DNA from: Hydractinia symbiolongicarpus
Taxonomy: Eukaryota > Cnidaria > Hydrozoa > Anthoathecata > Hydractiniidae
Assembly: GCF_029227915.1 (NCBI RefSeq)
Contig: NC_079875.1
Location: 9,917,001 to 9,981,000 of the forward strand
Length of the DNA stretch: 64,000 bases
Direction of reading: 5' to 3'
The notes under the pieces were generated by a model that did not search any database, had not been told where the DNA came from, and worked only from the letters and a program-made list of their open reading frames with translations. Numbering within the stretch: the first letter of the stretch is position 1; every line of letters begins with the position of its first letter. A program made the translations under genes and the position numbers. This document shows, piece by piece, positions 1-64,000 of this stretch.

Positions 1-2
1 CT

Positions 3-659
3 GCAAATTTACACGTCTTGATAAAACAAGGAGATCATGAAAGACAGATTTTACAAGAAGACAAAGTAAGCAATATAACTCGCATGCTTACGGAAACAAA
101 AAGTTTTCTTACTGATCTTTACAACAAATCAGCCGAACAACGCCCAAACAGAGTTTATTCCCTTTCGAAGACATTAATAACATTAACAGATCTTTTTCTA
201 CATGCTAAAAACATGCTTAGCTTACAAATAAGTTCTCCTACCTTTTGTTCGCAAGACGCGACAGACGTTCAACTTATTCTTAACATTTTATCAAGTATAT
301 CAGCGATTCAACCGTTCCGAAAAATAAACCAACCAACGCCAGCACCATCTTTTGTTGGACTCAGAAAAAGCATCGAAATTATTTTGGGTACATTAGATAA
401 ACAAAATGAAACGCCAAATTCGTTAATAGACCTTTTCGAATTTGTTAAAATCATTCAATACATTTCTAAAGACAAACCTCCAGTGAAGGAGTCAGTAGAT
501 TTGAAAATACCAGAGGATATCGAAATAATTTTACGTAACGCAAAGGGTGCATTGTCAGCACTTTTATCCTCCACTGAAGAAAAGACGGGCATTCTGAACT
601 TCGAAAATTTCTTATGGAGTATGGTTACTTTGTCTTTTAATCCACTTCCAAAGGTATAG
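3..659 (+). CDS. 3'-terminal exon of an unidentified gene (partial at left edge)
   Basis: The frame is open from the window edge (base 3) to a TAG at 657-659, giving about 218 residues with no in-frame ATG near the left end, so this is the last part of a longer coding region whose upstream portion lies outside the window. The composition is mixed polar and hydrophobic, with leucine, serine and threonine prominent, and looks largely helical. No signal peptide, zinc-binding pattern or catalytic motif is visible and I do not recognise the family. Polyadenylation signals AATAAA at 677-682, 704-709 and 708-713 follow the stop closely, which supports a true gene end. The codon mix looks less extreme than the AT-rich surroundings. 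Reality as coding sequence is fairly likely; function unknown. Confidence 0.6.
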   Translation, partial: ANLHVLIKQGDHERQILQEDKVSNITRMLTETKSFLTDLYNKSAEQRPNRVYSLSKTLITLTDLFLHAKNMLSLQISSPTFCSQDATDVQLILNILSSISAIQPFRKINQPTPAPSFVGLRKSIEIILGTLDKQNETPNSLIDLFEFVKIIQYISKDKPPVKESVDLKIPEDIEIILRNAKGALSALLSSTEEKTGILNFENFLWSMVTLSFNPLPKV

Positions 660-676
660 ATGGATTTTGTATTGGG

Positions 677-713
677 AATAAACAAAGAAATTTAGAGGTA
701 TTGAATAAATAAA
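677..713 (+). promoter_or_regulatory. Polyadenylation signals of the left-edge gene
   Basis: Three AATAAA hexamers (677-682, 704-709, 708-713) lie 18-54 bases after the TAG of the left-edge exon, the expected place for 3' end formation. Confidence 0.5.
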
Positions 714-3700
714 GCTTACTTCTCCGCAACCTCAACCTCAGAGTATCTTGTATCTTTTCGGACAACACGCCGTCTTGATATCAAAGACGACATTTTGAAC
801 AGATTAATTTTTTCTCACTTTCTTACTAGCAGGTGAAATTTTCATTTTTCATAAGTAAGATATTTTTGAAAATTGATTGTTTCCTTATTCTACTATCAAA
901 CTAGAGATTTTATTTCGCTTGTAATGGGTGTAATGATATGCAAAGGCCAGGGCATCTCTCAAAAGGTCGATATTTTTGTAATACACATTTTTTCCCAGCC
1001 TCATCTTGTTAAGATCCAATTTTTGGAGGCCTTGATATTTACATATACAGTCACTAAATAACCAAAATTTCAAAACACAACATAATAATTTTATTTCAGT
1101 CAAATTTACTTCCTAATAAGATTTATCCGAAAAATAACAAAGATTTTAATGAATACAAAAGATGTCCCAAAATAAAGAATATGGGGGAATAAAAACTAAG
1201 AAAATTTGAGCCTATATTCAGGTATTTTACTAAGAAAATTGAGCCTCAGGGCTTATATAAAAAATTTACTTTGTGGAAAAGTTGTGAGATACATATGGTT
1301 TTATAAAAAATGTCATTTTTTGTCACTGGTAAGGTTGCCAAGGGTAGAAAGCCTTTGTTTGTTGCTTAATAAACATATTTTCAACGCCTCAAACCCTATG
1401 TACATTAAGTTGAGAAATTTTCGCAAATTTTATGCGCGAAATTTATCTGCGCTAAAATTAAAGTGTCTTAATAAAATTACTAGAAACGACTTGTCTTATT
1501 TATGCTGAAATTCGCGCCGAGTGTGGGTGCACGAAATTGAATTCGCATAAATTCTAGGCGGCACGAAAAAGATTAACTAAACAGCTAAAACATGTACAAC
1601 TCGTTATTTTTCAATAAAACTTTTCTTACGCGGAATACTATATATGTTCTTCTTTTCAATGTTCTCATGCGTTATGGCACAAGAAGAACGGCGATAACTG
1701 TCTGGAAACAAGGCTTGTGTGTAGGAAGCTGGGCGCATCTATGTTTCAGCACTAAGTGAACTCTAGTTACAAGCTCGTGAGCTTGTATTAAAACGCAAAT
1801 GTGTCCTACAAGAATGGAAATTTTTGCCTCTCTGAGCACCGACACGGAAGTAGTCGTGTGTTCGAATCTCATCTTGGTAACTATTTTTACTTTTTTTTTC
1901 TTTTTACTATCTCGCTCGCGAGGACGTGTTTACAGACTGACCTAACGAAAATTGAAAATTCGAGAAATTTTTTATCAATATTATTACCTATCCGAATAGC
2001 AAAATATGTCGTGTCTAACTTCAGCTTTTTATACACTTTTTTGGCGAGGTTGTTTGCGTATATCATACGTCTTGTTCGTTTTTAAGTGCAAAACAAATAG
2101 GGGTGCAGTAGCAAACTGTATATAATTTAACAGTATTTCTAGTTATATTTAATTAAAATTAACTGTTATATGAGCTTCTTCATCCAAATCTTAATAAGAC
2201 ATGTTTAATAAGACAAACGGAAGTTAAAATCAGCAGGTCGCTGTTGAAACTGTAAAAATATATCTGGATGTTTGACTAAAATATAATCCTTATTTGTTGT
2301 CTACCATGTTTCGCCCCAAGTGTATTTTTGTTGCCCTTATTACATATATTTTTTTTAAAAAAAACGGTTTTTTTAAAGAATATTTTGAGTCAGGTTAAAA
2401 CATACCACTAAGGTTTAAAACAACATTTTTATGGTTTACAACTTTTTTTATGAAGATTGTGCATTTGACTTTTTTTACTTAGAGTGAATTTTTAACTTTT
2501 CAAATGGGTACAATTTTATTGAGTGATAGAAAAATGCATTGATTAGGAATATTTTAATTTAAAGTGACATGTTTTTATTGCGTTACTTGTTGTCAGGAAA
2601 GATAGAAGTTCAAGAATTTATTTTTAAATTTCCCTTATTTTGTAAACGGCTTTTTTGACCCTTCCCAGATTTTCCTGTTGACACCATATGTATATGTGAT
2701 ACGCCCACCAAGCAACTCTATTTTTCTGTTACATAGCACAGTGGAAGAAAAGAACAAACCTGGAAGCAAAAAAAATGCAAGAGACCCTGACAATGAGAAT
2801 GTCTCAACTCACAATGATTGCAAAGGCGTATGTTTTAATGGGTTTCTGTATTGTTTTCAAACCTTGTTCTTTAGGGGGTGGTTTTATAAGCCCATTTAGC
2901 TGGGTTGGCTCGGTTTGCCAGGCTGGATTCAGCAATAAGTTTTCTCAGTCCAAGTTGAAAAATAGTTACACGAAACTAGCTTAAAGTTTTTACTTTTCTA
3001 TTCAGTGTATTTATTGCGTGAATTATTTTTTATCAAAACGTTTTTTAATTTCAACAAAATAAAAAAACATGTTCTCTAATTCGTACAATAAAAATCTGCC
3101 CGGTTTGCCAAGCTAGATATGGGAATAATTCAGCCCTCCTTTCCGGGATCTCGGGTAAAAAAAACAGATCCCGGTTTAACGGGTTGGCTCGCGTTCCATA
3201 TAACAGGTTGTGTATTTTTATGAGAATCAAGAGAGCCGACCTAGTCCGACTAACCGGACTCATATGAAAAACCCTTAGTTCTTCCTGTCCAACCAGTTCG
3301 CAGATTGCCATGTGAAAGGTGTTAATGTTTGATGTGTGAAATAATTTTGATGTTGAAGATTAATTTTTCTCTCGATTAGTAATCGATAGAAATTTAAAAG
3401 AGGGCAGAGATTATATCTACATAGGTAAGACGCCCTGGGAAGGAAGTTGGGTTTTTAATTGCCGTCCTTTGTTTCACAAGGATTAGAAACAAGATAAGTA
3501 AACCGAATATTTATTTTCATTTTGATCAACTTCACCAACATTTGAATTTCGAAAAAATTTGTTTTGACCGCACCCTACATATATATACACTACCAAAGTT
3601 TATTGCAAAAGCCCGAGAAGTAGGTTAAAGCAATACAAGTGTAATAAAAACAATGAATTTTATTATCATATATTTTCAATATCAAAATATTAAACTGGTA

Positions 3701-4660
3701 TGAAAGTTAACTTGGTATAAACACAAACGTAAATAAGAAAACTTTACACAGTAAAACCATATAATAAAACTTTGTGTTGATATCTTTATTTTTCCGGAAC
3801 CTTTTTTTTGTAAGACCTTTTTTTGACAACTCTCTATCAGACAAAATGACGAAATTCTCCAAAATAGATAATTTTTCCCCAATGATTATAGTTTGTTTTT
3901 GTTAAGTCTTAGGGAGATTAATTTTCTCGAATCGACTAGTGTAGAGCATTTCGCGAATATAAATTTTCGCGAATGATCAAGGGATTGAAAAACGAAGACT
4001 AGAGAAACGGGCTTTTCCTCAATCATTTTACGAATTTGATTATCCCAAAAATCTAAAATTCGCGATATCTAATGCTCGCAAAAATAAATATCTGTTTGAA
4101 AAAACTTGTTTGGTGATTCTACCACAAAGCACGAACTAAAAAACTCTGAATTCAATAAATAAAATGTGATAAATGCATGTTTTTTTTTTCATTAAAAAAT
4201 ACTCGTCAATGAACCATTAAAATACTGAACGTGGAAAATATATACATAGAAGGTTTTAAAAGAAGTAGAAAAATCATTAACAGTAAAAATTATTTGAACA
4301 TTACTCTTTTTTCAAATCTAAAATATAAAAGAAAACATCAACAGTGAATCAAGGATTGAAAAAGTTTTACATTTACAGCGCATGCGCCAAAGAGAAATTC
4401 GCCCCCCCTCTGCGCATACGCATGCGTAAAGTTAAAACAAAAATTATGGTAACTTCAACACATGCAAAACAAAAACAAAAATATCCACACAAACTCAGAG
4501 TGACATTCACCCAAGAGGCGAGTAAAATTGAACACACAAAATAACACTCCCCGAGAGGTGACAGGAACCGTGGAACTAAACTGTGAAATATCTAAATGTG
4601 CATTTTGAGTATACTTTTCAAAAGTTATGGTGTGAACAGTGCATGTAATAACAACACCAG
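714..4660. other. Intergenic, AT-rich, with small inverted-repeat and SINE-like remnants
   Basis: No convincing exon is seen. It contains short arms rich in TTCGCGAA-type sequence (inverted pair about 3944-4078, and a weaker pair about 1425-1552). Around 1800-1880 there is a possible tRNA-like B box (GTGTTCGAATCTC). At 2880-3210 several GGTTGGCTCG-type stretches recur. The 3' end of the SKI-like gene on the minus strand may lie here, but I could not place its last exon. Confidence 0.4.
3944..4078. repeat. Small inverted-repeat element (MITE-like)
   Basis: The left arm GAGCAT..TCGCGAAT and the right arm ATTCGCGA..ATGCTC are inverted copies bounding about 135 bases with no ORF. Similar TTCGCGAA-rich arms occur elsewhere in the window. 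Confidence 0.4.
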
Positions 4661-4673
4661 GATGAAAACTTAC

Positions 4674-5605
4674 TTTTTGAATCTTCGAGTTCTTTTTCAA
4701 GACGCTCCCTAGTCTTTTTTTCATTCTCAAGCTCCACTAAAAAAAAGATAAAAAGCGTGACAATCATAGAAAACGAAGTCCCCCTTAGAAATAACTTTAG
4801 TTTTCGCGCTAACTTTGCTGGATTTCAAAAACACTAAATTCGAAAACGGTAAAAAAAGCGCAGTAAAATCGTAGACATGGGAAATGAATAGACAAATAAG
4901 CAAAATTATGGTTTCTTGTTTCTATATAGTTTATCAACTATGGTTCGAAAAACGACGTTAGTTTCCAGCGACATTTCTCTCCATATCATTGGATTTCTTT
5001 GATTGGGGTGATTTGGTATTTTTATTTCTGCAAAACAAAATTCGGTAAAAAGTTATCCGCTGATTATTTTTGTATTTTTTTTCATGTGTGTTTACATGAC
5101 TACAGGGCCTAAAAAAGAACGAAACTAACCTTTGAGCTGTTGTAGTTCATAATCTCGCGATTCTAAAGCTGCTTTCAATTTGTTTACTTCTTTGGCATGG
5201 TTATCTGTGAAAGATATGGAAGTTTTTAAAGAGCATGACTTAAGAAAGAAATTTTTAGAGATAAGAAATATTTGGTGAAAGTAAATTTAGCAGAATCTTT
5301 CCACCAAAAATTTTTAGGTTGTTATTTAACTAAAGTTTAGTATAACTGGTGCCTTTTGTTAGAATGTTATTTAAAAGTATTACCTTTAGTGCTTTCATAT
5401 TTCATTTCGACGAAAACTCTTTTCTCGCGTTCGTTAACGATATCCCTTTGGTAAGCATCTGAAACAGGACAAATACAAATATATCTAACATACGGAAAAA
5501 TTAAATAAATTAATAAATAACAAAAAAGGAACAAACCATGAAGCAGTCTAAGTTCATCTTCTTTTCGGTTTAGGTCGTTCACCAGGGTAGTGTAATCGGA
5601 ATCGT
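4674..5605 (-). CDS. Coiled-coil exons of the four-repeat SKI/SNO-like gene
   Basis: Four short exons continue the gene that starts at 7794. On the minus strand they are 5605-5537 (69 nt), 5458-5384 (75 nt), 5204-5130 (75 nt) and about 4736-4674 (63 nt). Each is bounded by a good acceptor (such as TTTGGCAG, TTTCAG, TTTCACAG) and a GT donor. All are multiples of three in phase 1, so each could be skipped or repeated without a frame change. Together they encode 94 residues rich in E, K, L, R and N in heptad-like spacing (for example NKLKAALESRDYELQQLK and LENEKKTRERLEKELED), a coiled coil that probably mediates self-association, as the C-terminal coiled coil does in SKI/SNO/DACH proteins. The gene does not end at 4674, since a GTAAGT donor follows. 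The terminal exon was not found. A possible alternative terminal exon is discussed under rejected items. Confidence 0.7.
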
Positions 5606-5756
5606 CTGCCAAAAGAGAAAAAATAATGTTTATAGTTTTCATTTTCATACCAGAGAGTATGGCTTGCTAAGTCTTTTCTAATTGTTTAAGAAGTGAAAAA
5701 TTTTATAGAAGTTCTCATAAGATACCAATATAACACAACAACAAACAAAAACTTAC

Positions 5757-7794
5757 ACCGCATACGCTTTGATGAATCATGACCATCATTGCAATGACTT
5801 CTTTTGCCATTCAGCAGACCTCTATCACGATATTCTGATGCCCTAGAAGTATCATAATCGCTGCTCGGAATGACAATTGGACAATCAATTGACGGATGAG
5901 TGTTTTGTATGTGCGAAATTGCAGCAGACGTTGGACTCATCATTGGACTTTGCCGTGACACGATCGTGGAGTTCGATTCGCTTATTGAGGAAGAATGAGA
6001 GAATTGTGTAGGACTTGGCTCACGAATTGCAGATGGATGAACAAATGACGTAGGGCTTTGAACTGTTTCATCATTGAATGAATTGCTCTGCGAGATTGGT
6101 GATTTTTCTGCTTTACTAGGCTTACCCTGAACACTTCCTGGAACCAAAGTTATTGGGACTAGGTATTTCACACGTAGAATTTTGTGTTTATTTCTTTCGG
6201 TCTCGTACATACTGATTAGTTTGTCGACATCCTCACGCGTGACATACGTACAAACTGTAGGCCTTTTGATCACATCCAAACGTCTCAGCTGGTGCAGTTG
6301 GGAGTAGGTGAATCGGTGTTTCATAATTCCTAACTTTCTAAAATGATAATCGAGTGAGGCGCTCTGTTCTTCCAAGAAGTCAACAATTTTATGAACATCT
6401 GGAACAGTAATTACAACTTTCTCATCCAGGCTAAACGTATGGATGACAACTTCTTCTTCCGTTCTATTTTCATCTCCATTACATGCTGATTCTGAAATAA
6501 CAGGTTTACAATCTAAGTTGATTGGTTCAGTCCAAGAAATTTGTTGCAGCTTTGGATCATCTACCAAACAATAGATTTGAAAGAGTTTCTCTGCATCAGC
6601 TCTCGGAACATATGTACAATAGGTGGCATTATTTTGCAAAACATTACGACTTTTTAGTTCCCGCAAGTGTGCGAAACAAAATCTCTTTTTTTGCACTCTT
6701 AATTTATTGAAATAGTAATTGACCTGAATGGAATTTCCATGTATACTCTGGACAATCTTATGAATATCCGGCATACAAACAACTTCATGTTTGTCGACAA
6801 TAAAAACATGAACAGTCATATCTTGAATATCCAAGCTAGCTTTTCTCTCTTCATCATCATCCTCACTAGCAGGTATGCTCTGATTTGATTTGTCAGAAAC
6901 GCTGGCAGGAGAAAAACATTCCTGTTTGGGACTGTTTATCATGCTTGGAGAATCTTCACTTTTCATATTTATTGAGACTGGTTTCCACGAGTGACTGGGT
7001 TGTTCGTTGAGCTGAATTTCCTCCAAAAAAATAACCTTTTCTTTAATAACATCTTGGCTCATACCATAAGCATCAAAAACTCGCATTGCATCAGTTTTTA
7101 ACACGTAAGTACAATGTACAGCTGATTTTTTTATAATACCTAGCTGTTTTATTTTATCTAAGTGTGAAGTGTGAATAAACTTGTACGGCACAATTCCAAG
7201 CTTAGTGAAGTAGTAACCTACAGTGGCACCTTGGTGGAAATGAGATTGAACAACTTTTTGAACATCTGGTGCACAAACAACTATGTCTCCACCAATCCTA
7301 AACAAATGCACTTTAACTGGACCGTCTGGTATTGTTGGCTTATTTGCAATTGCTTTTTTTGGCAAATCTGGAATAGGCTTTTCATCAAGTAAAACCGGAT
7401 CCATCCATTCAATAGATGCACTTTTTCTGCTGTCTCCACTTACATCAAAGCTATCAAATATATATTCTGCATCTTTCTGTAATATGTATGAACAAACTTT
7501 TGCTTCATGTCCCAGTATACCCAACATCTTAATTCGTATTAACTGTGCACCTGTGTAACGCCTGGAACTTATTCCGTTCTTAGACAAGTAATAATTAGCC
7601 TGCGATAATACCTGATACACATTCCGTAGCACTCTGTTCACCTCTGGCATACATACAACTATGTCTTTTCCAATTATAAGTGGATGTAGGATAACTGGGC
7701 CTCCAATGTCATTACTTGTTTGTTTTCCATAATACACAGGTCTTTCTGACTTTATGCTTGAACGGTGGTACGTTACAGGACTATGAACTTCCAT
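5757..7794 (-). CDS. Protein with four tandem SKI/SNO/DAC-like repeats (main exon)
   Basis: A 2038-nt exon encodes 679 residues plus one base (phase 1), ending at a GTAAGT donor (5756-5751). Four related ~80-residue units lie at about residues 36-117, 161-244, 327-408 and 450-531. Each shows the order hydrophobic strand, V-[VI]-C/T-[MAV]-P-[DE]-[VI]-x-[KR]-[VI], then Y-[YH]-[LF]-x-K, then L-[GR]-[IV]-[IVL], then C-[ST]-Y-V/I-x-[RK]-x-D-[AV]. This resembles the SKI/SNO/DAC fold of SKI, SnoN and Dachshund, known there for DNA or protein binding in transcriptional co-repression. I see it by pattern only. Repeats are linked by acidic or Ser/Pro-rich linkers. Residues 555-680 are Ser/Thr/Pro-rich with a KR-rich end that could be nuclear localisation. 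Downstream exons add a coiled coil. Known SKI-family proteins have one such domain, so four is unusual. A nuclear transcription regulator is likely, target unknown. Confidence 0.75.
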
Positions 7795-7815
7795 GTTTTG
7801 ATTGATTCTAAAAAA
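7795..7815 (-). promoter_or_regulatory. Splice acceptor 13 bases before the SKI-like start codon
   Basis: On the minus strand a T-run ending in AG (AG at 7809-7808) is followed by 13 bases and the ATG at 7794-7792. The 5' UTR is therefore interrupted by an intron, or is the site of spliced-leader addition. Confidence 0.45.
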
Positions 7816-9990
7816 AATACACCTATATTAATACACCTAAATTTAAAGCATTTAAAAAAATATGCTAATAATTAGAATTCATTAACAATATAAAGGGTAC
7901 ATATTTACATATATCATTGTTTACGGACCTGTCTGTGAAAGTTTGTAAAATGCTTACAGTAAATTTTATGATTAGAACTGGGTAAAAATGTTACTCACAG
8001 TGTCATTCCAAAGAATGGCGACAATAAAGTTATTGCATGAATATTTTAAACTGTTGAATCAATGTAGTTTTAAAAGACAGCAAATGCACAACTACAAATT
8101 TTGATAAAAAAAATGAATTTTCTCACGCCTCATCAAATTTTTGTTTGTCAGTAAGGTCAGCTCCATGAAGCATGACAAGTTATAGTTGTGATCTTAAATT
8201 TTAGGATTTCCACGCTTCTGATGCTACATTAAATAAACAAAAAAATTATCTATGCCTGGGAATGCAATGTTTTGTCTCTTCGCTTTATTTTACTGCCATT
8301 TTAATTTATAGATAAAACACTGATTTCAACCTGCACCCTGCTGCATATATGCCTTACAGACAAGATCTTAGCTCTGGGGTTGTAGATCCTGTTTTTATTA
8401 CATTAGCTGAGCAAGATAACACAAACAAAAAAACAACAGATTTGTGGAAGTGTGATAAAGAAATTGTGACGGCTTTAATCATCAAATCATCATGTTTTCT
8501 CAGGGGGAATTCTCAGATCCTGGTTAACATGCTTTACATTTTCTGATTTTTTTTAACCAAAATGAACAACATATTGGAATTTAGCACTAAAATCTATGAA
8601 AACATGCAAATTTTAAAATTTATACACCAACTGTGTCTATTTAGTAGCCAAACTTTTCTTTTTTCATGAGGAAATGACAACCCAAATCAACTGCAGTAAA
8701 AATGTTTTAAATATTCCGGGAGGTCAAAGGCTTATAAAATTTGAAAACTTTAAATTGCAATAAATCCTGTTCTAATAATATTTTGGTATTTCAAATTTCC
8801 TATGTTGCTAATAAATCCTAATATGTCACTCATTTTCCTCAAAAGTTCTTTGATTTCGTTTTCAAATTTTGATATAGTTAGCCCGGATAGTGTTGCATAA
8901 AAAATAGTCTATTACAGGGAAGAATTCTAAGACCCTTTCAAAACAAAAACAAATAAACAAACACACGAATAAACCATCATACAGACAAGCAAGTAAGTAA
9001 GCAAGCAAACAGGCAAGCAAACAAACAGACAAAACGTTGATGACAGTATAGCTAGCTATAGATACAAACAAAACTTCATTTTATGTCAAAATTGAAAGAG
9101 ATTAAATATCATAAAATCCTCGCCATCTCTCCTTATATATACATTTTAAAGATAAATGCAACCTGATGAAACACGGATACAAAAACCGTTGAAAAGTAAA
9201 AGCACGTGGTCACTACCAACGCTTTTTTTTGTAACCAAGACGCCATTACTAACAGGACCGCTGGATTAAGAAACTGGGATTATCGGAACATTAGGGAAAA
9301 GGCGAGCAGTGCGCGTGGCTGGTTGCGAACTTATCCATCGAATATATTAAAACTATTGATTGCAATAATAATTCTAAAACAAACTAACCACAGATATAAA
9401 GCAGTAAATAAAAATATTGATAAAATAATTATCGCTCTCTCGATTTGTCCGTCACAGTAGAATCATTACAATAATGTTTAAACATTTTTTTGCAACCATA
9501 AACTTTTGTCTTTATTTTGAACTATTATGTAAAATTATATATAGAAAATATGTTAATAACCTAAGAAAAATAGTAAAGTGGTAATAAATAAGGTTAAGAG
9601 AATTCAGGCTTTGATCAATACAAAACAATAATTTTATAAGACACATTAGATGTAACAATAAAAAATGATAATACGCGATAATCAATTATGTGTTTTCTCA
9701 CAACTTAACTTTTAAACCTTGTAGCTGTTTCTATCAGAATTAACCCCAAAATATCTTTCCTTGACATTAATATTACACTCCGATCAAGATACAAATTCTC
9801 TTAAGTAGAAAAGCAAATGATGGACCTCGTTACGCCATATAAATAAAATCGATATTCTTAAAATCAGTGAACCGTAAAACAACTGGAAGGAAGAAGAGGT
9901 AGAAAAGAGATGTAGGGTTGTGTACGAGGTTGTTTTCACCTTTAATGAACCGAAGCAAGCAATTTTGTAAATATGAAACGAAATGCAAAA
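7816..9990. other. Intergenic, no gene seen
   Basis: AT-rich sequence without a supported exon. A low-complexity run of AAGC/AAAC type (about 8942-9032) produces a spurious Leu/Cys-rich minus ORF. The SKI-like gene's promoter and possible noncoding first exon should lie just right of 7816 but have no visible landmark. Confidence 0.35.
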
Positions 9991-9994
9991 TACC

Positions 9995-10086
9995 AACCTC
10001 GTTCCTTGGACATTTGGCTTTATGATGAACTTGGCGGCCGCGATAAACGACTCTCTTTGGCAAAAGACCGTGGAAACGAGGATTGG
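9995..10086. repeat. Hairpin MITE, AACCTCGTCCCCAGGG family
   Basis: Imperfect inverted ends: left AACCTCGTTCCTTGG, right CCGTGGAAACGAGGATTGG, with about 60 bases between and no ORF. Confidence 0.55.
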
Positions 10087-10438
10087 ATAATGCCACTCAT
10101 AAGTAATATAAATTTATCATTGTAAAAAATAAATAAAAATTAGATCTATTAAACTATCGCCAGAATATTTTTTAGCTTTCTTATCAAGCTCACTACGTTT
10201 TCTTGTTTTGCTACGAACTAAAAAAAGAAAATAATATTAATAATAAAAATAATAGTAAAAATATAAAAATTATTTAGACGCCTTTCTTGTATATATAATC
10301 TTTCTTTTCATATATATATAAACGATAATTAAAAAAAGTTCCATGCATAAATAAAAACTAGAAATACAAATAATATATATATAAATTTTATTTGTTAGTC
10401 AATATAAAGTCGCTCTACCCTTGGCTGTTTATATAGAA

Positions 10439-10463
10439 AGAGAGAGAGAGAGATAGAGAGAGG
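10439..10463. repeat. (AG)n microsatellite
   Basis: Run of AGAGAG with one interrupting T. Confidence 0.6.
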
Positions 10464-11981
10464 AAAAATATAAGAATTATATTATTATGAAATACTTAAC
10501 TTAAAAAAACAAATAGACAAAGATAGAGAAACGAAAGAAAAATAGGTCGGTCAACAAATCCTTTAGAGTTTCTTCAAATAAAAATAACTTTATTATTTAA
10601 TATATAAATAAGAAAAAGCACTATAAAAATGCTTAAAAAAACAAATATAGAAAAGAAAGAAAACTTTTAGAAAATATAACAAAAAAAGATGTACATATAT
10701 GATAAAAGAAAGTAGATATAAATGAAAACAAAAAATGGTAGGACAGTATTACGTCAACGTGACCCCAATTGAGGAGACAGGTGCGGGAAAAACCGTTCGT
10801 GCAGCACAAACTTTTTGTCTACCCTTCTGGATAAGGGTCTTCTATTTCAGAGCAACAATGATGTAACAATACCTAGATTTTGCACATTGAAGTGGTACAT
10901 ACAATTTTATCGAAAATCGAGAAAAAAAATGACGGCATAATAAAGCTCAAAGGAGGAGTACGTAATAATAGGCGGAGCAAAGAAGCGCCATCAAGTCTTG
11001 CGATTGATCGTTTGTTGATTCAACTAATCTTTCTCTCTCGTTTATTTATTATATATTTATCTTTTATTCACTATTTATTTGTTTAACTTTTACCATACAT
11101 GTCATTTCTTGCTTTCAGCTATATTCTGTTCGTCCTGCTATTAATTAGAGTCCAATCTTTATTTTAAGCTCTCTCACACTCCCTCTGTCTGCTCCCAACC
11201 AGCCGCTATCCTCCCTGTTTCTAGCCTCTAGCCTCTACTACCTTCTCCTACATTTAACAACCCCCTACGCTCAACTAGTGTCTTGTGCTTACTTTTCTTT
11301 ATCTTTTATTCTTTCACCTTTAAACAAAATCTCATATTAATTAAGACCTTACTCATTATATGTTTTCCAGTGTCCTTTCCCATCCTGTGGAATTTTCCAA
11401 TCGTAAATACGAATTAACTCTTTAATCATCTAACGAGAACGTTCAAACACCAGGAAACACGATAGAGTCTTGAATTTAATTACAAAATAAGAGCGAAATA
11501 TACTTGGCACACCTCCTATTGAAAAAAGGTGGCTATGCTTTTACCCTCCACAGGCTTCCACTTGCTCAATATTTACTGTTCATGATATCCATGATATTTT
11601 TTAAATGTTAATAATAATAATAATAATATTTTACCGTTACTTTCTCAACAGCAAAAGCAGTAAAAATGTTGAGTCAAAAAGATCCGCTTTAAGGGTTCAA
11701 AATACATAAGCAGTCCTGAATTTGATAGAAAAAAACAGCTAAGAATTTCTAAGTTACACATTCTTTGCTTTTAACAACCACATAGTCTTGTTGCTTGTTC
11801 TATTCAAGTTTTAGGACTCATTGTCTAGGTGAGAGCAAATTTTTTTTTATTTATTTATTTTTTATTATTTCGCCAGTATAAAAGTAGGCATATATATAAT
11901 TTACAATGCTAGTTGGCATATAATAACGGCAGGAGCAAGTAGAAGACACAACGTGTCTTATCATCGAGATTGGACCTGGAC

Positions 11982-12045
11982 AATAGCATTGGATCGATAG
12001 CGCAGCCGGTAGAGCAATTATCATGCAAACGAGAGGTCGCGGGCT
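11982..12045 (+). repeat. tRNA-derived SINE head (possible)
   Basis: TAGCGCAGCCGGTAGAGC matches a pol III A box, and about 30 bases later GGTCGCGGGCTTTTAC resembles a decayed B box. The cloverleaf is not complete, so a SINE head is likelier than a working tRNA gene. The family is not the same as the 47.1/59.6 kb pair. Confidence 0.35.
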
Positions 12046-12280
12046 TTTACTTGATTTACCATCTTTGCAGCACTTGGAAAGGTAATGTGTGGGCTTACTT
12101 ATACTCACTGTATTATCTCACATCACTTGAAATCCCTGGGAATGAGGTTCTTATACAACCTTGTCTCAAGGATCTCTTCTCAATAATTTCACCGTCCAAG
12201 ATGGTCAAAAAGAGGACGAGATTGACTTTCATATTCTTTATTTACGCGTTACTTACATTTTTTTTGTATTCCTACGTACT

Positions 12281-12392
12281 AACCTCGTCCCCAGGGTTCT
12301 TCTACGCCTAATATTCTAACGAGACGGGTTTGTAATAGATACTAAAATCTGTGAAATTATCATGGACGTAAAAGAGCCCAGGGACGAGGTTG
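12281..12392. repeat. Hairpin MITE, AACCTCGTCCCCAGGG family
   Basis: The left end AACCTCGTCCCCAGGG and the right end CCCAGGGACGAGGTTG are inverted copies about 110 bases apart. Confidence 0.65.
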
Positions 12393-14360
12393 CCTACACG
12401 TCCCTATCTTTTTACGCTGATATTATGTCTAGTTTTAATGTTGTTTTGTATATCTTCTTTTTCAACACTTCTTTTATATCCTTGCTTTTTTACATCTCTT
12501 ACATCTTTTAGGTTACTGTTAACTTAAAGTACTATACTTTCGAGAAATAAACAAAACAAAGGATGAAGATGTAAATACACAAATTAATGTGAAGGACACC
12601 AGTGGCGAGGACAGAGAAACTATAACGACCGGATGAATTTTTTTGCTTTGTAGCAGCTGCTAGTGGTAATACTGACTAAATTTGTTGGACTATGTACAGC
12701 CTTGTACCCAGGTCTTGTTGCCTTTTTAGAAGCGTTTCGGGGAACAGGGTTGAAAAAAACTTGACGACCATTTTAAAACTGATTTGATTGACAGCTGTCA
12801 TCATAATAATTATTGTTGTTACGTGCTCATTGGCAATTTAAAGGCGATTAAGAAAAATTGAATTCGTAGGAAAATTATGCTTAATGCAAAAAATTATACC
12901 CCAGTCCTCTGATATGGTGGGGAAGAAAAGTTATCATTTTTAAAGAAAAATTAAATCCAATGATTCTGAATACGAGTTTTTAAAAATGTGAAACTTTTGT
13001 AAGGTATGATATTGAAATACGACTTCTCAGTTTTTCCTGGAAGAACATCTGAATCTTTTATCTTTTATAATAGTAAAAAAAACTGGGGGATGACAAAACT
13101 GCAGAATGTCTCCCCTGGAAAAGGAATCAAATGACGTCATAGTCGCTTGTGGTAGCATATTTGCAGTAGACCAAAGTCATTCAAGTTGAAATCCATGAAA
13201 AAAATAATAAAAAAATTAAACGAAAAAAAAATACATGTGTCAAATAATAGTCCTTGAACATATAAAAATAAATAAATGTATTATTATGAAGAAAAAAATG
13301 ACTACATAAACACAAATACATAGAAACGAGCAAATAAAATAGATATATAATAGAAAAAAATAGAAAAACTTACAAATAAAAATTGCTCAAATTAGTTTCA
13401 TGTACTCTTTTAATCTTCTACTTGCTTTATTCATATAAAAAACAAAAAAATGACTTTATGATACAAGATAAAGAAAAAAAAAGGTCATTAAAAATTAGTT
13501 GTTTGTTAATAAAATACTTCTACACAATAGAAACTCATTTGACGATAATTTAAATGTTATGAAATTATATTTTAAAAAAACATATTACATATTAAAAAAA
13601 AATACATGTGGGTTAAAATAATAAATATAGTAAATTATGTCATTTATATCTTTAAGTATGTCATGCAATCCTTTCAAGAACTCCATCGCGGAGACCATGA
13701 AGTGTTTTGTCATTTAAGCATGTCTAATATAAGAAAAAATAAATGCTTTCTGGGACAGGTAACACAACAAAACGAGATTAAAACATTTAAAGCAGACATC
13801 ATGTAAAGCAGATACCCTACTTCTCTCCAGTTCTGTTTGAAATTTCGACCAAATATTTTTTTTTAAAATACATATGTTTTATATATTTTATAATATTCGT
13901 ATGATTATTTAGAACAGTAGTTATTTTTTTCCATCAGGCACCTTGACCCGTCACGTAATAGTTAACTACCAGTTATGTTGGGAAATTTTAAGATTAAACC
14001 CCCCTTAAGGAGACGCCTCCCTAAATACAAACACTTTGCTTCCGCAAGTGGAGAGGTTACATTGTAGTACTCCGACTTCTTTTTTGTCTCTTCAGGCTGG
14101 ATAACTAGAAGAATTCTTAACCTTGTGATAGCTTAATCTAGTTAATTATGTGCATTCTGATAAACGTTGAATGTTTAACGCCCTTGGCGGTACCTAATGG
14201 TTAGTTCTTCCACCTCTGATTTTAATTGAGATACATTACCATAGCTATATATATAATAGCATTTCTTTGATCTTCTTCTCTCCCAGGTGGTCGTCAATAG
14301 TTCCAAATGCTAGGTATTGCATTAAAATATAAAAACCTCGTGGCCCAATGCTCTATGTCC

Positions 14361-14475
14361 ATCCTTGTCCCCAGGGTTTGGTACCTGATGTCGAAGCCGT
14401 TAGCGCTTACTTGACGGCTAACTTTTTCCGGCGCTTTTCTGGTAAAAAGGCAAGAAACCCTGGGGACAAGTTTGA
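14361..14475. repeat. Hairpin MITE, AACCTCGTCCCCAGGG family
   Basis: Left end CCTTGTCCCCAGGGT, right end ACCCTGGGGACAAGTTTG, inverted. Confidence 0.65.
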
Positions 14476-14827
14476 CTCCATGTTTTCTTCACTAAATTTA
14501 AGTACTACACGCTCCTTTTGACATTTCAAGACTTTTAGTTCCGGAGGTCCTTTATTAAAAAAATTTTTAGCTTCAAATTTAATAAGACAAATTGAAAGGC
14601 CTTTCCATAGTCAATACAACATTAGTACTAATCCAAACAATTATCTACTAAATTATTTACCGTTTAACAATTTCGCCATTCAAATGAAAAACGGAGCTTT
14701 CATTGCAGGACCATTCTTTGTTGATAGCGAAACCATTAGGAGTTCGATTTAAAGTCACTCACCCTGCAATAAAGAAGTCAAATCTCCCTCAGTAGACCAA
14801 TGCCAAAAGCTGTTAGTATTTTATTGA

Positions 14828-14916
14828 CAATCTTGTTCCCATAGCTCTTTAATTTATGTGGCTAGTTCTTTTATGTCAGTCACATATTAAAGAAAAGACC
14901 CTGGAAACGAGATTGT
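14828..14916. repeat. Hairpin MITE, AACCTCGTCCCCAGGG family (diverged)
   Basis: Left AATCTTGTTCCCATAG, right GACCCTGGAAACGAGATTGT, imperfect inverted ends. Confidence 0.5.
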
Positions 14917-15003
14917 CTAACTCTTGGAGAGGGTATCATTTCATCTGCAGCTATGGTATTTGTTTGTAGTTATAGGAAAAATTACTAGATGACTCCCGTA
15001 TTC

Positions 15004-15086
15004 CACCTCGTCCCTAGTGTTGTGGCTCCCCGAGCTGTTATTACGGAGTGAAACAACAAGGTAAAATGCCCTGGGAACGAGGTTGC
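15004..15086. repeat. Hairpin MITE, AACCTCGTCCCCAGGG family
   Basis: Left ACCTCGTCCCTAG, right CCCTGGGAACGAGGTTG, inverted. Confidence 0.6.
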
Positions 15087-15307
15087 CGTAATTCGTCACC
15101 AGATATCTTCAAGCTTTTTTATTTCCAACTATTATTTTTTCTCTCTGATTAGCTAATCATCAAAAAACAGACATAAATTTTGCCTTATTTTTTATGTTTT
15201 AGTCTGCAAGGGCTTGTCAAATATGCACCCTTTTGTAACCACTTTCTACGTAAAAGCTACGTGCAACTTAAGCAGAGATTCAAAGTCAAACTGTTCCCTC
15301 GTATTTT

Positions 15308-15872
15308 TGCTTCATATGGGGATGAAATACTATATGAATTGGGACATGAATGTATATACTGACGTATCCGAGGATATTAACATAAAATCGAGACGGTCGG
15401 AATGAGCAAATTGAGGATAGAACTTTTTCGATGATTGTGTGGAACGCTTACGGTTAAGAAAATATTCGGTACTTAATGAATTGGATTTATAAGTAAATGA
15501 ATTATTTGACGAATACAAAGTTTGCTTTAGATTTTTTGTTTTTATGTTTTAGTCTGCAAGGGCCCTCTATTGCAAAAAATTGCCTAATATTTATTCTGGG
15601 TGGATTTCGAAAAGTTTAGAGAATTTTCTGCGATTATCGGTATGAATATATGCTAAAAAATCTGAAACACTTTTTATTCGTCAAATAAATCTTTTATTTA
15701 TAAATCCAATCCAAATATTTTCCTAACCGTACACCTTCCAGATAATTATCAAAAAAAAAATAAATAAACATTTTTCTTTAATGTGCTCGTTTAGTTTGCT
15801 TCGATTTTGTTTATATCCTCGGACACGTCGACATATGTATTCAATTCATATTATATTTCATTCCTATATGAA
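15308..15872. repeat. Long diverged inverted repeat (foldback or head-to-head copies)
   Basis: The segment 15308-15525 and the reverse complement of about 15675-15872 share a series of blocks in the same order: GGATGAAATA, TATGAATTG, GT[AC]TCCGAGGATAT, TACGGTTA, GAAAATATT[CT]GG, TTGGATTTATAA and TTATTTGACGAATA. The short spacer (15526-15674) carries a second copy of TTTTTATGTTTTAGTCTGCA, which also lies at about 15187 outside the left arm. The plus reading of the left arm is open for about 60 codons, but the other copy has stops. Confidence 0.55.
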
Positions 15873-17990
15873 CCAAAATCGTGCCGCAGAAGGCAAATCT
15901 TAGTGTCTCCCCTCGGGGCTACCATGATAAGCCCTGAGGGTTAGAAAACATTGCAAATTTAAGAGTTTTCGGATTGCAGCTTTAGCAGGATTTTAATTTA
16001 TATACGTGAATTGATAAAAATGATGTTGACAAACTATGGAAGGTCTATTTTAAAGAATGACACAATGTACCATTATAGACAAAACTGTTTTTGGATATAT
16101 GCACATTTCAATACTTTCTAAGCTTGTAGAGGCTTTAAAGATCCGACGGATTTACTAATTGGCTTTTTTTAGGTGCAGTGAATACTCAGTAATTACCCTA
16201 ACCCTAACCCTAACGTACCCTAACAGAATACCCTAACTTCCCTGAACATGAGGACATATAAAATTATTTTACATCTGTGGAGGAGAGCAATAAAAATATA
16301 ATTACAAAGATAACAATTATGCAGATTGTAACTCTGATCATTAAAAATGAATAAGTCTTCCAACATTTGCAGTTTCCTCATTTATATTTTAATTGTATGA
16401 ACTTCTAATTTCAACCAATTTAATTATGTCATACCTATATATACGATAATTGAAGTTGTACCCAGGGTATAGCTTTAACCCTGGGTTGACCATTTGTTTT
16501 TTGTTACATTCTCATACAGGAATTTTGCAGCGTCATTGTTGTGGGAACTTTTTTAAGTTTGTTTCAATTTTGGCTACTTTGTCATTCTTTATGTAAATAA
16601 TTAAATCTTTCACAATGTTATTTATATTTACAAAAGTAGTTCAAAATATTCGTAAAAAAATACAAAAATATTTTAAAAATTTAAAAACATTCCCAAGAAT
16701 CATAATAAGTCATAAACTAAATCAATTATCGTTTCCTTGGATCTTAGTTTTATGTTATTGTATATCTATGCTGGTATGATCAGAGAACGTAACGCTTTTT
16801 ATACCCGGCTGTCATCCGCATCGTTTATTATTAGAACCAAAATATGTTTTTTAACATTACAATCTAGCCTGCTTTGTTTAGCTACGTAGATTAAGGGCAT
16901 AAATCGTACCATGAACATCTCTCATAATATACTGTGATGGATTAAATTTTACTCATGTTATTTTTAATCAAATGTCAACTTTTCACTGTTTTTTATTTTT
17001 ATTTTTGCACGTTCAATATCTTCGGTTTCATGTTTCATGTTGTATGTATTATATATAAAAGTTCTGTTAAATTGACCTCCGCTTCACTCAGAAATTATTG
17101 TCATATACTGGTCTATATATTTACATTAGGTGACAAAAACAGAAAATATTTCAAAATTTACAACAAATAAATATATTCAAAGATTATTACGGTGTACCGG
17201 AGAAATGCGTTTTTCTGTTCTTGTGGAGGGATATTTCAAGATGCAAAGGAAAGCTGAATTTATACTAGAGCTATAACTTCGAATTTAGGCCATCAATTTC
17301 GGCCCAATAACAAAATCATTTAGCTTTAACTAATGAGAAACACGGTTTTAAAATATCCAACTTGATCCAATTAATGCGTTATGGCATACCTAGATTTATA
17401 TTTTTACAGATCTTCCAGATTTCATCGATAAAAACATGCGAACTGCAAAACCTTTATCTTCGAAGCATGTGCATAGCGGGTGTTGATGGAAGCGAAGGAA
17501 GTTGTGGTGATGTTGGATAGGATAGACATCTGAGCTTTTTACCAGTTAAGTCATATCGTATCTAACGAAAAAAACTCGATTATATGCGAGATCGGTATAA
17601 ATAGACGATAAAAGAAGTCTTTTATTAGTTGTGCTGTGAAGTATGTTACGAATAGGAGTGCAGGCGAAATTTCTTATTTTGAAGTCATTACTCTTAGAGT
17701 TCTTGTCGTGGAATGCTGACGAAGCAAATTAAGTTTACGACGCGCCCGAAGAAGACCCATTCCTCCTTGATCAAAAGGATATTTTAGATCTTTGTGTTTA
17801 AGCGTTGGTAGTTGACAAAAATAATGCTATATATAAACAAAGAATAAGAAGCATGAAAAATGTCGGCTTCCTTCAGCAAATTTTACACGAAAAAATGCAC
17901 AGAGTTAAATAAGCAAAAAGTTTTGTCAGATCTGTTAAAGAGGAGCATAATTTCCCATGTTACCTTTGACTTAAAATGAATAATAACGCC
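15873..17990. other. Intergenic, no gene seen
   Basis: AT-rich. The only landmark is a short TTAGGG-type repeat at 16193-16235. Confidence 0.35.
16193..16235. repeat. Interstitial telomere-like repeat (CCCTAA)n
   Basis: ACCCTAACCCTAACCCTAAC is followed by two spaced ACCCTAAC copies. It sits inside ordinary sequence, so it is interstitial and not a chromosome end. Confidence 0.6.
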
Positions 17991-18625
17991 ATTTTTGCTC
18001 TCTTTCTCCTGCCTTCCTTCGTCCTCCAATAGGTCTAGTAGCTCAAAAATTGAGGTAATTGCTCCAACTAGCTTACCTGCAATACATGCCAATTGTGGAT
18101 CAGTGGAAGCCTTTAACTGGGCTGACAACACTACAAAGCGTGCTGGAGTGGGGGATTGGAACCCCGCAACCTTGTGTTCAAATTTAAGAAATTTTCCCCG
18201 GAGTACCCACCCCCTGCTTATTCGACCCCCCCCCTCTACAATTAAGCCCAAAGAGTAGTATGTATAAAGTAACTGGAAGTAACTGTTAGGCCAATAATGT
18301 AATGAAGCAACGCATTCTTTATTTTCTTAAACATTTTGATTTTCATTTTGAGAACTTTAGCGACGGTGCAAAGGCTTTTCTTAAATGAACGTTAAAAATT
18401 GTTACCTTAAAAATATTTTTTATTTGGGTCACAACAGGCACACTTTTTGCAAGATAATTTTTAATCTAAGAAGGAAGAACACGCATCATACAAAGCTTTG
18501 AAAGTTCTTAACTTGTTCAAAACTCTTGATCAATTAAAGGCTTATCTTCTTCTATGCTTTTTTTTGATAAAAAAACTATGTGGTATACTCTAGTCATAGT
18601 GTAAAGCTGATTTCATCCTCATCCA

Positions 18626-18631
18626 TTTATT
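18626..18631 (-). promoter_or_regulatory. Polyadenylation signal of the coiled-coil gene
   Basis: AATAAA on the minus strand, 38 bases past the proposed TAA stop at 18671-18669. Confidence 0.4.
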
Positions 18632-18668
18632 TTGCATCGACTGGTTTACGTGTTCCTCCCATCAATTC

Positions 18669-21446
18669 TTAGATCCCATCGTCCTGCAATAATAGACAGA
18701 TATAATGAAATTTCATAACAAGTGGTCACATTGGTTGTTTCTATATTAGAGTTGCGTATTTTAAACTTGCCAAAGTGCACTCCGGACTAGGATTTAGGAT
18801 CTTAATTATTTCGCTAGATCCATACTCTTGAAACATGCTAATTATTGGTGACGTGAGGACGACCATTATTCCTGAATTTCTGGGCCTTTATGGGCACCAA
18901 CGATGATCATTTTTTTATTGTGCAGGCGTGCTAAAAAATGCCAGTAGCAAATTTTGAAAGCTCTCTATCTGACCTGCGTGGGTGCAAAGTTCCTGGTATT
19001 GCCAGCTGCAGAGTATTGGCCATTGGATCTTTTTGGCCGTGTTTGAAAAAGGACGAAAAAATGCCCTTGTATCATTTATTTTTGTTAGCATTTTAGTTAC
19101 ATTCTGATGTTTTATTTTCAGCACCCTTTTAGTAAAAACATTTGTGTGTGATGCACAAAATGAGAAACTGAATTATTCCAATTAAACATTTAAGCAAAGG
19201 GAAATGAACTTAAATGTTCTGAATATAACTAAACAACACTTAACAAATCATAAAAAATCTTTGCAGTCAATTGTCATTAAATTAAACCATCTATAAATGA
19301 TCATCCATCCCCTATTAAACACTGTACTCCCAACCTACGCAGATTCTAATAGCGTTTCATATTAAAAACCAAAAAGTGGAAGTAAAAGAAGATTAAATTA
19401 AAATCAAATTAAAAAGAAAGAAAAGTAAATAAAAAATAAATAATAAATTGTCTAATTAAAAGTAAAATATATTAAATTAAAAAATTAAGAAAAAGAAAAT
19501 AAGGTTAGAAGCGAATAGAAAGCAAAAGTGAAATAAGTATATACAAAAAAGAAAAAATATATGATAAACATTAAAAGTCACTTCTCAGCCCTACCAAGAG
19601 TTTTCAACAAATTATATAAAAATCAAAACCGCACCCAAAAATCGATGTGATGAAAAATTTGTCCCTATGTCATTTTTTATTGCGTGCATGTTGCTTTTTA
19701 TGAAGCACAATATCTTTAAGATCATAGGTACTAGCTAACTTATTGATAAAAAATTTCAAAGTAAACTATTGACAGTTCTACTGTGACTCTATCAATTTTC
19801 AGCAAATCTCCCCCTTAACGTGAAGAAACATCTAAGATGAGCCTAAAATTATATTTCTTATAAAAAAATTATAAGTGTTTTAGGATACCCTGAGTATAGA
19901 ATGTAGTTTCCCTTTTTAGCATTTGATTTATTCGCCTGAGTTAATAACCAGTCAGAAAATCAAATTTTTTATCTGATTGGGAATTTGATCCTTAGCTATC
20001 TGAAATCATAGAGGGTTAAAAAACGTAACTGAACTTACGGGTGAGCTAGGCCACAATTCCTCCATAATTACTGGCTGTTGCTTTGTGAAAACGAAATTAA
20101 AATTCTTCTCTCTATTTAAAAGCTCCAATCGATAAATCTGCAATTCCTTTTTCAGTCGCGATATTTCATTGTCTCTCTAATAATTTAATTAATAATTTGA
20201 TACAAAATGATAGATTTACAAATGGTAAATATCAGGGACCGTCGACAAATAATGGCAAAATGGTCATTAGGTCTCCTTTAACATGTCAAGTTTTTCCATG
20301 AAGTTTCATCATGTTAAGGGGCATAAATAATACTTATATACAAACATGTCTTCTATTGCCATCTAGATTTCATTCATATTGGCACAGCACACAATCCGCT
20401 TTGAAAGATTTCATGTATGGCTTTTGGAATAGGAGCAGAGGGTGTAAACATTTTCGTCCCTAGACCTTCAATTTATGTGCATCTATTTATTTTATTTATT
20501 GAATAAAGGAAAGAATGAATTTTTTTTGCTTTTTAATCTTTTTATAATTTCCATGTAGTACCTGGTCCTGTATGTAAATTTTCATGACCCCCTGACCCCA
20601 TTTTGGCGTTAAGAGTGACAAAACCTATTTTTCGACAGCCTCTAAGCCACTTTAAGTAGTGAGGCTTCCCCTCAAATTGTCAAAAAATGTATATATTGTT
20701 CTTACCTCCTTTAAAATTGATTCATCTATGGCAGAGAATTTTGTTTGTCTTAGTTGTTTTCGGATTTCAAGGTTTTCTGACTCTAGTCGTTTGTATTTTT
20801 TAAGGTACTTATTCTCATCTTGAATATTTTTAATGCGAACTTTATTATAATCAATTTCTTGATCTAGGGTTTGAAGCTTTGTTTTCATTCGTGTGAGTTC
20901 TTTCTGAGATTCTTTTTCTATGTTATTCTTTACCTTTAGTTCAGTTTTCAATAATTTAACTTGTTCCTCATACTGATGAATATCTGTCTCATTACTGTTT
21001 TTAAGTTCATCTTCTGATTTCTCTGCTTCAAACTTACAGTTCTTTGCAGCTTCAATAGCTTTATTTAGCTGATTTAATGCTTGTTTTATAGCATCATTTT
21101 CAGAACCAGGTTGATCTAAAATTCCATCATTTGTTTCCACTAATGTAAGAAGCTGTTCATTTTTTTGGAGAAGAAAGTTCACATTTTTTGTTGATTCTTT
21201 TCTATCACCAACTGTAACTTTTTCATTTTCAATCCACTTTCTTTTTTCTTTTAAAGACTCTCGAACTCTTTCTAAGTGTATGCTAAACTTTTTCTTTAGT
21301 ATTTCTAAGTGCAGATCTGCATCACGTTTACCTTTTAAAAGTTTCTTAACTTGAATCGTTAATTCACATGCTTTGAACGATATTTTCTCAATTAGATCCG
21401 AAGAATAAGGGTCTTCTGCTTGGAAATTAGACACTTTACTTTCCAT
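18669..21446 (-). CDS. Coiled-coil protein, three-exon model
   Basis: Exon 1 is 21446-20706 (741 nt, 247 codons) and ends at GTAAGA. Exon 2 is 20176-20039 (138 nt, 46 codons) between a TTATTAG acceptor and a GTAAGT donor. The proposed last exon, 18683-18669, adds four residues and TAA after a TCTATTATTGCAG acceptor. All junctions are phase 0, giving about 297 residues. The protein is almost entirely Lys/Glu/Leu/Gln/Asn-rich helix with heptad spacing from about residue 25 to 275. The C-terminal stretch RDNEISRLKKELQIYRLELL followed by NREKNFNFVF looks like a conserved tail, as in centrosomal or ciliary coiled-coil proteins, but I cannot name the family. There is no signal peptide or membrane span. 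It is divergent from HINT2, with the 1.9-kb inverted-repeat element inserted between the two starts. Exons 1-2 are strong; the last exon is plausible. Confidence 0.65.
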
Positions 21447-21527
21447 TTATATTTGGTAAAATAGAAAATAAACAGTTGGAGTTTTTAAATTGTTGGCAAA
21501 GCAGTTTGTCATGGCCTGTGTTTGTTA

Positions 21528-21535
21528 TTTAGTTT
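21528..21535. repeat. Left target-site duplication TTTAGTTT
   Basis: Eight bases directly abut the left inverted repeat and match exactly the eight bases (23435-23442) abutting the right inverted repeat. Confidence 0.75.
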
Positions 21536-21787
21536 ACTAGGCATTAAAGACTGACTTTTCTCCGACCTTAAAAATTATAATTTTCGTCGCTCTCCGTTTT
21601 TCTCTCCTCCGTTATCATAATTTATTTCCCTCATACTATGCATGATATATATTATGCAGAACTATTGTACATAAATAATAAAACACGTTAAATATAACGT
21701 TCAATGTATATTTATAAAGTTAACAAAGTTTAAAGGTGAAGAAATAACACTAGTTTTAAAGGTATTCTCCTTCAACGTTTTTCAACA

Positions 21788-23110
21788 TTATTGTGACACT
21801 GACAGTACTTTTTCAGCTTCACTACAACACTCGCACCTCCATATCTCTTCACTTTTCTCGCTTTCAAAGTCGACACATTCCCTGAAATGATAAATGTTGT
21901 ATTCCACAATTTCAAGAATGTACTGCAAGCAGTGAGAAACTGAAGAGTCAACACTTACCAATGAAACCAAATGTTGCATCCGTCGCAAGCGATCATGTTG
22001 GTGTATTTTGGTTCCCTACATACCAGACAACTCCAATCATTTTTGAGCTCTTCCACTACGAATACAGGAAATTGATATCAAAATACTAGCACAATGCCAT
22101 GAAATTTTTGCATACTTCATATCACTCACCCTTCTTTCGCAAAATTTCCCATGCTTCGGTATCAAAGTATTTACGCAACCGTTCCGTCTCCATGTTAAGT
22201 ACATCGCCCTCCAACTCGAAATCATCGATGAAATCTTTTGGCATAAGTTCTTCATTCATTTGTGTTACTGCAGATTCCTTTAAACCAAGTCGCTTGAGCA
22301 TATTCTGTTCCACTAAAGTAAAAAGAAGTAAGTGCAAAAAGAGTTATGCAAATTCAAAAGTTCCTTCTTGTGAACAAACTCGTTTCCAGCTTCTTAGGTT
22401 TTTCCATCGTGTGCAATGAAAGAATACTTAAGAAGCTGGAAACGAGTTTGCCTTGTAAATTCATTGCAGTATAATAACTTTCCAAACCTTTTCCCGGTTG
22501 TTGCATCTTCTTCTTCACTTCTCGCTTTGTCTTCTTACAACTGTTCCTCTTCACCAGAACCTTTTTTTCTTTCTCACTTTCGACTTCTTTTTCATTTTTC
22601 TCACAACCATCCTCCTGAATTAGATTCTTTTTTTCTTTCTCACTCTTCACTTTTCTCTCTTCCTGCTTACAACTATCTTCCTTTGATAAAACCTTTTCTT
22701 CTTCACTTTTCAAGACCTTTTCCGTTTCATTCTTGTCATCTTCATTTCCCAGCGAAACCCACCATTCTCTCTCCATATCAAACATACTGCTCTTCTCTTC
22801 TGTCGATGGTTTAACCAAGCGTATGTTCTTCTCTTTCTTCTTCTTTTTCGTTGAATAAAAACGCCTTTGATAAAACCTTTTCTTCTTCACTTTTCAAGAC
22901 CTTTTCCGTTTCATTCTATATACAATAGAAAAAAACTGAATGGAAAAATTCAAGTTGTATACAAAAATGGCATAGGGAGTATGTTCAGGTTTCTTTTTTT
23001 TTTTCACCTTGTTAGAAAGTTTATTTCTGTTTGCAAACAGCATGATGTGCATCCCCATAAGTATTTAAACATAGTGTAAAAAACTTACCACTTGTTTCAT
23101 CAGTTTCCAT
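21788..23110 (-). CDS. PHD-finger protein, five exons, inside a TIR element
   Basis: Exons (minus strand): 23110-23089, 22799-22488, 22312-22130, 22055-21959, 21881-21788. Phases 1,1,1,2 fit exactly, giving 708 nt and 235 residues. Donors are GTAAGT, GTTTGG, GTGAGT and GTAAGT. Residues about 8-112 are very Lys/Glu-rich, with three repeats of the type C-[KE]-[QKE]-x(2,4)-[RKE]-x-[VE]-[KE]-SEKEK. The C-terminal ~50 residues form a full PHD finger: C-x2-C-x10-C-x2-C-x4-H-x2-C-x13-C-x2-C, with W two residues before the His, M before the second Cys pair and a Tyr upstream. PHD fingers with these aromatic positions often read H3K4me3, so a chromatin-reader role is inferred. The start is the only ATG that makes the phases work. 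The exon 2 acceptor (ATCGACAG) is the least certain. The whole gene lies between the element's inverted repeats. Confidence 0.7.
22375..22450. repeat. Hairpin MITE in an intron of the PHD gene
   Basis: Perfect 22-bp arms, CAAACTCGTTTCCAGCTTCT+TA and its reverse complement, are separated by 32 bases. The ends resemble the AACCTCGTCCCCAGGG family. It lies between exon 2 (ends 22488) and exon 3 (starts 22312). Confidence 0.75.
22683..22917. repeat. 53-bp direct duplication in the PHD gene
   Basis: CTTTGATAAAACCTTTTCTT and about 33 following bases at about 22683-22735 recur at about 22865-22917. The first copy is coding in exon 2; the second lies in the upstream intron. The ~180-bp spacing suggests replication slippage or a local rearrangement that could move the exon boundary. 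Confidence 0.6.
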
Positions 23111-23434
23111 ATCGTGAATGATAGTAGTCGATAAGTTAGTTCCCACAACGACGAAGAGAGAACGTGATTCATGTATAAGAAGTATAAAATATATAAAATA
23201 AATAAGTATAATAAATAAAAACGTCGTTAAAATCCAATGATTTCAATGCGTGATCGATATTGGATGATAAATTATAATAAACACTGTTTCGAAAAACGTT
23301 CCGAAAGCACAAACACTCTTCACTATCTTTTCCCGCGCGAAAACATATAATTATGCATGATGTAATTCAAAATATTAATTATACAATTTTATTTCTAATT
23401 AGGGTCGGAGAAAAGTCAGTCTTTAATGCCTAGT

Positions 23435-23442
23435 TTTAGTTT
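23435..23442. repeat. Right target-site duplication TTTAGTTT
   Basis: Exact match to 21528-21535 on the other side of the element. Confidence 0.75.
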
Positions 23443-23667
23443 CTATCGGTACCATTTTGAATTGTTTTTCGCTTTTCATTAGGCCTGGGAAAAAGGTGGG
23501 CCATACCTAAATCCAAGAATTTTGACTTTGTTACTCGATCTAAATACAGAAGACCAAAACTGAAGTAGGCCGTCACGCACGAACTCAGTTCCGTTTTGCA
23601 AAACAGTGTTGGTGTATAATTTGTATAGGTAACAAACTTGGTGTGTTGCTTTACTTTGGCCTGGGAG
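23443..23667. promoter_or_regulatory. Remnant of the bidirectional promoter between HINT2 and the coiled-coil gene
   Basis: Removing the 1.9-kb element and one target copy would leave about 314 bases between the ATG of HINT2 (23668) and that of the coiled-coil gene (21446). This is a typical divergent-promoter spacing. No TATA box is obvious. The element's own gene also starts toward the left from 23110. Confidence 0.4.
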
Positions 23668-23781
23668 ATGTCTCGTGTTGGACAAGTTGCAAAAAGGAGC
23701 CTTCGACTGCTAACTTACACAAGACTGTTTAGCGGAGAAGCATTCCTCAAAGCAGTTGGTTCCAGAAATATGACAACTGAG
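23668..23781 (+). CDS. HINT2: HINT2-like mitochondrial HIT protein, exon 1
   Basis: ATG at 23668 opens a 38-codon exon ending ...ACTGAG before a GTAATT donor at 23782 (phase 0). The 38 residues are rich in Arg, Leu, Ser and Thr with only two acidic residues (RLLTYTRLFSGEAF region). This is a typical mitochondrial presequence, which distinguishes HINT2 from cytosolic HINT1. The upstream frame is open to 23638, but ATG 23668 is the first Met. It joins exon 2 at 31053 across a 7.3-kb intron. Confidence 0.75.
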
Positions 23782-24126
23782 GTAATTGTTTTTTTCATCA
23801 TTAATTTTATTTTTATAGCACCGTTCTTTCTGTAAGAGTTTTATAGGTAGCTAGCTAGTCTAGTTAGCTAAAAAAGGTCAAGATTTTTTTTATTTGAATG
23901 AAAGTATTTTTCCATTAAACTCAAAATGATTTTTTAGCTGGCATATCATCAGGTTGCACAACATGATACTATTGTCTCCAATGAGAAACAAATATCTTGA
24001 ATTTTTTACCGTCATCCTTTTAAGAGATAGTGTGACTTCTGCTTTGGAATGCTTTTATCCGCTTTTATAATAAAGTGGTCATAATAATGATTAATAATAA
24101 TGATCGTAGTGATTCACCATTTAAAC

Positions 24127-24185
24127 GATATAAATGTAAGGAAACCACATGGTATAAAATTATACCATGTGCTTTCCTTACATTT
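24127..24185. repeat. Near-perfect hairpin
   Basis: The arm TAAATGTAAGGAAACCACAT+GGTATAA and its inverse TTATACCATGTGCTTTCCTT+ACATTTA meet with almost no spacer, with only one mismatch visible. It is a small MITE or cruciform-forming palindrome in the HINT2 intron. Confidence 0.7.
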
Positions 24186-25904
24186 AGGGAAAGAAAGTTT
24201 TTGGCCTAACTTGCAATATTGAATTATTGTTGTTTTATTCTAATAATTATTTTGGGTGTTTGTTGTTTTGATGAAATATGGGAGGACTTATATGTTCAAC
24301 TAGAGCAGCATAATCAGATTCACTCCAGGTGTCTCGTTTTGAAATTTAACTTTTATCAAACGATCCAAAGAATGCCTTGATAAAGGAATTATATATATCC
24401 CAACTAGTCAATAAGGTCCATGCCAAAATCCACTTAGGCATTAGAACAATAAAGAATTTGAATTTTGATGACGCAAGCAAAAAAGTTTGCTTATATATGT
24501 TTTAGCCACATTATGTTTTAAGCTAGCACATTTTTGAATGGTTTGTTTTAATTAAAGATTTATGTGTTAATCTTCTGCAAGTTAGTTTATGCTTTCCTAT
24601 GAAAATCATGCAGAAGTATTAGCATTTGCTTTTCAGCATTACAAGGCTTTCTCTATAATCAAGGTAAAATAAAACCAGGACCTCACCTTTTACCTATTAA
24701 GGCCCTGCAAATGTTTGTAGTAAAGCCACAATAAATTTATTGTGAGGCAGGGTATAATTATTATGCCATATCACAAAACTTTGTTTTTCTGCCCAGTGCA
24801 ATCGACTTAAATTTCATTTGTTGTGCTTTTGGAAAGGCTATGGTAGCATCTTTAAAAGTTTCACACTTTTTTGCAAATTATTGAGCATAGCAATAAGCTG
24901 CACAATTTATTAATTATTGCGCCTTTGAGGAAAATTACTACGCTGTAAAATTACGCTATATACCAACAACTGCAGTGTACGTGAATAATACAACTAAGCT
25001 CTGAAAAGGAAACAATAACTTCCTTATAAATAATTTACATCAATAACCTTTTACAACGGGTATTGAAGGGTAGGTTAGGGCATCATTATGTTGTATATCA
25101 CAGAAGTCGCCAATGACATGTTTCACAGGCACAGTTTAACATGAAGCAAAACTATACAGGAGACTCAATTGTTAGAGTCTTCACAGAACCTCTCTCCTCA
25201 CAAAACCCAGGGCAGGGCTGACTTATTGCCTGCTGTGTTGTGTAAGAGAAAGAACTTCTGGACTTCTTTTTAATACTTTATGCAATTTTTTTTATTTATT
25301 GGCACCACAGTATTTCTGTAGCCTGAATGATTTAAGTTAGCGATGGGCTGTAGTTTTCAGAAGATGTAATCTCCTCATTGTTTACATCTAAATAAACCAA
25401 TGCGAGCAAGTTAATAAAGCACACTGAAATAAGCTTAACCATACAACTTGGCATATTCTCTAGGTCACTTGGTAACTTGGATTGAACCTTGACATCGGAG
25501 CGTAAAACTTTCCTGCCAGGTCAACATGAGGCAGGTATCTATTATGCTGCAATTCTGTAAAATATGCATTAAGTACCCAATCAAACAAAATGACGGATTC
25601 TAGACGCTATAATGTTAAAGAACAAAATGTGTCAACAATAAGTGAGAAGGGTATTTCCATCAGAATAAAAGTGAAAGTTACTCAGGCATGATAGAAACTT
25701 GTTTTCAGTTCTCTCCAGGGGAGTATTTGGTTTAGTTAATTGTGCAGAAAAAGTGCTTGTATTATTAATAATTACTTATTTTCAATTAACAAAAGATGAA
25801 AGCAAAAGACGGAAGCAAAATATGAGAGCAGAAAAATGAGTTTAAGTTTGAAAACACTGCTTTTATAGAACCTAAATCATGAAATGTAAATTCATTCAAG
25901 TCAT

Positions 25905-28900
25905 TCTTCTATTCCAGTTTGGTGGATGGTTGAGGCATGGTTAAGTGTCTGTTAAATACTACTCCATCACTTTGTCTCTCCCCAAATAGTGACCACCCTT
26001 GGTCGTTTGACTGTATAACTTTAAAAGGCTCCAGTGTATAATTTAGGTCAAACTTCTTCTTTTTCTTGTAATTTTGCACGAGGACAATATCTCCTTCTTT
26101 TATTTCTTCATGTTTTCAAATTTACTAATTGTTAATTTCCTTTCTATGCTGCTGTTTTAAATGCCTGTCCTATCCTTGATAGATCCATCTCTTCCTCTGA
26201 AGCCACTGCTCTTGGAAGTAAAACTTCATGGCTATCGCTAAATATTGCTTGGGGTGAAACATCTGGTGTATCTCAATAATTTTGAAGAAATTGTCTTATG
26301 CTTGTTTTTCCAACATATTGTTGTGGTATACATTTCTCATTGTTTTTCCCGAAGGCTTCATAAGTGTCTCAGCAGGGATTGCAGATGGATGTGGTGGTAT
26401 ATGTTGTCTTTTAATTCCCCACTTTTTTTTTGATTGATTCAGTGAACCTCTCTGATAAATCACCTGGAAGCGCACATCTTGGCTTCTCTTTTTGATTCGT
26501 TCCATTCAAATAGATCCTTTGCCTGTTCTATTAAAGATAGAGCAGAGTGGTTTTTGATCAGCTACCAGTGTGATAAGATCATTTGAACCAACTATGTAAT
26601 GGCAAAATTGTGTTAATCCAAAGTCTACACCCATCGCTTCAAGGTCTATAGCTTGGGATACCTTCGTTCAACCTTGTTGGTAGTTCGTGACACAAAGTTA
26701 ACTGGTTTAGCATCTTTTATGCTCTGTTCTTGCTCCCAGTTCAGTAACATGAGCATCAGTAAATATAAACATTGACTTGGTTATGTCAAACTAACATAAC
26801 AGAACATCCTTCTTAAGGGCTGCAATGAGCTCTTCAAAACATTGATTATGTCAGGAAGTCATTTGAATCGATTTCCTCCCCTAATCATTTCTAGCAGAAT
26901 AAATTATTTTTTTGAAAAGTTGGGTATAAAGTTCAAATTTCTTTGCATCATGCAAAGAAAGCTGACCAGGTTTTCCTTACTGGTTGGCGGCGAAATAAAA
27001 ATTTAGGGCTTCAACGTTTGATGAATCAGGTTGTACTCCTTCTGCTCCATATATCATGCCCAGAAAGTAATTGATTTCTTCCGAAATTAACACTTTTTTG
27101 GATTAAGTGTTAATCCTGCTTTTGAAATTGTTGCCATCACTTCTTCCATAACCTTTACATGTTGACTGTGGTCATTTGTTGTGGTGATAGCATCATCATG
27201 TATTAGATGAAGATCCTTAATATGTGCAAATATTGGTCCTAATGTATCATTTAGTTCTTTTGTCGATCGCTTGTAACAGTATAGTTTGTCATCTATCTGA
27301 ATTACAGTGAGATGGTGGGATGTTAAATCTAGTTTTCGCTACCAGAATGCTGATTTCAGATCCATCTTGGAAAAAACCTTCTTGCCTGCCTTTGATTTTA
27401 CGTCTTCATGACGTGATATTGGTTTGTTTGTATTGATGCTTTATTAGCATCATGAGCATGGGACCATCTTCTTGGGGAGCAAGCTCACAATTAGATACCC
27501 AAGGCGCTGGTTGATCAATTCGGTGCTCTTCTATAACATCTTGTTCTATCATTTCTTCAATAAGGTTGCTGCTCTTTCTTGTAAATGATATAGGGTGCTC
27601 CGAGGTGGTACATAAACAGGCTTTCTCCCTTCATTCACATGTGGTTTCACCTGTTGATTGTTAAGCTACCCAAGACCCCTGAAGTTTTTAAGGTATTTTG
27701 CTAAGCCTTCTTGTATTTCTTTTCTGCATTTAGTTCCAATCATCGGCACCAGTTGAAAGACCTTTGGTTGTGAATTGAATCTAATAATTCCCAGCTGCAT
27801 CGCTGTGTTTCCATCCAGTATTAGGTTTTATGATCTTGACATGATATGCCAAATTGTAGGTACCGATGTTGATCCAAAATAACTGCACAACGGGCTTCAC
27901 CCTGTATTGGTATTGGAAGAGGTTTTATTTTTTCCTTGGAGTTCATCATTTTATTTATCAGCCCTTATTTACTTGCTTGCTTTTTCCCACATACACAAAT
28001 AACAGTATATAATGCATTGTGAATGATTACTTGATTGATTCTTTTATCTACTTCTTTATATTTTGAAAAATGACCCATCTTACCACAGCTATTACATTTG
28101 GCACACATAGCTAGCCATTTAGTTTACGCTGTTGTTTTAAATGCCTCTCTCGTTTTCGTGCTATATCGATCTCTTTCTCTGAAACCACTGCTCTTTGGAA
28201 TACACCTTATCGCAAAACATCATTGCTTTTGCTGAGTGGGGTGTATTTCGATAATTCTGAGGAAATTTTCTTAGATTTTGTTTTTCCAATATTTTTTTGT
28301 GGTGTACAATTCTGATTGTTTCTCCCAAAGGTGGATGGATGAAGTGGTGGTATATGTTGTCTTTGAATTCCCCGCTTGTTGGTGCAATCTTTCATTGGCT
28401 AAATGGTGGTCCGTTGTCTGAAATCTGTTTTTTTTGGGTTGCGATAGTTTCTCTGTTTTACTATGGAGCTTACTATTTCATTTCCACAGTTGTAGCAGTT
28501 GATTTTCCTCTAGTCGTATTTCGTCGATAATTTCTCCTTCTTTCTCAATTTTGAAAAAGAATATATCCTCACTTTATTGATTGCTTCACCTGATATTTCA
28601 CCACCACTGCGAGCTTCAGACTCCAATTTCATTCCTTTTGTTCATAGAGTTTTCATATCCTAAGATTTTTTCAACGTCTGATTGTCATGTTCAACAATGA
28701 CAGTCTGGTCCTAGGTAGATGTTTCTTTGGCTGTGCATGTAGGGATTATGCATTTAAAATTACAATGTTTGGCTTCTTTCTGGACGCGATTGCATAAGTT
28801 TCATCATTGCTTTGAGTAAGTGCTGGGAAATGGAAGTTCATTAATGTAGGATTTTGTGTAGGTTTGTAAAAGTCCCGTATTACGACGTCTTTGAAAACAA
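25905..28900 (-). pseudogene. Decayed, rearranged Ty3/Gypsy-type retrotransposon
   Basis: Read on the minus strand with many frameshifts and stops. A possible gag part with a Cys motif lies at 28.45-28.65 kb and a zinc knuckle (CNSCGKMGHF, last Cys lost) at about 28.06-28.11 kb. A reverse transcriptase segment at 27.0-27.6 kb has IHDDAI at the active site and LTLNPKKC following. An RNase H segment at 26.4-26.9 kb contains HKPLCSIF-like and RFQVIYQRG motifs. An integrase C-terminal part at 25.9-26.4 kb ends in a KEGDIVLVQ motif. The N-terminal half of the integrase is missing, with RNase H running straight into integrase sequence near 26.4 kb. No LTRs were recognised. It is clearly dead and of a different lineage from the intact element at 33.5 kb. 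Confidence 0.75.
28130..28400 (-). pseudogene. Second integrase fragment, a diverged copy of 26.15-26.43 kb
   Basis: The plus-strand text here matches about 26150-26430 at roughly 80% by eye (for example TGTTTTAAATGCCT, GGTATATGTTGTCTTT and CCCCGCTTGT versus CCCCACTTTT). On the minus strand both contain the QRQHIPP/KRQHIPP integrase block. It lies upstream of the zinc knuckle, the wrong place for an integrase, so a second element or an internal rearrangement is involved. Confidence 0.65.
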
Positions 28901-29350
28901 CCAAGTCTGCTCCTTCCTGTGAGTTCTCATTTGGCTATGCAGCTGTCCAATCAGTATATAACCTATATAAAGGAATAATACCAAGTAGTTTTATTGCTTT
29001 GTCTATGGACCGCCATGCATTTCGTATTGCTCTAGGTTTGGCCTAGGTCTGTGTCTGAAGTCGTTGCATGCTCAACGTTTCACCTTTATAAGGCTGAGTC
29101 TATAGACACTTTAGATGGATCTGTGAACTGTGGCTCATATCGCAGCTCAAAGATTTGACAAAATTTCTCCAAATGCCTTTTTGGACATCTGGATAAAAAA
29201 CATAGAAATTTGTAGCCAAGTACCCCAAAAAAAGTACTGTTGTTGTGCCACCTCAACCTTGAAAATTATATTTCTTACCTCAGGTATCACCGTAAATTTT
29301 GCCTGCAGCAAACGGTTTTTTGCCATTTGTTTGGAGGTAAGAACTCCTGA

Positions 29351-29428
29351 TTGCAGTATAGCCAATGATCAATTTTAAAGAACTCATAATTGCAGTATAG
29401 CCAATGATCAATTTTAAAGAACTCATGT
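29351..29428. repeat. Two tandem copies of a 39-bp unit
   Basis: TTGCAGTATAGCCAATGATC and 19 further bases occur at 29351 and again immediately at 29390, nearly identical. Confidence 0.7.
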
Positions 29429-29745
29429 TTACTGTTAATTAGTATGGAGTAAAGCCTGATATAACACAACTAGGGTAAAAACGACGCAAAATAGTAGAAG
29501 TTAATGTATTCTTAGATAGTTTGCAGTTATATTTGTGGGTATGGGTTGAGGTGCTGGGGTTTCGCTAGGAATTATTAATGTGTATGCTCACAGTCTAAAC
29601 TTTGTGCTTCGGGACTGAAAATGACTCACCATACTGTAACTGACTTCTGATGAAGAAAATGTGACAAAGGACTACCATTCTAAACGTGTGCTTGTACTGA
29701 AATAAATTACTAATATTGTAACAGAGACAATTGACAATACATGTC

Positions 29746-29985
29746 TTGACAACGAACTCTTGCCATTTTGTCTATTGTGGTGAGTGTTTGTGGGAACGGT
29801 TGGCCCATAGGGCTTCTTTTTACTGCACCGTATGGCCACTGGCTTCTTTTAGACATTTTGACAACGGACTCTTGACACTACATGTCTATTGTGGTGAGTG
29901 TTTGTGGTGACGATTGGCTCATAGGGCTTCTTTTTACTGCTCCATATGGCCAATGGCTTCTTTTAGACATTTTGACAACCGACTT
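29746..29985. repeat. Two tandem copies of a ~118-bp unit
   Basis: Units begin with TTGACAACGAACTCTTG (29746) and TTGACAACGGACTCTTG (about 29868), and a third start appears at about 29982. Both contain CTATTGTGGTGAGTGTTTGT, CATAGGGCTTCTTTTTACTG and TGGCTTCTTTTAGACATT, about 90% alike. Confidence 0.7.
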
Positions 29986-31052
29986 TCAACACTACATGGC
30001 AATTAAACGTGCGTCTCATTAGAACAGACCGACATGAACTGGCACACTTACAAAATACTTACTTAACCCTGTCACTGTAAAAAAACATGCAACTCAAAGC
30101 TTAAACCGAATAACGAAGAAAGCCCAGCACCCGGAATTAGTTGAATTATAAGGAAGAAGATGGTACAGGGAAGCTTGATGAGGTCTATCAACCAATTGAA
30201 ACGTAGCCCCAAGGAAACCTTGAAGCTAAATCAAACATCGGCCACCAGCAGTGCCGCGCATCCAGTCACTATCCATATCAATGAATACGTGATATATATT
30301 GTGTCGGGTTGTTCTTGTCCTCGTGCCATTACCGACGTCGTATATGCGGGTCGACGAATACGTGAGAGATCGTTATTGTCGTCATACCAGATCGTTATTG
30401 TCGTCATGTTATCGCCATAGTCGTATTATCGTGTACAATATAGGAAAAAAAACAAAAACTAATTAGTACATTAATCGAGAAAGGATGGGTGGGTAAATGT
30501 CTGAACTGTATAAGAGCAAGAGGCTTACTGTGTTCTTCTCCATATTTATACCTATCCTGCTTTACTTTGTAACCTCAATTAATATGTGATAAACTTTTAG
30601 TTTAGCACCATATGTTTTTTTCACATTTTCCTGAAATTTTATAATTTTTTATCTATCATAATACAACATTAAAATGATCTCAGCATACAATGTTAGGGTG
30701 AGGATTCTGTATTCCTCTGCTTTCATCTGATTTATATTGTTACGATTCATCGTCCAATTATAACCCAGTGACTAACAGGATAAATTACATACATATTTTT
30801 TTACAAGTTAAAGCAGCAAAAAGCTTTTAAAAACCATTTTAATTTTAAAGGCCGAAATATTGCTTATTTATTTTCATTTTTGTTGGTCACAAAGTACGAG
30901 TCCTTCTTTTTATTTATTTTTGAAAAGATCATTAATCCGCATAGCCAGGTATTCTAATTTTACTTCATATTAGAGCACTTCTTGTCAACATAGTATTGTG
31001 TTATTGTTTACTGCTTACAATAGTCCAAATTATTTTTTTACTTTGGGTTTAG

Positions 31053-31448
<396 letters not shown>

Positions 31449-31484
31449 TATAGGGATATGAGATCGTGTATATTTTATAGCATT

Positions 31485-31490
31485 AATAAA
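31485..31490 (+). promoter_or_regulatory. Polyadenylation signal of HINT2
   Basis: AATAAA 37 bases after the HINT2 stop codon. Confidence 0.55.
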
Positions 31491-31780
31491 CTGATCATTA
31501 TATTATTATTGACCGCACGAGGTCGGTCCGTCATTAGTCAGTTAGTACGCGATATTTCCCCCGATATTATTCCGTTTTTTGTATAGAGTTGAATTTTGGT
31601 GCCCGGCTTCGGTGCCATTTTGTCTATTGTTTTCGCGAAATTGAGCTCATATTAATCATATGCGCGGATACGTGATGAGATTAAAAGATCTCAGTTCAAG
31701 AGAAAAAAGGGTTGTTTAGTATACGTGCTATATATTATGTAACAAAATATATATTATAGTATGTACTATATACTATAATT

Positions 31781-32433
31781 GAATTTCCGCGCCCGAAGGC
31801 GTAGGAAATTCTTTAAAACCGTCGTTTTTTTCTTTCGGAGCATTTTTTGAGAAAAAATCGACCATGGGATTTCACTTTGCTCAGTCACAGATGTGAACTT
31901 CGTACCCAAGCTCCTTAACTACTGGGAAGTCTCGTATTGACGTTTCAGGCCAAAATTGGTATTTGTTTTCGACAAAATTTGGCACAGTTAACAAAAAGAG
32001 TATGCTGAACATAATGGTGACATAATAATTTTGATTTTTGTCACCTAAATGTCATTTTAGGCCAAAATTGGTCCAAAAATTAAAACCACTTCATTTTCGG
32101 CTAAATCTGGCACAGTTAACAAATAAAGTATGCTGAAAATGATGGTCACATCAAAATTTTGATTTTTTGTCAAATAATGCCGTTTAAGACCATAAATGTT
32201 TCAATCGCAAGACTTTCAACCATGAATGATAGGCTGTATTTTTTGTTAGAAATTTCTTTTAAAATGTGAGTTTAATGACACGTTTCGATTTGTTTGCGTT
32301 TGTTGTAAGATATAATGTCAGTGGTGTGCTTTATCTTCAGAGGTTCATGCACCGAACCCCTTCGAATGTTTGGCACAATAACACAACGAATTAGCAGGTT
32401 TTCATCAAATATTTTGGTAGCGCGCGGAAATTC
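31781..32433. repeat. Element with short inverted ends and an internal tandem duplication
   Basis: GAATTTCCGCGC (31781-31792) and its inverse GCGCGGAAATTC (32422-32433) bound about 650 bases with no ORF. Inside, a unit starting GGCCAAAATTGG repeats at 31948 and about 32060, each carrying TGGCACAGTTAACAAA and AGTATGCTGAA. It is probably a non-autonomous DNA element. Confidence 0.5.
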
Positions 32434-32955
32434 TTAGAGCCCCTAGGGCTTCTTGTTTATATTATAATATACCATATAGTATCTATATAGTATATACCAT
32501 TTCATATATAGAAACTATATATAAATGTTTATATGCTATACTAAACCTAACACTAAGTCGGGTATAATTCTTTTAGATTAACTCATCTCTGTCTGCTTCA
32601 AACAGTGGTTGTTTTATATATCGACTATAATTTGCTGAGTTAAAAGGACACCTAAATCCTTTGAGGAAAAGTTTTCAGATTCTGGACTCCCAGATTGGGT
32701 AAAAATGCATTTTCTGCATTCGTCTTTGCCATGATAGACTAAGATTTTTGATAAGCATAGCAAAGTTGAAGATTTACCTCGTGCTTTTAAAAAAAACAGG
32801 TGTAATGTTTTTTTAGGGAATAGAAATAGGAAAGAAATAAAGTCTTAGAAATATCAAAAAGTTTAGTCACGTGCTACGTGTTGTACCGAGCATGTGTTCA
32901 ACTTATTTTGCGATTTGGTAATAATGCGTTCTTATAATTTCATAATGACAATGGC

Positions 32956-33083
32956 AACCTCGTCTCTAGCGCCTCTTGTCTTTTTTTTTATACAGAAACG
33001 GCGATCATGTTCGTATCACCGTCCCGAGGGCTATCGCTGTCCCGAGGTCAGAAAAGATACAAAATGTCCTGGGTACGAGATTG
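32956..33083. repeat. Hairpin MITE, AACCTCGTCCCCAGGG family (diverged)
   Basis: Left AACCTCGTCTCTAGCG, right TGTCCTGGGTACGAGATTG, imperfect inverted ends. Confidence 0.55.
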
Positions 33084-33122
33084 TGGCAAAGGATATTCTG
33101 CCTCTATGCTATTCTTGCCCGT

Positions 33123-33237
33123 TAAGGGGGATTTTCAGTTTTGTTTGTTTTGATTTTGCATCGGACTGCGCATGCTCAAATACGATTCGCCGTCGAATTC
33201 GCTGCTCAATTTGCTTCATGAAAATCCCCCTTTATAC
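33123..33237. repeat. Small MITE with AAGGGGGATTTTCA ends
   Basis: TAAGGGGGATTTTCA on the left and TGAAAATCCCCCTTTA on the right are inverted copies about 115 bases apart, with no ORF. Confidence 0.6.
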
Positions 33238-33374
33238 TCTGCCAGATGTGCTGAATTATATTTTCTCAGCCCATCCCTCCATTAATGGCATACACAGGAG
33301 TCAATGGGCCATGCTCGTTATTTAGAATTCGGTTGTTATATTTCTGTTTCTCTTTATGTTTCGTATACACTCTT

Positions 33375-33508
33375 TTAATTAGGAACATTTACTTGAGATG
33401 AACAGGTACTGTTTGTGAATCTAACATTAAAATAAGCCGATGATCCGGGACACCAAAAGCTTCTGGCCCTAACTCCAAGACTTGCTTCGTCACTATTAAC
33501 TGGCCACG
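33375..33508 (-). pseudogene. 3' part of an older transposable-element ORF split by the Gypsy insertion
   Basis: On the minus strand, about 44 codons run from the insertion point to a stop at 33375 and contain SDEASLGVRARSFWCPG and a following FNVR. Similar D-E-A-x-L-x-V-x-A-R-x-F-W blocks recur in repetitive ORFs of cnidarians, as far as I recall; the superfamily is not certain. The other part lies at 38392-38583. Confidence 0.5.
33504..33508. repeat. Target-site duplication CCACG (left)
   Basis: CCACG directly before the left LTR equals 38392-38396 directly after the right LTR. Confidence 0.85.
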
Positions 33509-33675
33509 TGTAGTAGTTATCTATCATCAGATAAAAAGTATTCTTCTGATAAAAGGAGCTAATCACATATAAACATAAAGTCTGATATCAGATGCTGTGA
33601 CACCATCTTGGATCGTGTTTAGAGAGCGAGCCGAAACTCACGGCATCCGATATATACCTAGTAAAATATATTACA
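33509..33675 (-). repeat. Gypsy LTR (3' LTR in element orientation)
   Basis: 167 bp, TG...CA ends on both strands, identical by eye to 38225-38391. On the minus strand a purine run (GAGAAAAAGAGGGAT) directly precedes this LTR and is the likely polypurine tract. Confidence 0.9.
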
Positions 33676-33910
33676 ATCCCTCTTTTTCTCGAAGTTATTG
33701 TTGTTGATTTCTTGATTGTTTGTTTTATAACATGTTCACATATTTGCTTTTCAACTCAGTTCCTCTGCACGTACATAAAACGTTTTTGTTCTTCAGCTAT
33801 ACACATCGGTCTTTTACTATATACATCGTATCGTTCGTCTGCTATATATATACATCGTTTATCATTATCGTTCTTGTTATCATTATCTTGTTATCGTTCT
33901 TATTTTTTCT

Positions 33911-36900
33911 CTAAGTCTTCTTCTTGCGCTTCGGATTGATGATGACGTAACGCTCTGTAGTTTTTCTTTGTCGTTTCGGGTAGGTTTTTGCACCGTTCTT
34001 GTGGTTTTTCTTTTCGTATAGATCTTCTTCTTTGTTATGGCCATCATTCGGTTTAGATTGTTGGTTCTCATCAAAATTCGCATTGCTTGAGCAGGTACAA
34101 GGGTCTGCCCTGTTTCGCGCGTTAGAAACACTCGATTGCTTACCCTTCGCAGATCTATACAGTTTCGCGTGTCCGTTTGCTCGTAGAAACGTTTTTCCTT
34201 CCTTGTTTCGAACCATGATGCTTCGTTTGTATACTTTAATGATGGTGAAGACTTCCTTTAACCAGGGCGGTGAAAGTTTGTTTTTGTTGTCGGTAAGATT
34301 TTTCAACAATACCTTTTGTCCGACTTCAAAAGTGACAGTTTTTGCCTTGCGGTTCTGGTCGGTGTTTTCCTTGGATTTCTGTTTGTGCTTTTCATCATTC
34401 TTGTTTACTTCTATATCCAATTCACTGTTGCTTTTCACAAGTTGACTAACGTCAGGAAGATCATTCGTTAGCGGTCTACCGAACATCAGTGTTGCAGGTG
34501 GAACTTTAGTTACGGTATGAGGTGTGGTTCGGTAACTCAAAAGGAATGTGTCAAGAGTTTTACGCCAATCCTTTCCAGTGATGACAGCAGTTTGATTGTG
34601 TCGCTTCAATGTGCGGTTAAATCTCTCAACCTCACCATTAGCTTGTGGCCAGTATGGAGTTGTACGCCGGTGTTTTATACCATGTTGTTGAAGGTATCGG
34701 CTGAATTTGAAGGACGTGAATTGTGAACCGTTGTCAGTTACAATTGTTTTTGGATAACCAAAAATACTAAAGGTTCGCTTCATAACATTTATTATGTTTT
34801 GCACCCCAGTGTTCTTGATAGAAGAAACTATTGGGTATCTGGATCTGTAATCAATCAAAACTAACAGGTTGTCACCAGAGGGATAAGGGCCTTGAATGTC
34901 CATTGCAATAGTGTTCCAAGGTTGTTTGGGAATTTCTGTTGGTTGTGACGGTTCATGCCTGGTGGTGGAGGGTGCAGTTACTTGGCAGGCATGACAGGTA
35001 AGTGTTAGATCTTCGATTTGTTTGTTCATCAGCGGCCACCAAACTTTTTCACGTAATAGTAGTTTAGTTTTGGTTGTTCCTTGATGCGTAGCATGTGCTA
35101 TCTGCAACATTTTCTGTTGTAGAGTGCTTGGGATGACAATTCGTTGTCCTTTGAGTAAAATGTTATTCACAAAGGATAACTCATGCTTTGCATGTCTGTA
35201 TGGATTCAAAGCAGAATCTTTTGGCCAGGCCTTCGAGTTAATGGCTTTGGTGACTTTTTGAAGAATGATGTCTTTTGCAGTTTCATCTTGTATCTCTTCG
35301 ATATTGCAGCTTTTAGGTACTGCTTCTGCTGCTGTAAAGTTGATAAAGGATTCAATTGAGTCGTCAGTTTCTCCTTCACTGTCTGTACAAACAGGGTCTC
35401 TTGATAGTATGTCAGCAGCATTTTTGGCACCAGAAATGTATTTTAATTTGTAGTTATACCCTTGTATGCGAAGAAGCCATCTCTGGATCCTCGGTGGTGG
35501 AGATGTGGAAGTTGGTGACATTACGTGCAAAAGACTCTTGTGATCAGTGGTGATATCGAAGTCACGGTCATATATGAAAAAGTGAAAGTGTGTGCAGCCA
35601 AAGGCAACTGCAAGAGCTTCTCGTTCTGTTTGTGAGTATCTCTGTTCAACAGGTGTTAATGCTCTACTTCCATATGCTACCGGCTTGAAGTTTCCATCTT
35701 TCTGTTTCTGTGTAAGTATGGCACCAAGACCATACGGACTTGCATCAACAATTATGTCTGTTTCCGCCTCAGGATTGTAAAATGCCATAGTTTCAGAAGT
35801 GCAAAGTTTTTCTTTGAGTAAATCAAATGATTTCTGTTCAAGATCTGTCCATATGAATGGTGTATTTTTCTTGGTGAGTTTCCTCAGTGGAGCTGATAAT
35901 GTACTGTAGTCTTTGATGAACTGACTGCAATAATTTACTAGACCAAGAAAGGATCTGACTTCTGTCGATGTTGTTGGTGTTTTGAATTTGTTGACTGCAG
36001 TGACTTTGGAAGGGTCTGGAGATATGCCATCTGTTGTGAGAGTATATCCACTAAATAAAATTTTATTCTTGCTAAACTCACATTTTTCTGGGTTGACACG
36101 CAGGCCATTCTCAGAAAGATTACGAAGAACCTTATCGAGATTGCGGTCATGCTCAGCTTGTGTTTTTCCCCAGATAAAAATATCATCAGAGATGTTCTTT
36201 GCCCCTTCACAATCAGCAATTACCATTTCAATATTTTTCTGAAAATGTTCAAAGGCACTTGAAATACCATATATGAGACGCTTGTATCTGAAAATTCCTT
36301 TATGGGTAATGAAGGCAGTAATGTTTCTGCTTTCTTCGGCTAACTCAATTTGATGGTAGCCTTCTCGCAGGTCAATTTTTGAGAAGACAGTGGCTCCATT
36401 TAATAATGGTAGGATTTCTTCCAGTTTTGGAATAGGATGCTTCTCTCTGATAATGGCAGTGTTTGCTCTGCGCATGTCCACACACAATCTAATTTTGCCA
36501 TTTTTCTTAGGTACTGCGACAATTGGTGAAACCCACGAAGTTGGTCCATTGACTGGCTCAATGATATCTAATTTCAGCAGTCTATCGAGCTCTGCTTCAA
36601 CTTTCTTTCTGGTGTGAAACGGCAGTCTCCTAGTTGGTTGCTGGATGGGGGTGACATCTGGATCAATATGGAGTTTCTGTTTGAAGTTGTTAAGTTTTCC
36701 CATTCCTTTGAATACCTTGTTGTTTTTGTTGAGGACTTGTTCTGTTGATACTGGTATGCCTTTTGACAGACTTCTGCTACCTAACTGGAATGTTCTATGG
36801 TTGATGGGTGTTGTAGCTGGTCCAATTCGTAATAGATCTAGCTGCTCAGCTGTTTTGTGACCAAGTAAATTGCCTCCTTGACCAGGTATTACGTAGAATT

Positions 36901-38011
36901 TTGCTAGTATTTTATGGTGATTTGCTGCAACTGTAGCTTTGAAGGTACCAGTGATTGGGAGCTTCTTAGTAGCATTGTATGGGTAGATTCGGGCATTGGA
37001 TTTCTGAAGCTGGATGTTGCTGAATAAGCGTTTATAGGTTCGAAAATCGATGATATTTGTTGTGCTTCCAGAATCAATGATAGCAGTCATTTCGCTATTG
37101 TTTACTAGAACGGGGAAGTTATTTGACTTCGTAGTGTTCATCATGTATAGGTAGATATCCTCATCTTCGTCATCAGAGTTTTCATGGTTGGTTTGATGAA
37201 CTTGCTGTTTATTTTTGGTGCGGCACATTTTTGCAAAATGTCCTTTAATACCACATTTGTTACATGTTTTATCTCTTGATCTCCGACATTCATGACTTTT
37301 GTGGTTCTTCATACCACAGCGACCACATTCTGGTTTGTTGAATGATTTGGTTGGGTTGTTCCGATGTGGTGGTGCATTGTGTTTCCCATGGCTACGATGA
37401 GGTGGTCTACGCCCATGTAGTTTGTTGATTTGTTCAGAGCTTTCTTCTTCAGTGTCATGTTGTGTTTGTTTACCATTAGCTATTTCTTTGTTTTGGTGTT
37501 CTGCAGATTCAAAAAGTCGTCCAAGGTCCTGTGTTTTCTGGAGATTCAAATCAGTTTCCATAAGTAAACGTTTGCGGAATTTAATATTCGATGTTTTTGC
37601 TATGACCATGTCTCGGATTTCATTGTCAGTTTCTGATCCATATTCACAATATAAGGAAAGTTGTCGTAGACGGGTAATGAATTGATCCGTACTTTCCCCT
37701 ACTTGTTGTGAGGCTTGGTGAAATTTATGCCTTTCGAAAGGTATGTTCTTTTTGACTGAAAAATGTTCATCAAATTTATGGAGGGCTTCTTCAAATGTTG
37801 TTCCAGGATCAGAGAAAGTTTCAAATATTTCCTGGCATTTAGGTCCAATCATGTGGAGTAAAATTGCCCTCTTTCTTTCATCATCCCTAACTCCACTTGC
37901 TAGTATGTAGTATTTAAGACTGGTCTGCCATTTCGTCCATCGTTGACCAACTGAAGTCGGTTCTCCATTTGGGTCAAAGGGTGGTATGGCTGGAAGTTGC
38001 AAAACGGACAT
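33911..38011 (-). CDS. Gypsy Gag-Pol polyprotein
   Basis: One open frame of about 1366 codons from the first ATG (38011); the frame is open 12 codons further without an ATG. Order: Gag-like helical region (about 15-190); two zinc knuckles (about 241-275, the second C-x2-C-x4-H-x4-C); aspartic protease with DSGSTTN at about 325; reverse transcriptase with an ISDD active-site variant of YxDD; RNase H ending near an ADILSRD motif; integrase with an HHCC zinc finger (HATHQG... CHACQ), a DDE core (MDIQGP, VTDNGSQF, ANGEVERF), and a basic C-terminal tail. Gag and Pol share one frame, as in many Ty3/Gypsy elements of this type, and there is no envelope gene. It copies the element's RNA and inserts the cDNA. 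No stop or frameshift is present, so it may be active. Confidence 0.93.
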   Translation of the reverse strand: MSVLQLPAIPPFDPNGEPTSVGQRWTKWQTSLKYYILASGVRDDERKRAILLHMIGPKCQEIFETFSDPGTTFEEALHKFDEHFSVKKNIPFERHKFHQASQQVGESTDQFITRLRQLSLYCEYGSETDNEIRDMVIAKTSNIKFRKRLLMETDLNLQKTQDLGRLFESAEHQNKEIANGKQTQHDTEEESSEQINKLHGRRPPHRSHGKHNAPPHRNNPTKSFNKPECGRCGMKNHKSHECRRSRDKTCNKCGIKGHFAKMCRTKNKQQVHQTNHENSDDEDEDIYLYMMNTTKSNNFPVLVNNSEMTAIIDSGSTTNIIDFRTYKRLFSNIQLQKSNARIYPYNATKKLPITGTFKATVAANHHKILAKFYVIPGQGGNLLGHKTAEQLDLLRIGPATTPINHRTFQLGSRSLSKGIPVSTEQVLNKNNKVFKGMGKLNNFKQKLHIDPDVTPIQQPTRRLPFHTRKKVEAELDRLLKLDIIEPVNGPTSWVSPIVAVPKKNGKIRLCVDMRRANTAIIREKHPIPKLEEILPLLNGATVFSKIDLREGYHQIELAEESRNITAFITHKGIFRYKRLIYGISSAFEHFQKNIEMVIADCEGAKNISDDIFIWGKTQAEHDRNLDKVLRNLSENGLRVNPEKCEFSKNKILFSGYTLTTDGISPDPSKVTAVNKFKTPTTSTEVRSFLGLVNYCSQFIKDYSTLSAPLRKLTKKNTPFIWTDLEQKSFDLLKEKLCTSETMAFYNPEAETDIIVDASPYGLGAILTQKQKDGNFKPVAYGSRALTPVEQRYSQTEREALAVAFGCTHFHFFIYDRDFDITTDHKSLLHVMSPTSTSPPPRIQRWLLRIQGYNYKLKYISGAKNAADILSRDPVCTDSEGETDDSIESFINFTAAEAVPKSCNIEEIQDETAKDIILQKVTKAINSKAWPKDSALNPYRHAKHELSFVNNILLKGQRIVIPSTLQQKMLQIAHATHQGTTKTKLLLREKVWWPLMNKQIEDLTLTCHACQVTAPSTTRHEPSQPTEIPKQPWNTIAMDIQGPYPSGDNLLVLIDYRSRYPIVSSIKNTGVQNIINVMKRTFSIFGYPKTIVTDNGSQFTSFKFSRYLQQHGIKHRRTTPYWPQANGEVERFNRTLKRHNQTAVITGKDWRKTLDTFLLSYRTTPHTVTKVPPATLMFGRPLTNDLPDVSQLVKSNSELDIEVNKNDEKHKQKSKENTDQNRKAKTVTFEVGQKVLLKNLTDNKNKLSPPWLKEVFTIIKVYKRSIMVRNKEGKTFLRANGHAKLYRSAKGKQSSVSNARNRADPCTCSSNANFDENQQSKPNDGHNKEEDLYEKKNHKNGAKTYPKRQRKTTERYVIINPKRKKKT

Positions 38012-38224
38012 GCTAGCTGCACAGAAATGCTCAGAGCGCGCGCACAAGTATAACTATCGCTTGAAATTACAAAGGACAGCCTAGCAAAGTTTCCTTTCGC
38101 ACAGTAAGAGTCAACAAAATTTGTTGTTTTGATTCGAAAATTCACACGTCTTGTTTCACGCGAGATTGCTTTGTAATTATGAAATATACCTCTCCATGAG
38201 TTCTTGGAATCCTCGTCGCCAATT

Positions 38225-38391
38225 TGTAGTAGTTATCTATCATCAGATAAAAAGTATTCTTCTGATAAAAGGAGCTAATCACATATAAACATAAAGTCTG
38301 ATATCAGATGCTGTGACACCATCTTGGATCGTGTTTAGAGAGCGAGCCGAAACTCACGGCATCCGATATATACCTAGTAAAATATATTACA
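38225..38391 (-). repeat. Gypsy LTR (5' LTR in element orientation)
   Basis: 167 bp, identical to 33509-33675. It should contain the element's promoter, and the minus-strand TATATA-rich stretch near its start is a candidate. Confidence 0.9.
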
Positions 38392-38396
38392 CCACG
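38392..38396. repeat. Target-site duplication CCACG (right)
   Basis: Matches 33504-33508. Confidence 0.85.
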
Positions 38397-38583
38397 GATT
38401 AGGTTTTTCTTTCGACCTTAGTAGAACTTTCTTTAGCAAATGTGCTTTTAAATCTCGTACGGTGTCGTGTCCTATGTGAATAAGCTTTTTTTTCCACAAT
38501 CGATGTAGAGTATTTCTCTGCACGGACATTGTGATGGTCAACTCTTTACGTCCCACATATATTCCCAACATTGTAATTAACAC
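38392..38583 (-). pseudogene. 5' part of the older transposable-element ORF
   Basis: About 63 open codons on the minus strand end in ...KEKPNPW at the Gypsy insertion point. They contain MSVQRNTLHRLWKKKL and a Lys/Leu-rich helix. Dropping the Gypsy and one CCACG copy joins this frame to 33508-33375 without a shift. An upstream start was not found, so it was probably already a fragment. Confidence 0.5.
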
Positions 38584-39330
38584 TGTTAATTACAAAAAAA
38601 CTTTTCGTTCTCATTTATTCACTATAATATTTCGAACTTTATCAAAAGAAAATTAACAATTTAGGATGGTTTAAAGTTACATAAAATGAAACAAAAAATT
38701 GTCATACTTAGGCAATATAGACAGTAGGTTTTTTAAAATGTTTTCTAACACGTCGGACCCAATCGTGGTGGGTGATCACACGTCACTAAAATATGTTGTT
38801 ATTTCTATTTTAGCAGCCCCACCTATGTTAATTCACGTCTACTATTGAACAGAACTTCAGGGCTCCTACCCCTCCTAAAAATCCTAGAACATAAAATTTT
38901 CCTACATAATCCAAAAATATCCTAAAATTTCCTGATTTTTTGGAAATACATTTTTAGAGAACAAATGTATATGAAACTCTATTTGCATAATGGATTTTTT
39001 TTGTGGAATATAAGTCGGAAATATTTTTATTCTGCATTAGATATCCTATATTTCCAAATCTTCATAGTAACAAAAGATTGCAAAGAATTTTCATGCAAAA
39101 GTTAGATACACTCTTTATACACAATTTTTTCCCAAAAGATATTTAATTGTTTTCCAAAAGTACATTTTAATTTATACTTTTGGGAACTAATCAAATAAAG
39201 AGTATATTGTATAATATTCTGAAGATGACTTTGGTAAAGTCGAAACATACAATATTTTATACTATATTGCTATTACTTGTTAAGCTTTTGAATCTTTCAT
39301 CTGGAAATCTGGAAATAGAAGGTAAAAGTC
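38584..39330. other. Intergenic, repeat edge
   Basis: No exon is seen. TCCTAAAA-rich text (38876-38935) recurs at 40083-40185, on the far side of the hAT-like fragment, and may mark its old ends. Confidence 0.35.
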
Positions 39331-39339
39331 AGTTTTTAA

Positions 39340-39735
39340 CTGGCCCAAAGTTTTCTCCACGCTGCTTGTCCTTCCTTATGGCCAGGCACAAGTTGAGCGT
39401 GGCTTTAACACCAACATCGATCTTGTAGATGTCAATATACAAGGTGAAACCCTTGTTGCTCTGGGCGTGCGCTGTCCATGATCACATAATCAGTAAGATT
39501 TAAAACCACAAGATGTGAATATTACCAATGGAGTTGAGATGCTCGGAAAAACTACTTCATATAAGTCTGATGAAGATCATTTATCATTTGAAGTTGAAAA
39601 ATACATCTCTTGCTGATATCAAATCTACTATATCGAAATCGAATGCTTTGAAAAGAGCTGCGGCTGAGAATCAGGAAATAATTGACAAGCTGTCCGCCAA
39701 AAAGAAAAGTGTAATTAAAATAAAAAGCTGACATT
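39340..39735 (+). pseudogene. Degenerate hAT-like transposase C-terminus
   Basis: With frameshifts, plus-strand sequence at 39365-39480 reads LPYGQAQVERGF, then a DLVDVNIQGETLVAL block, typical of the C-terminal dimerisation segment of hAT-type transposases. The open frame 39528-39731 adds a Lys/Ala-rich helix (SNALKRAAAENQEIIDKLSA) ending in a stop. No catalytic part remains. Confidence 0.5.
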
Positions 39736-41754
39736 TGATTTAGTCTTAATTTTTTGATTTTGTTTACATCTGTTTCGAGAGGACAACTGCAATAATGAGA
39801 ACTGAAATCTAAATTTGCCCTTCTCTTTTGATTTCTTTGACACCCTTATTTTTTTGTGCAGCTGTTTTAATAAAGTGTTTCAAGATTTTTGAGAATTTGT
39901 TATTGTTGTTTTCAGTCAGTTTGCTGGAAGATGTCATTTCATTTTCAATAGTGTTTCCTCTCTATCTTTACAGAAATACAACTTTAGAAAAAAAATCAAT
40001 TATTTTTTATTTTCTCAGGTAGCAGGTAGGAACATGTGCTAAGTTACCCTTGTCACACAAACCTCCTTGGTCACTCTAATTCAAATTATCCTAAAATCTC
40101 CTAAAAATTTTTATGTCCATACTCCGCTTATTGAAAAAATCTAAAAAAAACAGCTAAAATCCTCCCAAATATCCTAAAAAGTTAGTTGCAAAATATGTGG
40201 GGACCTTGAACTTGAATGAAAAGGGATAGCGTTAAGACGGTCGAGGGAAAATTGAATTTAAAAAAATAAATTTAACATTTACGTTTGGTTAATACATGTT
40301 TTTATAAGGATGACATTTATAAGCATCCTTAGGCTTAAATGTGGCAATTTTTTAAGTATAAGCTAAGCATGATGGGAAGACTAAGAAAATGTGTTGTGGG
40401 GTTTTCGTTACGTGAGCAGTTTTTTTTTTTATTCTCCATGTTTGAGTTAACCATCATGCAGTAACATTTAAGTTGTAATTGTTGTTCAAAATTCAAATAC
40501 AATATTTCTTTTTCTAATAAGCATATTTTAAACCTGATCATTTTCTAATAAATTTTTTTTCATTACACATAATCTAAGCATATTCCGCCCTCTCATAAGC
40601 ATCGTAAGCCTCTTGATATTTTAATTGCTTATAAACAAAAAAGTATATCATCATGCAGGATGAGTTTTCTTGTTACACCTACAGTCTATTATAAAAGAAG
40701 TGAACAATAAGATATACTCCTCATCCGGTGCAGTAGTTCGAAACTAAATTTATTTATTTATTAGTAACGGCATGATATCTCAACAAAGTGCAACGGTGCA
40801 ACTATACAATTCACTTCATTACGGCAATAGGACGGTTATTTCATTTAAATGATGTACAATTGTGCAAGTCTATTACTCAGAATAAAACAGTTCCTATTTC
40901 TATCATCATCCACGTAATAGACATGTGACCATTAGATTTCTTCGCTTCTTTTTATCTTTCAAGTAATTACTCTTAAAGTCATCACTTTGATTATGTCAGA
41001 ATAGTAAAAAATAGTTTCTGGTTGTAACCACGAGTTCCGATTCGCAATAAGGAAGTTACGTTGGATGATGTTAACACAATTATTTTTTATATTCTTTTAT
41101 AAAAAACAACAACTAGACCTGAGTCTTCTTCTCGTGATCTTGTCTAGGTTCATTTAAACCTTAAACGTTTTGCCTAGTTTGCATTTATAAAAGAGTACAA
41201 GTTTCTTGGATGAAAATTCGACCGTCATAAAAGTAATTTTGACGTCATTAGGTTGCTCATGGGCAAAACGATGAAACTTTTAATACTGATTCGTTTTTGT
41301 ATATTCAAAAAAGTCGGCTATTTTTTTCGTTTTGACATTGAATTTGTTGGTCCATCCGAAATTGAGTCGCTGGAAACTCGTTTCTTTCGTAAAACCAGCG
41401 CATTCCTAATCAATATAGTAGCCACAAAATCAAATTAAGTCCGCCATTGAAAAAAAAATTCAATATGGCGGAGGAAAAGAGAACGAAGTGATAAAAACAC
41501 GATTTTTATGAATATATTTTTGGTTTTTGTAATATTTATTTCTGCAACAAATGAATTTTTCTTCAATATTTATGAAATTTTAACTTATGTGAGAATGGAA
41601 GGTAAGCCATAAGAGACTGGAAACGAGACTAGCTAGAATCTTAAAGAAATAAGAAAAGTTAATTCTTGTTTTTTATTCCATAAAACTTAGATACATTAGA
41701 AATAGCCAGAAAGAATTTAATATTTTTTGTTTGTTTGTGACGTCACATACGCCC

Positions 41755-41833
41755 AACCTCGATTCCAGGGCCTGTAACGCTTTTTTGTTCATCCTTATAC
41801 CAATAAAGGCTACAGGCCTTGGGGTCGAGTTGA
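41755..41833. repeat. Hairpin MITE, AACCTCGTCCCCAGGG family
   Basis: Left AACCTCGATTCCAGGGCCTGTA, right TACAGGCCTTGGGGTCGAGTTG, inverted ends about 80 bases apart. Confidence 0.6.
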
Positions 41834-42049
41834 CATACGCCTTATTCTTAATTATAGAGAATCCAGTAATGTTTTATAATATGGCATGTCAATTTCTCCA
41901 TGAGTGAATCAAAAACAAAGTCAGCTTTTCGCCTTTCACCAATGCTGCGCTTATTTGCAAATTTTGTTAGATGTTTTAATAAGTCTAGCGCCGGTGAGAG
42001 ACAAAAAGCCCTAGTAATGAGGTTGGAAGGAAAATTTCTTTGCGAAAGA

Positions 42050-42285
42050 TTGTGATCAGTTTTACGTCAGTTTGCGAGAGCCTGTGGTTTTGATCAGTTT
42101 TACGTCAGTTTTACTTCAGTTTGCGAGATCCTGTGATTTTGATCAGTTTTACGTAAGTTTTACGCCAGTTTGCGAGAGCCTGTGATTTTGATAAGTTTTA
42201 CGTCAGTTTGCGAGAGCGTGTGATTTTGATCAGTTTTACGTAAGTTTTACGCCAGCTTGCGAGAGCCTGCGAGTTTTGCGTCAGT
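42050..42285. repeat. Tandem repeat GATCAGTTTTACGTCAGTTTGCGAGAGCCTGTG
   Basis: About five copies of a 37-48-bp unit. Length varies by one extra ACGTAAGTTTT-type block inside some units, so the array has a nested repeat structure. Confidence 0.75.
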
Positions 42286-42857
42286 TCTTTGCGTCTGCAT
42301 GAACATTTTGATATGTTATTGTAAAACATGCACTGAAGCAGAAAATAAAAAAAACAAAATGCTTATAAAAAAGCAAAATGCCCTGGGGACGAGGTTGTGG
42401 CATCGTAGTCAGTTCCAGACAAAGTCAAACACGCGATGTTTACGTATAGTAGCTAAATATATTAACATATAAACAAATAATTACACTCCATGATTCATGA
42501 AAATATAAATATATAATATAAATCAACTAATATAATTTTCCAGGTAAAACAAGACCTAAAGCTTATGTTGTAATCTTGCAGTTTAAGAAAAAAGAATTGG
42601 GTATCAGGATGTAATGACGTAACCTGACATCTTTATCTTTTTTCAAGTGATGTTGAAATTAAAGTAAAGCTGTTTACTGACAAGCATTTAAAGAATTTCA
42701 ATATGTTTGTGTTATTACTTCGTTGTGTTTACAATTGAGATATGATTCACATGTCAACATATATGTAGTATATTAACATTTTCACCCTCCTCCTGGGAGG
42801 TTGAATTACGTTAGAAATAGACAGCTTTAAGTTTTTTTTAGTCCTTTTAGGATGAAG

Positions 42858-42863
42858 TTTATT
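42858..42863 (-). promoter_or_regulatory. Polyadenylation signal of the BH3-motif gene
   Basis: AATAAA on the minus strand about 97 bases past the stop at 42960. Confidence 0.5.
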
Positions 42864-42959
42864 TTGTTTGTGTCCATATTTAACGGTTTATACCCAGTTT
42901 TCGGTTTTTTGTGCGATTTGTTACGTCATTTTTCGGTTTTTCCATTTTACGGTCACATG

Positions 42960-43235
42960 TCACATATCGATTCTCCCTCTTTGCTTATTTTCGTCGCCTT
43001 GCACGTTGACATTTTGCGTGCTTCCTTGCTGACTCAAACGATCTACATCATCACCAATAATGCGCAAGCAACGACCGATATCCCTGATTTTTCGCATAGA
43101 TTCCGACGACAATGCTCGTCGAAACGAAGATTTTCGTCGTTTTGGTTGTTGACTGTTTTCGTTCGAATTACTTGGTGTCTCGGTTGGCGCGGTTTCAGAT
43201 TTGCTTGATCTTTTAAAGAATTTGAATATACCCAT
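42960..43235 (-). CDS. BH3-motif protein (candidate BH3-only)
   Basis: 91 residues, ATG at 43235-43233, TGA at 42962-42960. Residues about 50-66 read IRDIGRCLRIIGDDVDR, which fits the BH3 consensus: hydrophobic, three residues, L, two residues, I, then G-D-D, then V. It is close to the BH3 of BAK-type proteins. BH3 helices bind the groove of BCL-2 family proteins and control apoptosis at mitochondria. The N-terminus (MGIFKFFKRSSK) is short, basic and aromatic; the middle is Ser/Asn/Pro-rich and probably disordered. No BH1 (NWGR) or BH2 motif or transmembrane tail appears in this ORF or nearby on this strand. There is no donor after the motif and AATAAA follows, so a BH3-only protein is favoured over a truncated BAK/BAX. 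A splice acceptor ends one base before the ATG. BH3 motifs are short, so chance similarity must be considered. Confidence 0.6.
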   Translation of the reverse strand: MGIFKFFKRSSKSETAPTETPSNSNENSQQPKRRKSSFRRALSSESMRKIRDIGRCLRIIGDDVDRLSQQGSTQNVNVQGDENKQRGRIDM

Positions 43236-43255
43236 TCTAAAAAAAATTTTTTTGC
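43236..43255 (-). promoter_or_regulatory. Splice acceptor one base before the BH3 gene start
   Basis: Minus strand: a run of T ending TTTTAG, then A, then ATG. This implies a 5'-UTR intron or a spliced-leader site. Confidence 0.5.
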
Positions 43256-43646
43256 GTTAGCCAAAAAATATAATAAATGCTAAAGATATATAATAATAAA
43301 GAGAAGAACTAAAACACGTTGTCTAGGAGAAGGGAATGATTTTGTGGCTTGGTACTTACTTATGTCGTGTGAATGTCTCTGTAACTTCTAATATATCATT
43401 TACTGTATATTTTTTAAAATCTTTATATATATCCCACAGTCAACTTTACATCGAAACTCTTCTATGTTTTCCCTCTGATTAGCATTGCATTGCGATTACA
43501 CTGACAATTATACATAATATTTTCTATACAACAACGAGTATGACGTCACACTGATTCTACGAAGGAGAGCAAATGATTAGTTCTCCTCTAAATAAATTAT
43601 GTTCTGTCAGCAATATGTTGTTGTATCATCATACGTGTTTTCTTCC

Positions 43647-43712
43647 AACCTCGTTCCAAGGAATATTTGCCTTCTTGTTAAAAAAGGCAAAAATCCCTGG
43701 GAACGAGGGTGG
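43647..43712. repeat. Hairpin MITE, AACCTCGTCCCCAGGG family
   Basis: Left AACCTCGTTCCAAGGAATATT+TGCC, right GGCA+AAAATCCCTGGGAACGAGG, inverted. Confidence 0.65.
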
Positions 43713-45025
43713 TTCTCTTCCTTGTTTGTTCTTATTTGGTTGCATGTATCTACCACGCGTTTATGTACCGCTGTTTCTCATTGGGGATTTAACCATACTT
43801 GAATATGAATAGAATTAAAAACACATACAAAGAACCCTTAGCAAAGAGATTGCGTGTTGTTCCATGGCACGATTAGGTGGTTCAATACTGAAATTTTTCA
43901 TATTAGACATTTTTCACGCTGGAAAAGTTAAAAAGTACAGGACCATCGTCAGAATATCATAGGCGTACGTAGAAGAGGCCTGAGGATGAGGTTGGTCATT
44001 GCGCAAGAAAACAAGCGAAGGTAAAAATACATGGCGGGAAATTCCAATAACAACATGTGAAAAAACAAGCGCGTTGTGGGTTTAACCAATATGGTAATAC
44101 CCAGCTGATGGCATGCTAATAAAATTTCAAGAAATATACGTTGAATGTAGTTTCGCTGGCTATTGGGTTTTTATTGTATTCAGCAATCACAAAATAAATT
44201 TTAATTACGAAATTCTTGGAATTGTAATTGCATACGTTTACATCATGATTTTATTTAGTATATATAGTCGAAAAGTTACAATATGCCCTGGGAACGAGGT
44301 TGTGTTTTACCATATATTTACGTCAGACAAATAACAACTTCCTGGAACGCATCGGAAATGATAGAAGGGAGATTTGAAACAGATCCACGTCAAAATATAT
44401 TAATAAAACTAAGATATTAGATTAGATGACTTGATATTTCATCCCTGTCCCCAGGATCTTTTACACCCTCACCAGTCTTTATGGAGCGGCCAATAAAATA
44501 TTTGGCTGCCTATATTAAATTACCAAATACCTTGAAATCGATGTTTCTAATATTTACTTTAATTTTCAGATGTGATTATGGTGATGCATAGAAAATAGTT
44601 TCCTTTATAATTCATGATTTAGGAATTTGTAGTTAAAACATGAAATGCATAAAAAAAGGTTGCTGAATATTAGTATTGATCAGTAGCGTAGCAATAATCA
44701 GACGAGTTTGATAGCGGTTTCATGTTAATTCGTTTGGTACACATGAAATAATTTAATTCTTAAAATTGCTAAAACATGCTTACAGCTTGATTTTCTTTTC
44801 TATATCTTTACGTTTGATAACAAACAGCTGCGCTTCTTGGGAAAGTTGAAGAAAGAAGAAGAAGTTTCGTTCACGTCAAAACATTCAAGTTAGCAAAGCT
44901 CGGATTTCCTTGAACTATTTTTTTAAAACTCTGAAGACGAGATTGTCAATAAGAAATAGATTTTACAGTTCTGGTCAACTCGATTTAAACATGGTTTTTT
45001 TAATTTATAACTGACTGTCCGAATT

Positions 45026-45134
45026 AACCTCGTCCCTAGAACCTTTTGTCTCTTATCGGCGCTGCGCTTATTATTGATAATTTCGCCTTGCCGTCCGATA
45101 TGCAAACAGAACAAGTCCTGTGATCGAGGTTGTG
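45026..45134. repeat. Hairpin MITE, AACCTCGTCCCCAGGG family
   Basis: Left AACCTCGTCCCTAGAA, right AAGTCCTGTGATCGAGGTTG, inverted. Confidence 0.6.
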
Positions 45135-46607
45135 TACGAATGATATCTGTTTTGTGGAGCAGAAATTAGTACAACTTTTAAACTACAATTTTTTAAGTAA
45201 TAAAAAAACATATTTTAACTAATTGGCCCCTTCCCCTCGATTAATAAATTTTTGAATTTTAGGTTAGTACTAACTACAATTAGGTAAGAAAAGAGTATAA
45301 AGTCTTTTGGAGTATTTTTAATATTTAATTTTACTAATGATACCACGATTTAGCGGCTCATCATTGTTTGACGAAAAAGGAGATTGTCAATGACCTCTTA
45401 TTACAACCTTGATCTCAAAGCTCTTTTTCTCTATTCTATACCAAGACGGTCAGACAAAATAGCTCTGACATTGACCACCGTAAAAAATGCGGTGTTTGCT
45501 CGACTACTTTCCGTATTTTAAGCGAAGCGAGCGAGACAATCTACCGAACAACTTGTTGAGATACTTAAACTTCGTTTTGTTTAAACCAAAGCAAGTTAAA
45601 GCGGTTGCAAATCCTATAAGAAGCAAAGATGTTGTATCTATCAGCCCGGCGAAGCAATTTTGAAAGTGGAGGGGCTAAATAATTCAGTGTCAAAAGAGGC
45701 CCGACCATGGTTGGGGCCGACGGGCTAAGATAATGTTTTCTTTTGGCACCCTAAATTGGCTAAAACATATTTCAAATTCCGGATTATTGCGCTGAAATCC
45801 TTAACAAAAAACAGGAGATTATATATAGAAGTATAGAAACGCCATATTTTATGTAAGATACATTTTCAAAATAAGCAATAGTAATATCGAAGCAAAATAA
45901 AGATAATGCAGAGAAAGGTTATAGTATATGACAACTCTTAGTTCTCCTTTGTTAATTCAAGCGTTCTCAACAGATTTATATATTCCAGCAACTTTAAATC
46001 CGTTAATTGTCATTTCCTTGCCAGCTTTCAAATGAGTGAGTCGTAATCTGCTTATAGTGACAAAAGTTTGTAAGCAAATATTCAGATAACGATAATTCTC
46101 CTGACAGCAAATAACAAATCACTGTTAATGATGATAATGAAATTCATGCAGTAAGTGAATTAAGAAAATATATATACAAAAACAATTGGATATTTTTTTC
46201 TTTATCTGAGACCAAACTTTTAGCTAGCGAAAGTGACTAATAATATGCATTGGTGATTAAAATCGCCCCCTTCCGTCTTTACCCCAACTAACATATACCC
46301 GTTCTTTTGCTCCGCTAAGGTACCTGATTACAGAAAATTTCTTTTCGCGAAATAAAAAAGATCTAAAAAAAAACTTGCTAAAATCTCTCTCGGAGAAAAA
46401 TAATTTGTCTAACGTAGTCAAATCAATTCTGAGCTATTCATTTCAAAATACGTAATTGTGAACGTCTGGTATGACGTTGTTTTTATGGGAATTGACCGTA
46501 CGTTTTTCTAGAAACGCTAAATCATTTTTCGTCTTGTTTCAGAAATGAAATTCAAACGTTAAACATCATGTTGACTTTACTTCCCCCTCAGCAAAGTCGA
46601 TAATAGA

Positions 46608-46660
46608 ACCCGTTCCCAGAGTATTTTGTTGGCTAAAGGCAAGAGACCTTGGGAACATGG
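46608..46660. repeat. Hairpin MITE, AACCTCGTCCCCAGGG family (short)
   Basis: Left AACCCGTTCCCAGAGT, right GACCTTGGGAACATGG, inverted. Confidence 0.5.
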
Positions 46661-47039
46661 ATACCAGTTGACTTATTTTATAAACATTTTTAAGTTTAGG
46701 GTAATAGGAACTGGGAATTGCTAATAAATAAATTAGCTTGTAACAAATAGATGGGAAGATTACACAAAAGATCTGTTTTAACTTCACTCATAACAAGAAA
46801 AAGATATTGAGTGAAAATTCTCACATCAACCACTACTTCACTCAAAAGTCCAGTTACATTTTCCAGCAAATAGTGACACAATCGCATCGCCTCTGAAAAA
46901 CATAAGCTCAATGGAGTCAAACAGACTCAGCACTCGTTTTTTATATACCGGCGGTAATTTATAATATTATTATTCCTAATGTTTATACAGGATATATCCA
47001 CTTCAGGGTTGGAAACACTGTTATTAATGTGATTTCTGT

Positions 47040-47217
47040 GATGACTCTATACATTAGGCATATACCGGCTAGCCTACCCAATTTCCCTCACATGGCATGG
47101 ATTGACCTATGGCTGTGGTAAAGATACTTGCTAAACATGCCCACGCTGTGGACTGAACCACGAACCTTGTGATTACGAAGCGAACGCAATAACCAAAAGG
47201 CCACGCGCCACTGTAGA
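47040..47217 (-). repeat. tRNA-derived SINE, copy 1
   Basis: On the minus strand the right end reads TGGCGCGTGGCCTTTTGGTTA (A-box-like) and, ~30 bases on, AAGGTTCGTGGTTCAG (B-box-like). The body contains GCCATGTGAGGGAAATTGGG, shared with the copy at 59.5-59.8 kb. Confidence 0.6.
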
Positions 47218-48188
47218 CGGTAATTTGTGGACGTTTAATTTGCAGACAAGGTACAGTGCAAGTTAAACATTAAGTCAGCGGAGCACATCAGCAAAAATTT
47301 AGTTAAATTTTTAGCTTAGATTATCTAGCAATCCCTAGAAGTAAATAAATACAAAAACATGAACAGTCAGTAAAGTGGCAAAATAACAACGCCCTGCCAC
47401 GCCTAGCATTAAATAAACCCCTTTAGGGTATTCAAAAGTACGTTCATCCTAAGAGGGAGGGAGAGAAGGGAGTCATGCAATAACGGAGTTGAAGGAACAG
47501 GAGGAGGGGAGGGGTATTATTGTTTTGTACACACTCGCTTTCTAAAAAAATTATTTCTCTTCTACTATTTTCCTTCTTAATTGTTTCTTGATTGTTTCTT
47601 GACGGCTGTGTGATGCTGTATTGGGCTAATTTAGTCAAGTAGTTGGTTATTATGATGGTCGAATTTGTAAATGAAACGACCAACTGATGTTTGATTAGCA
47701 TTAAGTATTTTTCAGGAATGCAATATGTTTCCCATACATATGTACGTATACATATGTACAAATATTAGGATGGACATCCTTTTCGTTGACCCGCTTTGTG
47801 CATTATAAAAAGATCAGATGATAATAAAATGTCACAGTTGTATATTGATAAAAACAAATACACATATAAAAAGAACAAATTATTATTTGTAAGGATAAAG
47901 TAAGATCGATAATAAAAAAATGGCGCTATGGAAAGACAGATATAATGGTGGTAATTGCTGTGCGAGACTAGACTTTTCTTATCTCCTATGGTAAGATTTT
48001 AAGTTTTTTAAAAGCAAAGGCGATATAGACATCAAACTAAAAATAAAAGTTATGCGTGTCGTGAAGATAAAAAAATGTTGTGTAGTCATATATCCAGGCG
48101 TAGCGTAAAAATGTACAACAGTAACATGCTTTTACCGCCATTAATCACTTCTTAAGTCACGTGACCATAACAATTCCGAATCTATTTT

Positions 48189-48194
48189 TTTATT
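48189..48194 (-). promoter_or_regulatory. AATAAA directly after the TIPE stop codon
   Basis: Minus-strand AATAAA begins immediately past the stop at 48195. A very short 3' UTR, or another signal further left, is possible. Confidence 0.3.
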
Positions 48195-48761
48195 TTACAA
48201 TTCTCCATTGTCAATGAGTTTGTTGAGGGCGTTGACGATATTTTCAAGAAACGGCCGGTAGGAGCTGTCTGGTAAGAAAAGCTTATCTAACACTTTCGGG
48301 TCGGAATAAAACGAATACACGTTATCGATCCGCTTCAACGATTTATCCGTTAGATGATTTTTCACGGACAGTTCGAGGAGTTCTCTCGACTCATTCAAAA
48401 TTTTAATCATGTACTCGCCGTCGAAGGTAAAGTCCACTTCATAAAAACTAATTATCGTAATGGCTAGAGTTTTGAATTTTTTCTGAAAGTTCTGCAGATG
48501 CGTTATCTCCTCCTTGGTGAACATATTGTTTCGAGACAATATGGCCACCTTAACGACAAGTTTTATCATGTTCTTCATTATTTTCTCCGCGTCTTTCTTA
48601 CTCTCCAAATAAGTCTTGGCGATTTTGTAGCAGTTATCAATCAGATCGGACGTCGGTCCATCCACGACTTGTTTGGCTAAGCCCTTTGTAGACATCTTGC
48701 TGGCAATCTTGCCCTGTATACGTATTCCCAACGACTTAGAAGGGGCGTCATCGTCGGCCAT
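48195..48761 (-). CDS. TNFAIP8 / TIPE family protein
   Basis: 188 residues in one coding exon, close to the usual 185-200 of the family. After a short acidic N-terminus, an all-helical TIPE domain fills the rest. Family-typical blocks are SKMSTKGLAKQVVDGPTSD, SKKDAEKIMKNMIKLVVKVA (matching the KKEAEKIIKN-type helix), AILSRNNMF, FKTLAITIISFYEVDFTFD, and a C-terminal FLENIVNALNKL helix. TIPE proteins fold as a helical bundle with a deep hydrophobic cavity that carries phosphoinositides and diacyl lipids. In animals they tune immune signalling, cell survival and directed migration. No membrane span or signal peptide is seen. The ATG is preceded by a splice acceptor (TTTATTTAG) three bases upstream, so the 5' UTR is split or trans-spliced. 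Which vertebrate paralogue it matches cannot be decided here. Confidence 0.92.
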   Translation of the reverse strand: MADDDAPSKSLGIRIQGKIASKMSTKGLAKQVVDGPTSDLIDNCYKIAKTYLESKKDAEKIMKNMIKLVVKVAILSRNNMFTKEEITHLQNFQKKFKTLAITIISFYEVDFTFDGEYMIKILNESRELLELSVKNHLTDKSLKRIDNVYSFYSDPKVLDKLFLPDSSYRPFLENIVNALNKLIDNGEL

Positions 48762-48780
48762 ACCCTAAATAAACACAAAC
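48762..48780 (-). promoter_or_regulatory. Splice acceptor three bases before the TIPE start
   Basis: Minus strand TTTATTTAG then GGT then ATG (48761). Confidence 0.5.
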
Positions 48781-51700
48781 GATTGAGAAATATAGGCGGT
48801 ATAGATATATAGATAGATAGTATAAATAATTTTCTTAACTGGTTTAAAAGAAAGTTAATTACCAGAATACCCTTTATCTATGAAACTTAAAGAGACAGTA
48901 AGCAATCAATAATTTGGTCATAGACAATTGACAGAAAAGAGAAGAATGTTTCGCAATTGTCACCGATTTCAATATTTTTTTTAAACAATTTCGAAATAAA
49001 CAAATATTAAGATTATTAAATATTTGACATGTTTTTTCCCTATAACCAAAACTACATACAGACCTAACTAATAACCGTATTTGGATTTATGAAACCCGGA
49101 TTTAATTATTAAACCCATTAAGAAGCTTTCTTGAATTAGAATGAACGGAAAATTTAGAAATTTTATATTATTTATTATATTAACGTTCATGGGAAAGCTT
49201 TCGGATTTGTACGGGAAACTTCCCGTTACTTAGTAAACGTCCTTGGGCATTTGAATCTTCTTCCTTTTCGACGGTAACTAAGTTGCATTACCCGTTACAG
49301 ATACGTATAGCATTTATCTAACTTGCTTGCTGCCAAACAAACTAATTGGCGGTCAGATGGTTCCAAATGGGGTGATAACACTACATTACATTTATTAACC
49401 AAATCCAACCAGAAAATGTATGTCCCTATTGTGTGTGTTGATTCAACTATAGAAACATTACTAAAAAAACATGGTGTTGTGGAAACAAAAATGAACGACA
49501 AATGAACCAAATTAAAAAGCGTTTTACAAAAATTATAGAATTTTTAAAAATCTTTTAAAAGTTCTTTATTTAATCCGAAACAAAAAAGCTTTACCGCTAA
49601 ATTACGATCTAGAACAAGTCAATCTCGTTGAATTAATAAAAAACCTGGGTTAACAGAACCCAGAATAAAAGGGTCGCAAGAGAAACTTTAGTGGTATTAA
49701 TTTTCGCGAAGAAAAGATTTGAAAACTTTTGCGTGGGTTTAGAGACTTTAAATATAAAAATAATTTATGAAACTTAAACTCCATTTTTATTCTTTTTACC
49801 TTCATACAAATGAATTTAATATATTTCTTGTGCTGTTATTCGAACCACAAAAAAGACGATTCTCTTGAGTTCAACTTTCACAAAAATTCTTCAAATTCGC
49901 GAAGTCTCTCTCGCAGAAGCTTCTCTCGTTAAATTTCACAACAATCTACTCGCGTAAGAAGGTATATCTCTTCTTCTCCTTTTAAAAACTTTCAACTCAG
50001 AAAGCTCCGCTACTCTTTGTTTTCTATCAATTAACATGACAGCTGAATAACATATTTCTTATTCGCTTTTTAGTGAGGAAAAAGGCTAAGAAGAAATAAC
50101 AAAAAATCTATAAAAAACAAAAACAAAACAATACCAGATGTATTATAAAAATTAAAACAAAAATACAACACGAAATTATTAAATTGAAAACTATTAAGGA
50201 CTCTTTTTCTTCCTATTTTTTTATCACCTTTCATCAAAAACTTTTTATAGCTCATCTGTTGCAATGAAAGATTATTTTTTAAATAACAGTCGACGTCTGA
50301 TTCAGAATGCAAGGAAAGTTGGAACAGATGTTGAACAAAAGGGACAGTGTTCAATTCTGGTTATCATTTAAATTCTTTAACAGGGAACCTTTTTGCACTG
50401 ATAATCAGTGAGTGAATACTTAGCTACTAAAAAGTGTGCTGTTTCTTCTTGAAAAGAAGCTTGCAGATGCAACAAAAAATAGAATACAACGAGAACAAAA
50501 AGGAAATAGTTGTTTCAGATTTTGTCTCATATTCAATGATTTCAAATTCCATTTAGGGATGGCAGGCATTCTCAAGTTCTTATTTTTCATCTTACCATGC
50601 AGCTCGTTCACAATCTGCCCTAACTTCATTATAAGAATTTGTCTAACAAATGGTTATTTGTTTTATAAGAACACTTTTATAAGAACACGAGCCTACGATT
50701 TTGCGGAAATTTATGGACAATTAGGCGATCCCTCGTGGAAAATGTTACTTGTAGCTACAAGATTTCGTGCCTGGTTTAGCATGATCCAATTTCGGCGAAA
50801 TAAGAGCAGCTCCAGGCTCAAATTTAATTAAATTTAAAAATTTAGAGCAAACTGCGTCAAAACTTAAAATATAAGAAGAATACACGATTTAAATTCTCTT
50901 CCAATTCTCTCCCGAGTTGTGGTTGCTTCTCTTCCGTGACTCGATTGTTCATAAACAAATTACAGAGATACATCAGCAACAAAAACATCAATTATTATAA
51001 AAACATAAATTTTGGAGAAACCGTAAATAATAACAAAGCGAGACTGAATCCTTGAATTTGTGTTTGACTATTACGAACAAATAGGACTGAAAACGTGAAA
51101 AAAAAAAACAGCCACAGGTCCAATGTTTACAGTTTCTTTTAAAAAAAAGTGTACCCAAAAGTCCGCAATCTTTTATTCTGCAATTTAAATGAAAATGTTC
51201 TCATTTTTATTCCAAAATCTGCGCAATTCTCGGCTACCCATTCCCAAACTTTACTTTAACAATCTTTTTATAAATAGCTACTTCCCTTAAGATGTTTCAT
51301 ATACGATACAATAACTTCCTCTACCTATAAATATATTAGCAATGGCGAATTATTAGCTAGATACGTACCGTTTTCCTACGTTTCATGATGAACTATGCTG
51401 GCTACAAATAAATGTAATGAACTACTTTTTTAGTTTTCCCACAAAAATTTTCTTGCTGTCTAATGGAAGTTCGCCACAAAAGTAAACAAAAGAAATTATC
51501 ATAGTGTTGTCAATATATTACAGTGGAAACATGATATGCAGTAAATATTGACACTTTCGATCTTAAGGTTACGTGAGTTGACGTTTCCCAAAAAAGAACA
51601 TCAAAAAACTTCCCCAGGGTTTTCTAAAAAAAAAAAACAATATGGTGCACCAGCTTTTTTAACTCGTAGGTATGTTTATTTCATAGGTGTTGTATAAGTG

Positions 51701-54700
51701 TTGTATCTAGGATTTCATTCATATTCAAAACATTAGCTTAGATAACATTAAAACGACATAAAAATCAAGCCTTCAAACATGATCACTCATGATTGAAGAT
51801 ACAATTTTGTTTATTTTAAACTGAAAACATTTAATACGAGTCCTAAAATCAGCTTGTCTAAGGTCCTAGAATCAGCTTGTCTAAAGTCCTAGAATCAGCT
51901 TGCCGAAGGTCCTAGAATCAGCTTGTTTAAGGTCCTATAATCAGCTTGCCTAAAGTCCTAGAATCAGCTTGTCAAAGGTCCCAGAATCAGCTTGTTTAAG
52001 GCCCTAGAATCAGCTTGTCTAAGGCCTGTAACAGACCAGCAACATTTTTTTAAACACGAAACATAAAGTACAGAAAAAATCTTTAAAACAAAATTCCAAT
52101 ACACCTCTGCATAAAAAAACCCAATTAACATTTTTTTTGTAGGGAAAAAAACAACCTAGCGACGTAAAATATTTCAAACTAAAAGAAAGATAACTCTGCT
52201 ATAACGAACGAAGCAATAGAAAAATTACCTGGAAAGAAGAAAAAAACTTGCAGTCCTTGTACAAAAAAATGTAAATATAATCTGAGAAAAAATTTACAAA
52301 ATATATTTCAGAAAAATACACGAAGCATTTAGGACTAGAAGAGCTTGTTAAATTATTAAGAACTAAATTCGCATGGGGTCTAACTAAATATATCATATTT
52401 GGTTGAAAAAAATTATGAAAGCTATTTTCATTATATCCAGTTATCTTGATGCTGTTAAAATTTTGTTCCTCCCGAACATAATAATAGCTATCAATTTCAT
52501 GGATAGAGTTGAAACACAATGATAATTCTTTTCTTACATTGCTTCTTTTGTTGACACTCCCATTTTATCAGAAGAAGACATGATATAAGACAGGTGGAAA
52601 ATATCTATAATATATATGATATATAATAAGGGAGTTGCACTCAACACGAATCATTGTTTTTTGAAAATAAAGGATAATTAAACTAAAAAATAGACATGAA
52701 TTATAAAAAAAAACAGATGATTTTTTTTAGGATAGAATAGAAATATTACATGGTTTTTAATTATGTACACATTGGTGGAATTCATTGGTGGAAAGCCTTT
52801 TGGCTTTAGGAATTTCATTTTTTTTAGTTTTTTTAGTAAACATCCTAGTCTCTTTGTAACAATTTGTTTACAAAAGTACACAAACCATGTCTAACATTAC
52901 AAAAGCTGAACTAGCTGCAAAACACAAAAAATTCACTTCTAACTGGACTTAATTTTAAACTATACCTTTAAAATGTACTGTATTATACATTTACAATCTT
53001 AAAGATAATCTGTTTTTTCCTTTATGGTCGTCAGCACTATCTTATGAAGGGGAGACATGGTTCATGAAAGACAAGATTGTAGAATTAAAGTTAAAGACCT
53101 TGAGGATTGTCTAAAATATCTATCAAAATTACAGGATATACATAGAGTGAATGTAAAACAGATCTTGTTTTGTTTAGTATTTGAATGTCTGAAGTTGATT
53201 TTATACCAAATTGACAGAAAATGCAAGATAAAAGGTTTAAAAAATATTAAAAAAATGGAGAATTTAAGTTTTGGAATTTGATGCAAATTTGCAAATATTA
53301 ATTCTTTTTTTTCTGCCTTCATTTCTTTCAATGGTAACTTAGAGTTTGATACTTCGTTAAGAGAAAAAAAACCAGGAAGATAATATTAGGGAGTAAAATA
53401 AACGTGTGAATCTTTTAAAGCAGGTTAACAATTACAATATTTTTGTAAATACACAACAATTTAGACTCTAAGACTAACACAGCGTTAATTTTAGGTTCTC
53501 TATCTCTAAATAAAACAGCCTGTTTTTGTTATTTCCAATGACAAGATTGTATTACACAAAAGAGTTTGACATCAAACAAGTTTTTTGCAGATATGAAATA
53601 GTTTAAACAGTAAATCTAAGATAACCCTAGGCCTTTTTAGGGCAGGCATGCTAAGAAATAGAATAAAAAGAAAACAAAATTTACCAATAATTAACAACAA
53701 AAGGTTTGCAAAGCAAATTACGAAAAATATTAATTTAAAATTATCACCTCAATCACCACCTCGGGCGATTCCATCTTTCTTTTATATTTTTCTGTTTTAA
53801 TTTACTCTGCTACAGTTATATACTTTTAAGGTTAAAAATCTTTGTTTCAACAAAATCTATCAATTTTCCTTAAACATCAACAGCCAGAAAAACTATATAT
53901 AATCTTTCAGAAAGAAAAAATCAATCAATGTTGTTGGGAAGTTCTTCAAATGAACAAACTCAAAATGCCAGCATACTATTGAAGAAGTTTCTAAATCAAC
54001 AATACGTGTAAATAGCACACCTGTCAAGTGGCTTTCATATCAGAGAAGAGGTGATAAAAAATTAAAACATTTGAAATAACAAATATTGTTTGCTATTTAA
54101 ACTCTGTGCTGTATCTATTATTGAACTCTTTTTACATTTAAAGAGCTGAGGCCTTAGTGAGGCTGGCGAAAATTTTTTTAACAGAAAATTAAGCTTAAAA
54201 GAGTTTTATAAAATTAAAACAAGCTGTGTGGATCCAAACAGGTAAAAAATATCTTGAAATAAATTTGTTTAAAAAATCTTGCAAAGAGAGATTCTAAAAC
54301 AGATCCAAATTAATAATTTAAGCTAACAAATGGCATGAGAAGAATTAATTCACACCTAAAATAGTTAATTCAAACCAATGTTTGAGAACGCCAAAAATGT
54401 CTCCAGCATCTCTATTTTAGCTTTGGTGACCAATGAATAACAGGTACTGTGTCAAACCTGTTTTTAAAAAAGTTTAAAAAGTATAAAAAAGATGTTAAAG
54501 TATTTTATTGTCAAAACATTTGACAGGATAAAAATTTTGTAGCTTTATAAAGGGGGTTTTGTAACGCAATAAATTTAATTCTTTATTTTGGTTAACTTTT
54601 TTCATTATCTGTTAAAATGAATTCAAACGAAATTCTCAACTTTTCTGCATTTACAAAAAGATTATTTGTTGCAAAATATAAATACTTCTCAAAAAAGTAA

Positions 54701-57440
54701 TTCACATTAAAAAACCTTTCCCTAAACTTTAATTAAAATTTATTAAAAATAAATGAAGTATTTATTTCCTTTCTTCGTACACGTCACAAAATTGGGGTAA
54801 CAATCGTTCCATTATCCTGTTCTTATTTTAACTCTTAAATAACAGGTACAGTTTTTCATTAGCCAAGAGTATTAATAATTCGTGAATAAATTTTTACGAT
54901 TTACTTGTAACAGTCATTGTTTTCATTTTACCAGGTGCGCCAGGTCCATGCTGCCATGTTTGTTATTAATAGAAATTGTTTGAGATAATTTAACAGGACC
55001 AACATCAATAATCTGATAAGAGTTAACCGACCTTGTACCCCAGCAGAGACCATTGCTTAAACTTGGAGTCCCTTAAAATCTTAAAACTCAACTCTTTACG
55101 CTTCTATCAATGGAAAAAATAGTGCATGCTAGAGATGACTTTACCGAAATCTCACAAGGGTGCATAATAGCAGATTAACAGTGGGACAGAAGGTCAACGT
55201 GGCCAAGCAGTCATGCAATTGAGTAAAAGAGGTCAGAAAATTGTTAGAATATGTAGTTTTTCTCTTTCATTATCGGTATATATATTTTCAGTAATCGTTA
55301 GCCTATTGTTATCCTAATAACCAAATAAGGGCAGGGAAAAACATGTTTACATATAAACATGTTACCTTTTGTTGCAATAAATAGTGCATGCAACTAAACA
55401 TTGCGTGTGGCTTTTCTTTATTCCTATTTTCCAGAGAGCTTTAATTGGTCTTAAATATGTTACAAGTACCAGATGACCACATTTTTAGATATACAGCTCA
55501 TTCGTGTCACACAGTAGATAAAAAAAAAAAGATTAGAAAAAAAACATTTCAGCCCTCCAAATCAGTGAAAAATTGTGACAGCAAATTTTGCTCTCAGGAG
55601 TAGCTTTAATGGCACTAGGTAAAAACACAATGGCAAAAATTTTAGATTACCTCCGTCTTTGTGCTTCACAAAAAATAGGCAACATGGCATAACTTTCTTT
55701 GACATTGACGTTAATGTGCAAGGCAAAATGAGACAGAACTATCACTCTATGAAACTTGTGGAGACGTTTTACCTTGTGAACATAAACACGCGAGAATGCA
55801 CACAATAAAATACGCTATGCCAGATTTAACTTTCAAATTTCGGTGGCATATATAAAATTATTCAAATTCATTCTAAAACTATCAAAACACAATCGTGAAA
55901 AGTTCCACTGTCATAGTTTCTTTAAAACTTCATAAATCTTCATGCCATAAATCTTGACTACATTGGCAAAAGTTGAATGGTAGAGTGAATTCAGAGAAGT
56001 GACACTTTTTACAGGGTTATTATTTAACAGTTAGAACATACCTTGTTTCACTCTTGCAATTTATTTTTCTAAAAAGAATAAAGACAGCTTTACCAAATGA
56101 AAACATGAATATTTACGATACAATAATCACTATATCTTAAAAATGAAACCAATATGCTTAAAGTCAATATGCTTAAAGAACTTCAACAACAATAACTATA
56201 AATTTGTTTTAATACCAGATTGAAGATATACAATTCCAATGCTTTAAACAACAAAAATTGAATGATAGTAACTAATAACACATTTTCAAAATACAAAAAC
56301 TTACTTTTTTATTGTTTGTTAAACATTAAGAAATTCTTGTATAGACTTAATGGATTATTAATTAACCTATAAAAAAACATAAAAAAGATAATTATTATAA
56401 CAGTTTAGAAAAAGAAATAACAAAAGTCATTATTATGTAATAGCAATCTAAAAAAATGTTTGAAAAAGGTACATTAATAACTAAAAGTTTTTTTGTGTAG
56501 ATACAAAGAATGAGCCCCAAAGAGAAAAAAAACAGCTTTACTCAAATTAATTTGTTTCATTTCTTATAAGAAGCTAAATTTTAATGTAAACTCTCTTCTT
56601 CTTTAAAGCTAATAATTGCTTGTGGTTGTTTCATTTCTTGATTTTATAAACACAATAAAAAGCTATGTTAGCAACAAAAAAGCACTTATTTCCGTATATA
56701 CCTCATTGTAGAAAACTAACAACTTGTGAAATTAATGCATATGAAATTAACATAAAGAAAAATAAAGCAAATTGATGGAACATTAAAACTCAAAAAACAA
56801 AACTTAAATTTAGAATTAAAAAAACAACTTAAATTGCCATACACATCCCACAGGAATTGACCAGATACACCTGCTAGAACCAACCACAAACAGAACGGTG
56901 GCATCATAAAAATACAGAATATTATCATTGTATCAGTGTGGGCTAAAAAATCCCAGTTAAACCAGTGGTCGTTTGATGAGATAACAATGAATAATTTGAT
57001 AGAGAAAGTAAAAGCTGGTTGCTGCCTGTTGAAAAGAGACAGGATGGATGCGTATTTAAAAACGTTGCAGTGATAAGGAGGTAATGTGGTCAAATTTTTG
57101 CCACATAAAACGCAAAAAAAAATGGATGTCCCCAAATTAATTGCTTGCTAACATCCATTAGAGGTTACATACTTTAAAATGTCAAGATGATAACAAAGCA
57201 ATTAACTTTGAAGTTAAAGTGACCTGTTAATTTAAACACTGGCAGATAAAATTGGACACTGTGGAAAGAAAAAGCAAAGAAATTTAATGAAAATGACAGA
57301 CTGCATTAGAATTAAATATCTGAAACTGTATCATTGAACTATTAAGTATGGATTAAAATTTTGCAAAGTTACTATTTTTTAGAAGTATAACATTATTACA
57401 TTGATTTCTCGTCTGACATAAAATTAATTTCAGGCCTTAC
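48781..57440. other. Intergenic, AT-rich, no convincing gene
   Basis: A long AT-rich span with one clear tandem array (51841-52025), a GATA microsatellite (48806-48825) and no exon I can support. Open frames at 50436-50831 and 56716-57135 are discussed under rejected items. Confidence 0.35.
51841..52025. repeat. Eight tandem copies of a 23-bp unit
   Basis: The unit TCCTAGAATCAGCTTGTCTA+AGG repeats about eight times without spacers, with one to three changes per copy, mostly in the GTCTAAGG part. Confidence 0.85.
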
Positions 57441-57471
57441 TGAATTGTGTGCACATGAAAACTTAATTGCA

Positions 57472-58675
57472 TACCGTATTTTCTGGTATATAACCTGCAC
57501 ATCACATAACCCGCAAAAAACTTCAATCAATGTGTTTTACTTACCCGCACCTTTGCATAACCCGCATCGTGTCAAGAAAAAAATTCAGCGTATTTTTACT
57601 TACCAAAATCATTTTATAAACATGTGCGTGTGTTCTGTCTTTTTCATGCTAGAGACAAGTGGGGGACGTTTAAACTTGTGAACCCCAAACACGAGAACCG
57701 AGTGTCTGAACTAGCGACTCTCTCAGTCTTAACTTCCTAGTCTCCAATTGCCAAAATAATAATGAATTAAAATTAATTTGAACAAGTCGACCTTCTGCTA
57801 ATGCCAACAGCACTGAATTAGACAATGGTGTTTTTATTTATTAATAATAACTCTTGCTTCCTGCGATTAAACAAACAAACAAATAAAAAAAACCCCACCC
57901 TATCAGGTTATACACCTAGAGTAAAATCTCTGTTTTTTTATGTATATCTACGTTTTTTTGGCATGAATATAAACAACATAATAATTATCACGGATTGTCT
58001 GTAATAGCGATGTACGGAACGTTCTTTTCCAATGTTTATATATTTTGTTATCCATTTATATCTCAGCAATCACAGTGTGCATGATAAAATTAATGGCGGC
58101 AATGGGGAGGAGATAGTTGCGTGTGTCTTATTAATTGTATTTTATATTTATTTTTAATATTTTCAGTGGCCACCTGTTGCTTGAAGGTAGCGAAGATAAA
58201 AAAAGAAAATTATCACCCATACTTTAATTTTCAATTAAACCTAAAAACGATACCTGCTATATTGCTCTATTACCAGAAGCAAATCATTTCAATGTGCTTA
58301 ATGTGATTGCAAAGATATAAATAGATTAGAATTACATTCAACACAAAAATTGTGTTTCAGAGAGAGCTTGTAATATTAGCACTGGCAAGCAATAGGAAGT
58401 TAAAACAATCTCACTGTGTGAAAAAAAATAAATCACATAGTTGAAGTAAGATTAAGTAGGTATAGGATTGCGCATGCAGTTATCTTAATGTACGCATTAT
58501 ATATCCTGTTGAGACTATTTTCTTCATTGATGAATGTATAACTTTAAATTTCACAATAAATGACAAAAATTATAAAACTTATCACATAACCCGCACCACA
58601 TTATAACCCGCACCAACAGTGGAAGTCGTAAAAATCAACTTATAACCCGCGGGTTATATACCGGAAAATATGGTA
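57472..58675. mobile_element. 1.2-kb TA-flanked TIR element (Tc1/mariner-like, non-autonomous)
   Basis: Left end TACCGTATTTTCTGGTATAT+AAC and right end GTTATATACCGGAAAATATG+GTA are inverted with about two mismatches in 23. Each outer end is TA, as expected for a TA target duplication. Subterminal ATAACCCGCA(C) motifs occur several times at both ends, possibly transposase-binding sites. The ~1.1-kb interior has no transposase ORF. A Tc1/mariner/pogo-type origin is inferred. Confidence 0.7.
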
Positions 58676-59508
58676 CACAAAATAATGTGCACATCCCCCA
58701 TGATTGAATTTGAACAGCTGAAAACAAAATTTGCTTTATTCATCCAACTGATTTAATAGCAAACTATTTAAAACAACAATTTTGACATTTCATTATTAAA
58801 AATCAAATACATACAACTCTGAAATTGTAAGAACACTCTCCTTTCCTTATTTTGCAATTAAGTCGCATAATAAATTTTAGAGTTAGTTTAACTAGTTGAG
58901 GTGTGCTACAGACTAAGTCAAAAGCAAATTTCTCAAATTAAAACCCACCCTTAACCAGGCATCATTCTCTAATTTTTTTAAAGCAAGTCCTACTGTGGCC
59001 TTACCAGGAGAAAAAAATGACATGTAGTTGTTTTTATGCCAAACTAATTCCACAGTATCTTTGTGTATGGTTGCATTTTTTTCTACTGGGCTGATTGTTC
59101 CATATTATTTCTATCTTTGAGACAAGTTGGGGACAATTAAACCCCAAACAAGAGAACCAGGTGTCTGAACCAGCAACTCTATCAGTCTTGTCTCTGAATC
59201 GTGGAAGAAATAATTAATTGAAAATGAAGTAAGTTGACTAACTTAGATAATTGTCAAATCAACGTATTCACAAGCAAGCGTTTACTGAAGACATCAAATT
59301 TAAGTAAGGGAATGTTTTCCCGAAAAAAATGAATACAAAACTATAAGTTTTAAAGATTCATTTCAAAAGGATATTATTCAGTGTGATCAATGTTTCATCA
59401 AGACTGATTCAGTGATCTCTATAAACGAAGCTAGATAGATAGATAGATGTGCGTATTTTACATGGCTAGCCTCACAAATATCGAGGGATATACCCTGTCT
59501 ATTATTTC

Positions 59509-59785
59509 CAGGAGGGGCCATGGCTTAGATGGAGAGTCCTAGAGTATTTAATGCTCATTTTGAGCTACGCAGACCCAATTAGGGCCCGCGCTCTACTAGA
59601 CAACTCCCGGCAACATCCAACGGCACACACAGTGTGCCATCTCCCCAATTTCCCTCACATGGCTTGGGTTAACCCGGGGCTATGCTAAACATTCACTCGC
59701 CCATGTTGAATCGCCGTCAAGAGGAATCGAACCCCGGTCTCCCGCACAGAGTACGAGAGCTATAACCACTAATCTACGGCGGTAC
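59509..59785 (-). repeat. tRNA-derived SINE, copy 2
   Basis: On the minus strand, starting at 59785: ACCGCCGTAGATTAGTGGTTA (A box) and, ~30 bases on, CGGGGTTCGATTCCTC (clear B box). The body includes GCCATGTGAGGGAAATTGGG, as in copy 1 at 47.1 kb. It ends near 59509, about 277 bp long. Confidence 0.7.
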
Positions 59786-61691
59786 TAGTGATGCGGAATT
59801 TGGTTTTCGTTTGATTAGATGTTATTATTTACAGTCAGAGACACATTATAAATAAAGTTTTAATAACAATTTCATGAGACAAGAATGGCTAGTCTACAAC
59901 TTAAGATGTGTTAACAAAGAAAATATTATTTTGCTGATTTGCTGTTTTTTTTATTTAATGTGTTTCAAAAACATGTGTTGCCGAATCAAATTAAACCAAG
60001 GGATTAGAGAGTCCCTCAGCAAAAATAGCTAAGGTAAACAAGATCTACCTCGGCATTCACTTCAGCATTTACCAATTGTCGAGAATTGCGAGGGCTGGAA
60101 AGGTTGTATTTGGAAAGTCAGCATTGGTTACAATAAACAATTGGCAAAAAACAATACATCATTTGTGTCATAATATTTGGCAATCTTAATGCTTTAGTTG
60201 TATTTCAAATGTATTTTGACCTAGTGGTGGATACATGTTTTCAAGCAATCTGACTGAACATCTGATTTGGTACGGTTAAAAATAATTTAGCTGATCCAAA
60301 TTAAACAAAAAAAGATTTCAGATTAAATAACACATGTGCCGACAAGAGCAAAAACCTCCCTATGTCGAGGTGCGTGGTCGGTATTTTCTCAGACCCTTCT
60401 CCTTACCTGAACCCAGGTATGGAGGTTTTGGCATTTGATGCCTGGATCCCTGGTTTGTAGGTTTAGTCTAACTGTTAAAATAGCTGAATTTGGGGTGGTA
60501 TATATAGCTTTGATTTCCTTCTCTTTCATGATTGAGAGCACTACAAAGTAGCTAGCTAGAGAGGTTGTTCTATATGTTTTTCAACTTTTAAACACCTGCC
60601 AAATATGTAAAAAAAAGATATGAAACAAATGCTTTAAGGGATTATAAACTATGACCATATCAGCATTAGCACATTTCATCCATTGTTTAACAACAATAAT
60701 AGAACAACATTTGGACTTCTTCGTTCTAACCAAACACATGCTTCTCTCGTCTTATTTTTTCCAGCTATAAATACTAAGCATCGAGACAAATTATGGGTCT
60801 GTGCAATTATGCTTTTCGTATATAACATGATATTATTTAATTTTTAATCTATTAGAAGTTAAATTAATAAAAAGAAATGTAAGGATTTACATGAATAAAG
60901 TTTTGTAACAAATTTTACACAAGCATTAGGATATATTACCGGAAACTATTGCTTATATTGAATAGAATTCTCGGTCCGTGAAATAACCAATTGAATATTT
61001 GCCTCGACATGCAACCGCTTGCTCATTTTTGCTAAGCAAGGAGGGGAGCGAATTTGTGTGAATGTGTATAGCGCAATAAAAAACACGACAAACATTTCCA
61101 ACTAACACTGTGGGAGCGTAAAGCGGATTTTTCATGATTCAAATTAGAAAAAAACAAACTTAACTCTTTGCCTCGTTTTTTTAACATTATACGCTGCACC
61201 ATCACTTAGTATCTCAACATATATGATGTCCAAAAATCTTTGTAATTTTAAGTTTTCTAATTACACCAGGAAACGTAAATTAACTAGAGGTACCTTTCGC
61301 GTACTCATTTTCGTGCAAATTCGGGCAAAAAGAAATTATAAATTATTTGCGTTAATTTTTTTCACGATAAAAACCAAAAATACAAAGTCACGGTTTAAAA
61401 AACGTAAAACATCTATCTTTTATATATTATATACTATACTATATTTTAAAGCCCAGCATTTTATTACTTTGTTCCTGTAACTACTGGGGATTCCCCTTCT
61501 TTAATACGCGCAAAAATACGTTCATATTTCTATTGCACGTAACGCGCGAAATAGTTTTTACAAACGCTGCGCAGGAATTAGTGTCAATTAAGTGTTGGGT
61601 TTTTGATTTCCGGCAAAGTGTTCAACTTCACAAAATACATAACTGATAACTATTGTTTTCTTTATATGTTACGTTATGTAAATGATAATAA

Positions 61692-61750
61692 CCATTCTCG
61701 TCCCCATAGGTCCTTGAGATTAAAACCTAGAGCCCTGGGGTCGGGAATGG
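61692..61750. repeat. Hairpin MITE, AACCTCGTCCCCAGGG family (short)
   Basis: Left CATTCTCGTCCCCATAGG, right CCCTGGGGTCGGGAATGG, inverted ends about 59 bases apart. Confidence 0.5.
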
Positions 61751-62087
61751 ATTATGACAACAGGTTGAGATGTATTGTATATCTATTTTTTAGATTTAAT
61801 TTGAGTTGTTTACATCCTGTCACCGCGCACCTAAAAATCATTGAATAGAATTGCTAATAAATTAGTTAAAAAAAACAGGTGGTTTGTACAGATTCAAGCA
61901 TTCAGGAAATTGTGAAAAACGTACTGTACAATTCTTAATTCATCTCGCGTTAGATACTAAAATTACTGAATAAAGAAAATAATTCAAAAGTTCGTAAATA
62001 TTTGAAAGTTAGCGAGAAATAAATTACAAATTGAAAAAAGACAGAATCAAAAAGGACGGAAGCAAAAGGAAAGATTTGTCAACAATC

Positions 62088-63734
62088 ATGTCTTGTGTTT
62101 TCTTGGTTTTGATGCTGGCAAACCAGTTTGTTTTTAATTTTTATTCACTTTAGACGTTATATCCGCAAATCAGCTTTTGTTTTTTTGTTCATGCAAAACG
62201 TAAAAAGGGACGACAATTGAAGAGTGAGGTTTGGGTAGTAGTAAGTAACATTGTGGATGCAGAAAAATATAATTATTCTAAATTATGAAAATTAAAAGGA
62301 TCAGAAACACATACAAACTATTTTACTAAAATCAATAGAACAGCTAAAGAAAAATGGTGTTTCCATGCTGAAGAGTCAAGCTGAGGCCAACTTTTTAAGC
62401 CTTTTTTGGACTAATAAAAATAATTGTAATGTTTTCCACCATTTTTCTTTTAGATATGTTTTTAGTGAAGCATCAACTTGCGAATCAAAATACAAATGTA
62501 AAGAGTCAAAAACATCCGCTGCATTTGCTTACATCAGCATGAATAAACTCAACAATACAAAGTTAAATGGAACCGTACTATCAACACATTATGTTGAAAA
62601 TACAACCAGATGTAATAAACTGTGCGCAATGCATGATGGGTGTTTTTCAACCAATGTTGGCCCAAACAATGCTTCAACATTTGCATGTGAGTTACTTGGT
62701 GAAGACAGACGCACGAATGCTGACTTAGTTGTCAATGCAACTGGATGGTCGCTTTTCACGACAGCGGTTAGCTAAATCGTTTTTTTTATATATTTTTTGT
62801 AAAACTCAAACATAGTTTACTTTATAAGAGACGGCAAGAAAGTCAAACTTACGCGTCAACAGGATTGACGTGGGGGTGCGGTGTCAAACCTTGTAGTGAG
62901 ATTAAAAAATGGCTTTCAATTTTAAGTGTGATTTAAGCAAAGTCGTTTTCTTGAGTTAAAGGTCCCGTTTATAGAAATGAAAAGTATCTTTATATTATTT
63001 TCATTCCTAGCTGATGTAAAATTACTTGATAACAATTTCAATTATAGTGTAGATGTGACGACAAGCCATGTAAACCAAACATTGAAAAGTGTTTTCCACA
63101 TTATCGAAATGATTCTTACAAATGTGTACTTTCAGATCGTAAGTTGACACATTTCATTACCAGTACCATTAGATTAGGCTAGGCTGGCTTAACACATGAA
63201 ATAGTACCCTCAATCTGAAGATAACATGCAATTATATAAGAGAAAAACAGAGAATGAATCAGCTTTCTTTCAGGGGAATGTTTATAAATGCGCGTCGCCC
63301 ACGGCAACAACAATTCCCCTCAAGAACAATCAAAATGGCAGACACAAGCAAGCGAACAACGAGGCAGACTAGATTCATTTACGGGGAAATAAAAACTCTG
63401 TCGATATAACCGTTTATTCACTTATAAGTGAATTACATTTATATGCTGCGTAACCTTCTGTACTTGGTATCATGTGTAAATGACTTGTTAGCTACCTCTT
63501 TGGAAATATTTAGTTCTTAAACTACGTTTTACTATTTTTTATAGCATATTACCTCCCGTTAATGAATTTCACATTTGATGAAAGTTTTGAATGCTCTGGT
63601 TGTGAAGCAAACTATCGGGATCAGACAGCGTCTAAGCGAATAAACGTCCCCGATCGAACCACAAGGGTATTGTACCTCCCTCAAACTTTTGATGAAGGAG
63701 ATGGAGGTGTCTTATCTGCAGAAGGATGCCTAAA
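62088..63734 (+). CDS. Secreted cysteine-rich protein with PAN/apple domain (5' part, partial)
   Basis: Proposed exons: 62088-62125 (38 nt), 62454-62766 (313 nt), 63048-63138 (91 nt), 63545-63734 (190 nt); phases 2, 0, 1, 2 all fit. Donors are GTTTGT, GTTAGC, GTAAGT and GTAGGA. Exon 1 encodes MSCVFLVLMLANQ, a signal-peptide core. Exon 2 has about 105 residues with Cys spacing C-x5-C ... C-x3-C-x5-C ... C and N-glycosylation sequons (NTT, NAS, NAT), typical of a PAN/apple domain. Exon 3 is 30 residues with six Cys (CRCDDKPC-type), EGF-like in density. Exon 4 has a FECSGCEANY motif. The gene continues past the right edge. A secreted or type I membrane protein that binds protein or carbohydrate is likely. 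The second acceptor is ambiguous (AG at 62453 or 62464, same phase). Exons 2-4 are firm; exon 1 is a good prediction. Confidence 0.65.
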
Positions 63735-63924
63735 GTAGGAATATATTTTCATCATGTCCCGAATTAGATTAGGCTTGTAAAATAATAACTGGTGTTGTTT
63801 TAGAAGTACATGCATTGAAAGAGACACATTATATCTCTCCTAGCCTAAACATTTCAACGTAACTTCAGTTCCAAGTAATAACAAATAATAAAACAACTTC
63901 ATTCTGTACTTTTCTTGTAACAAC

Positions 63925-63994
63925 TATCCTCGTCCCCAGGGTTCAAAGCCGGTATCGATATCAAATAGGCAAAAAACCGTGGGGACGAGGTTGG
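63925..63994. repeat. Hairpin MITE, AACCTCGTCCCCAGGG family
   Basis: Left ATCCTCGTCCCCAGGGTT, right CCGTGGGGACGAGGTTGG, inverted, at the right edge and within an intron of the PAN gene. Confidence 0.65.
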
Positions 63995-64000
63995 GTAACA

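Follow-up and report, generated by a model that had tools for sequence, protein, structure and literature searches.

A SWIM zinc finger is common, though not universal, in MULEs. Ac/Ds derivatives combine intact ends with varied internal losses of sequence, interrupted post-excision gap repair in P and Ac/Ds elements is expected to leave templated filler DNA at deletions, and RAGL transposons produce target-site duplications (TSDs) of 5 bp. The part of a survey of MULEs available to us gives terminal inverted repeats (TIRs) of 14–500 bp and describes Rehavkus as MULE-related, with a PHD finger in its transposase, TIRs and a 9-bp TSD (PMC6446971). Its Table 1 lists a PHD finger for Rehavkus alone, and the combination of MULE and PHD finger is therefore uncommon in the surveyed material, as far as this part of the survey goes. 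The literature searched, a limited selection seen in part, did not describe any MULE with a PHD finger from Hydractinia.

Here we analyse a window of 64,000 nucleotides from the Hydractinia symbiolongicarpus genome that holds a short TIR element with a PHD-finger gene. Judged by comparison with its relatives, the window copy is very probably a non-autonomous, internally deleted copy of a MULE (MULE/ZSWIM type) with a PHD finger at the end of its transposase gene. MULEs of the ZSWIM/SWIM type are matched in the TIRs of tens of bp, the TSDs of 8–9 bp, and the C2H2 and SWIM-like motifs of relatives, as well as in the PF21056 core of the relative on C15 and the PF10551 and PF21056 domains of the relative L066; unlike them, the gene carries a PHD finger at its 3′ end and the window copy lacks a transposase core. 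Rehavkus, as the available part of the survey describes it, shares the MULE relationship, the TIRs, a PHD finger (within the transposase in Rehavkus, at the 3′ end of the gene here) and, with C15, the 9-bp TSD, but the window family has an 8-bp TSD and a cnidarian host, and this comparison is one of descriptions and not of transposase sequences. No minisatellite of the Rehavkus type precedes the 3′ TIR in C8 or in C15 downstream of the latter's 5′ 215 bp; C8 holds a 66-bp array of 2.2 units, which is coding. P elements, in the section of PMC7776569 available to us, likewise combine intact ends with varied internal deletions, but no THAP domain was seen here, and Ac/Ds derivatives differ in that no hAT domain was seen here. 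The RAG2-like proteins of RAGL transposons, in the excerpt of PMC7204232 available to us, also provide a transposon-encoded PHD finger, but Pfam scans here found no kelch domain, nor was there a RAG1-like core.

Results

The element occupies 1899 bp of contig C1. Its inverted ends, ACTAGGCATTAAAGACTG in the window family, lie at 21536..21567 (plus strand) and 23403..23434 (minus strand) and pair perfectly over 32 bp and at 97% over 36 bp. They are flanked at 21528..21535 and 23435..23442 by exact copies of the 8-bp sequence TTTAGTTT. A preliminary description of this DNA had placed identical ends of ~32 bp and an exact 8-bp duplication at precisely these positions, and both are confirmed. A 19-base stretch from within the TIR, searched with a tolerance of three mismatches, occurs twice in the window, where 0 occurrences are expected from 100 shuffles. 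A scan of the window for exact 12-bp inverted seeds at most 6 kb apart and accompanied by a flanking duplication revealed no second element of this kind.

The 32-bp TIR was searched at up to three mismatches, leaving more diverged ends outside its reach, against the assembly of 480.9 Mb in 76 contigs. Four forward and four reverse matches were obtained, compared with 0 and 0 for the backward control. This and an element search define four elements, namely the window copy, C8 (2427 bp), C12b (1417 bp) and C12a (1542 bp, with one mismatch in one TIR), and the three loci outside the window each have an 8-bp duplication of their own. All four duplications are exact and all are different (TTTAGTTT, TCAACGGG, CAAATTGA and GATATTTG), and the copies are 99–100% alike in their shared parts, differing by a few substitutions and small indels. 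Private duplications around such similar copies indicate that the element is mobile and moved recently; the mobility claimed earlier is thus upheld by four copies, four different duplications and eight ends, with 0 control matches. The PHD exons are kept in three of the four copies and are absent from C12a. As had been noted for the window element, which lacks a MULE-type core, no transposase core was seen in any of the four copies, and no full-length copy with window-family ends was found in the assembly.

The gene in the window copy corresponds to P0001, an NCBI prediction from Hydractinia symbiolongicarpus of 223 aa that is 100% identical over the searched part and carries the name 'transcription initiation factor TFIID subunit 3-like'. 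Its four minus-strand exons total 672 nt (223 codons and a stop): a lysine/glutamate-rich first coding exon (22785-22488, ATG at 22785, MFDMEREWW...QQPGK), an exon 5′ of the PHD finger (22312-22130, VEQNMLKRLGLKE...), and two exons with the first half (22055-21959, CLVC...CDGCNIWFHW) and second half (21881-21788, stop at 21788–21790) of the finger. P0001 has M at a residue where C8 and C12b have T, and hence derives from the window copy. The PHD finger matches PF00628 (E 2.6e-6, 27.8 bits with a cut-off of 24), and the closest solved structure is the PHD finger of TAF3 (E 1.6e-6). Directly 5′ of the P0001 start, the window copy and C8 encode a basic linker, QRRFYSTKKKKKEKNIRLVKPSTEEKS, situated in the window at approximately 22790..22869 on the minus strand. 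Further upstream, at 23089..23110 (minus strand), lies the remnant of an exon 1 (METDETSG) that is recognized from the splicing of C12a and is separated by a deletion from its next exons. An intron of the PHD gene contains a 28-bp inverted repeat pair (22375..22450) that forms a hairpin; the assembly search found stretches 78–80% similar to it at C9:21425528 (both strands) and C7:22320608, and a small nested repeat may accordingly sit inside the window element.

An intact five-exon gene of 235 residues with perfectly closing phases had been proposed for this locus. The PHD finger is real, but the intact gene does not stand, its intron 1 spanning the deletion. As many as 206 in-frame GT/GC-AG chains end on the same 3′ exons, so that closing phases are weak evidence, and the 235-residue gene is probably the chain that joins exon 1 (23110-23089) to an acceptor at 22799. 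Since DNA was lost between exon 1 and exon 2, this junction, if used, is a by-product of the deletion. The window gene is a truncated remnant.

The four copies look like internal-deletion derivatives with different breakpoints. Compared with C8, the window copy lacks positions 523–1093 of C8 (571 bp) and has a 54-bp filler in their place (22864..22917, minus strand), identified by self-comparison of the window as a perfect copy of 22680..22733 (minus strand) within exon 2. The last 6 bp of the filler, CAAAGG, provide microhomology with the right-hand part at the right junction, and the filler may be read as the scar of an interrupted gap repair. About 1 kb is missing from C12b. C12a lacks the stretch holding the PHD exons and has 424 bp that are absent from the other three copies and are, at the DNA level, unique in the assembly. 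Its upstream exons are kept: exon 1 splices coherently to four other exons, and exons 1–5, with GT-AG borders and coherent phases, encode 159 aa, the last exon reaching the breakpoint.

Diverged relatives of the family were found with protein-level comparisons. The frame of exon 5 of C12a matches seven further places at E<=1. For the PHD end, with 150 of 711 candidates scored, at least 149 matches were obtained, of which nine are exons of three window-family copies and the other 140 are mostly weak. Three places on C13 combine a match to the N-terminal part with a PHD match on the same strand, 0.8–2.8 kb away; two of these places are near-identical duplicates (99.8% over 1315 bp, with the same flank) and the three thus count as two independent cases. 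The N-terminal part is 25–32% identical between the window family and its relatives over most of its length. A ZPR1 match to this part (PDB, E 0.011) was rejected as likely due to chance via an acidic stretch. Upstream exon and PHD exon therefore co-occur on one strand in diverged relatives. Eight relative loci were fetched, and one of them, L057, is homologous at the DNA level to all seven others. Two loci, L063 and L062, show both ends and could be assessed for a TSD, and in L062 the duplication matches at 8/9 positions.

The locus on C15 (L063) is the longest relative and spans 5691 bp. Its TIRs, ACATGCCGTTAAATACCGCAGCTGCTCCGACC, have one and zero mismatches, and a 9-bp duplication, TCTATGGTA, was read by eye from the flanks. 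Ungapped, its TIR is identical to that of the window at 21 of 32 positions, a value reached by 0 of 20,000 shuffles (maximum 18). C15 and the window family also share the linker (E 5.7e-9, 41.8% identity) and the PHD region (E 1.5e-12, 26/54 identical). A C2H2 motif (19.4 bits, below the cut-off), an RNaseH-like core of the PF21056 family (ZSWIM1-3; 30.2 bits with a cut-off of 27.2) and, later, ZSWIM1-3_helical (17.9 bits, below the cut-off) follow each other on one strand. The linker comes after a SWIM-like region, and the linker and a PHD piece of two manually joined exons (PF00628, 39.3 bits) lie downstream of the ZSWIM/MULE core. At least two frame changes indicate that the C15 copy is broken, and this architecture is read from separate open pieces. 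The candidate DDE pieces CDSTNG, MSDLAP and VEAFH are in different frames or exons, as are, in different frames, the CxC and CxH of the SWIM-like motif. The Pfam scan gave no PF10551 match in C15 and no SWIM match in C15 or in the joined pieces scanned, and the ULP1-like piece at 875–1237 had no Pfam match and reached E 3.3 to the ULP1 region of protein P0013. Pieces of a further related core on C4 are 67–77% identical.

An intact frame is available in L066, whose 653-aa product is a relative of the core (28% identical) with MULE PF10551 (E 4.4e-13), PF21056 and C2H2. No PHD finger was seen in L066, where the fetched stretch ends soon after a SWIM-like motif. A protein search with residues 250–653 returned 51 proteins at E<=1e-10, among them proteins of Hydra, Penaeus, amphioxus and insects, and PF10551 or PF21056 is listed for 45 of the 51. 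These matches, P0001 and the L066 frame form the set of 53 compared proteins. Two RNaseH pieces of C15 each match 47 of the 53 at E<=0.01, with P0043 as the best match (46% and 42%), and the CxC piece matches 11. The C15 pieces CDSTNG and VEAFH align to CIDGTH and VESFH of L066, and the MSDLAP piece matches five proteins.

A further connection comes from the linker, which recurs close to the C-terminal end of P0043 (60% over 35 aa, E 4e-10; score 112 compared with a maximum of 56 in 1000 shuffles). P0043 has MULE and ZSWIM domains. Being common to the window and P0043, the linker connects the window element with a transposase of the MULE type independently of the TIRs. In the 51 MULE-type proteins the N-terminal part was not found (best E 0.42), blastp found the PHD end only weakly (P0013, E 0.022; P0040, E 0.17), and PF00628 and PF13831 are named in no precomputed Pfam entry. 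A pattern scan of the compared proteins found one PHD-like end, that of P0013, a single protein of 1060 aa with a MULE core, ULP1 and a weak C-terminal PHD finger (18.5 bits with a cut-off of 24). When the PHD end was used as a protein query (50 and 40 candidates of 0.55–1.75 times the query length), P0001 alone was returned, a result that because of this size range does not bear on long transposases.

In the window family, TIRs of 32–36 bp and TSDs of 8 bp in 4/4 copies agree with MULEs (TSD range 8–11 bp), and the MULE core was found in C15 as PF21056 and not in the window copy. The Pfam families of hAT (BED and hAT dimerisation), THAP and KDZ had no match in the pieces scanned, a result that stands on the relatives because the window family's own core is missing. 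As no core occurs with the window's ends and the 424-bp segment occurs once, the link to a transposase likewise rests on the diverged relatives. A core together with a related TIR was found in the diverged and broken C15 copy, and not in an element with the window's own ends.

The window copy is inserted between two divergent frames, one starting at 21446 on the minus strand, the other with its ATG at 23668 on the plus strand; the latter we infer to be exon 1 of a HIT-domain gene (31053-31448). By eye, C8 and C12b lie among transposon-like frames, and no long frame is near C12a; with 1/4 insertions between divergent frames and 2/4 among transposon-like frames, the copies are too few to judge a promoter preference. 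Beside the C8 copy, pogo/Tigger-type transposase-like frames (L009:1740-3394) have a PHD-like C-terminal motif by eye; PHD ends have perhaps been added to transposases more than once. The C8 insertion is also adjoined by Polinton-like frames, by eye a packaging ATPase and a capsid-like protein (L009:7624-9826). Elsewhere in the window, all on the minus strand, are a 713-aa frame with four Ski/Sno/Dac Dachshund-homology stretches (5686-7827, E 4.9e-31), a repeat that seems unusual, a 1380-aa frame resembling by eye a Ty3/gypsy-type polyprotein (33911-38053), and a TNFAIP8-family gene (48195-48764, E 3.8e-65).

Discussion

The window PHD gene is most likely a remnant of the family's transposase gene, as suggested by the position of the PHD exon in the relatives. 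The preliminary description had offered two readings, gene capture and a new element class with a PHD protein in the transposition machinery. Under gene capture, a non-autonomous Pack-type element would carry a host TAF3-like PHD gene as cargo, and the NCBI name of the protein, the TAF3 PHD finger as best solved-structure match and the lack of a transposase in the window copy would all fit. We consider this very unlikely and reject it as the main reading, since diverged family members have the PHD exon next to the same upstream exon, and in C15 it lies downstream of the ZSWIM/MULE core and the linker. Nor was a close donor seen: with 150 of 711 candidates scored, the best places other than the window family and the fetched relatives are 28% identical (E 1.6e-6 and weaker), and short, weaker matches reach 46%. 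A new element class is not borne out either, the relatives with a ZSWIM/MULE core identifying the element as a MULE variant. An assignment to hAT, P or Zisupton would be compatible with the 8-bp TSD, which Zisupton shares in the part of PMC12730594 available to us, and with a TIR length near the 31 bp given for P elements in the available section of PMC7776569; it is extremely improbable given that the relatives encode ZSWIM/MULE RNaseH domains, that the scans gave no Pfam match to hAT, THAP or KDZ families, and that the TSD of C15 is 9 bp.

That a PHD protein takes part in transposition holds to the extent that the PHD finger is most likely the C-terminal part of the transposase gene; that finger and core form one fused protein is what we infer. 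They could instead belong to two genes of one element, a transposase gene and a separate PHD gene on the same strand that acts as an accessory, as RAG2-like PHD proteins would illustrate (excerpt of PMC7204232). In C15 the N-terminal part, core and PHD pieces are indeed separate open frames, but strand and order are common to all pieces, the linker found 5′ of the PHD finger in the window sits close to the C-terminal end of P0043, which carries a MULE core, and P0013 joins MULE core, ULP1 and a weak C-terminal PHD finger in a single chain. A two-gene element is thus unlikely. On the favoured reading, in which the copies derive from a MULE with a PHD finger at the end of its transposase gene, their deletions would have arisen when gap repair after excision was interrupted, as in P and Ac/Ds elements. 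Mobilization of the deleted copies would then depend on a transposase supplied in trans, either by a diverged relative or by an element missing from this assembly. Through the PHD finger, the full-length transposase, or a truncated PHD protein, would contact histone H3 tails.

The available part of PMC12238850 names D877, M882, W868 and W891 as cage residues of TAF3. In our alignments the window and C15 both retain the two Trp and the Met, with a Lys at the position of the Asp; from these residues, and with TAF3 as that source describes it, binding of H3K4me3 appears possible. More speculatively, a MULE lineage may have acquired, as part of its transposase, an H3K4me3 reader resembling that of TAF3 with which active promoters are chosen or sensed, in parallel to the PHD finger of RAG2 but independently of it, and deletion derivatives such as the window copy might produce proteins consisting of the PHD finger alone that compete with the full-length transposase and reduce its activity, a scenario that we regard as decidedly unlikely.

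For annotation, the finding is a warning, as the gene that NCBI names 'TFIID subunit 3-like' is here most likely a transposon remnant. Should the PHD finger be functional, a Mutator-type transposase would be directly tied to a histone mark, target choice by chromatin reading would become testable in a cnidarian, and the family would be a third counterpart beside RAG2 and Rehavkus.
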